This document shows positions 1 to 35,166 of a stretch of 35,166 nucleotides of DNA, piece after piece. Made by a program: the position numbers and the translations under genes. The notes beneath the pieces were generated by a model that did no database searches, was not told the DNA's origin, and saw nothing but the letters and a program-made list of their open reading frames with translations. The DNA is from Coriobacteriia bacterium (lineage in GTDB: Bacteria > Actinomycetota > Coriobacteriia > Anaerosomatales > Anaerosomataceae): assembly GCA_030651765.1 (NCBI GenBank), contig JAUSBY010000014.1:1-35166 (forward strand). Direction: 5' to 3'. Every line of letters starts with the position of its first letter. Position 1 is the first letter of the stretch.

Positions 1-191
1 AGCGAGTAGAGCGCCCCAACCCCGGGGCCGAAGACACCTACCATGATCCACGGCACGGTCACGGCGCTCAGCAGGTCCTTCTCGAGCGGGATGATGCCTG
101 CCCCTGCGAGGACCAGTGGCAGCCAGATCAGCCACGACCACGCGAACGCGACCACGAAGAACCGGTAGGGGAAACGCTCGTCTTCTTCCAC
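1..191 (-). CDS. CPBP-family intramembrane protease, N-terminal fragment
   Basis: Only the first 63 or so residues lie in the window; the gene continues past the left edge. The protein begins with a short acidic, cytoplasmic-looking stretch and then a hydrophobic segment with the FFVVAFAWSWLIWLP pattern, followed by a second segment ending in VFGPGVGALYSL. That pairing of a tryptophan-rich first helix with a 'GP..GAL' second helix is typical of CPBP/CAAX-protease-like membrane proteins, but the catalytic EExxxR and HxxxN motifs would lie outside the window and cannot be checked. I chose the GTG at 189-191 because AGGAGG sits four bases upstream. The gene starts 11 bases after the stop of the upstream membrane protein, so it is probably the last member of the same minus-strand operon. 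Confidence 0.6.
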   Translation of the reverse strand, partial: MEEDERFPYRFFVVAFAWSWLIWLPLVLAGAGIIPLEKDLLSAVTVPWIMVGVFGPGVGALYS

Positions 192-202
192 CGCGCCTCC
201 TC

Positions 203-883
203 TCAGGCCACCGCGTCCGGCCTGGTCCGCACCATGACGATCCCGAGCCACAAGAACCACACGATCTGGAGAAGCTCGAAAGCGACTTCCAGTCCACTCA
301 AAGCCGGCACCACCGAAAGGATGCCAGCGGCGCCGATCCCCACGCCGAGCCAGTTCAGTGCGCTTGGGAGCACCTTCGCGCGAAGGGCCACTGCGCTCAG
401 GAGCAGAATCCACACCCCGCCGAGGAGTTCGCCGCCGGATCCGCCCAGGGCTCCCGCCACCGGCTCGAACACCTGCCACGCCGACACGGCCTGATCGGGG
501 GCGGTGGCGTAGAGCTGGACCACGGCTCCCATGCCGTAGTTGAACACCATGACGCTTGCCAGCAGGAGACCCGCCCGAATGAGGCCCACGACCGTCGCAA
601 ACTGCGTTGTCGACGGCGCGAGCTCCTTCAGGCGCTGATGGATCGCCAGCGTCACGACGATCAGCGCGAGTGCGACGAACTCGAACGAGACGACGTGCAT
701 CCAGTACATGCTGGCGTAGTTGTCCCTGAGCAGGATGACCTTCTGGATCGGGTCGACCACACCGGGGTAGTTCACCAGGAAGACGAAGTAGGGGATCGCC
801 GCGAGATACGCTATCGCGATGTAGAGTGCCGCGATACCGCCTGCCTTCTGCATTCCCGCACGGGCTTGAGTGGGTGCCGACAT
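203..883 (-). CDS. DUF4386-like multi-pass membrane protein
   Basis: A 226-residue protein made almost entirely of hydrophobic segments, about six predicted membrane helices. The layout (long loop after helix 1, then a GLIRAGLLLAS helix, then ELLGGVWILLLS and a short LPSALNWLGVGIG loop) resembles DUF4386 proteins, and it is probably a diverged paralogue of the gene just upstream. No function is known for this family. The ATG at 881-883 is preferred over an in-frame start 20 codons upstream, because the extra residues would lie inside the preceding gene and look like frame-shifted sequence. Its ribosome-binding site is weak. It begins four bases after the stop of the upstream gene, suggesting translational coupling. 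Confidence 0.65.
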   Translation of the reverse strand: MSAPTQARAGMQKAGGIAALYIAIAYLAAIPYFVFLVNYPGVVDPIQKVILLRDNYASMYWMHVVSFEFVALALIVVTLAIHQRLKELAPSTTQFATVVGLIRAGLLLASVMVFNYGMGAVVQLYATAPDQAVSAWQVFEPVAGALGGSGGELLGGVWILLLSAVALRAKVLPSALNWLGVGIGAAGILSVVPALSGLEVAFELLQIVWFLWLGIVMVRTRPDAVA

Positions 884-887
884 CTGA

Positions 888-1592
888 CTACGCCTCGCTC
901 TCGGCACGGGAAGCCAGCGCCCGCTGATCGAACCCCTTGGCAATGAGCCAGATAGCCAGCGTCATCTCCTGGAGGCCTATCGGGACGTTGAGCGCCGTGT
1001 TGACCGACGTGAAGCCGAACTCCTGCGTGAAGCCGGCGTAGACAGTTGCGACCAGGCACAACACGCCCGCGACGAGACCCCAGCCCGAGAGCCAGCGGGG
1101 CACGAGTCTCGATCGGTAGAGCACGTAGCTGTACAGGATGGTCCCGATGGTGAACGGGATTATCGCGACGAAACCGTGTGCCCACTCGCGCACTGCGAGC
1201 GACAGGTTTGATGCCGTCATGGCCGAAGCTATGCCGGCGGAGCCCGCGCCCACGGCTTCCTGGCTCACGGTCAGCAGCGCAAGCAGGCTGAGGGCGCCGA
1301 CCACGACGAACACGTTCTCGACTAACCTGCCAGCGACAGATCCAAGGGCCAGAGCCGGGTTGAACTTCTTCAGGACCGGATACAGCCCGATGGCGATGCC
1401 CGCCCCGGTCACAGCCCAGACGAACTCGATGAGCGCGGTCATCACCACGCGGTTGTCGTTCGCCGCGAACTTGGCGAGATCGACGGGGGCGACCAACGCA
1501 CCGCCCAACGGGGCGATGCTCAGGATGGAGGCGGCCGAGCACAGGATGAACAGGACTCCCACCGCGATCGCGTTGCCTCTGTACGTGCGCAT
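888..1592 (-). CDS. DUF4386 domain membrane protein
   Basis: A 234-residue membrane protein with six or so hydrophobic helices. It shows the hallmarks of DUF4386: a helix ending in GLYPVLKKFNPALALG, a GRLVENVFVVVGALSLLALL helix, the loop SRLVPRWLSGWGLV, and a final NVPIGLQEMTLAIWLIAKGF segment. The family has no established biochemical role. It is often seen beside regulators and other small membrane proteins, which is the case here. The ATG at 1590-1592 was chosen over an upstream in-frame ATG because AAGGAG lies seven bases before it. It starts one base after the stop of the small upstream gene, so the two are translationally coupled. Confidence 0.8.
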   Translation of the reverse strand: MRTYRGNAIAVGVLFILCSAASILSIAPLGGALVAPVDLAKFAANDNRVVMTALIEFVWAVTGAGIAIGLYPVLKKFNPALALGSVAGRLVENVFVVVGALSLLALLTVSQEAVGAGSAGIASAMTASNLSLAVREWAHGFVAIIPFTIGTILYSYVLYRSRLVPRWLSGWGLVAGVLCLVATVYAGFTQEFGFTSVNTALNVPIGLQEMTLAIWLIAKGFDQRALASRAESEA

Positions 1593-1593
1593 C

Positions 1594-1878
1594 TCAATCT
1601 CCTTCTTCTGTTCGTCGTGGCGTCGGGCGGACTTCAAGGCGATTGACCGAGACGAGGGGCACGCCCAGATCGCGCACCCGCTTCAGGAGTCCGTGCAGCG
1701 CGGCCTGATCGACCACGGCGCCGGTCAGGAGCGTGTCGCCGTCGTCCTCCAGCGCGACGGACAGGCCCTCGAACCAGCCTGTCATCGCGTGTCCGAGATG
1801 GCCCTCGACCCTGATCTCGTAGATCGCGGGCCAATCCGGGTCTGTTCTCTGGCTTCGCCGCTCTGCCACTGTCCTCAT
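1594..1878 (-). CDS. Small conserved protein of unknown function
   Basis: A 94-residue soluble protein. The core reads YEIRVEGHLGHAMTGWFEGL, then an acidic turn (EDDGDTLLTG) and VVDQAALHGLLKRVRDLG. I recognise this pattern from short conserved proteins found in actinobacteria and Chloroflexi, usually next to membrane proteins or regulators, but no function has been assigned to them. The predicted fold is beta-strand rich with one helix, so it could be a small ligand-binding or regulatory protein. It is the first gene of the four-gene minus-strand unit that continues with the two DUF4386-type proteins. Start choice is moderately sure; only a weak AAAGGG lies upstream. Confidence 0.6.
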   Translation of the reverse strand: MRTVAERRSQRTDPDWPAIYEIRVEGHLGHAMTGWFEGLSVALEDDGDTLLTGAVVDQAALHGLLKRVRDLGVPLVSVNRLEVRPTPRRTEEGD

Positions 1879-1896
1879 CGCCCTTTGTCACCGGTT

Positions 1897-1916
1897 GAGG
1901 CGTCTGAATGCGCCTC
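1897..1916. other. Short inverted repeat between regulator and operon
   Basis: GAGGCG and CGCCTC form a perfect six-base-pair hairpin with an eight-base loop. It lies about 70 bases after the regulator's stop and 19 bases before the start of the small conserved gene. There is no T-run on either strand, so it may be an attenuator, an operator or chance. Confidence 0.3.
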
Positions 1917-1961
1917 CTAGGGAGAGCATGGGGGCGTGCGAGGGCACTGACATCGGTCGAA

Positions 1962-1982
1962 GGGACTAACCGAGGGGACTAA
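1962..1982. repeat. Direct repeat of GGGACTAA, 13-base period
   Basis: GGGACTAA occurs at 1962-1969 and again at 1975-1982, just outside the stop codon of the LuxR-type regulator. Thirteen bases is a little more than one helical turn, so two protein monomers could bind on nearly the same face. It lies between the regulator and the membrane-protein operon and could be a binding site, but two short copies may be chance. Confidence 0.3.
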
Positions 1983-1985
1983 TCT

Positions 1986-4685
1986 CTACAGGAGCGGCAG
2001 GATGCCCAGTTCTCGTGCCCTGGCGACGGCCTGCGTGCGGTTGTGGGCATCCAGCTTGTCGTAGATGCTCCGCGCGTGGGCCTTGATCGTATAGAGCGAG
2101 AGATACAGCCTCGCGGCGACCTCTCGGTTCGTGAGTCCGGCGGCGATCAGCTGGAGCACTTCGATCTCGCGCTCGCTCAGGAGCTCCTTGACCTCGTCTC
2201 GAGCTCCGGAAGGGTGGTCGCCGCCGGGCCCGGTCGACGGGAAGGCCGCCAACAGCCGCCTCGCGCTCTCCACCGCCACCCCACGGGAGGCGGCCTCCTC
2301 GAGAAGGCGGGCCATCGGTGGGCCCTCGCTCACAAATACCCGGACGTAGCCCTCCGGTTCGGCGAGGGATAGGGCACGCTCCAGAGGCGCGAGGGCCGCG
2401 GAGGTGTCGCCCTGCGCGTGGTGGGCGAGCGCCTGCAACACCAGAATCTCGATCGCGCTCCCCATCCTGCCGCCTTCTTCGGCCGCTTGCAGGAGGCGCT
2501 CCAGCAGTCCTATGGCCTCCAGCTCACCCCGGGCGATGAGCACTTTCGCCAGTGTCACGTGCTCGAATTCGTGCAGGTAGCTGAGATCGTCGTCGACGGA
2601 CAACCCCCGTCCCCGCGCCCACTCCAGTGCTTCGGTCAGCCGGCCCTGAGTGGCCCAGATCCGGGCCTTCAGAGCTGCCAGGGGGCGCGCGTCCGGTAAG
2701 GGCGTCCTGATGAACAGGCGCTCGGCCTCGGCAAACATGCCGAGAGCGCCCTCAAGATCGCCCTTCGCCTCGAGGAGTCGGGCCTGCGCGACATGCCAGC
2801 GCCAACGCCACACCGGCATCTCACCCTGGTCGCCCAGTTCCTTGCTTCTCAGCAGGTGTGCTGCCGCTGCGGCGAGGTCGCCCTGTTCGAGGGCCAACTC
2901 GCCCAGGCCCCGATACAGATCGGCCGCTTCCGGAAGCAGAGGCTCGCCATGGTCCACCACGACCTGCAACAACCGTGTCAGTGCGTCGACAGCTCCGCGC
3001 AGACGACCCAGCGCCGGCCTGATGTCAGGCAGGACGGACATGGCGCTGATTGCGACAAGGATGTTGTCGGCGGCGACTTGTCTTTGGCTGCAGTCGACAA
3101 ACAACCGATCGGTTGCTTCCAGGTCGCCGCTGGTCCAGTACGTCATCGCAATGAGCGCGATCGCCTGCTCCCGCCTGAGGTGGTCTCCTTCGGGCAGGAG
3201 ATCGAGTACCCGCTGCGCGTGCTTCACGGTTCCGGGCACATCACCCAGAGAATGGGCCCGGTAGGCACGAGCCACCCCTATGGTCGCCAGAAGAGACCGA
3301 AGCTCTTCTTGGTCCACAGCGACCGGCGGCTGGCCCGGCCCGGGCTCCAGCCAGCGCTCGGCGTCCGTCAGTCGGGCCTCGGCGGCCTCCAATTCTCCGG
3401 TGCCCAACATCGCGTAGGCGTACCAAACGCTGAGCACGGGTCGAGCGCGAATCAACTCGTCCGGCAGCGACCTCGCCCACTTAAGCCAGATAGCCGTGTG
3501 TGAACCTGTCACCACTGACGGCCCCGCCAGCTCGATCAGGTCAGCTGCCCACTCGAAGTCCTCGGCGAGCAGGGCATGACGGACCGCGTCGGATCGCGAA
3601 CCGTTCTCCTCGTACCACCCGCTCGCCCGTGTGTGCAGAGCCGGCAACTGGTCGGGCTGCTCCTCGAGCAGGTGCGCCTGCAGGACATCGGCGAAGAGGT
3701 GGTGATAGCGATACCACCGACGGTCGTCGTCAAGCGGGACGACGAACAGATTGTCTCGCTCCAGGCGCTCGAGCGTGTCCTTGCCGTGTTTCTGCCCGGT
3801 GACGGCATCGCACAGGGGCCCGCACAACGTGTCGAGAATGGAGGTCTGCAGCAGGAAGCTGCGCGCGGCCTGCGACTGGCGCTCAAGGACCTCCTCGACC
3901 AGGTAGTCCAACACGAAGCGGTTGCTGCCCGTGAAGGCCTGGATGAAGCCGGCTGCATCCGGCCTCCCCTGGATGGAGAGCGCCGCCAGCTGCAGACCGG
4001 CGATCCAACCCTCAGTGCGGGCTTCCAGGGCGGTGACGTCCGTCGCCGAGAGCTCAAGGCCCATCACCCGGTTGAGGAACTCGGCGGCTTCTTCAGGGGT
4101 GAAACGCAGATCCGCCGCACGCAGCTCGGTCAGTTGGCCTCGAGCGCGCCACCGGGCTAGAGGCAGGTGCGGATCCTCCCGGGTGGCGATGATCAGGTGC
4201 AACTGTGGCGGCAGGTGCTCCAGCACGAACGCGACAGCTCTGTCCACCGGTTCGGAGTCGACGAGATGGTAGTCGTCGAGAACGAGGACGACACCGTGCG
4301 GGAGGGCCGCAACTTCGTTGAGTAGGGTAGACAGCATCGATTCGGTCGGGGGCGGCTGAGGAGACTGGAGCATGTCCAACACCGATTGCCCGACATCCGG
4401 CGCGACCGTACGCACAGCTGCGACGAGGTAGGCGAGGAAGCGCGCCGGATCACTGTCTCCTTCGTCTAAGGAAAGCCAGGCAGGACGAACCTCCGGGTCA
4501 AGACGGTTGCAGCCGGCCACCCACTCGCTGACTATCGTGGTCTTGCCGAAGCCAGCCGGGGCAGATACAAGAATCAGCCTGCTGCACAGACCCTCGTCCA
4601 GCCGTTCGATCAGGCAGGGGCGAAGAACCGCGTTGGGTCGAGGCTGCGAGACGTAGAGCTTGGTGTTGAGAATCGGCGTCGACAT
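1986..4685 (-). CDS. MalT-type ATP-dependent LuxR-family regulator (LAL)
   Basis: An 899-residue cytoplasmic transcriptional activator. The N-terminus (MSTPILNTKLYV, then PRPCLIERL-like sequence) is characteristic of the family. A Walker A motif APAGFGKTT lies at residues 42-50 and a Walker B-like VLVLDDYHLVDS near residue 130, so it should bind ATP as a STAND NTPase. The middle consists of helical TPR-like repeats that normally sense an inducer. The last 65 residues are a LuxR helix-turn-helix (LSEREIEVLQLIAAGLTNRE). The ATG at 4683-4685 is chosen because it matches the family's usual beginning; a GTG six codons upstream is possible, and neither has a good ribosome-binding site. It is followed on the same strand by the membrane-protein operon, a plausible target. 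The inducer cannot be told from sequence. Confidence 0.92.
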   Translation of the reverse strand: MSTPILNTKLYVSQPRPNAVLRPCLIERLDEGLCSRLILVSAPAGFGKTTIVSEWVAGCNRLDPEVRPAWLSLDEGDSDPARFLAYLVAAVRTVAPDVGQSVLDMLQSPQPPPTESMLSTLLNEVAALPHGVVLVLDDYHLVDSEPVDRAVAFVLEHLPPQLHLIIATREDPHLPLARWRARGQLTELRAADLRFTPEEAAEFLNRVMGLELSATDVTALEARTEGWIAGLQLAALSIQGRPDAAGFIQAFTGSNRFVLDYLVEEVLERQSQAARSFLLQTSILDTLCGPLCDAVTGQKHGKDTLERLERDNLFVVPLDDDRRWYRYHHLFADVLQAHLLEEQPDQLPALHTRASGWYEENGSRSDAVRHALLAEDFEWAADLIELAGPSVVTGSHTAIWLKWARSLPDELIRARPVLSVWYAYAMLGTGELEAAEARLTDAERWLEPGPGQPPVAVDQEELRSLLATIGVARAYRAHSLGDVPGTVKHAQRVLDLLPEGDHLRREQAIALIAMTYWTSGDLEATDRLFVDCSQRQVAADNILVAISAMSVLPDIRPALGRLRGAVDALTRLLQVVVDHGEPLLPEAADLYRGLGELALEQGDLAAAAAHLLRSKELGDQGEMPVWRWRWHVAQARLLEAKGDLEGALGMFAEAERLFIRTPLPDARPLAALKARIWATQGRLTEALEWARGRGLSVDDDLSYLHEFEHVTLAKVLIARGELEAIGLLERLLQAAEEGGRMGSAIEILVLQALAHHAQGDTSAALAPLERALSLAEPEGYVRVFVSEGPPMARLLEEAASRGVAVESARRLLAAFPSTGPGGDHPSGARDEVKELLSEREIEVLQLIAAGLTNREVAARLYLSLYTIKAHARSIYDKLDAHNRTQAVARARELGILPLL

Positions 4686-4810
4686 GATGCAATCATAGGA
4701 CACAACCCCGAGAAGCCGCGTGTGTAATGTGGATAGCCGTGAACGTCAGCTGGTTTGCTGGGCCGCAGCGGTTACAAACGCGTCTACTGAGTCCGACCAT
4801 CGAATCGCGA

Positions 4811-4828
4811 GGCACCCTTCGGGGTGCC
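4811..4828. other. Stable hairpin with UUCG loop
   Basis: GGCACCC and GGGTGCC form a seven-base-pair stem around TTCG, giving the very stable C(UUCG)G tetraloop on the plus strand. It lies between two minus-strand genes. On the minus strand it would be a second hairpin after the lipid kinase gene. There is no T-tract, so its role as a terminator is uncertain. Confidence 0.4.
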
Positions 4829-4876
4829 ACGTTTCGTCTACCCGAGGGAACGGGCGCGGCCCAATCCGCCCGACTT

Positions 4877-4902
4877 GCCTGGCACGCGCCCGTGTGCCAG
4901 GC
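4877..4902 (-). terminator. Hairpin terminator after lipid kinase gene
   Basis: GCCTGGCAC and GTGCCAGGC form a perfect nine-base-pair stem with an eight-base loop, starting two bases after the minus-strand stop codon at 4904-4906. The position fits termination or 3'-end protection of the kinase transcript. The usual T-run is missing. Confidence 0.5.
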
Positions 4903-4903
4903 G

Positions 4904-5785
4904 CTACGCATCTGTGCGCGGCACGGCGATCTTGATGGCACCCGGAAGAATCGAGACTACAACGGGCGTCTCCCCGCCGTCCTCGCCGTCGACCAGGACT
5001 GACTGCGCCGGTGTCGACTCAACCTTGATGGTCGTGCCCCTCCATCGGCAGAAGCTCCGGGGCTCGGATCCACCGGCGGCGTCCGCAGCCGACCCTGCCA
5101 GCGTCGCAAGATTCGTCGATTCGGCGATGATCACATCGAGCTGCCCGTCGGATACGTCGACTTCGTCGGAGAGCTTCATCCCCATGACGCCGGTACTGGC
5201 CGAGTTGGCTACGATGCAGGCCAACCCTTCGGCCTCGTGGCTCTCGCCGTCCACTTCAACGCGATACATCGCGTTCGGGGGGTCGGTGAGCGCCTTCAGG
5301 CCGGCGAACGCGTACGCGAGCCACCCGTACTTGCCCTTGAGCTCCCGCGTCGCATCCTCGACCATCGACGTCTCGAATCCCATGGTGACTCGGAGGACGA
5401 ATAACGTGTCACCCACACGACCGACGTCGACTGATCGCAGGTCGTAAGCCTGTGACGCGATGAGGGCGGCCGCAGCCTCGAGGTCATCGGGGATGCCGAG
5501 ATCGTCGGCCAGGGCATTACCCGTGCCTCCCGGGAGAACTCCCATAGGAGTGCTGCTGCCAACCAGTGCTGCGGCGACCTCGGCCACGGTGCCGTCGCCC
5601 CCATACGCGCACACAAGGTCGTATCCTTCGTCCGCCGCCTGCCTGGCTGCGGCGAACCCGTCGCCGGACGTGTGTGTCACGGCGACGTCCCACTCGAGAC
5701 CCGCCTCGCCCAATGTGTCGTTGAGGATGCTCAGCACGGGCTGCGGCTGCCCTGCGGCCGGGTTGATGACTATCTTGATTCGCAT
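4904..5785 (-). CDS. Diacylglycerol/lipid kinase family protein (YegS/DgkB-like)
   Basis: A 293-residue protein of the DAGK catalytic-domain family, which phosphorylates diacylglycerol, sphingoid or related lipids with ATP at the inner membrane face. The N-terminal half holds NPAAG (8-12), the nucleotide-binding GGDGT (62-66) and PGGTGN (85-90), in the expected order and spacing. The C-terminal half is the beta-sandwich substrate domain, including DEVDVSDGQLDV. Length is normal for the family. The lipid substrate cannot be read from the sequence. It starts three bases after the stop of a dual-specificity-type phosphatase, so a kinase and a phosphatase are made from one transcript. A strong hairpin follows its stop. 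Confidence 0.9.
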   Translation of the reverse strand: MRIKIVINPAAGQPQPVLSILNDTLGEAGLEWDVAVTHTSGDGFAAARQAADEGYDLVCAYGGDGTVAEVAAALVGSSTPMGVLPGGTGNALADDLGIPDDLEAAAALIASQAYDLRSVDVGRVGDTLFVLRVTMGFETSMVEDATRELKGKYGWLAYAFAGLKALTDPPNAMYRVEVDGESHEAEGLACIVANSASTGVMGMKLSDEVDVSDGQLDVIIAESTNLATLAGSAADAAGGSEPRSFCRWRGTTIKVESTPAQSVLVDGEDGGETPVVVSILPGAIKIAVPRTDA

Positions 5786-5788
5786 CGT

Positions 5789-6292
5789 CTACTCCTGTCG
5801 CTGCGTATGCGTCTGACGGGCCAGCCAGTCCCGCTCGAATGCACGGATGCGTCGCTCGATGTGAGGCGCATGCGGGTCCGCGATCGGTCGGCTCGTGACC
5901 ACGAGCTGCATCGCGTCGTCGGCTGTCATGCCGAGACCGATCAGGATGCAGCACGCCATCGCGACGCTACGGTGTCGGCCCGCTCGGCAGTACACCAGGA
6001 CGCGTCCTCCTCCGCCGATCACCGGAAGTGCGGCCTCGACACCGGTCCACAGCATCCCGAGAGGTATTGGGAACAGGGGGTTGTCTATGGTCGGCAGTCG
6101 AACGAGCTTGAACGGGGGACGCAACAGCTCCGGGGCCGGACGAAACCAGATCATGCTGATCACGAGGTCGATCTTGAGCTCGCGCACGCCCGAAACATGG
6201 TGGCGTCTCGGTCGGGCAGCGATGTAGAGCGCGTCGGTGATGGCCGATGCGTCCAACGCGGAGGTCGTCCCAAAGATCGACAGATACCCCAT
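5789..6292 (-). CDS. Dual-specificity-type protein/lipid phosphatase
   Basis: A 167-residue single-domain phosphatase of the cysteine-based PTP/DSP fold. The active-site loop is CRAGRHRS at residues 102-109, matching the C-x5-R-S/T signature with C102 as nucleophile and R108 for phosphate binding. D70, 32 residues upstream, is well placed as the general acid. There is no signal peptide or membrane helix, so it should be cytoplasmic. DSPs with this plan act on phosphoproteins or on phospholipid head groups; the adjoining lipid kinase makes a lipid substrate possible, but that is inference. Nothing conserved lies immediately upstream, and the start codon has only a weak ribosome-binding site. 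Confidence 0.85.
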   Translation of the reverse strand: MGYLSIFGTTSALDASAITDALYIAARPRRHHVSGVRELKIDLVISMIWFRPAPELLRPPFKLVRLPTIDNPLFPIPLGMLWTGVEAALPVIGGGGRVLVYCRAGRHRSVAMACCILIGLGMTADDAMQLVVTSRPIADPHAPHIERRIRAFERDWLARQTHTQRQE

Positions 6293-6461
6293 GAGGTCTA
6301 GCGCCTTCCCGCGATCGGTCCATGGATGACGAACTGCCCTCGTGTGTTACTACCCGTCGGCGACTGCTTACCAAGATGGACATGACACGGCGATGCCAGT
6401 CTGCGGAATGGGGTAGAGGCTACTAGATGGACACTGCGTCTTGCCGAAAGGGGCGAGGACG

Positions 6462-6638
6462 ATGGGCGAGCACAAGGCGGAAGAGATCAAGGGTCGAGTG
6501 AAGGAAGCCGTTGGCGACGCAACGGGTGACAAGGACCTGGAGCGGGAAGGCAAGGTGGATCGCGCCAGTGCGGCGACCAAGAAGACGGTCGACAAGGCGA
6601 CGGAAGCCGTGAAGGACGTCATCAAGCCAAAGGACTAG
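6462..6638 (+). CDS. CsbD-family stress protein
   Basis: A 58-residue, highly charged, lysine-rich protein without hydrophobic segments. The start GEHKAEEIKGRVKEAVGD followed by ATGDKDLEREGKVDR is the CsbD-family pattern. In Bacillus subtilis the founding member belongs to the general stress regulon; the biochemical role is unknown. The ATG at 6462 is chosen because GAGGACG lies immediately before it and the protein start then matches the family. It stands alone, followed by a clear terminator. Confidence 0.9.
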   Translation: MGEHKAEEIKGRVKEAVGDATGDKDLEREGKVDRASAATKKTVDKATEAVKDVIKPKD

Positions 6639-6677
6639 CGCCGCACGTGCGTCTGACAGGCCCGACCAGCATCTTCG

Positions 6678-6710
6678 ACGGGGCTCCGAAAGGGGCCCCG
6701 TTCCGTTTGT
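6678..6710 (+). terminator. Rho-independent-type terminator after csbD-like gene
   Basis: A ten-base-pair stem (one G-U pair) at 6678-6687 and 6692-6701 closes on a GAAA tetraloop and is followed by TTCCGTTTGT. It lies 40 bases after the CsbD stop and closes that single-gene unit. Confidence 0.8.
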
Positions 6711-6784
6711 GGGCAGGGGTGTCTGCGCCGCGGTGACGGGGACGTGTATTATTCTGCCAAGGTCACGGTGCTATGCTGGAGGCG

Positions 6785-6814
6785 TTGTTAGCCGCGGCTA
6801 ACCGCGGGTATACA
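6785..6814 (+). promoter_or_regulatory. Promoter with overlapping palindromic operator
   Basis: A -35-like TTGTTA (6785-6790) and a -10-like TATACA (6809-6814) are 18 bases apart. A perfect 16-base palindrome, GTTAGCCGCGGCTAAC (6787-6802), covers the end of the -35 and most of the spacer. That is where a dimeric repressor would block RNA polymerase. The downstream gene starts at 6842, giving a short leader of about 20 bases. The regulator is not identified; autoregulation by the downstream product is one option. Confidence 0.55.
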
Positions 6815-6841
6815 GTAGGTAGCAAGTGTGGAAAGGCGGAT

Positions 6842-7294
6842 ATGATGCCCGAACTGGTGAACGTGCCCGTCCCCGTCGAACGGCTTCAGGAAGTGTACGC
6901 GCTCTTGGCTCGCGATTCCGCCAAGCCATCAGCCAGTCATCAAGTGCTGGAGGAAGGCTATCCGGCTGGCTGGAGCACAGCGCTGGTCGATCGCATGTTC
7001 ATGGAGTCATCGAGCGCCATGCGGCAGATCCTGACCGCCATCGCGCAGAACTCGCCGAGCTGGGTGACGACCGGGGAGATCGCCGACGCCTGCCGGATGA
7101 CAACTCGTCAGGTGATCGCGTCACTCGGGCCGTTCAAGAAGCGCGTCCGGGGTCGGTACGCGATGAGCCGCTGGCCGTTCGCCGCACGGGAGTTCGTTGA
7201 TGCCGGCATCTTGAAGTATTCCATGTCGCCCGAAGTGGCGGCGCACGTTCTAGAGCTTGCCGCGCAGGTTGAGGACGCCAGGGGGGTTGAGTAG
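6842..7294 (+). CDS. Possible winged-helix protein of unknown function
   Basis: A 150-residue soluble protein. The first part reads VNVPVPVERLQEVYALLAR; the middle has a helical stretch with MRQILTAIAQNSPSWVTTGE, then IADACRMTTRQVIASLGPF and a basic KKRVRGRYAMSRWPF segment. That order (helix, 'TTGEIAD' helix, recognition-like helix, basic wing) suggests a winged-helix DNA-binding domain, similar to small actinobacterial proteins of unknown function. I do not recognise a specific family with certainty. The ATG at 6842 follows GGAAAGGCGG; an in-frame ATG at 6773 would place the start upstream of the promoter and is rejected. The palindrome in its promoter makes autoregulation plausible. Confidence 0.6.
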   Translation: MMPELVNVPVPVERLQEVYALLARDSAKPSASHQVLEEGYPAGWSTALVDRMFMESSSAMRQILTAIAQNSPSWVTTGEIADACRMTTRQVIASLGPFKKRVRGRYAMSRWPFAAREFVDAGILKYSMSPEVAAHVLELAAQVEDARGVE

Positions 7295-7353
7295 CAGGGC
7301 GCCCCACGGATGGTATCGGTCGAGTCATCGTTCGCCCATTGGAGGCGATAGAA

Positions 7354-7497
7354 ATGTTGTGGACCATCATCGTCATTCTCGTGGTTCTGTGGCTTCTCGG
7401 CTTCAGTTTCAACATCGGGGGCGGGCTCGTTCACATCCTGCTCGTCATCGCACTGATCGTGCTTGTGTACAACCTTGTGACCGGTCGTCGAGGGTAG
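7354..7497 (+). CDS. lmo0937-family small membrane protein
   Basis: A 47-residue peptide: MLWTIIVILVVLWLLGF, a short glycine-rich turn (NIGGG), a second hydrophobic helix and a C-terminal TGRRG. This two-helix layout with the glycine turn and basic tail matches the small lmo0937-type membrane proteins. Their function is not known; they are often found beside stress genes such as csbD, as here. GGAGG eight bases upstream of the ATG supports translation. It is 59 bases after the previous gene and may share its transcript. Confidence 0.8.
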   Translation: MLWTIIVILVVLWLLGFSFNIGGGLVHILLVIALIVLVYNLVTGRRG

Positions 7498-7527
7498 ATG
7501 AACGCCCTCGTTAAGCAGCGAAACCGA

Positions 7528-7552
7528 AGCGTCCGGAAAGGTCTCGGACGCT
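7528..7552. terminator. Hairpin after small membrane protein gene
   Basis: AGCGTCCG and CGGACGCT form a perfect eight-base-pair stem with a nine-base loop, about 30 bases after the stop at 7495-7497. There is no T-run, so termination is likely but not certain. Confidence 0.45.
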
Positions 7553-7615
7553 CGGTCAACGGAAGGGTCGGCTCGCGGCATCGGATTGTGAGCCGACACG
7601 AGTAGGGAGCACACC

Positions 7616-8029
7616 ATGTCAAACGCTCGTATCGCTTCAATGGATCATCGCAGTCAGGTCCACACCGAGGTTCGTCGGCCGATGGAAGCAGTGGTCTCGC
7701 GCGTCGTGATGTTCGTCTTCGGCGTGATCGAGGTACTTATCGCCATCCGCTTCGTGTTCACGCTCCTTGGCGCCAACGCCGAGGCCGGGTTCGTGAAGTT
7801 CGTGCACGACCTGTCCGGCGTATTCATGGCTCCGTTCAACGCCATCTTCGAAACGCAGAGTGTGTCAGGGGCGACCTTCGAGTGGAGCGCTCTTGTCGCG
7901 ATCGCCGTCTACGCGCTCATCGCGTGGGGCATCGTCGCGCTGGTTCGCGCCGCGAGCCCGCGCAGGCGTGCCGAGACCGTCGAGCGTGTCGAGAAGGTTG
8001 AGAAGGACGATGCCGACGCCGTAGTCTAG
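7616..8029 (+). CDS. YggT-like membrane protein
   Basis: A 137-residue protein with two long hydrophobic segments, around residues 28-51 and 92-110. The first, RVVMFVFGVIEVLIAIRFVF, is followed by LLGANAEAGFVKFVHDLSGV and FMAPFNAIF. This resembles the YggT/YlmG repeat, in which a helix is followed by a conserved aromatic-proline loop (here F-M-A-P-F). YggT proteins affect cell division and osmotic tolerance in various bacteria, with no known enzyme activity. The N-terminal 25 residues are hydrophilic and the C-terminus is a charged tail rich in Glu, Lys and Asp. GGGAG seven bases before the ATG supports the start. Confidence 0.65.
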   Translation: MSNARIASMDHRSQVHTEVRRPMEAVVSRVVMFVFGVIEVLIAIRFVFTLLGANAEAGFVKFVHDLSGVFMAPFNAIFETQSVSGATFEWSALVAIAVYALIAWGIVALVRAASPRRRAETVERVEKVEKDDADAVV

Positions 8030-8045
8030 TCGCGTTGGGTACGCG

Positions 8046-8051
8046 TATACT
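8046..8051 (+). promoter_or_regulatory. Possible -10 element upstream of mltG
   Basis: TATACT matches the -10 consensus at five of six positions, in an otherwise GC-rich gap between the YggT-like gene and mltG. No convincing -35 is seen. The transcript would carry a leader of nearly 190 bases if mltG starts at 8246. Confidence 0.35.
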
Positions 8052-8072
8052 GTGCACGAACAGATCATTCGG

Positions 8073-8101
8073 GGGGCCAGGACGTAGCAGTCCGCGGCCC
8101 C
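8073..8101 (+). other. Imperfect leader hairpin upstream of mltG
   Basis: GGGGCC pairs with GGCCCC, with an inner GGAC/GTCC stem, interrupted by one bulged base on one side and two on the other. It lies just downstream of the possible -10 at 8046. There is no T-run, so it may be a leader structure rather than a terminator. Confidence 0.35.
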
Positions 8102-8245
8102 TCGCGTGTGCAGCCCGAGAGGTGGCATGTGGCACGCGAGCGCTCAACAAGGGGCCGTCACAGCAGGCGGAGCTCACCGACGCGACGACGGCAGTCCGCG
8201 CCGGTCGCCCCGGTGATTCTCGCAGCAGCCGAGAGTGAGGACGCC

Positions 8246-9385
8246 GTGCGTCCCCCGCGGGCCTCTCGCTCGCGAGGTCGTACACGGCGCGCGCCTGCGC
8301 AGCGTGGCCCCCGGACTCGGACCGCCCGGGTATCACCCGCACCGGCTCGACCGCGCTCGCGACGCACGAACGTCGGTCGTGTCGCTCTCGGCGTCCTGGT
8401 GATCGTCGGCATCCTCGGCGCTGCGGTGGCCAGCTACCTGTTGTACTGGCCGGGCACTGCCAGCGGTGTCACGCCCGGTCAGCCGGTCCACATTGTGGTG
8501 GAGCCCGGGTCGTCAACCGCCGTGATAGCTGAGACCCTGGCGACCGCCGGCGTGATCGACAACGCACTGATGTTCCGCTGGGACGCACGGCGCGCCGGCG
8601 TGGACGGCACGCTCAAGGCGGGCGAGTACGACATGACCACCGGGATGACGTTCGATCAGGTCGTCGAGCAGCTCACCGCCGGAATCGTGATCGAGTACGT
8701 CGACGTGCCCATCCCGGAGGGCTTCACGGCGGCCCGGATCGCCACGCGCTTTGCCGAGCGCACGGGCCTGCCCGAAGCGGAACTTAAAGCGCTGATGACC
8801 GCGGGGGCCGCCGAGTTCGCGGGAGAGCACCCTTACCTGGAAGGCACGTACGGCGGCTCGCTCGAGGGGTACCTCTTTCCGGCGACGTACCGCGTGACCG
8901 AGGGCTCCACCTCGCGCGATGTGGTCGAGATGATGCTCGATCACTTCGATACGCAGGTCGCCACGCTCGACCTCTCCTTCGCCGAATCGCGCGGTCTCGA
9001 CGTGGAAGAGGTCGTGATCATCGCCTCGATCCTTGAGCGCGAGAGCCGTCTGGCCGAGGAGTTCCCTCTGGTGTCCTCGGTCATCTACAACCGGCTTGCC
9101 AGGCCGATGCGCCTTCAGCTGTGCGCGACGGTGCTCTACACGCTGCCGGGTGACAAGCAGTCGCTCACCAATGCGGATCTCGAGCACGACAGTCCGTACA
9201 ACACCTACCTCCATGACGGGCTGCCGGCCGGCCCGATCTCCAATCCCGGCCTGCGTGCGTTGCAGGCCGCGGCCAACCCGCCCGAGACGGACTATCTCTA
9301 CTACGTCCTGACCGGCGAGGACGGCTCGCAGACGTTCACGGTGACCTACGACGAGTTCCTGCGCGCCAAGCAGGGAGCCCGCTAG
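8246..9385 (+). CDS. mltG: Endolytic murein transglycosylase MltG
   Basis: A 379-residue MltG/YceG-like protein that cuts nascent glycan strands at the outer membrane face and so sets strand length. The N-terminus is very basic (Arg/Pro-rich, cytoplasmic), followed by one membrane helix (VALGVLVIVGILGAAVASYL). A small LysM-like region (VHIVVEPGSSTAVIAETLA) precedes the catalytic domain, which contains ASILERESR with the expected catalytic Glu, and the SPYNTYLHDGLPAGPI signature. GTG at 8246 is preferred because GTGAGGACGCC precedes it, like the site before csbD; in-frame GTG codons at 8108 and 8129 would add an Arg/Ser-rich extension of doubtful reality. The next gene lies 78 bases away. Confidence 0.9.
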   Translation: MRPPRASRSRGRTRRAPAQRGPRTRTARVSPAPARPRSRRTNVGRVALGVLVIVGILGAAVASYLLYWPGTASGVTPGQPVHIVVEPGSSTAVIAETLATAGVIDNALMFRWDARRAGVDGTLKAGEYDMTTGMTFDQVVEQLTAGIVIEYVDVPIPEGFTAARIATRFAERTGLPEAELKALMTAGAAEFAGEHPYLEGTYGGSLEGYLFPATYRVTEGSTSRDVVEMMLDHFDTQVATLDLSFAESRGLDVEEVVIIASILERESRLAEEFPLVSSVIYNRLARPMRLQLCATVLYTLPGDKQSLTNADLEHDSPYNTYLHDGLPAGPISNPGLRALQAAANPPETDYLYYVLTGEDGSQTFTVTYDEFLRAKQGAR

Positions 9386-9463
9386 CCGGCGGGCGCGCTC
9401 CCGTATCGCGCCGCGCGGAGTATCCTGTTCCTGTGGGCTTGTGCCTGCCGAGGGGGGAGGACC

Positions 9464-10411
9464 ATGACAGCGCACGTCGTCGTACGGTGGATCGCCGAAG
9501 GCGTGATGCACGCTGACGGACTCAGCGCGCTGCCCGACGGATTCGCGGGTCCGGTGTGGGTCGACGTGACCGAACCTGACGAGGAGACGCTTCGTGCGGT
9601 GGCGGAACTCTTTCCGATGCCGCCGCTCGCTCTCGAGGACTGTCTGCACATGCCGCAGCGACCCAAGGTGGACGTGTATCCCGAGACAACGTTCCTCATC
9701 TGGCTCGTCCCGGTGGCGTTTGCATCCGATGGGCTTGCCGTCCACGAGATCGATGTGTTCCTCGGCGAGGAGCACTTGGTGACCATCCATCACGCGCAGG
9801 TAGACGCCATCGACCATGCGGTCACCCATGCGCGGATGCTGCTCGAGCGCGGTGTGGAGTGGACGTTGCATGCGATCCTCGATGAGGCTGTCGACGCGGT
9901 CTTCCCGATCGTCGATGGTCTTGCCGACGAACTGGAGACGCTCGAGGACCTCATGCTTGCGGATCCGCGGCCCGAGCACTTGCGGCGCCTCTACGCTGCC
10001 CGGCGTGGGCTCGTGCGACTGCACAAGACGGTGGGGCCGGAGCGGGATGTGGTGCGCGGGCTGGCCCGCCTCGAGGCCTTCGTTGAGCCCGATGCGTACA
10101 TGTACTTCCAGGACATTGGCGATCATCTCGCACGGGTTGCCGATCAGATCGACACTTATCGCGAGGTCGCGGGCACCACCATGGACATCTACCTCTCGGC
10201 ACAAAGCAACCGCATGAACCAGATCATGAAGACGCTCACGGTCGTGGCCACCATCTTCATGCCGCTGACCCTCATCTCGGGCATATACGGTATGAACTTC
10301 CGCTACATGCCCGAGCTTCAGTGGCGTTTCGGCTACTTCGGCGCACTCGGGCTCATGCTCTCGCTCGGGCTCGGCATGGTCTGGTACTTCAGAAGGAGAG
10401 ACTGGTGGTAG
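9464..10411 (+). CDS. corA: CorA-family Mg2+/divalent cation transporter
   Basis: A 315-residue membrane channel subunit. The N-terminal 240 residues form the soluble funnel domain with long helices (for example YREVAGTTMDIYLSAQSNRM leading into the pore helix). Two C-terminal membrane helices follow: TLTVVATIFMPLTLISGIYG, then the selectivity-loop GMN at 276-278, then a second helix ending in the basic RRRDWW tail. Both the GMN motif and the tail are standard for CorA. Usual substrates are Mg2+, Co2+ or Ni2+; ZntB-like zinc export is the alternative within the superfamily. GGGGAGGACC precedes the ATG. The last seven bases overlap the start of the phospholipid synthase gene. Confidence 0.93.
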   Translation: MTAHVVVRWIAEGVMHADGLSALPDGFAGPVWVDVTEPDEETLRAVAELFPMPPLALEDCLHMPQRPKVDVYPETTFLIWLVPVAFASDGLAVHEIDVFLGEEHLVTIHHAQVDAIDHAVTHARMLLERGVEWTLHAILDEAVDAVFPIVDGLADELETLEDLMLADPRPEHLRRLYAARRGLVRLHKTVGPERDVVRGLARLEAFVEPDAYMYFQDIGDHLARVADQIDTYREVAGTTMDIYLSAQSNRMNQIMKTLTVVATIFMPLTLISGIYGMNFRYMPELQWRFGYFGALGLMLSLGLGMVWYFRRRDWW

Positions 10412-11073
10412 AGGAGCGCGATACCCAGTCGGCTCATGAGGAGGTTCACCACACGATCTACTCGGTGGCGAACCTCATCACCATCCTGCGCCTGATCATG
10501 GTCCCGTTCTTCTTCACCGTGCTCGTTGGAGGCGAGGGTGAGCGTTCGCGCCTGGCGGCGTTCCTCATCTATGCGATCGCCGGTTCCACCGACTGGATCG
10601 ATGGCCAGATCGCGCGGCGCACCAACACCGTCACGCAGTTCGGTAAGATCATCGATCCGCTCGTCGATCGGCTGCTGCTCGCCAGCGGCGTGGTGGGCCT
10701 GTACCTGATCGGCGAGCTGCCGCTGTGGGTGCCGGTCGTGCTGGTCCTGCGCGACCTCTACCTGCTCTACGGCGCGTACGTGCTCGAGCGCAGCCGGGTC
10801 ATCCTGCCGGTCACGTACACCGGCAAGCTCACCACGGCGGTGCTGCTCGTCGGCTTCAGCTCGCTCATCGCCGGCTGGCCGGAAGCGCCGGGGCTCGGTC
10901 TGCTCGACTCCGGCTGGCTTCCCGGATTCGGCAGTCAGCCGACGGTGGCCGGCATCTGGTTCGCGTACGTGGGAATCGCGCTTTCCATCACCGCTGCGGT
11001 CCAGTACACGGTGATCGCTCGTCGCGCAATCGGCGGGGTCAGTAGCACCACAACGAGAGGGGAGCGGTCATGA
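10405..11073 (+). CDS. CDP-alcohol phosphatidyltransferase (PgsA-like)
   Basis: A 222-residue membrane enzyme that transfers a phosphatidyl group from CDP-diacylglycerol to an alcohol. The family signature is complete: D63, D66-G67, A70-R71, G80, D84 and D88, reading [12 protein letters not shown] followed by [11 protein letters not shown]. Several membrane helices follow. The length and the signature fit phosphatidylglycerophosphate synthase (PgsA) or a cardiolipin synthase of the same fold; the acceptor alcohol cannot be told. The start is GTG at 10405, with AAGGAG six bases upstream, inside the end of corA. Its stop overlaps the next start as ATGA, so corA, this gene and the sugar-nucleotide fusion gene form a tightly coupled run. 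Confidence 0.88.
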
Positions 11074-13580
11074 AGGCGGTCGTGATGGCGGGAGGAGAGG
11101 GCACGCGGCTCAGGCCGCTGACGAGTATGCGCCCAAAACCGATGGTGCCCATCCTGAATCAGCCGGTCATGGAGCACATCATCGGACTCATCAAGCACCA
11201 CGGCATGACCGAGGTCGTCGCGACCCTGGCGTTCATGCCGCAGGTCATCGAGGACTACTTCGGTGACGGCGACGAGTGGGGCATGGACATCAGTTATGCG
11301 ATCGAGGAGACCCCACTGGGGACGGCCGGCTCCGTGAAGAACGCAGCCGACGCGCTGACCGAGCCCTTCATCGTCATCTCCGGCGACGCGCTCACCGACA
11401 TCGATCTGTCCGAGGTGATCGCGTTCCACCAGTCTCGGAACGCGGCCGTGACCATCGCTCTCAAACGCGTTCCCGATCCGCTCGAGTTCGGCGTCGTCAT
11501 CACCGATGAGGACGGCAAGATCGAGCGCTTCATGGAGAAGCCGACGTGGGGTCAGGTCTTCTCGGACACCATCAACACCGGCATCTACGTGGTCGACCCG
11601 CTGGTGTTCGACTACATCCCGGAGGGCACGCCGTTCGATTTCTCCTCCGAGCTGTTCCCGCTGCTGATGGAGAACGGCCACGACCTGTACGGCTGCGTGG
11701 TCGACGGTTACTGGTGCGACGTCGGCAGTCTCGAGAGCTACGTGGAGGTCCACAGGGACATCCTTGACGGCAAAGCGATGATCTACGTGCCGGGATCGCG
11801 GACCAAAGACGACGTGTACGTAGGCTCCGGCGCCGACATCGATCCGCTAGCCGAGGTTGCGTCCAAAGTCGTCATTGGCAAGAACACGCGCGTGCGCGCA
11901 GGCGCCAAGATCCGGCCGTACACCGTCATCGGCGATAACTGCATGATTGGCTACGATGCCGAGGCCGAGCACGCGATCGTCTGGGACGACTGCTTCATCG
12001 GCGCACATGCCGCGGTTCGCGGAGCCGTGCTGTGCCGTGGCGTCGATGTGCGCGCAGGGGCGCACATCGAGCAGGGCGTTGTCATCGGCGATGAGACGAT
12101 GGTCGGCCACGGCGCGACGGTGGGTACCGACGTGCAGGTCTATCCGTTCAAGCGGATAGAGCCCGGCGCGATGGTCACATCGTCGCTGATCTGGGAGTCG
12201 CGTGGTGTGCGGTCGCTGTTTGGTGATGACGGTATCTCCGGGCTCGTCAATATCGACATCACGCCTGAACTCGCGCTCAGGGTAGCGCAGGCCTTCGGCA
12301 GCCTGCTTCCCGGCAAGTCGCACGTGGTCGTGAGCCGGGACGCGAGCCGTTCAGCACGGATGCTCAAGCGTGCGATGGCTGCGGGACTGAACGCCACCGG
12401 ATGCCACGTCCGCGACCTGCGCGTCGCCTCACAGTCAGTCGCCCGGTTCACGACGCGTGACACGCGCTGCTCGGGGGGGGTTCACCTGTGCGCCGCGGAC
12501 AACGATCCCCAGAGTCTTGAGATCCACTTCTACGATGAGGACGGCATCGACCTCATGGCCGGAGCCGAGAAGAAGGTCGAGCGGCTGTACTTCCGGCAGG
12601 AGTTCAGGCGAGCGTTCTTCGAGGAGGTCGGCGAGATCATCTACCCGCCTCGCGCGCTCGAGTACTACACTGCCGGACTGGGCGAGGCGCTTGATGCAGC
12701 CGGTCCGGTCGGTCGGTCGTTCAGGGTAGTGGCGGACATGGGGATGAGCCCCGCGTCGTTCGTTCTGCCGCAGATAGCCGCACGGTGGAAGCTCGATCTC
12801 ATCACGCTACGTGCCTTCGTCGACTCCGAGAAGGCCCGGATAGACGCGACCGAACGCGACGCGCAGATCGGAGAACTCGCCCACGCGGTAGATGTCTTCC
12901 AGGCCGATGTGGGCGTCTCGATGGACTCCTCGGCCGAACGGCTGACGCTGGTGACTGGAAGCGGGCGCGTCCTCGACCACGACACCGCACTCCACGCCAT
13001 GGTGAAGCTATGGTGCGGCAGCCATGTCGGCGAGCAGGAGGGCGCTGACGTCGCAGTTCCCGCGACCGCATCGCGCGTGATCGAGGGACTTGCCGCCGAG
13101 TGCGGACGATCCGTCGTGTGGACCGGTGGCTCGCGGCGGGCGCTGTGTGCCGCCGCCGGGCGACCCGATGTCGGGTTCGCCGGCTCGCGACACGGCGGAC
13201 ACGTGTTCCCGGGATTCCTGACCGCGTTCGACTCGGTCATGTCACTCGGCATGTTGCTCAGGATGCTCGACGGTGCCGACACGACGCTGGACGAGGTGGT
13301 GGACGGGCTGCCTGAGTTCTTCCTGCGTCACGAGGCGGTCCCATGCCCGTTCAATCGCAAGGGTGCCGTCATGCGGACGATGGCGGTGACGGGCCAGAAC
13401 GCAGAAGCCGAGATGGTCGAAGGCGTCCGGCTGCCGACAGACGACGGATGGGCGCTCGTGCTGCCGCACGCGACCGAGGCGGTCGTGCATGTGTATGCGG
13501 AAGGTGCGAGCGACTCGTCGGTCGACGCCACCCTCTCGCTCTATGTGAAGGCGGTCGAAGACGCGATAGCCCACGGGTAG
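11070..13580 (+). CDS. Sugar-1-phosphate nucleotidyltransferase / phosphomannomutase-like fusion
   Basis: An 836-residue fusion. Residues 1-230 are a nucleotidyltransferase domain with [11 protein letters not shown] (8-18), the following PKPM (22-25) and a DALTDIDL metal site near residue 110. It should make an NDP-sugar such as GDP-mannose for wall glycans. Residues 250-380 are left-handed beta-helix hexapeptide repeats. Residues 415-836 resemble a phosphomannomutase, but the phosphoserine loop is replaced by [12 protein letters not shown] and the metal loop, normally D-G-D-x-D-R, reads DSSAERL. The mutase half is therefore probably inactive, perhaps regulatory. Actinobacterial and cyanobacterial relatives share this layout. 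An eight-G run lies inside the coding sequence. The start overlaps the upstream stop by four bases. Confidence 0.85.
12473..12480 (+). repeat. G8 homopolymer inside the nucleotidyltransferase/mutase gene
   Basis: Eight consecutive G residues encode the end of the CSGGV stretch at the degenerate active-site loop of the mutase half. Gain or loss of one G would shift the frame and truncate the protein after the nucleotidyltransferase and beta-helix parts. Confidence 0.9.
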
Positions 13581-13727
13581 GGCAGGGGTGTGCCAGTGCG
13601 TTGAGGCGATCCTCGCGCTTCGGCTACCGTGCGGTACGATTGCGGTTCGAACGATGGACGGATTCTTGCTTGAGAAAGGCCGCATCGGTCACGAGGCCGA
13701 TCGGACTCCGTATCACAAAGGCGGCCC

Positions 13728-15575
13728 ATGAGCGAAGACCAGGTGTCTGGATCCATCCCGAGGCGTGCCTCGCGTACGCCGCGCCGTCGAGGCCTTCGCT
13801 GGCCCGCGTGGCTCGAGCGCTGGCCCGCGCCTGCGCGTATCGCCACGGTCGTGCTCGCGACTGCGATCGTCGTCGTCGCGATCGGGGCCGCAGTCGACGT
13901 GGCGCTTGCGGCGGGTCGGATCCACCCGGGTGTCCGCGTCGGTGACCTGCCCGTCGGTGGTATGAGCGTCGACGAGGCCGTCGGGGCGCTTGGCGTGTAC
14001 GTCGCTCAGTCGAGTGCCGAGCCGGTCACGGTGGCGGCGGGAGAGCATTCGTGGTCGGTGGGAGCCGTCGAGGTGGGGCTGTCGGTTGATGCTACCGCGC
14101 TTGCCGGGGAGGCGTTCGCTGTCGGCCGCGGAGAATTCGGTTCTGCGGTGGCCGAGCGGATCCGTGCACTGCTCGGTGGGGTCACCGTTCCTCTGCGTCT
14201 TGATTACGATACCGACGGGCTCGAGACCGTGCTCGCCGCGATACGGGACGCGACGACCATCCCCGCGGTCGACGCGGCCGTCGCCGTGGAGGGCGTCTCC
14301 GTCACACGCACGGAGCCCCGCGACGGTCTCGGGGTAGATGAGGACGCTGCAGCCGAGCGCATCATCGCGGCATTCGTCTCCGACGAGCGTGCGGTCACAC
14401 TCGAGCTCGTACCGATCGCCCCCGAGGTCATGACCGAGGACACCGAGGACGCGTACCAGACCGCCCTCAAGATGGTGTCGGCGCCACTGACGCTGTACTA
14501 CGACGACAAACGGTGGGAGGTTACGGCCTCGACCATCGGCGACTGGATCGACTTCCGCCGTGTCGAGTCGACCGGCTCGGTCGTACTCGAAGCCTATCTC
14601 GTGTCCGAGGAGGTATCGGCCACCGTCCTGCCCATGGTTGAGCAGGTGGGAAGGCCAGCCAAGGACGCGACGTTCGTCGCATCGGCCGGGAAGGTGACGA
14701 TCGTACCTGCCGAGGACGGACTGGCCGCCGATGCCGAGAGTCTGGCCGAGCGTCTGACGACCGTGTTGACCGGCAGCGACGCGCGCGAAGCCGAGCTCAC
14801 GATGCACCGGGTGCAGGCGTCACGCACCACCGAAGATGCGCAGGCGATGGGTATCGTCGAGCGCATCGCCACGTTCACCACCGAGTATGCATCGTCGAAC
14901 AAGCCGCGCGTGAACAACATCCACGTCCTGAGTGATGCGCTCAACGGCACGCTCGTCGCACCTGGCGGGGTCTTCAGTTTCAACGAGTCCATCGGTGAGC
15001 GCACGGCCGCCAAGGGCTACGAGGAAGCCAATGCCATCGTCAACGGCAAGCTGGTGCCGCAGCTTGGTGGCGGAATCTGCCAGGTGGGCACCACCGTGTT
15101 CAATACGGTGTTCTTCTCGGGCCTGCCGGTTGTCGAGCGTCGGAATCACTCCCAGTACATCAGCAGCTACCCGAAGGGCCGGGACGCGACCGTGTCCTGG
15201 GGCGGTCCTGACATCAAGTTCAAGAACGACACCGAGCACTGGGTGCTCGTCGCCACCTCATACACCAACTCGTCGGTGACCATATCTCTGTACGGCACGA
15301 GTCCCGGGTACGACGTGACCTACGAGACAGGCCCGTTCACTGACCTTGTGGACCCGCCTGTACGCGAGGTGAAGGACCCCGATCTCCCGGTGGGGAGCAA
15401 GGTCGTCGACGAGCGTGGCGTGAGCGGTCGGACCATCGTGGTGACACGCACGGTACGCAAGGGTGGTACCGTTGTGCGCACCGACACGTTCAAGTCGGTC
15501 TACCGGGCGGTCGAGGAAGTCGTCAGGGTCGGCACGAAACCGGTGGCCTCGCAGTCGCCGACGTCGACTCCGTAA
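13728..15575 (+). CDS. VanW-family protein with PGBD4-like and G5 domains
   Basis: A 615-residue envelope protein. A basic N-terminus precedes one membrane helix at about residues 37-58, so the rest is outside the cell. Two repeats of the putative peptidoglycan-binding PGBD4 type follow (first begins [20 protein letters not shown]). The VanW core contains [31 protein letters not shown] and [17 protein letters not shown]. The C-terminus is a G5-like domain. VanW was named from vancomycin-resistance clusters, but it is widespread in Gram-positive bacteria and its biochemistry is unclear. The ATG is supported by AAAGGCGG. It stands 147 bases after the preceding gene and may have its own promoter, though none is convincing. 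Confidence 0.9.
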
Positions 15576-15621
15576 GAGTCGCGGCACGAGTCTTTGGGGC
15601 GCTGATCGGAGGGGGGAGCGC

Positions 15622-16923
15622 GTGTTCCAGCCGGAGTATGAGGCCATGGAGCGGCCGGAACTCGAGGCGCTGCAGCTGGAGCGCCTCAACAGCCTGCTCG
15701 CGCGAGTGTACGAGAACGTCCCGCTGTACCGGAGCAAGTTCGATGGAGCCGGCGTCCGGCCGAGGGTTGAGTCCCTCGGCGAGTTGGCCGACCTCCCGTT
15801 CACGGTCAAGGATGACCTTCGGTCCGCATACCCGTACGGGATGTTCGCGGTTCCGCTGAAAGACATCGTCCGCGTGCACTCGTCTTCGGGCACGACCGGC
15901 CAGATCACCGTGGTCGGGTATACCCGGGGCGATATCGAGCGCTGGGCCGACATGATGGCGCGCACGATCGCATGCGCGGGTGGAACCGCCGATGACATCG
16001 TGCAGGTCACGTACGGCTACGGCCTGTTCACGGGCGGTCTGGGGGTCCACTACGGGTCCGAACGCCTCGGGTGCATGACGATCCCGATCTCCGGTGGCAA
16101 CACGAAGCGCCAGGTCCAGGTCATGAAGGACTTCGGGACGACGATCCTCGCGTGCACGCCGAGCTATGCGATCCTCATCGCCGAGACGGCCGCCGAGATG
16201 GGCATCGACCCGCGCTCGCTGTCGCTCAAAGCAGGCATCTTCGGCGCCGAGCCGTGGAGTGACAACATGCGACGCCAGATAGAGGAGATGCTCGATATCA
16301 CCGCCATCGACATCTACGGCCTCTCCGAGGTGCTCGGGCCCGGCGTCGCCAGCGAGTGCACGTGCCAGTGCGGTCTGCACGTCAACGAAGACCACTTCAT
16401 CATCGAGATCATCGATCCGGTGACGCTGCAGCCGGTCCCTGACGGCGAGCGGGGCGAGGTCGTGTTCACCACGCTCACCAAAGAGGGCATCCCCGTCATC
16501 CGCTACCGCACGCGCGACATCTCCCGGCTCGTCCCGGGTCAGTGCGCATGCGGACGTACCTTCCGCCGCATGGAGCGCGTCACCGGCCGGACCGACGACA
16601 TGCTCATCATCCGTGGTGTCAACGTGTTCCCGAGCCAGATCGAGCAGGTGCTCGCGGGGATTCCCGGTGTCGCACCCCACTATCAGGTCGTGCTGTCGAA
16701 GCGGGGGAGCATGGACCACGTCGAAGTCCACGTCGAGGTCGGCCCCGACGTTCCGTTCGACGAGATCAAGACGCTCGAGCGGCTTCGCGGTCGCGTGGCC
16801 GCCGAGATCGCGTCGGCGCTTGCGGTGAGCATAGCGGTCAAGCTTGTGGAGCCGAAGTCCATCCAGCGCTCGGAGGGCAAGGCCCGGCGTGTACTCGATA
16901 CGCGTGGCGAGGGAGGAGCATAG
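15622..16923 (+). CDS. paaK: Phenylacetate-CoA ligase-family enzyme
   Basis: A 433-residue adenylate-forming enzyme, normal length for PaaK. The ATP-binding loop SSSGTTGQ lies at 87-94; [15 protein letters not shown] is the family's A5-type motif; YRTRDISRL and [20 protein letters not shown] are the hinge and C-terminal domain motifs. It should convert an aryl or arylacetic acid to its CoA thioester with ATP. Phenylacetate is the family's usual substrate, but indoleacetate or others are possible. Cysteine pairs (CTCQCG and CACG) frame the region before the hinge and could bind metal. GTG at 15622 has GGGGGGAG in front. A double-ACT protein starts three bases after its stop, suggesting allosteric control or a shared pathway. 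Confidence 0.9.
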
Positions 16924-16926
16924 TTC

Positions 16927-17361
16927 ATGGTCAAGCAGCTGACGGTCTTCCTTGAGAACAGTCCCGGGCGGCTGGCGGGTCTGACGCGTGTGCTTGGTGA
17001 CGCGGGTGTGAACATGCGGGCGCTCATGGTGGCCGACACCGCCGAGTTCGGGGTGGTGAGGATCATCTGCGACCGTCCCGAGACGGCGCGCCGCGCGCTC
17101 GAGTCGGCGGGCTTCGGCGTGAGTGTCACCGAGATCCTCGCCGTCGAGGTGCCGGACCGCCCCGGCGGACTTGCCGACATACTCGAGGCCCTTGGCGCCG
17201 TAGGCATCAATGTCGAGTACGCGTACTGCTACGTCGAGCCGGGCGGGCAGGCCGCGATCGATGTCTTTCGCGTCGAAGAGCCGGGCCGAGCCACATCGGT
17301 GCTGCTCGAGGCCGGGATCCGCGTCCTCGAGCCTGACGACGTCTATCCGGCCGATTCCTGA
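16927..17361 (+). CDS. Double-ACT-domain protein linked to paaK
   Basis: A 144-residue protein made of two tandem ACT domains and nothing else (about 1-68 and 69-144). The first begins VKQLTVFLENSPGRLAGLT and has the typical GVNMRALMV turn; the second begins AVEVPDRPGGLADILEALG. ACT domains bind amino acids or related small molecules and control partner enzymes, so it may sense an aromatic amino acid or aryl acid for the adjoining CoA ligase. It is clearly paralogous to the double-ACT protein after iorB (33540-33974). Only three bases separate it from the paaK stop. Its end overlaps the convergent degenerate-GGDEF gene by 19 bases. Confidence 0.92.
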   Translation: MVKQLTVFLENSPGRLAGLTRVLGDAGVNMRALMVADTAEFGVVRIICDRPETARRALESAGFGVSVTEILAVEVPDRPGGLADILEALGAVGINVEYAYCYVEPGGQAAIDVFRVEEPGRATSVLLEAGIRVLEPDDVYPADS

Positions 17362-18203
17362 GCCTCGGCTTCCTGCGCTGCCGGCTCGCCGTCTGCCGTG
17401 CGCCGTCCGAGCGGTTGCGCGTCCTGGGCGGGTGCCATCTCTCGCGCCAGAGCGGCGAGGCGTCCCGCGTCGCGTGAGCACGCCAGCACCTCGGTCGTGA
17501 TGACCGAGTCGTCGGCGCCGAGCGTGTCGCACGCCAGCGTGTGGAGCCGTGCGGCTGCGACAGTGGCGCCCTCAGGCTCCGTGTTGGGCAGGAGCACTAT
17601 GAACTCGTTCCGACCCCGGAACGCGACATCGTCCACGAGTCGCACGTCGCCTCGTAGGGTGCCTGCGACGTGGCGCATCATCGTCCGATGCCGGGCGGGC
17701 CGCAACCCTTCGTACAGGCTGGGGCCGATACGCACGACCACCAGCGAGAAGGGCGTCTGATACCGCTGCCACGAGGCCAGTGCCGACTCGATCGCTCGCG
17801 CGACGTGCAGCGCGCTGTACGCGCCGGTCGTACGGTCCACCATCGTCGTGTTCTCGAGGCCTGCGAGCACGTACTTGAGCCGGCCGGCCACCTCGCCGCC
17901 GATGATTCCCACCACGGCGTAGGTGACGACCCGGATCGCTATGAGGACGAGCGCGTCGTTCGTCAGGCCCTCGGCGTTGAGCAGCGGCATGCGGAGCGCC
18001 ACGTACAGACCCGTCGCCATGATGGCGGCTACGAACCCACCGTTGCGGCCCCAGTGCAGGGCGCCGGCAAGCACGAGCACGATGAGCAGCTGGGCGACGA
18101 CCTCGGCAGTCTGCGGCGCGACACCCGGGGCGATGAGCATGCTCGACACGACGGCCAACGAGCCGAACGCCATGATGATCGCCTCGAACCACGTGTACTT
18201 CAC
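17343..18203 (-). CDS. Membrane protein with degenerate GGDEF domain
   Basis: A 286-residue protein. The first 120 residues hold about four membrane helices (for example AEVVAQLLIVLVLAGALHWG). After a linker, VDRTTGAYSALHVARAIESA starts a GGDEF-like domain, matching the usual D-x-LTG-x-YN entry. The signature itself, expected as GGDEF or GGEEF, reads RGRNEF, so both glycines and the first acid are altered. The C-terminal 30 residues are Ala/Glu-rich. Active c-di-GMP synthesis is unlikely; GTP or c-di-GMP binding, or a structural role, remain possible. GTG at 18201-18203 follows AGGAGG. It lies 31 bases after the prepilin gene and is probably cotranscribed with it. Confidence 0.75.
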   Translation of the reverse strand: MKYTWFEAIIMAFGSLAVVSSMLIAPGVAPQTAEVVAQLLIVLVLAGALHWGRNGGFVAAIMATGLYVALRMPLLNAEGLTNDALVLIAIRVVTYAVVGIIGGEVAGRLKYVLAGLENTTMVDRTTGAYSALHVARAIESALASWQRYQTPFSLVVVRIGPSLYEGLRPARHRTMMRHVAGTLRGDVRLVDDVAFRGRNEFIVLLPNTEPEGATVAAARLHTLACDTLGADDSVITTEVLACSRDAGRLAALAREMAPAQDAQPLGRRTADGEPAAQEAEAQESAG

Positions 18204-18234
18204 TGGACCTCCTGTAGCGGGTCGTTGCTTACTG

Positions 18235-18579
18235 TCACGGATGATTCGGGCAGGTGACACTGCCGGTTGTCGGGTTGAAGATGTACAGGGTGCCGTCCGA
18301 CGGGCATCGGGATGTCGATTCGAAGTTCCGGACCGATGAGGCCAGACTGTCTATGGTGATCGTCGCTTCCGACGCTGACGAGGCTGCGACCACGACCACG
18401 GCGGCCCGTTCGAGCACGGAGCGGTTATGGTCGCATGCGGCGGCAGCGGCTCGCGCAGAAGCGGGGAGATAGGACGCTACCGCCACCAGAAGCAGGATCG
18501 CGATGATGAGGACGACGGTCATCAGCTCGATCGCCGTGAACCCGGCGTCGCCCCCCGGCGCTCTCCGTCTACCGTTCAC
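18235..18579 (-). CDS. Orphan type IV/II prepilin-like protein
   Basis: A 114-residue protein with a class III signal. A short basic leader (NGRRRAPGGDAG) is followed by FTAIELMTVVLIIAILLLVA, giving cleavage after Gly by prepilin peptidase, a glutamate at mature position 5 and one long hydrophobic helix. The mature part is short and has three cysteines after the helix, at least two of which could form a disulfide (CPSDGTLYI and the terminal TGSVTCPNHP). The C-terminal style resembles minor pseudopilins. No assembly ATPase, peptidase or platform gene is nearby. GTG at 18577-18579 is used, seven bases after GGGGG; the adjoining GTG at 18582 is equally possible. Confidence 0.85.
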   Translation of the reverse strand: MNGRRRAPGGDAGFTAIELMTVVLIIAILLLVAVASYLPASARAAAAACDHNRSVLERAAVVVVAASSASEATITIDSLASSVRNFESTSRCPSDGTLYIFNPTTGSVTCPNHP

Positions 18580-18721
18580 CACCAGACCCCCATCGTTTGG
18601 CCAATACTGCTTCCGCCGACTCCTCGGCACACGCTTGAGGATTATGTCGGCACATGAACCGCACCCCTGAAGCGTACGATACCGCGAGGGTCGGATCGGT
18701 GCATCTCTCACGCACAACCCC

Positions 18722-18727
18722 TACAAT
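18722..18727 (+). promoter_or_regulatory. Possible -10 element for the D,D-carboxypeptidase gene
   Basis: TACAAT lies 40 bases upstream of the GTG start at 18768, in the divergent region between the prepilin gene and the carboxypeptidase gene. The -35 region is poor, so this rests on the -10 and its position. Confidence 0.45.
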
Positions 18728-18767
18728 CGAAAGTGTCTCGACAGACCCCGCCAGGACGGAGTCACGC

Positions 18768-20009
18768 GTGTCCGCACACGCTCGCGCGCAGCGCGCGCTG
18801 GTCTCGTTGTCGCTCGCTCTCGCGCTGCTGGTCGCCCCCCCGGCTTGGGCGTCATCGGTTGAAACCGATCGTATCGGAGGCCTGCCGGTAGCCGGAGACC
18901 CGGCGCTCGCATCGGCAGTCCCCGAGGTGTCGATACCGGCGGGTGTGCTCTGGACGGGCGATGGGCGTCCCCTGTGGGAGCGGGACGCCGATGCGCGGCG
19001 TGCGATGGCGTCGACCACCAAGCTGATGACAGCTCTGGTGGTCCTGGACTCGGCGGATCTCGAAGAGGTCGTGACCGTCTCCCGGCGGGCGGCGAGCGTG
19101 GGAGAAGCCGGTGTCGAGCTCGTCGCCGGTCAGAAGATGACCGTCCGCGAGATGCTCGAGGCGACGCTCGTACGATCGGGCAACGATGCAGCGTTCGCGC
19201 TCGCGGAGCACGTGGCGGGCAGTGTGGAGGCGTTCGTGCAGCGCATGAACGACAAGGCGGCCGAGCTGGGCCTCGACGATACGGCGTTCGCCAACCCGCA
19301 CGGGCTCGACGCCGTCGGGCACTACACCTCGGCATCGGATCTGGCCACGCTTGCGACGGTCGCGATGGCCGACGAGCGGTTCGCAGCGATGGTCACCCAG
19401 CCGCGCGTGAGCGTTCGCGGTACGGGCGGGTCGGTGAAGGTGTACGAGAACTCCAACAAGCTTCTTGACTCGTATGCCGGCGCGACAGGGGTCAAGACAG
19501 GCTGGACGAGCAAGGCCGGCTACTGTGTCGTCGCCTCCGCCGAGCGAGAGGAGATAGGCCTCATCGCCGTGGTACTCGGGGCGGCTTCCGAAGACGACCG
19601 GTTCGAGCAGGCTCGCGCGCTACTCGACTGGGGATTCGACCACTACGCGCTCACACCGGTCTCATCGGCCGAGGAGACAGCGGCACTCGTGTCCGTGACG
19701 GACTATCTGGACCGTACCGTCGCGGCGCGCGTCGCCGAGACCGTAGCGGTCCCGGTGTTCGACCTCGATGGTGACGTGACCTCGCGCATCGACGTGATCG
19801 AGGAGGTCGACGCGCCTGTGGTTGCCGGGCAACGTCTGGGCACGCTCACCGTCGTTCAGGGCGACCGTCTGCTGGCGCAGGTAGCGCTCGTGGCGGCCTC
19901 CGACGTGCCGGCGCCCGATCTGTGGGAGTCCATCGGCATATGGTTCACCCGACTGTGGAGGACGATGTTCGGCGGCGAGCGCGTGGCCGAGCCGGTCTTC
20001 GTGATGTGA
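18768..20009 (+). CDS. Serine-type D-Ala-D-Ala carboxypeptidase (PBP5/DacF family)
   Basis: A 413-residue secreted penicillin-binding protein that trims the terminal D-Ala from peptidoglycan stem peptides. A signal peptide occupies about residues 1-28, with cleavage after Ala-Trp-Ala. The three catalytic motifs are present and well spaced: S82-T-T-K85, S137-G-N139 and K243-T-G245. A C-terminal PBP5-like beta domain (about 310-390) follows, and a late aromatic segment (DLWESIGIWFTRLWRTMF) may anchor it to the membrane as an amphipathic helix. GTG at 18768 has GGAG seven bases upstream; longer in-frame starts would put the signal peptide well inside the protein. gcvT starts 15 bases after its stop, so it may drive the glycine cleavage genes. 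Confidence 0.93.
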   Translation: MSAHARAQRALVSLSLALALLVAPPAWASSVETDRIGGLPVAGDPALASAVPEVSIPAGVLWTGDGRPLWERDADARRAMASTTKLMTALVVLDSADLEEVVTVSRRAASVGEAGVELVAGQKMTVREMLEATLVRSGNDAAFALAEHVAGSVEAFVQRMNDKAAELGLDDTAFANPHGLDAVGHYTSASDLATLATVAMADERFAAMVTQPRVSVRGTGGSVKVYENSNKLLDSYAGATGVKTGWTSKAGYCVVASAEREEIGLIAVVLGAASEDDRFEQARALLDWGFDHYALTPVSSAEETAALVSVTDYLDRTVAARVAETVAVPVFDLDGDVTSRIDVIEEVDAPVVAGQRLGTLTVVQGDRLLAQVALVAASDVPAPDLWESIGIWFTRLWRTMFGGERVAEPVFVM

Positions 20010-20024
20010 GAGGAGTCTACCGAC

Positions 20025-21131
20025 GTGTCAGAGCCGTCACGTACCACACCGCTTCATGACGAGCATGTCGCACTCGGCGCCCGGATGGTGGACTTCGCCG
20101 GATGGCGGATGCCCGTTCAGTATCAGGGGATCATCGACGAGCACAACGCCGTGCGAACAGGCGTCGGGATCTTCGATGTGTCGCACATGGGCGAGTTCCG
20201 GCTCTTCGGATCGGACGCGAAGGCAGCGCTTGAGCGCATCGTGACTAACGATCTCGACCGGATCGACGTGGTCGGTCACGCTCTGTACACCGTGATGTGT
20301 GACGAGGACGGCGGCATCATCGACGACCTTATCGTCTATCACACCGGTGATCTCGAGTATCTCGTGGTGGTCAACGCAGCTAACCGCGAGACCGACTGGG
20401 CGTGGATCACATCGCACCTGCCCCCGACCGTGGAGGCGGTCGACGAGAGTGACCGGACGGCACTCATCGCCGTGCAGGGGCCAGGCGCGCTTGCGGTCGT
20501 CAGCGAGCTTGCCGGACCTAGCTGGGAGCCGCCCGGACGGTTCTCGCTCGGCGAGGCGACGCTCGACGGTGTCGGCGTGCTGGTGGCACGCACCGGCTAC
20601 ACGGGAGAGGACGGCGTGGAGCTGTTCTGCCATACGTCGCACGCTGTGGCGTTGTGGCGTCTGCTTCTGAGCTTTCCCGAGGTCACGCCGTGCGGTCTCG
20701 GTGCGCGCGACACGCTCCGGCTCGAGATGGGCTACGCGCTGTACGGGAGCGACATGGACCGGGGCGTCGATCCCGTGTCGGCCGGGCTCGGATGGGTGGT
20801 GCCGAAGACGAAGTCCGGCTACATCGGCCACGCCGCGATCGCCCGGATACGCGAGGCAGGGCCGTCCCGCAAACTCGTCGGACTCACCGTCGGCAAAGGC
20901 GTTCCGCGCCACGGGTACACCCTGTTGCGTGAGGGTGCCGAGGTCGGTAAGGTGGCAAGCGGCACGTTCTCGCCGACACTCGGGCACGGCATCGCGACAG
21001 CGTACGTGCCGGCAGGGCTGGCAGAACCGGGCACCGCGCTTGAGATGGAGATCAGGCGCAAGACGGTCGGGGCGACCGTCGTCCGGCCACCGTTCGTGAA
21101 GGAGACATCGCTCACGGCATCGGGCTCGTGA
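20025..21131 (+). CDS. gcvT: Glycine cleavage system T protein (aminomethyltransferase)
   Basis: A 368-residue tetrahydrofolate-dependent enzyme. It releases ammonia from the aminomethyl group carried on lipoylated GcvH and passes the carbon to tetrahydrofolate. Family motifs are present: MVDFAGWRMPVQY near the start, GIFDVSHMGEF, the folate-site region RTGYTGEDGVELF and the later LRLEMGYALYG. Length is normal. The GTG start is preceded by GAGGAG. It opens the gcv block; the gap to gcvH is 33 bases. No glycine riboswitch is possible immediately upstream, because only 15 bases separate it from the carboxypeptidase gene. Confidence 0.96.
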   Translation: MSEPSRTTPLHDEHVALGARMVDFAGWRMPVQYQGIIDEHNAVRTGVGIFDVSHMGEFRLFGSDAKAALERIVTNDLDRIDVVGHALYTVMCDEDGGIIDDLIVYHTGDLEYLVVVNAANRETDWAWITSHLPPTVEAVDESDRTALIAVQGPGALAVVSELAGPSWEPPGRFSLGEATLDGVGVLVARTGYTGEDGVELFCHTSHAVALWRLLLSFPEVTPCGLGARDTLRLEMGYALYGSDMDRGVDPVSAGLGWVVPKTKSGYIGHAAIARIREAGPSRKLVGLTVGKGVPRHGYTLLREGAEVGKVASGTFSPTLGHGIATAYVPAGLAEPGTALEMEIRRKTVGATVVRPPFVKETSLTASGS

Positions 21132-21164
21132 GCACAGGCTTCCCGGAAGGAGCTTGAGGACCCC

Positions 21165-21548
21165 ATGTATCCCAAGGACCTGAAGTACGACCGCGAGCAC
21201 GAGTGGGTGCGCCTCGAGGGCGGCATCGCGGTGATGGGCATCTCGCACTTCGCACAGGACCAACTCGGCGAGGTCGTGTACGTTGACCTGCCCACAGCCG
21301 GCGCCACGCTGTCGGCCGGTGACTCGTTCGGCGAGATCGAGTCGGTCAAGTCGGTCTCCGAGCTGTTCTCGCCGGTCTCGGGTGAGATCGTCGAGGTGAA
21401 CGACGAGCTCAGCGACACGCCGGAGACCGTGAACGAGGATCCGTACGGCGATGGCTGGATGATCAAGGTCTCGCTCTCCGACCCGTCACAGGTCGACGCG
21501 CTCATGGATGCCGATGGCTACGAGGCGTTCCTCGCCGAGGCTGAGTAG
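21165..21548 (+). CDS. gcvH: Glycine cleavage system H protein
   Basis: A 127-residue lipoyl carrier protein that shuttles the aminomethyl intermediate between the P, T and L proteins. The lipoylation site is K62 in GEIESVKSVSEL, in the usual beta-hairpin context; LGEVVYVDLP and NEDPYGDGWMIKV flank it as in the family. Length is normal. AAGGAG precedes the start at moderate distance. gcvPA starts three bases after its stop. A LipM-type acyltransferase at the end of the same operon probably loads octanoate onto this lysine. Confidence 0.97.
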   Translation: MYPKDLKYDREHEWVRLEGGIAVMGISHFAQDQLGEVVYVDLPTAGATLSAGDSFGEIESVKSVSELFSPVSGEIVEVNDELSDTPETVNEDPYGDGWMIKVSLSDPSQVDALMDADGYEAFLAEAE

Positions 21549-21551
21549 TTC

Positions 21552-22889
21552 ATGCGTTTCATCCCCGTGACCTGCGAGGAGCAGGCCGAGATGCTTCGCG
21601 TGGTCGGTGCGGACACCGTCGATGACCTGTTCGTGGACGTTCCCGCCGCCGCGCGTCTCGGTCGGCCACTGGCGCTTCCTGACCCTCTGGGTGAGGTTGA
21701 GCTTGCCGCGCACCTCGAGGATCTCGCGTCGGCCGACTCGCATGCCGGGAGCGTCGTCTCGCTGCTCGGTGGCGGGTGCTACGACCACTACGTGCCGGCG
21801 ATCGTCGACGCTGTGGTCAGCAAGCCTGCGTTCTTCACCGCATACACGCCATACCAGCCCGAGGTGAGCCAGGGCACGTTGCAAGCGGTCTACGAGTACC
21901 AGTCGATGATATGCGCGCTCACCGGCATGGATGTCGCCAACGCATCGATGTACGACGGCGCCAGCGCGTTCGCCGAAGCGGCCCTTATGGCTGCTCGTGT
22001 CACACGTCGCCACCAGGTCGTCGTCTCGGCAGCGGTCCATCCCGAGTGGCGCGAGACGCTCGCAACGTACGTGGGGGCCGGCGTGCTGGACATCCTCACG
22101 TGTCCGATGAGCGATGGTGTCACCGATGCCGCCGCGCTCCGTGACCTGGTCGATGACCGCACCGCTGCGGTCCTCGCGGCGTCGCCGACCTTCTATGGAG
22201 CGCTCGACGATCTCGAGGCACTCGCCGGGATCGCGCACGATGCCGGCGCGCTGCTCGTCGCGGGAACCAACCCGATACTACTCGGCGTGCTCGAACCGCC
22301 GGCGGCCTACGGCGCGGACATCGTCGTGGGGGAGGGCCAGCCGCTCGGCAACCCTCAGTCCTTCGGCGGTCCCGGGCTCGGGATCTTCGCGTGTCGCCAG
22401 GAGCATCTCCGACAGATGCCCGGTCGCGTCGCGGGGCGTACGACGGACGTGGACGGCCGCACGGGGTTCGTGCTGACGTTCTCGACGCGGGAGCAGCACA
22501 TCCGGCGCGAGAAGGCGACGTCCAACATCTGCTCCAACCATGCGCTCAACGCGCTCGCGGCGGGCGTCTACCTCAGTGCGGTAGGTCGCGAGGGGCTTGC
22601 GGGCATCGGCCGGGCGTGCGTGGCTAAGGCGCACTACCTCGAGTCACGGCTGGTCGAGACCGGTCGGTTCGAGCGCGTCTTCTCGGCGCCGTTCGCGCAC
22701 GAATTCGCGCTGCGCTACACCGGTGACGTCGCGGTCATGCAGGCGCGCCTGCTCGAGCGCGGCTTCTTCGCCGGCCTCGATCTCGGGCGCTTCAGGGCCG
22801 AGGACGTCGGCCGTGTGCTGTTCGCGGTGACAGAGAAGCGTACGCGCGCCCAACTCGACCGGTTCGTGGCGGAGGTGAACGCCCTGTGA
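21552..22889 (+). CDS. gcvPA: Glycine dehydrogenase (decarboxylating) subunit 1
   Basis: A 445-residue N-terminal-half subunit of the split P protein, which with GcvPB decarboxylates glycine using pyridoxal phosphate. It starts with MRFIPVTCEEQAEMLRVVG, has SLLGGGCYDHYVPAIVD and AYTPYQPEVSQGTLQAVYEY, and later EKATSNICSNHALNALAAG. All are standard for this subunit, which lacks the PLP lysine. The split form is common in thermophiles, Firmicutes and early actinobacteria, whereas mycobacteria and E. coli have a single P protein. Its end overlaps the gcvPB start by four bases (GTGA). Confidence 0.96.
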   Translation: MRFIPVTCEEQAEMLRVVGADTVDDLFVDVPAAARLGRPLALPDPLGEVELAAHLEDLASADSHAGSVVSLLGGGCYDHYVPAIVDAVVSKPAFFTAYTPYQPEVSQGTLQAVYEYQSMICALTGMDVANASMYDGASAFAEAALMAARVTRRHQVVVSAAVHPEWRETLATYVGAGVLDILTCPMSDGVTDAAALRDLVDDRTAAVLAASPTFYGALDDLEALAGIAHDAGALLVAGTNPILLGVLEPPAAYGADIVVGEGQPLGNPQSFGGPGLGIFACRQEHLRQMPGRVAGRTTDVDGRTGFVLTFSTREQHIRREKATSNICSNHALNALAAGVYLSAVGREGLAGIGRACVAKAHYLESRLVETGRFERVFSAPFAHEFALRYTGDVAVMQARLLERGFFAGLDLGRFRAEDVGRVLFAVTEKRTRAQLDRFVAEVNAL

Positions 22890-24373
22890 GCGCACCGACA
22901 CGCGAACCGCTCACCGGGACGCTCATCTTCGAGCGCGGCGCGCCTGAGTCCCGCTGTGTCGAGTCGCCGGCGCTCGACGTGCCGGACGTCTCGCTGTCCG
23001 ACGTGCTGTCCGGACGGCAGCGCACCGAGCCTCCCGTACTGCCGCACGTGACCGAGGTCGAGATCGCGCGCCACTACGAGCGGCTCGCGAGCGCCAACTT
23101 CGGCGTGGACAGCGGGTTCTATCCGCTCGGCAGTTGCACGATGAAGTACAACCCGAAGATCGACGAGTGGGCATGCCGTCTGCCGGGATTCGCGGGGCTG
23201 CACCCATATCAGCCGCCCGCGACCGTGCAAGGCGCCCTCGAGTTGATGTGGGAGTTGCAGGAGGCACTCGCCGAGATAGCCGGCCTGCCCGCGGTCACGC
23301 TGCAACCGGCAGCCGGTGCGCACGGTGAACTCACCGGACTGCTCGCGATCCGCGCGTACCACACGGCCAACGGTGACCCGCGAGCGCGTGTGCTCGTGCC
23401 CGACTCGGCGCACGGCACTAATCCTGCGACCGTGGCGATGTGCGGCTACGAGGTCGTCCAGGTGCCGAGTGACGAGAGGGGCGGCGTGGACGTCGCGGCA
23501 CTCAATACCCTGCTCGACACGGACGTCGCAGCGATCATGCTCACCAACCCGAACACGCTCGGTCTGTTCGACGAGAACATCCTGGAGATCACGGCCGCGG
23601 TCCATGCCGTCGGCGCGCTGGCGTACTGCGACGGCGCAAACCTGAACGCCATCCTCGGCAAGTCGCGCCCGGGCGACATGGGCTTCGACGCGCTGCACAT
23701 CAACCTCCACAAGACCTTCGCGACCCCGCACGGCGGGGGAGGACCCGGCTCGGGTCCCGTGGCGGTGAGCGACGCGCTCGCACCGTACCTTCCCGGTCCG
23801 GTCGTGGCCCGCGCGGCCGACGGGGTGTTCTCGCTCGTGACGCCGGAGCGCAGCATCGGACGCGTGCGGTCGTTCGTCGGCAACTTCGGCGTGCTCGTCC
23901 GCGCGTATGCGTACATCCGCGCGGTGGGTGGGAGCGGGCTTACCGAGGTCGCCGAGCAGGCCGTTCTCTCGGCCAACTACCTCAAGGAGCTGCTGCGCGA
24001 CGTCTGGCCCCTACCGTACGACCGCGTGTGCAAGCACGAGTTCGTGCTCTCGGGAGGCCGGATGCGCAAGCAGACCGGCGTCCGCACGCTCGACGTCGCC
24101 AAGCGGCTGCTCGACTACGGGATCCATCCGCCGACGATCTACTTCCCGCTGATCGTGGAAGAGGCGCTCATGATCGAGCCGACCGAGACCGAGAGCAAAG
24201 AGACGCTCGACCGTTTCGCCGGGGTGCTGCGCACGATCGCGGCCGAGGCTGCCGAAGACGCCGGGTTGCTGCAGGGTGCGCCGTACTCGACGCCCGTGAG
24301 GCGGCTCGACGAAGCGGCTGCCGTCAAGCGGCCGGACCTGGCCTGGGTGCCGCCGGAGGGGGCGCCGGGCTAG
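22886..24373 (+). CDS. gcvPB: Glycine dehydrogenase (decarboxylating) subunit 2
   Basis: A 495-residue PLP-bearing subunit of the split P protein. The cofactor lysine is K276 in NLHKTFATPHGGGGPGSGP, the strongest signature of the family. Other landmarks are FYPLGSCTMKYNPK near residue 79 and DSAHGTNPATVAMCGY near residue 173. It catalyses glycine decarboxylation and transfer of the methylamine group to the lipoyl arm of GcvH. It starts with GTG overlapping the gcvPA stop. The acyltransferase gene follows after eight bases. No lpd (L protein) gene is in the window, so the L protein must be encoded elsewhere. Confidence 0.97.
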   Translation: MSAPTREPLTGTLIFERGAPESRCVESPALDVPDVSLSDVLSGRQRTEPPVLPHVTEVEIARHYERLASANFGVDSGFYPLGSCTMKYNPKIDEWACRLPGFAGLHPYQPPATVQGALELMWELQEALAEIAGLPAVTLQPAAGAHGELTGLLAIRAYHTANGDPRARVLVPDSAHGTNPATVAMCGYEVVQVPSDERGGVDVAALNTLLDTDVAAIMLTNPNTLGLFDENILEITAAVHAVGALAYCDGANLNAILGKSRPGDMGFDALHINLHKTFATPHGGGGPGSGPVAVSDALAPYLPGPVVARAADGVFSLVTPERSIGRVRSFVGNFGVLVRAYAYIRAVGGSGLTEVAEQAVLSANYLKELLRDVWPLPYDRVCKHEFVLSGGRMRKQTGVRTLDVAKRLLDYGIHPPTIYFPLIVEEALMIEPTETESKETLDRFAGVLRTIAAEAAEDAGLLQGAPYSTPVRRLDEAAAVKRPDLAWVPPEGAPG

Positions 24374-24381
24374 GCCGGGAG

Positions 24382-25155
24382 ATGGACACCTGGCGTCTCA
24401 TAGTCGACGGCCCCGCCGAGGGCGCACGCAATATGGCGGTCGACCGGGCGATCCTCTCGGCACACGAATCGGGAAGCGCGCCCCCGACGCTGCGCCTGTA
24501 CCGCTGGAGTCTGCCGACGGTCTCGTTGGGGCGGTTCCAGGATATCGGGGACGTCGATCTCGCGTACTGCCGCGAGCACGGCATCTGTGTGTGCCGGCGT
24601 CCGACCGGCGGCCGTGGCGTGCTGCACGACGATGAGCTGACGTACTCGGTGGTGGCCGGCGTACGCGACGGGCTCCCCCGCGGGATCCCGGGCAGCTACC
24701 GTGTGCTGTGTGGAGCGCTGGCAGAGGCGTACCGGGAACTCGGGATTGCCGCCGAACTCACCGCCCGTTCGCGCGGCCCGCGCGGTTCAGGGGCGTGCTA
24801 TCTGCACGCCACACCGGCCGACCTCTCACTCGGGGCGGCAAAGCTCTCGGGAAGCGCGCAGGTGTGGAGTCACGACTCCTGTCTGCAGCACGGGTCGTTC
24901 ACGATCACGCGCGATATCGGGCGCGAGGCTGCGGTCTTCCGTCTCGATCACGATGTCCGGACAGCGCTTGCGAAGACGACACTCACGATAGCCGACGCGT
25001 GCGAGAGTCCCCCGGCAGACGATGTGCTCGAAGCCGCGGTCGTGGCGGGTTTCGAGCGGGTGTTCAGGATACGCTTCGACCGTGGCGGTCTGTCTCCGGA
25101 CGAGGAGCGAGCGGCGGGCGAGGCCGTTGCCGATTTCGCGCTTCCAGGCCTCTGA
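24382..25155 (+). CDS. lipM: LipM-like octanoyltransferase for GcvH
   Basis: A 257-residue BPL/LplA/LipB-fold protein. RRPTGGRGVLHDDELTYSV (72-90) is the acyl-binding region and K154 in GAAKLSGSAQ the conserved lysine. C139 (GACYLHATPADL) lies 15 residues before that lysine, the spacing I recall for the catalytic cysteine of Bacillus LipM. LplA-type ligases lack this cysteine and usually carry an extra C-terminal domain, absent here. So transfer of octanoate from acyl carrier protein to GcvH fits better than ATP-dependent lipoate ligation. That assignment is inference; the fold is certain. It ends the gcv run, which supports GcvH as substrate. Lipoyl synthase is not in the window. Confidence 0.75.
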   Translation: MDTWRLIVDGPAEGARNMAVDRAILSAHESGSAPPTLRLYRWSLPTVSLGRFQDIGDVDLAYCREHGICVCRRPTGGRGVLHDDELTYSVVAGVRDGLPRGIPGSYRVLCGALAEAYRELGIAAELTARSRGPRGSGACYLHATPADLSLGAAKLSGSAQVWSHDSCLQHGSFTITRDIGREAAVFRLDHDVRTALAKTTLTIADACESPPADDVLEAAVVAGFERVFRIRFDRGGLSPDEERAAGEAVADFALPGL

Positions 25156-25239
25156 AACGGGGCGGATGAGGGGTCCGGGCGACAGGGGTGTGATTCGTCG
25201 ACGTCGAGTGGAGGTACAGCCACCGGTGTCAGCCCCGTC

Positions 25240-25248
25240 TGATACAAT
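25240..25248 (+). promoter_or_regulatory. Extended -10 promoter for the rsiG-like operon
   Basis: TGATACAAT is an extended -10 element (TG, one base, TACAAT). No good -35 is seen, as expected for extended -10 promoters. It lies 50 bases upstream of the GTG at 25298 and separates the gcv block from the regulatory genes. The same nonamer occurs at 29893-29901. Confidence 0.6.
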
Positions 25249-25297
25249 GAGGCCACGTTGGAGGAGCTGTTTTGTTGACTCGAGCGGAGGGGTCGTG

Positions 25298-25606
25298 GTG
25301 ACCGACAAGCACGCGTCCGAGGACGGTCTGCTGAACCTGCAGGAACGCTCGGTCGAAGAACTCCGGAGTCTGCTTGATGAACTGTATGCCGAGGAGCAGA
25401 AGGTCAGTTACCGCCGCAGGGTCCTTCATGGCAAGATCGACATCCTGCGGGCGGAGTTGGTGCGTCGTCTCAAGGAGGACCGGGAGGCCGGGAAGGGTGT
25501 CGTCACAGGTGGCGATATCGAGCGGCTTATCGAGATCCTCGCCAACGACCTGCATGGCGTGTCACGCTTCGATGTGGCCGCAGACGATGACGACTGGGAA
25601 GAGTGA
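25298..25606 (+). CDS. rsiG: RsiG-like c-di-GMP-responsive anti-sigma factor candidate
   Basis: A 102-residue, mainly helical protein. The central helix reads EEQKVSYRRRVLHGKIDILR and carries E33-x3-S37-x2-R40-x3-H44-x3-D48. Streptomyces RsiG (formerly AmfC) binds c-di-GMP through E-x3-S-x2-R-x3-Q-x3-D motifs and then sequesters the sigma factor WhiG; Rubrobacter RsiG has one such motif and works as a homodimer. Here there is one copy, with His in place of Gln. A second helix (GGDIERLIEILANDLHG) and an acidic tail follow. GTG at 25298 is preceded by GGAGGGG; GTG at 25295 is also possible. No sigma factor gene is in the window, so the partner is unknown. The family call is from motif recall, not a search. 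Confidence 0.65.
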   Translation: MTDKHASEDGLLNLQERSVEELRSLLDELYAEEQKVSYRRRVLHGKIDILRAELVRRLKEDREAGKGVVTGGDIERLIEILANDLHGVSRFDVAADDDDWEE

Positions 25607-25650
25607 TAGCTGCGCGGTTGCTGCGCGGTGGTACCGACAAGGAGGCACGT

Positions 25651-25911
25651 GTGCCGGGCATTGCTGACAAGATCAAGGAGTTCCTCGATGAGATCGCGAT
25701 CGATGCGGTCGAGGAGCGGGTCGTCGAGTACGTGATCCGTGAGGTGCACAACGGGCGGAAGCTCAGCGACGCGCTGACCGACCCGTACGTCAAGAACCGG
25801 CTCAGCGAAGAACGCCTGGCCAAGGTGCTCGAGAGCCCAGAGGTCTTCGCTGCGCTCGAGGAGCAGATCGCCCAGTCCTTCAAGACGCGCGAGTTCGGTT
25901 TCCTCGATTAG
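25651..25911 (+). CDS. Hypothetical helical protein, 86 residues
   Basis: A short, mostly helical acidic protein (KIKEFLDEIAIDAVEERVVE, then NGRKLSDALTDPYVKNRLSE and ERLAKVLESPEVFAALEEQI). It has no signal peptide, membrane segment or cysteine. I do not recognise a named family. The order suggests an amphipathic helix that could dimerise or bind a partner protein. GTG at 25651 has AAGGAGG six bases upstream. It lies 44 bases after the RsiG-like gene and 35 bases before the FHA gene, so it is probably cotranscribed with both and may act in the same regulatory circuit. Confidence 0.65.
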   Translation: MPGIADKIKEFLDEIAIDAVEERVVEYVIREVHNGRKLSDALTDPYVKNRLSEERLAKVLESPEVFAALEEQIAQSFKTREFGFLD

Positions 25912-25946
25912 GAAGACCGGGCGTCTTTCGGCAGGAGATGGTGAGA

Positions 25947-26393
25947 ATGGACGTCTGTCCTTCGTGCGAGAGTCCGGTCGCACCGGATGCGACTGCATGT
26001 CCCGAGTGCGGCGCGACGCTTGAAGGAACCACGGCAGCGTTCGACGTCGTCTCCGTGCCGGAGGGACTGCCGGAGACGATCGAGGTCGTGACCTCGGACG
26101 TGCCGGTACTCGTAGTCGGCAAGGGTGCCGAGGTGGGGGAGCGTTTCCATCTCGAGCAGCCGGAACTCACGATCGGCCGCGATCCGGACAGCGACATCTT
26201 CCTCAACGACGTGACCGTGTCTCGCCGGCACTCGCGCCTGCTGGTCGTCGGCTCCGTGGTGACCGTCGAAGATGCCGGGTCGCTCAACGGCACCTACGTC
26301 AATGACATCCTCGTCGATGCGGCGATCCTGCGCGACGGGGACACGCTTCAGATCGGGCGATTCAGGATGGTCTTCCTGAGCGGGGGTGCCTAG
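25947..26393 (+). CDS. garA: Zinc-ribbon FHA protein, GarA/OdhI-like
   Basis: A 148-residue cytoplasmic protein. C4, C7, C18 and C21 form a zinc ribbon. An acidic linker contains GTTAAF (T28, T29), similar to the ETTSVF phospho-site of mycobacterial GarA. The FHA domain (about 53-145) has the phosphothreonine-binding residues R78, S92, H95 and N114 in GRDPDSDIFLNDVTVSRRHS and SLNGTYVN, closely matching GarA. GarA/OdhI controls 2-oxoglutarate dehydrogenase and glutamate enzymes when unphosphorylated. ATG at 25947 is used, nine bases after GGAG; the ATG nine bases earlier sits on the ribosome-binding site. The zinc ribbon is unlike the classic GarA layout. It is followed after two bases by an FtsR-type gene, as in mycobacteria. 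Confidence 0.85.
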   Translation: MDVCPSCESPVAPDATACPECGATLEGTTAAFDVVSVPEGLPETIEVVTSDVPVLVVGKGAEVGERFHLEQPELTIGRDPDSDIFLNDVTVSRRHSRLLVVGSVVTVEDAGSLNGTYVNDILVDAAILRDGDTLQIGRFRMVFLSGGA

Positions 26394-26395
26394 CC

Positions 26396-27106
26396 ATGGC
26401 CCGCCGAACGCGCGAATACCTGACCATCGGCGAAGTGGTCGAGCAGCTCCAGCCGACGTTCCCTGACCTGAGCATATCCAAGGTACGGTTCCTCGAAGAC
26501 GAGCAGCTCATCACCCCCGAGCGGACGGCTGGCGGGTATCGCATGTTCCGCCCGGCCGACGTGCAACGACTGGAACTGGTGCTGCGTCTCCAGAAGGAGC
26601 ATTTCATGCCGCTCGCGGTCATTCGAGAGCGGCTCGAAGACTTCGACAAGGGCAAGTTGCCGCCGGAACTCAAGCCGGCGATCGAGTCCTCGGAGATCCT
26701 CTCGCTGCCGCTGGAGGATGCCGAGACCGTTCCGGTGGATCGGGCGCCGGATATGCTCGGACTGCCATCCGCGTTCATTCGCGAACTGGCATCATTCGGT
26801 ATCGTGACGCTCGTGGCCGGCGAGCGTGGTGACGAACTCCCCGGACCGGATGTCAGGATCGCGCACACGTGTTGGGATCTCAGGCGCTTCGGCATAGAAC
26901 CCCGGCACATGCGCATGTACGAGACGTTCGCTGAGCGCGAGGCTGCGTTCTTCCAGCAGATCCTGATGCCCGCGATGCGACACCGCACTCCCGAGGCGCG
27001 CCAGAAGCTCGTGGAGACGCTCGCCGAGCTCATGCGCCGCACCGGCGAGCTCAAGGAACACATGATGAGACGCGCCGTCTCGCGCACGTTCGAGGATGTC
27101 AACTGA
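26396..27106 (+). CDS. ftsR: FtsR-type MerR-family regulator
   Basis: A 236-residue DNA-binding protein. Its N-terminal MerR helix-turn-helix contains TIGEVVEQLQPTFPDLSISK, VRFLEDEQLITPERTAGGYR and FRPADVQRLELVLRLQKEH. This long MerR form, with the extra PTFPDLSIS insert, is the type seen in Corynebacterium FtsR and mycobacterial Rv1828, both encoded next to garA/odhI. In Corynebacterium it activates ftsZ. The C-terminal part, with EPRHMRMYETFAEREAAFFQ and a basic helix, is the usual partner domain. No cysteine cluster or drug-binding domain is evident. Orthology is supported by length, sequence style and location; the target genes here are inferred only. Confidence 0.85.
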   Translation: MARRTREYLTIGEVVEQLQPTFPDLSISKVRFLEDEQLITPERTAGGYRMFRPADVQRLELVLRLQKEHFMPLAVIRERLEDFDKGKLPPELKPAIESSEILSLPLEDAETVPVDRAPDMLGLPSAFIRELASFGIVTLVAGERGDELPGPDVRIAHTCWDLRRFGIEPRHMRMYETFAEREAAFFQQILMPAMRHRTPEARQKLVETLAELMRRTGELKEHMMRRAVSRTFEDVN

Positions 27107-27111
27107 GCACG

Positions 27112-27555
27112 ATGACCGACGAAGCGCTCGACACCATGGCTGATGACCTGCCGGTATCCGACAAGGTCGCCGGCACGCGGTTCGCGCACCCGAGTGAGAG
27201 GGTCGCGGCGCAGATACTCGACTTCTATCAGATCGCGTGGGAGTACGAGCCCACCACCTTCCCGCTGGAGTGGGACAAGCACGGCAACGTGCTCGCATCG
27301 TTCGCACCCGACTTCTACCTGCCCGAGTTCGAACTGTATATCGAGCTCACAACGATGAGTCAGAAGCTCGTGACCAAGAAGAACCGGAAGGTCCGGCGCC
27401 TGAAAGAGCTCTACCCTGACGTGTCGATCAAGATCCTGTACCAGAAGGACTTCCGGAAGCTTCTCTTCAAGTACGGTATCCCGGTCGCGGAGCGCGAGCA
27501 CAGCGAGGGCGGGGGACTCGAGGCGGCCACCGGCACCCGTGAGGGCGCCTCATGA
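27112..27555 (+). CDS. Conserved protein with PD-(D/E)XK-like core
   Basis: A 147-residue protein. The conserved core reads HPSERVAAQILDFYQIAWEY, then SFAPDFYLPEFELYIELTTM and KNRKVRRLKELYPDVSIKIL. The arrangement of an early acidic residue, P-D-F-Y-L-P and then I-E-L-T with a later lysine-rich helix resembles the PD-(D/E)XK nuclease fold (P-D, then E-x-T). I have seen similar proteins next to hypoxanthine phosphoribosyltransferase genes but know of no tested function. A DNA or RNA nuclease, or a nuclease-fold binding protein, are both possible. The disordered C-terminus (about 20 residues) is Gly/Glu-rich. It overlaps hpt by four bases (ATGA). Confidence 0.6.
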   Translation: MTDEALDTMADDLPVSDKVAGTRFAHPSERVAAQILDFYQIAWEYEPTTFPLEWDKHGNVLASFAPDFYLPEFELYIELTTMSQKLVTKKNRKVRRLKELYPDVSIKILYQKDFRKLLFKYGIPVAEREHSEGGGLEAATGTREGAS

Positions 27556-28100
27556 GCGCAGTTCTGCCGGATGCGCGCATGGACCGGGTGCTCCTGACCG
27601 AGGCCGAGATCGCGGGAGCGGTCGCCCGCCTCGGTCACGACATCGCAGCCGACTATGTCGGCCGCGACCTCGTACTGGTGACCGTGCTCAAGGGTGGGCT
27701 CTTCTTCCTCTCGGACCTGTGTCGTGAGATCGATCTCCCTCTCACACTCGACTTCATGGCGATCTCGTCGTATGGCCCACAGTCGACCGGCTCGGTAGCG
27801 ATCACCAAGGACCTCGACGAGGCCATCGAGGACCGCGATGTGCTCGTGATCGAGGACATCATCGACACCGGCCTTACCCTCAACTACCTGCTGCGCGTGC
27901 TGCGCCAGCGTCGGCCCGCCAGTCTGGCGGTGTGTACGCTGCTCGACAAGGACGCCCGTCGGCTCGTCGACCTGCCTATCACGTACCGCGGGTTCTCCGT
28001 TCCGGATCGCTTCCTCGTCGGCTACGGTCTCGACCTGGGCGGGTTGTGGCGCAACACGGGATACATCGCGACGCTCAAGGAGGCGGTGTGGGAGGCCTGA
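27552..28100 (+). CDS. hpt: Hypoxanthine-guanine phosphoribosyltransferase
   Basis: A 182-residue purine salvage enzyme that joins hypoxanthine or guanine to PRPP, giving IMP or GMP. The PRPP-binding motif VLVIEDIIDTGLTL spans 97-110. VLKGGLFFLSDLCR (45-58) and DFMAISSYG (68-76, the flexible loop) are in place, and DRFLVGYGLDLGGLWRN near the C-terminus is the base-binding region. Length is normal. The start overlaps the upstream stop as ATGA. apt follows 97 bases later with its own ribosome-binding site, placing two purine salvage enzymes side by side. Confidence 0.96.
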   Translation: MSAVLPDARMDRVLLTEAEIAGAVARLGHDIAADYVGRDLVLVTVLKGGLFFLSDLCREIDLPLTLDFMAISSYGPQSTGSVAITKDLDEAIEDRDVLVIEDIIDTGLTLNYLLRVLRQRRPASLAVCTLLDKDARRLVDLPITYRGFSVPDRFLVGYGLDLGGLWRNTGYIATLKEAVWEA

Positions 28101-28197
28101 GGAGCGCCATGGAGAGTCGCCCGCCAGCGGCGCTGGTCGCCCGGGCCTCGAGCGGCTACGCTACACCCTGGAACCGACCATCACGAAGGAGCCTGCC

Positions 28198-28713
28198 GTG
28201 AACCTCGAGCAGTACATCAGGGACATCCACGACTTCCCGAAAGCGGGCATCGTCTTCAAGGACATCACGCCGCTGCTCGCAAGCCCGGAGGGCTTTCGCG
28301 GGGCGATCGACACGATCGCTGCCGGCTATGAGGATGCCGAGGTATCCAAGGTTCTCGGAGCGGAGGCTCGCGGTTTCATCTTCGGCGGCGCGCTCGCCTA
28401 CAAGCTCGGCGCCGGGTTTGTGCCCGCGCGCAAGCCAGGCAAGTTGCCCGCGGCCATCACCTCACACACCTATGAGCTCGAGTACGGTACCGACTCGCTC
28501 GAGGTGCACACCGACGCGTTCGGCCCCGGTGACCGTGTGCTGATCGTGGACGACGTGCTGGCGACCGGCGGCACGGCGGCGGCCAAGGCGGCCCTGGTCC
28601 ACGAGATGGGCGCTACCGTGGTCGGGTTCGCGTTCCTGATCGAACTCGACTTCCTTGGTGGACGCGAGAAGCTCGGCGAGTCACGGATCGTGTCGCTCAT
28701 CCACGTCGCGTAA
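28198..28713 (+). CDS. apt: Adenine phosphoribosyltransferase
   Basis: A 171-residue enzyme that converts adenine and PRPP to AMP. The signature VLIVDDVLATGGTAAA (114-129) is the adenine-type PRPP loop. IRDIHDFPKAGIVFKDITPL (7-26) and GAEARGFIFGGALAYKLG (54-71), followed by VPARKPGKLP, are standard. Length is normal. GTG is the start, seven bases after AAGGAG. It ends only four bases before the stop of the convergent RlpA-like gene, with no recognisable terminator between them. Confidence 0.97.
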   Translation: MNLEQYIRDIHDFPKAGIVFKDITPLLASPEGFRGAIDTIAAGYEDAEVSKVLGAEARGFIFGGALAYKLGAGFVPARKPGKLPAAITSHTYELEYGTDSLEVHTDAFGPGDRVLIVDDVLATGGTAAAKAALVHEMGATVVGFAFLIELDFLGGREKLGESRIVSLIHVA

Positions 28714-28717
28714 CGCG

Positions 28718-29824
28718 TCAGTTCTCCGGTACGACGATTTCGGCGTGCACGGAGGCGACACCGCCGAAGCCGAGTGCCTGCGCGGCGGCCTTCGACAAGT
28801 CGAGGTCACGGCCGGCGATGAACGGACCACGGTCGTTCACGTATACGATGACCCGGTTGTTGCCGCGTGTGAGGGCCAGGACGGTGCCAAAGGGCAGCGT
28901 ACGCGAGGCACAGGTGAGGTCGTTCTCGTTGAAGACCTGGCCCGACGCGGTCCTTCTCCCGTGGAAGCCCGGTCCGTACCAGCTGCAGACGGCCGTCCAG
29001 GACGTGCCGGTGGTCTTGTACGCCCGGGGCATGTACGCCGAGACGATGTACGATGCCTCCGCGTAGGGGGCAACCGTTGCGGTCGCCCGGGGGATGGCGG
29101 TCTCGAGTGGGACCGATGAGGACTGCCACTGGCTTCGTGTCGCCGCGTTGAGCCGACGGGCGACGAGCAGTGCCTCGCGCGCTTCAACGGTGAGCTCGGC
29201 GACGAGCGCCTCCTGATCCGCAAGCGTGCGCTCGCCCGCGGCGATGCGCTCCGCCTGGATACTCTGGAGTTCCCGATCCTGAGCCAGGAGATCGTCGAGC
29301 TTGCCGGCCTGGTAGCGCGCATCAGCGACGGCGACCGTCAGGTCGGAGACGACACGACTGTCTCCCTCGGCGATGCGGGCGAGCACGGAGGCGCGCGACA
29401 CGAAGTCGGCGATGGTGTCCGAGGAGAGCAGCAGGGCGATCGTGCTTGCGGGTCCTCGCTTGTAGACCTCGACAAGCCGGGCCTGGTAGCGGCTTCGCGC
29501 CTCGGCCAGACGCATCTCGGCCGCGTCGAGTTCACTGCGCTGGTCGCGGATGCGTTCCGAGGTGACCGCCAGACGCTCGGTGAGCGCGCGTTGGTCGGCC
29601 TGCAGCGCTTCGATCTGGTCCTCGAGTGCCAGGGCGCGTGCGGTCGCTTCATCGAGCTCGCCCTGGACCCGCTTGACGTCTCCGCTCAGCCCTGCGAGCG
29701 GGATCGACGATCCGGCGGTGGCCGTCGGCTCCGTTGCGGCTTCCTGGGCGTAGGCGACCGGCACCGCACTCGCGACGAGCGCGAGCAGCACCGTGGCGGA
29801 CCTCATGCCTACCGCAATGCGCAT
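28718..29824 (-). CDS. Secreted coiled-coil protein with RlpA-like domain
   Basis: A 368-residue exported protein. A signal peptide covers about residues 1-26 (MRSATVLLALVASAVPVAYA region). A long coiled coil follows to about residue 230, rich in Glu, Ala, Arg and Leu. The C-terminal 100 residues are an RlpA-type double-psi beta-barrel (CSWYGPGFHGRRTASGQVFN, SRTLPFGTVLAL, VYVNDRGPFIAGRDLDLSKA), in which the family's Asp-rich loop is retained. RlpA proteins are septal glycosidases or peptidoglycan-binding proteins. ATG at 29822-29824 is chosen because GGAGGAG precedes it. It diverges from an NlpC/P60 gene of similar overall build. Confidence 0.85.
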   Translation of the reverse strand: MRIAVGMRSATVLLALVASAVPVAYAQEAATEPTATAGSSIPLAGLSGDVKRVQGELDEATARALALEDQIEALQADQRALTERLAVTSERIRDQRSELDAAEMRLAEARSRYQARLVEVYKRGPASTIALLLSSDTIADFVSRASVLARIAEGDSRVVSDLTVAVADARYQAGKLDDLLAQDRELQSIQAERIAAGERTLADQEALVAELTVEAREALLVARRLNAATRSQWQSSSVPLETAIPRATATVAPYAEASYIVSAYMPRAYKTTGTSWTAVCSWYGPGFHGRRTASGQVFNENDLTCASRTLPFGTVLALTRGNNRVIVYVNDRGPFIAGRDLDLSKAAAQALGFGGVASVHAEIVVPEN

Positions 29825-29862
29825 CGCTCCTCCTGCCGTGAGGCTGCGTGACGCGCTTCCAC

Positions 29863-29871
29863 ATGGTAGCA
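29863..29871 (-). promoter_or_regulatory. Extended -10 promoter for the RlpA-like gene
   Basis: Read on the minus strand, TGCTACCAT gives a TG-n-TACCAT extended -10 element, 38 bases upstream of the ATG at 29822-29824. It is back to back with the plus-strand promoter at 29893-29901. Confidence 0.5.
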
Positions 29872-29892
29872 GAACGGCGCGGCGGCGTCGTG

Positions 29893-29901
29893 TGATACAA
29901 T
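29893..29901 (+). promoter_or_regulatory. Extended -10 promoter for the NlpC/P60 gene
   Basis: TGATACAAT is the same nonamer as at 25240-25248. It lies 75 bases upstream of the start at 29977, and no good -35 is visible. The two divergent -10 elements are 21 bases apart, so polymerases would compete for this region. Confidence 0.6.
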
Positions 29902-29976
29902 CCGCAGGTAGGAGGCCTGTTCTTCCGGTTCCGGCCACCCTCTGGACACACTACGACGACGCAGCACGGAGGCATG

Positions 29977-31101
29977 ATGCGGACCGGCCCGTCGGCACGA
30001 TCCCTCAACGCTGTGCTCGCGGTCGCGATGACGGCGAGTCTCGCGCTGTATCCGGCGACCTCCGCGGTCGCCACACCCGCCACCCCCGAGATCGAGGCGA
30101 CGCAGGCCGAGGCGACTGCGGCGCGCGAGGCTCTCGACACGATGAACGAGGACCTCGAGATCCAGGTGGAGGAGTACAATGCGATCTCCGAGGCGCTCGA
30201 CTCGACCCGGGAGAGCATCCGCCAGACGCGCAGCGATCTGGAGCGGGCCGAGTCTGACCTTGCCGAGGCCAAGGCCACCCTCGGCAGGCGGGCCGCGAAC
30301 ATCTACAAGGACGGCGGGGCAAGCGTGCTCGACGTGTTCGTCGGGGTGCGCTCGTTCCAGGACTTCCTCGTGCGGGTCGATCTCGCTGTCCGCATCAACC
30401 GCTCCGATGCCCAGGCCGTAGCGAGCGTGAAGGCTGCCCGGGCGCGCGTGGAGGCCACGCGCCTCTCGCTCGCGCAGCGCGAGGCCGAGCAGCTCGCGCT
30501 TCAGCGTGAGACCGAGGCGCGTGCCGAGCAGATCGAGGCCGAGGTCGCCGCCCAGGAGCGCTACGTCGTTGCGCTCGATGCCGAGATCAAGCGTCTGATC
30601 ACGGAGGAGGAAGACCGCCAGCGGCGACTCGCGGAGGAGCGCGCCGCGCAGGCTGCCGCACTGGCGGCCCAGTACGCGTCCGGTGGCCGGGACGCTACCG
30701 ACACATCAGAACTCGGCCCGGGCAAGCCCGAGGTCGTCGCGGTGGCGCTGCAGTATCTCGGTGTCCCGTACATGTGGGGAGGTTCGACGCCCGCGGGGTT
30801 CGACTGCTCGGGACTCACGAGCTACTGCTACCGCCAGATCGGCGTGAGCCTGCCGAGGACCAGCCGGAGCCAGTACCAGGCGGGCAAGCACATCCCGCCC
30901 GATCAGCTCGACATGCTCGTGCCCGGTGACCTGGTGTTCTTCGCGCGTGATGCCGACCCGACCCGCGTGCATCACGTGGGGATCTACGTCGGTGACGGCA
31001 ACTATCTCCACGCGCCGCAGACCGGCGATGTGGTGCGCGTGGCCTCGCTCGTCGATCGCATCACGAGCAAGGGCGACTACGTCGGAGCGTCGAGGTTCTA
31101 G
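29977..31101 (+). CDS. Secreted coiled-coil NlpC/P60 peptidoglycan hydrolase
   Basis: A 374-residue exported protein. A signal peptide (about 1-31) precedes a long Glu/Ala/Arg-rich coiled coil to about residue 245, and a C-terminal NlpC/P60 domain. The catalytic cysteine is C277 in FDCSGLTSYCYRQIG and the histidine H333 in VHHVGIYVGDG. YLGVPYMWGGSTPAGFDCSG is the standard entry. It should cut peptide stems between D-Glu and diamino acid. The coiled coil normally controls the hydrolase or docks it to a membrane partner, as in the RipC/PcsB type. The second of two adjacent ATG codons (29977) is used because GGAGG would be too close to the first. Confidence 0.92.
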   Translation: MRTGPSARSLNAVLAVAMTASLALYPATSAVATPATPEIEATQAEATAAREALDTMNEDLEIQVEEYNAISEALDSTRESIRQTRSDLERAESDLAEAKATLGRRAANIYKDGGASVLDVFVGVRSFQDFLVRVDLAVRINRSDAQAVASVKAARARVEATRLSLAQREAEQLALQRETEARAEQIEAEVAAQERYVVALDAEIKRLITEEEDRQRRLAEERAAQAAALAAQYASGGRDATDTSELGPGKPEVVAVALQYLGVPYMWGGSTPAGFDCSGLTSYCYRQIGVSLPRTSRSQYQAGKHIPPDQLDMLVPGDLVFFARDADPTRVHHVGIYVGDGNYLHAPQTGDVVRVASLVDRITSKGDYVGASRF

Positions 31102-31148
31102 TGCTGGTGGTATGAGCCCGTCGCAGCCCGGTCGCTGCATGTCTGCTG

Positions 31149-31157
31149 TGCTATCAT
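31149..31157 (+). promoter_or_regulatory. Extended -10 promoter for the iorAB operon
   Basis: TGCTATCAT gives TG-n-TATCAT, 47 bases upstream of the GTG at 31205. No convincing -35 is seen. It lies in the gap after the NlpC/P60 gene and would start the iorA-iorB-ACT transcript. Confidence 0.5.
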
Positions 31158-31204
31158 TCAACGAATCGCCGCATCCCAGGCACCCTATCCGCTCGGAGGT
31201 GTTC

Positions 31205-32953
31205 GTGTCGCGTACCCTATTGTCGGGCAACGAGGCCGTGGCACGTGGCGCCTGGGAGGCCGGTGTCGCGGTCGGCGTGGGCTATCCCGGGACTCCTTCC
31301 ACCGAGGTCCTCGAGAGCCTCGTTCGCTTCGATGGCGTGCGGTGTGAGTGGGCGCCCAACGAGAAGGTCGCGGCCGAGGTAGCCGGCGGGGTGTCGCTCG
31401 GCGGCAGACGGACGCTCGTGACGATGAAGCACGTCGGGCTCAACGTGGCGGCAGACGCCCTCTACACGCAGGCGTACACCGGGGTGACCGGCGGGTTGGT
31501 GTACCTCGTGGCCGACGACCCCGGCATGCACAGCTCCCAGAACGAGCAGGACACGCGCAACCACGCGGCCGCCGCTCATGTGCCGCTTCTCGAGCCCTCG
31601 GACAGTCAGGAGGCGCTCGAGTACGTCATCAGCGCATTTCGGATCTCCGAGGCCTACGACGTGCCCGTCATCGTGCGCATGACCACGCGCATATCGCACG
31701 CCAAGACGCTCGTGGAGGTGGGGGAGCGCAGCGAGGCGGTCGGCGGGTCCTACGCCTCCCAGCCGCCGAAGTTCGTCATGATGCCGGGCAACGCTCGACT
31801 GCGGCGCATCGACCTCGAGTCGAGGATGACTGCACTCGAGGCGTACGCGGAGACGGCTTCCGAGAACCGTGTCGAGATGCGTGACGCGTCACTCGGCATC
31901 GTGACCTCAGGCGTCGCCTACCAGTACGTTCGCGAGGCGCTCCCCGACGCCTCGGTCCTGAAGATCGGACTCGTCAACCCGCTGTCGGACCGTCTCCTCT
32001 TCGACTTCAGGTCGAGAGTCGAGCGTATCGCAGTCGTGGAGGAGCTAGACCCCTACCTGACCCTCAGGCTGAAGGCGCTGGGCGTCGACCTCGTAGACAC
32101 CGGGCTGCCGACGATGGGCGAGCTTTCGCCGATGGCCATCGCGGTCGCGTTCGGCGGTAAGATTCCCGAGACGCGCGAGCCGATTCCGGACCTGCCTCCA
32201 CGACCGCCGCTACTGTGTCCGGGCTGTCCACACCGGGGGATCTTCCGCGGTCTGGCGAAGATGCGAGCGATCGTCATCGGTGATATCGGGTGCTACACGC
32301 TTGCCGCTCTGCCGCCGCTCAAGGCGATGGACAGCTGCGTGTGCATGGGCGCGAGCATCGGGATGGCCCGGGGGATGGAGCTCGCCGGCTCGGCCGACCG
32401 TCCTGTCGTCGCCGTGATCGGCGATTCGACCTTCGCGCACTCGGGCATCACGGGTCTTCTGCACATGGCGTATACGGGCAGCTCGGCCACCGTGGTCGTG
32501 CTCGACAACCGCACAACGGCCATGACCGGGCATCAGGGCAACCCCGTGAGTGGCGTCTCCCTGGGAGGGGCTCCGGCCCAGGCCGTGGACCTCGAGGCGC
32601 TCTGCAGCGCCCTTGGTGCCGCATCGGTGCGTGTGGTGGACCCGCACGACCTCGACGCCACGCTGGCCGTGCTCAAGCACGAGGTAGCCGAGGACCACCT
32701 GAGCGTCATCATAGCCAAGGCGCCGTGCGCGCTGATCGTGAAGGAACACAAGGATCCCTACGCAGTCGACGAGGAGTCGTGCACCAAGTGCGGCGCATGC
32801 GTGCGGCTGGGCTGCCCCGCCATCTCGTATGACGTGAACGGGCGCGCGGTCATCGACACCACCCTGTGCGTCGGCTGCGCGCAGTGCGTGCAGGTCTGCA
32901 GGTTCGATGCGATCGTGCAGGTCGGTCCGTCGTGCGACATCGGAGGTGTCTGA
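31205..32953 (+). CDS. iorA: Indolepyruvate:ferredoxin oxidoreductase alpha subunit
   Basis: A 582-residue subunit that, with IorB, oxidatively decarboxylates aryl pyruvates (from Trp, Phe, Tyr) to aryl-acetyl-CoA and reduces ferredoxin. The N-terminal pyrimidine domain starts LLSGNEAVARGAWEAGVAVG. The TPP-binding domain has LCPGCPHRGIF, then VAVIGDSTFAHSGITGL and VVLDNRTTAMTGHQGNP. The C-terminal ferredoxin part carries two 4Fe-4S motifs, CTKCGACVRLGCPAIS and CVGCAQCVQVCRFDAI. The enzyme class is oxygen sensitive and points to anaerobic life. GTG at 31205 is chosen, five bases after GGAGG. The stop shares one base with the iorB start (TGATG). Confidence 0.95.
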   Translation: MSRTLLSGNEAVARGAWEAGVAVGVGYPGTPSTEVLESLVRFDGVRCEWAPNEKVAAEVAGGVSLGGRRTLVTMKHVGLNVAADALYTQAYTGVTGGLVYLVADDPGMHSSQNEQDTRNHAAAAHVPLLEPSDSQEALEYVISAFRISEAYDVPVIVRMTTRISHAKTLVEVGERSEAVGGSYASQPPKFVMMPGNARLRRIDLESRMTALEAYAETASENRVEMRDASLGIVTSGVAYQYVREALPDASVLKIGLVNPLSDRLLFDFRSRVERIAVVEELDPYLTLRLKALGVDLVDTGLPTMGELSPMAIAVAFGGKIPETREPIPDLPPRPPLLCPGCPHRGIFRGLAKMRAIVIGDIGCYTLAALPPLKAMDSCVCMGASIGMARGMELAGSADRPVVAVIGDSTFAHSGITGLLHMAYTGSSATVVVLDNRTTAMTGHQGNPVSGVSLGGAPAQAVDLEALCSALGAASVRVVDPHDLDATLAVLKHEVAEDHLSVIIAKAPCALIVKEHKDPYAVDEESCTKCGACVRLGCPAISYDVNGRAVIDTTLCVGCAQCVQVCRFDAIVQVGPSCDIGGV

Positions 32954-33543
32954 TGGGTGTCACGACGGTCGTTCTCGCCGGCGTCGGTGGTCAGGGCACC
33001 ATCCTCGCCGGTGACGTGCTCGCCAAAGTGGCCGTGGCCGAGGGGCACGAGGTCAAGCTCTCGGAGGTCCACGGCATGGCGCAACGGGGTGGCTCGGTGG
33101 ATACCGTCGTGCGCTTCGGCGAGGAGGTCTTCTCTCCGGTGGTCGACAGAGGCATGGCCGATCACCTCATCGCGTTCGAGATCATCGAAGGGGCGCGCAC
33201 GCTGCCGTACCTGCGTCCCGGAGGCCGTCTCGTGGTCAACCGGCGCATGGTCGCGCCGCTGCCCGTACTCATCGGCGACCTGCCCGCTCCGGAAGACCTG
33301 GAGCAGGCGCTTGTCGCCGGGGGAGCAGTGTTGCTCGACGCCGAGGCGCTCGCGTGTGAGGCGGGGAGCCCGCGCTCGGCCAACGTCGTGTTGCTCGGCG
33401 CTGCCTCATACGGGCTGCCGTTCGCCGAGGCCACGTGGACATCGGTGATAGAGGAGCGTGTACCGCCGAAGACAGTGGAGGCCAACCTGCGGGCGTTCGC
33501 GCTCGGCAGGCACGCCTGCGCGGAAGGAGTCTGTGAGCTATGA
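32953..33543 (+). CDS. iorB: Indolepyruvate:ferredoxin oxidoreductase beta subunit
   Basis: A 196-residue gamma-type 2-oxoacid oxidoreductase subunit. It opens with VVLAGVGGQGTILAGDVLAK, the typical GGQG loop, then LSEVHGMAQRGGSVDTVVRF, the standard subunit-contact region, and SANVVLLGAASYGLPF later. It completes the IorAB enzyme. ATG at 32953 is preceded by GGAGGTG and overlaps the iorA stop. The downstream double-ACT gene overlaps its stop as ATGA, so all three are translationally coupled. Confidence 0.95.
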   Translation: MGVTTVVLAGVGGQGTILAGDVLAKVAVAEGHEVKLSEVHGMAQRGGSVDTVVRFGEEVFSPVVDRGMADHLIAFEIIEGARTLPYLRPGGRLVVNRRMVAPLPVLIGDLPAPEDLEQALVAGGAVLLDAEALACEAGSPRSANVVLLGAASYGLPFAEATWTSVIEERVPPKTVEANLRAFALGRHACAEGVCEL

Positions 33544-33974
33544 GCGCTCGTGCGGTCGTCCGGCAACTGTCGGTGTTCATCGCCAACGAATCGGGGAGGG
33601 TGAGCGAGGTCACCGGGCTGCTTGGCGACCACGAGATCAATATCCGCGGGTTCTCGGTCTCGGACACCGCCGAGTACGGGATCTTGCGGCTCGTGGTCGA
33701 CAGGCCCGAGGATGCGCTTGCGGTGTTGCGGGATGCAGGCTTCACCGTGCGTGAGGATGACGTCATCTGCATCGATCTGCCGGATCGTCCCGGCGGCCTT
33801 GCGAGCGTGCTCAAGATCGTCTCGGAGGCCGGCGTCAACATAGAGTACGTCTACTCGCTGGTCTCGACGTTCGTCGTGATCAACGTTGGGGACGTGGACC
33901 GCGCGCTGCACCTGCTGGGCGACCGGCCGGTGAAGTTGATGTCTCAGGAGGACATCACCGCGGTTCATCTGTAG
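33540..33974 (+). CDS. Double-ACT-domain protein linked to iorAB
   Basis: A 144-residue protein of two tandem ACT domains. The first has VVRQLSVFIANESGRVSEVT and INIRGFSVSDTAEYGILRLV; the second DLPDRPGGLASVLKIVSEAG and GVNIEYVYSLVSTF. Comparing by eye with the paaK-linked protein (16927-17361) shows clear paralogy: both have ..DTAE(F/Y)G..R, ..DRPGGLA..L and ..(I/V)N(V/I)EY.Y. The role is likely binding of an amino acid or aryl acid and control of, or reporting on, IorAB. The coupled start suggests stoichiometric production. The next gene, a binding lipoprotein, begins 71 bases later. Confidence 0.93.
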   Translation: MSARAVVRQLSVFIANESGRVSEVTGLLGDHEINIRGFSVSDTAEYGILRLVVDRPEDALAVLRDAGFTVREDDVICIDLPDRPGGLASVLKIVSEAGVNIEYVYSLVSTFVVINVGDVDRALHLLGDRPVKLMSQEDITAVHL

Positions 33975-34045
33975 GGTAGGGGCCCGTTATCGCATCGCTG
34001 GGGGGCGAAGCGGGCGCAATGACAGAGACGGAGAGGGTGAGGGAC

Positions 34046-35166
34046 ATGCACAAGCGGATGTGGGTCATGCTGGTGCTGGCGCTCGTTCTCGCGCTCGTCA
34101 GTGCGCCTTTGGGAGGCTGCACGGCAACGAGTGACGGGGACGAGACGCCGGCGGATGCGGGAGACGAACCGAAGGAGCCGTACGTCGTCGGCGCGGTTCT
34201 GTCGCTCACCGGGGCGCAGTCCGGCCTCGGCGGGCCCGAGAAGAACGCGATCGACATGGAGGTCGCGCGGATCAACGAGGAGGGTGGCATCAACGGCCAT
34301 CCTCTCGAGGTGATCATCGAGGACGACGCGAGCGACGTGGACCAGGCGATCGCGCGGACCACGAAGCTCATCGAGCAGGACGGTGTCGTGGCGATCATTG
34401 GCTCGACCGGCACCGGCCAGAGCATGGCGATGCGTGACGTCATCGACGCGGCGGGCATTCCGCAGGTGTCGCTGGCAGGCAGCCTCGTCATCACGAAGGA
34501 CTTCGACCCGCTCGTCTTCCAGACGCCGTGGTCCAATGCCCTCGTGGTGGACACGACCCTCGAGTACCTCAAGGCCGAGGGCCACACCAAGATCGGCCTC
34601 ATCACCGAGGACACAGGCTTTGGCAAGGACGGCCAGGCGCTCGTCAATGAGACAGCTGCCGACTACGGCCTCGAGGTCGTGAGCGACCAGGTCTTCAAGC
34701 CGGCCGATACGGACATGACCGGTCAGCTCACCGTGATCAAGGGCGCCGGTGCCGATGTGGTGCTCATGTGGTCGTCGGTCGCCGCGTCGTCGATCGTGCC
34801 CAAGAACATGGCGCAACTCGGTTTGGACATACCGCTCGTGGGCAGTCACGGTATCGCGCGGCAGGAGTTCGTCGACAGTGCGGCTGACGCTGCCGAAGGC
34901 GTCGTGATGTTCGCCGGCAAGATCCTGGCCCCCGAAGCGTACGGCGTCGGCAGCGAGAGCTATGAGGCCGCGACCGCGTTCATCGATCGCTACACCGAGA
35001 CCTACGGCGAGGCGCCGACGAACACCTTCGCAGGGCACGCCTACGACGGTCTGTATCTCGTGGTCGAGGCTCTGAAGAGGCTCGACGAGGGCTTCACCTC
35101 GGCAGACCTTCGTGACGAGATCGAGAAGACGAGTGGATTTGCCGGCATCGGCGGCGTGTTCACCTT
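34046..35166 (+). CDS. ABC transporter substrate-binding lipoprotein (LivJ-like), 3' end cut off
   Basis: At least 373 residues; the gene runs past the right edge. A lipoprotein signal peptide ends in LVSAPLGGC, with the lipobox cysteine at residue 25. After a charged linker, EPYVVGAVLSLTGAQSGLG, the KNAIDMEVARINEEGGINGH segment and IGSTGTGQSMAMRDVIDAAG are typical of the branched-chain amino acid (LivJ/LivK) periplasmic-binding fold; HAYDGLYLVVEALKRL is the usual late motif. Such proteins bind Leu/Ile/Val, aromatic acids or amides. Beside iorAB, an aromatic ligand is attractive but unproven. ATG at 34046 is chosen over 34019, because the shorter form starts right at the signal peptide. Permease and ATPase genes would be expected beyond the window. 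Confidence 0.88.
   Translation, partial: MHKRMWVMLVLALVLALVSAPLGGCTATSDGDETPADAGDEPKEPYVVGAVLSLTGAQSGLGGPEKNAIDMEVARINEEGGINGHPLEVIIEDDASDVDQAIARTTKLIEQDGVVAIIGSTGTGQSMAMRDVIDAAGIPQVSLAGSLVITKDFDPLVFQTPWSNALVVDTTLEYLKAEGHTKIGLITEDTGFGKDGQALVNETAADYGLEVVSDQVFKPADTDMTGQLTVIKGAGADVVLMWSSVAASSIVPKNMAQLGLDIPLVGSHGIARQEFVDSAADAAEGVVMFAGKILAPEAYGVGSESYEAATAFIDRYTETYGEAPTNTFAGHAYDGLYLVVEALKRLDEGFTSADLRDEIEKTSGFAGIGGVFT

What the first reader, a model, noticed from the sequence alone, without database searches (positions are those of the whole stretch)
25298..25606. Single-motif RsiG-like protein with His replacing the conserved Gln
E33-x3-S37-x2-R40-x3-H44-x3-D48 lies on one predicted helix, matching the c-di-GMP-binding motif of RsiG except for His at the Gln position. 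RsiG from Rubrobacter has one motif and dimerises, while Streptomyces RsiG has two, so a single motif is what a deep-branching lineage would show. If real, this organism controls a WhiG-type sigma factor by c-di-GMP although it may not form aerial hyphae. The His substitution could alter nucleotide preference. The gene is the first of a regulatory operon that also holds an FHA and an MerR gene.
Basis: partly seen in the sequence, partly recalled or inferred. Interest (0 to 1): 0.7.

Follow-up and report, generated by a model that had tools for sequence, protein, structure and literature searches.

The report
Single-motif RsiG switch in Coriobacteriia
The gene encodes a small, ordinary member of the known RsiG family of anti-sigma factors that are armed by the messenger c-di-GMP, but it lies in a bacterial order where the switch has not been described, and genome evidence there links it to type IV pilin genes and to a secreted protease-like gene that also carries its own c-di-GMP riboswitch.

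Summary
In detail: 25298-25606(+) encodes a 102-aa protein with E33-x3-S37-x2-R40-x3-H44-x3-D48. It is a clear RsiG (PF22802, E 9e-19; crystallised Rubrobacter and Streptomyces RsiG are the best PDB matches).
The His is not a novelty: the RsiG paper reports His as common at this position, and Conexibacter RsiG with His binds c-di-GMP and not c-di-AMP. 94 of 95 relatives here have His within the full motif.
The genome is Coriobacteriia, order Anaerosomatales (inferred). RsiG is in 65 of 69 genomes of this order and a WhiG-type sigma in 68 of 69; elsewhere in the class 0 of 179 (one sub-threshold RsiG hit). The order has no flagellar FlhA (0/69).
Of 30 pilA loci read, 29 have a WhiG-type promoter (at most 2 mismatches of 13) just upstream; shuffles give 0.05. 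I infer an (RsiG)2-(c-di-GMP)2-WhiG switch on type IV pili, as in Rubrobacter.
Unexpected: in six genomes, including this one, a WhiG-type promoter is followed about 40 nt later by a c-di-GMP-I riboswitch, then a secreted HExxH protein gene facing an LPFTG surface-protein gene: two c-di-GMP sensors in series. Binding and regulation are untested.

The parts
25298..25606 (+). rsiG: single-motif RsiG-type anti-sigma factor, 102 aa
   Evidence: PF22802 9.2e-19; PDB matches 6pfj, 7lq2-7lq4
25394..25441 (+). [quoted passage not shown]
   Evidence: translation; all five residues invariant in a 22-sequence alignment reaching Aquicultor and Solirubrobacterales
25603..25911 (+). conserved small protein of unknown function; longest ORF given, a GTG within it at about 25651 is the likelier start
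   Evidence: no Pfam hit and no meaningful NCBIfam hit; conserved at the same place in most loci of the order and in several Aquicultor-type loci
25938..26393 (+). zinc-ribbon plus FHA protein (OdhI/GarA-like)
   Evidence: PF00498 2e-17; NF041660 118.7 bits, below its 200-bit cut-off; adjacent to single-motif rsiG wherever the contig reaches
26396..27106 (+). ftsR: MerR-type regulator FtsR
   Evidence: NF050798 203.5 bits, cut-off 150

Best explanation
The gene encodes a homodimeric single-motif RsiG. Two copies form an antiparallel coiled coil that holds a c-di-GMP dimer; in that armed form they sequester the WhiG-type sigma factor encoded elsewhere in the genome (G000:C14:72797-73636). When c-di-GMP falls, WhiG is released and transcribes genes from TAAAG-N14/15-GCCGATAA promoters: the pilA gene of the type IV pilus cluster, a second promoter inside that cluster, and a secreted HExxH protein gene whose leader also carries a c-di-GMP-I riboswitch. 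Shown here: family identity, motif, partner sigma with the c-di-GMP-contact residues, co-occurrence across the order, absence of flagellar FlhA, conserved promoters upstream of pilA, riboswitch position. Inferred from solved homologues: dimerisation, c-di-GMP binding, sigma binding. Inferred and weakest: direction of control in the cell and the riboswitch's sign.
For: RsiG: PF22802 9.2e-19, PDB RsiG hits. Partner: NF004935 WhiG equivalog 370.9 bits against a cut-off of 343; 6pfj_A E 5.6e-93, ahead of all FliA; K54, G58, R59 match the c-di-GMP-contacting K57/G61/R62 of Streptomyces and K53/G57/R58 of Rubrobacter WhiG (PMC8325347) and are K, G, R in 27 of 27 sequences read. Co-occurrence: RsiG 65/69 and WhiG 68/69 genomes of the order; 0/179 elsewhere in the class, apart from one sub-cut-off RsiG match. 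Messenger: 11 GGDEF proteins. Targets: 0/69 FlhA; the only exact consensus site in the genome is 60 nt upstream of pilA, between pilC and pilA; 29 of 30 pilA genes have a site with at most 2 mismatches in the 200 nt upstream, mean 0.05 in shuffles, none upstream of rsiG or whiG, and the thirtieth locus has one elsewhere upstream. Across the order 45 exact sites against 3 for the reversed control pattern, and 39 of 45 have the G of TAAAG, which the pattern did not ask for. Precedent: the Rubrobacter switch controls type IV pili.
Against: No binding, structure of the complex or expression was tested. The 30 pilA loci were the ones most similar to this genome's pilA. The genome has 11 GGDEF proteins but which are active is unknown. 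RsiG is missing in 4 genomes of the order (completeness 64-91%) and WhiG in one (73%), which may be assembly gaps. Foldseek on the monomer model found nothing, as expected for one long helix.
Confidence: 0.85

Rival explanations
1. The protein is descended from RsiG but works mainly with its operon partners (FHA protein, FtsR), for example in linking c-di-GMP to cell division or metabolism, with WhiG control secondary or lost.
For: The rsiG-FHA-ftsR gene order is kept in every single-motif locus whose contig reaches that far, across the order, Aquicultor-type and Solirubrobacterales genomes, and the FHA gene in 15 of 15 single-motif loci of a phylum sample against 0 of 15 twin-motif loci.
Against: WhiG and RsiG occur together in the order and are absent together elsewhere in the class; motif and WhiG contact residues are invariant. 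Gene order alone can be inherited without a functional link.
Confidence: 0.1
2. The His substitution changes the ligand, so that the protein senses another nucleotide.
For: The residue at this position stacks on the guanine base in the solved structures.
Against: C. woesei RsiG with the same His binds c-di-GMP and not c-di-AMP (PMC8325347). The guanine-reading R and D are conserved. His is the rule in this clade.
Confidence: 0.03
3. The promoter-like sites upstream of pilA are read by another factor and WhiG has a different, unknown regulon.
For: Assignment rests on a consensus known from other organisms; no expression data.
Against: The genome has only three sigma factors with region 3: the WhiG-like one, a SigB-like one beside an anti-sigma-like gene and the best match, presumably RpoD; the element is the FliA/WhiG consensus; the order has no flagellar FlhA.
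Confidence: 0.08

Closest known systems
Rubrobacter radiotolerans / Conexibacter woesei single-motif RsiG (PMC8325347; PDB 7lq2-7lq4)
   Same: One E-x3-S-x2-R-x3-[Q/H]-x3-D motif on one long helix, short protein, WhiG partner in the genome, type IV pilus genes as likely target; His at the same place in C. woesei.
   Different: Found in Coriobacteriia, order Anaerosomatales; the published set of 135 homologues lists single-motif members only in Rubrobacteria and Thermoleophilia, and its sections read here name no Coriobacteriia. Target promoters here include one followed by a c-di-GMP riboswitch.
Streptomyces RsiG (AmfC; PDB 6pfj, 6pfv)
   Same: Same fold family, motif and sigma partner type.
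   Different: Streptomyces protein has two motifs in one chain and controls sporulation; twin-motif loci are not next to FHA/ftsR.
Clostridioides difficile ZmpI/PPEP-1 and its riboswitch-controlled sortase-anchored substrates (PMC6366702)
   Same: A secreted HExxH-type protein, a sortase-anchored surface protein and type IV pili in one c-di-GMP network with riboswitches.
   Different: No sequence relation detected (no PDB hit for the Anaerosomatales profile); here the protease-like gene is also behind a WhiG-type promoter.

Membership tests
RsiG (PF22802), single-motif type | Match to the RsiG profile over the curated cut-off | tested here: met
   67.3 bits against 27
RsiG (PF22802), single-motif type | E-x3-S-x2-R-x3-[Q/H]-x3-D motif, one copy, no second motif helix | tested here: met
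   [Q/H] as written in PMC8325347
RsiG (PF22802), single-motif type | Motif on one face of one long helix | tested here: met
   Helix 19-64 in the model; 80-degree arc by helical-wheel calculation
RsiG (PF22802), single-motif type | Cognate WhiG encoded in the genome | tested here: met
   NF004935 over cut-off; co-occurrence in the order
RsiG (PF22802), single-motif type | Homodimer that binds a c-di-GMP dimer | not testable with these tools
   Only monomer prediction without ligand is offered
RsiG (PF22802), single-motif type | c-di-GMP-dependent binding and inhibition of WhiG | not testable with these tools
   Needs purified proteins
WhiG-type sigma factor (P0002) | WhiG equivalog model over cut-off; sigma2 residues K, G, R that touch c-di-GMP | tested here: met
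   370.9 against 343 bits; K54, G58, R59
c-di-GMP-I riboswitch (RF01051/RF03167) behind WhiG-type promoters | Covariance-model score over gathering threshold | tested here: met
   53.8 to 63.5 bits in six genomes; RF01051 threshold 35, RF03167 threshold 59
c-di-GMP-I riboswitch (RF01051/RF03167) behind WhiG-type promoters | Ligand-dependent expression platform | tested here: inconclusive
   Six leaders suggest competing pairings with some compensatory changes but no U-run

The most novel reading that the evidence does not exclude
Anaerosomatales read c-di-GMP twice on one transcription unit: once through RsiG-WhiG at the promoter and again through a c-di-GMP-I riboswitch about 40 nt downstream, controlling a secreted HExxH protease-like protein that may act on the LPFTG surface protein encoded convergently beside it. 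Together with WhiG promoters on pilA and MshE-type c-di-GMP motifs in both PilB ATPases, surface attachment in these bacteria would be controlled by c-di-GMP at sigma, RNA and enzyme level.
Probability: 0.55. Interest if true: 0.68.

Novelty: new member of a known kind. Interest (0 to 1): 0.5.

Why it matters
The published survey found single-motif RsiG only in two classes. Finding it, with its sigma and its pilin promoters, throughout Anaerosomatales and absent from the rest of the class fits the idea that pilus control is the older job of this switch and sporulation the later one. The cultured Anaerosomatales are non-motile and carry pili-like appendages, which in one strain appear with ferrihydrite but not with soluble iron (PMC9686372); this switch is a testable candidate for that regulation. 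The stacked promoter-plus-riboswitch arrangement would be a clear case of two unrelated sensors of one messenger acting in series on one gene.

Tried and rejected
His as a novel or ligand-changing feature: rejected from the literature and from relatives. Self-control of the rsiG operon by WhiG: no WhiG-type site in the window with up to 2 mismatches at the one spacing tested, none upstream of rsiG in 30 relatives. Flagella as the target of the sigma: FlhA absent in 69 of 69. Foldseek of the monomer against the PDB gave no meaningful match. Sigma-70 promoter and terminator scan around rsiG found nothing. No Rfam family in the window. The HExxH protein has no meaningful Pfam or PDB match. Reverse-strand promoter-like sites upstream of pilA (3 of 30) lie about 150 nt upstream of pilA, probably within pilC coding sequence, and were set aside.

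Full report
Observation. The ORF at 25298-25606 on the + strand is real and as described: 102 aa, GTG start with a GGAGG element upstream, motif E33-x3-S37-x2-R40-x3-H44-x3-D48. It matches Pfam RsiG at 9.2e-19 and the crystallised RsiG proteins of Streptomyces and Rubrobacter at about 4e-10. NCBIfam has no model that hits it. The model made from 22 relatives is one long helix, 19-64, and a short one, 71-86, with low confidence only at the ends.

Where it comes from. Among named genomes the closest is the MAG UBA2272 (99% over the protein); the next relatives carry the names Coriobacteriia and Anaerosomatales, then Candidatus Aquicultor and Solirubrobacterales. That the window's order is Anaerosomatales is inferred from these names. 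In 248 genomes of the class, RsiG is over the cut-off in 65, all in the window's own order of 69 genomes; one further genome has a sub-cut-off match.

The His. The paper that defined single-motif RsiG says that His frequently replaces Gln in helix alpha1, writes the motif with [Q/H], and measures C. woesei RsiG with His: c-di-GMP is bound, c-di-AMP is not (PMC8325347). Here 30 of 30 loci found with the family profile and 64 of 65 found by similarity have His in the full motif (the second set is biased, because one of the search peptides held the His; the one exception lacks the E, not the His). Gln occurs in other single-motif loci of the phylum, so both forms exist.

The partner. The genome has three sigma factors with region 3. 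One, a 280-aa reading at G000:C14:72797-73636, passes the WhiG equivalog cut-off and aligns best with Streptomyces WhiG from the RsiG complex. The three residues that touch c-di-GMP in both solved complexes are K54, G58 and R59 here, and K, G, R in 27 of 27 sequences that could be read. The sigma is found in 68 of 69 genomes of the order and in none of 179 others of the class at E 1e-30. Eleven GGDEF proteins are present.

What it controls. FliA/WhiG-type sigmas usually serve flagella, but FlhA is absent in all 69 genomes of the order. The FliA/WhiG consensus TAAA-N14-16-GCCGATAW has one exact copy in this genome. It lies 60 nt upstream of pilA, between pilC and pilA, in a type IV pilus cluster with two pilB, pilC, two pilins, a prepilin peptidase, pilM, a pilN-like gene and pilO. 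Thirty pilA loci of the order were then read: 29 have a site with at most 2 mismatches of 13 in the 200 nt before the ATG, mostly at a similar distance; shuffles that keep the dinucleotide make-up on average (first-order Markov) give 0.05; the regions before rsiG and whiG have none. In the thirtieth locus my script had taken a neighbouring pilin as the start; it has a 2-mismatch site further upstream. A second forward site recurs about 1.4-1.5 kb further on in 16 of 30 loci; in this genome a 2-mismatch site (G000:C6:115890-115917) is 63 nt before a gene with a prepilin-like N-terminus, and in another genome an exact site precedes a gene with a similar N-terminus (L129). Over the whole order there are 45 exact sites against 3 for the reversed pattern, and 39 of the 45 carry the G of TAAAG that the pattern left free. 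Rubrobacter shows the same picture with mapped transcription starts.

A second layer. Four of the exact sites in other genomes were followed by unusually long leaders. Rfam finds a c-di-GMP-I aptamer about 37-44 nt after each. The same holds in this genome, at a site with one mismatch (G000:C8:1674-1701), and in a sixth genome. All six lead to a related secreted protein of about 180-215 aa ending in HE[IV][WG]HI[IL]DWRDNG.IDWGE, with an HExxH signature, and in all six an ORF with an LPFTG sorting signal lies convergently beside it (DUF11 domain confirmed in two). All six genomes are in the window's own family. An alignment of the six leaders suggests that the strand before the aptamer can pair with the 3' arm of a downstream GC-rich hairpin, with a few compensatory changes; that could make ligand binding switch the gene off, in line with RsiG, but there is no U-run and six sequences are too few to be sure. 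My literature searches did not find this arrangement; the library is partial.

The operon. Single-motif rsiG is followed by an FHA gene and ftsR in every locus whose contig reaches that far, across the order, Aquicultor-type genomes and Solirubrobacterales. In a phylum sample the 15 single-motif loci read all have the FHA gene (14 of 15 also ftsR, the other a short contig), while in the 15 twin-motif loci neither was detected within about 1.5 kb. This fits the view that the single-motif locus is the older one, and leaves open a functional link with FtsR.

Verdict. An ordinary, well-supported single-motif RsiG in an order where I found no earlier description of it; the His is unremarkable; the likely regulon, type IV pili plus a riboswitch-bearing secreted protein, is the part worth following. 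All regulatory steps are inferred from sequence.

Noticed in passing
L208/L273 (own genome, G000:C8, about 850-1701), L104, L108, L114, L115, L258: WhiG-type promoter, then a c-di-GMP-I riboswitch about 40 nt later, then a secreted HExxH protein convergent with an LPFTG surface-protein gene, in six genomes of the family.
   Followed up: partly
window 25298-27106; loci L005-L099 and L172-L190: Single-motif rsiG is next to FHA and ftsR genes across several lineages, while twin-motif rsiG is not.
   Followed up: partly
L207:11234-12904 and 17128-18801 (own genome, G000:C6): Both PilB ATPases of the pilus cluster carry an MshE-type c-di-GMP-binding motif over the NCBIfam cut-off, so c-di-GMP may also act on pilus extension.
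   Followed up: no
window 25603-25911: Small conserved protein without any family, between rsiG and the FHA gene in the order and in some Aquicultor-type loci but not detected in Solirubrobacterales.
   Followed up: no
window 27112-27555: 147-aa protein kept in the same place across the order with no Pfam or NCBIfam match.
   Followed up: no
L105 (another genome of the family): An exact WhiG-type site lies about 194 nt before a gene whose start resembles a NapC/NirT-type multihaem cytochrome (judged by eye, no family search), a possible link between the sigma and electron transfer.
   Followed up: no
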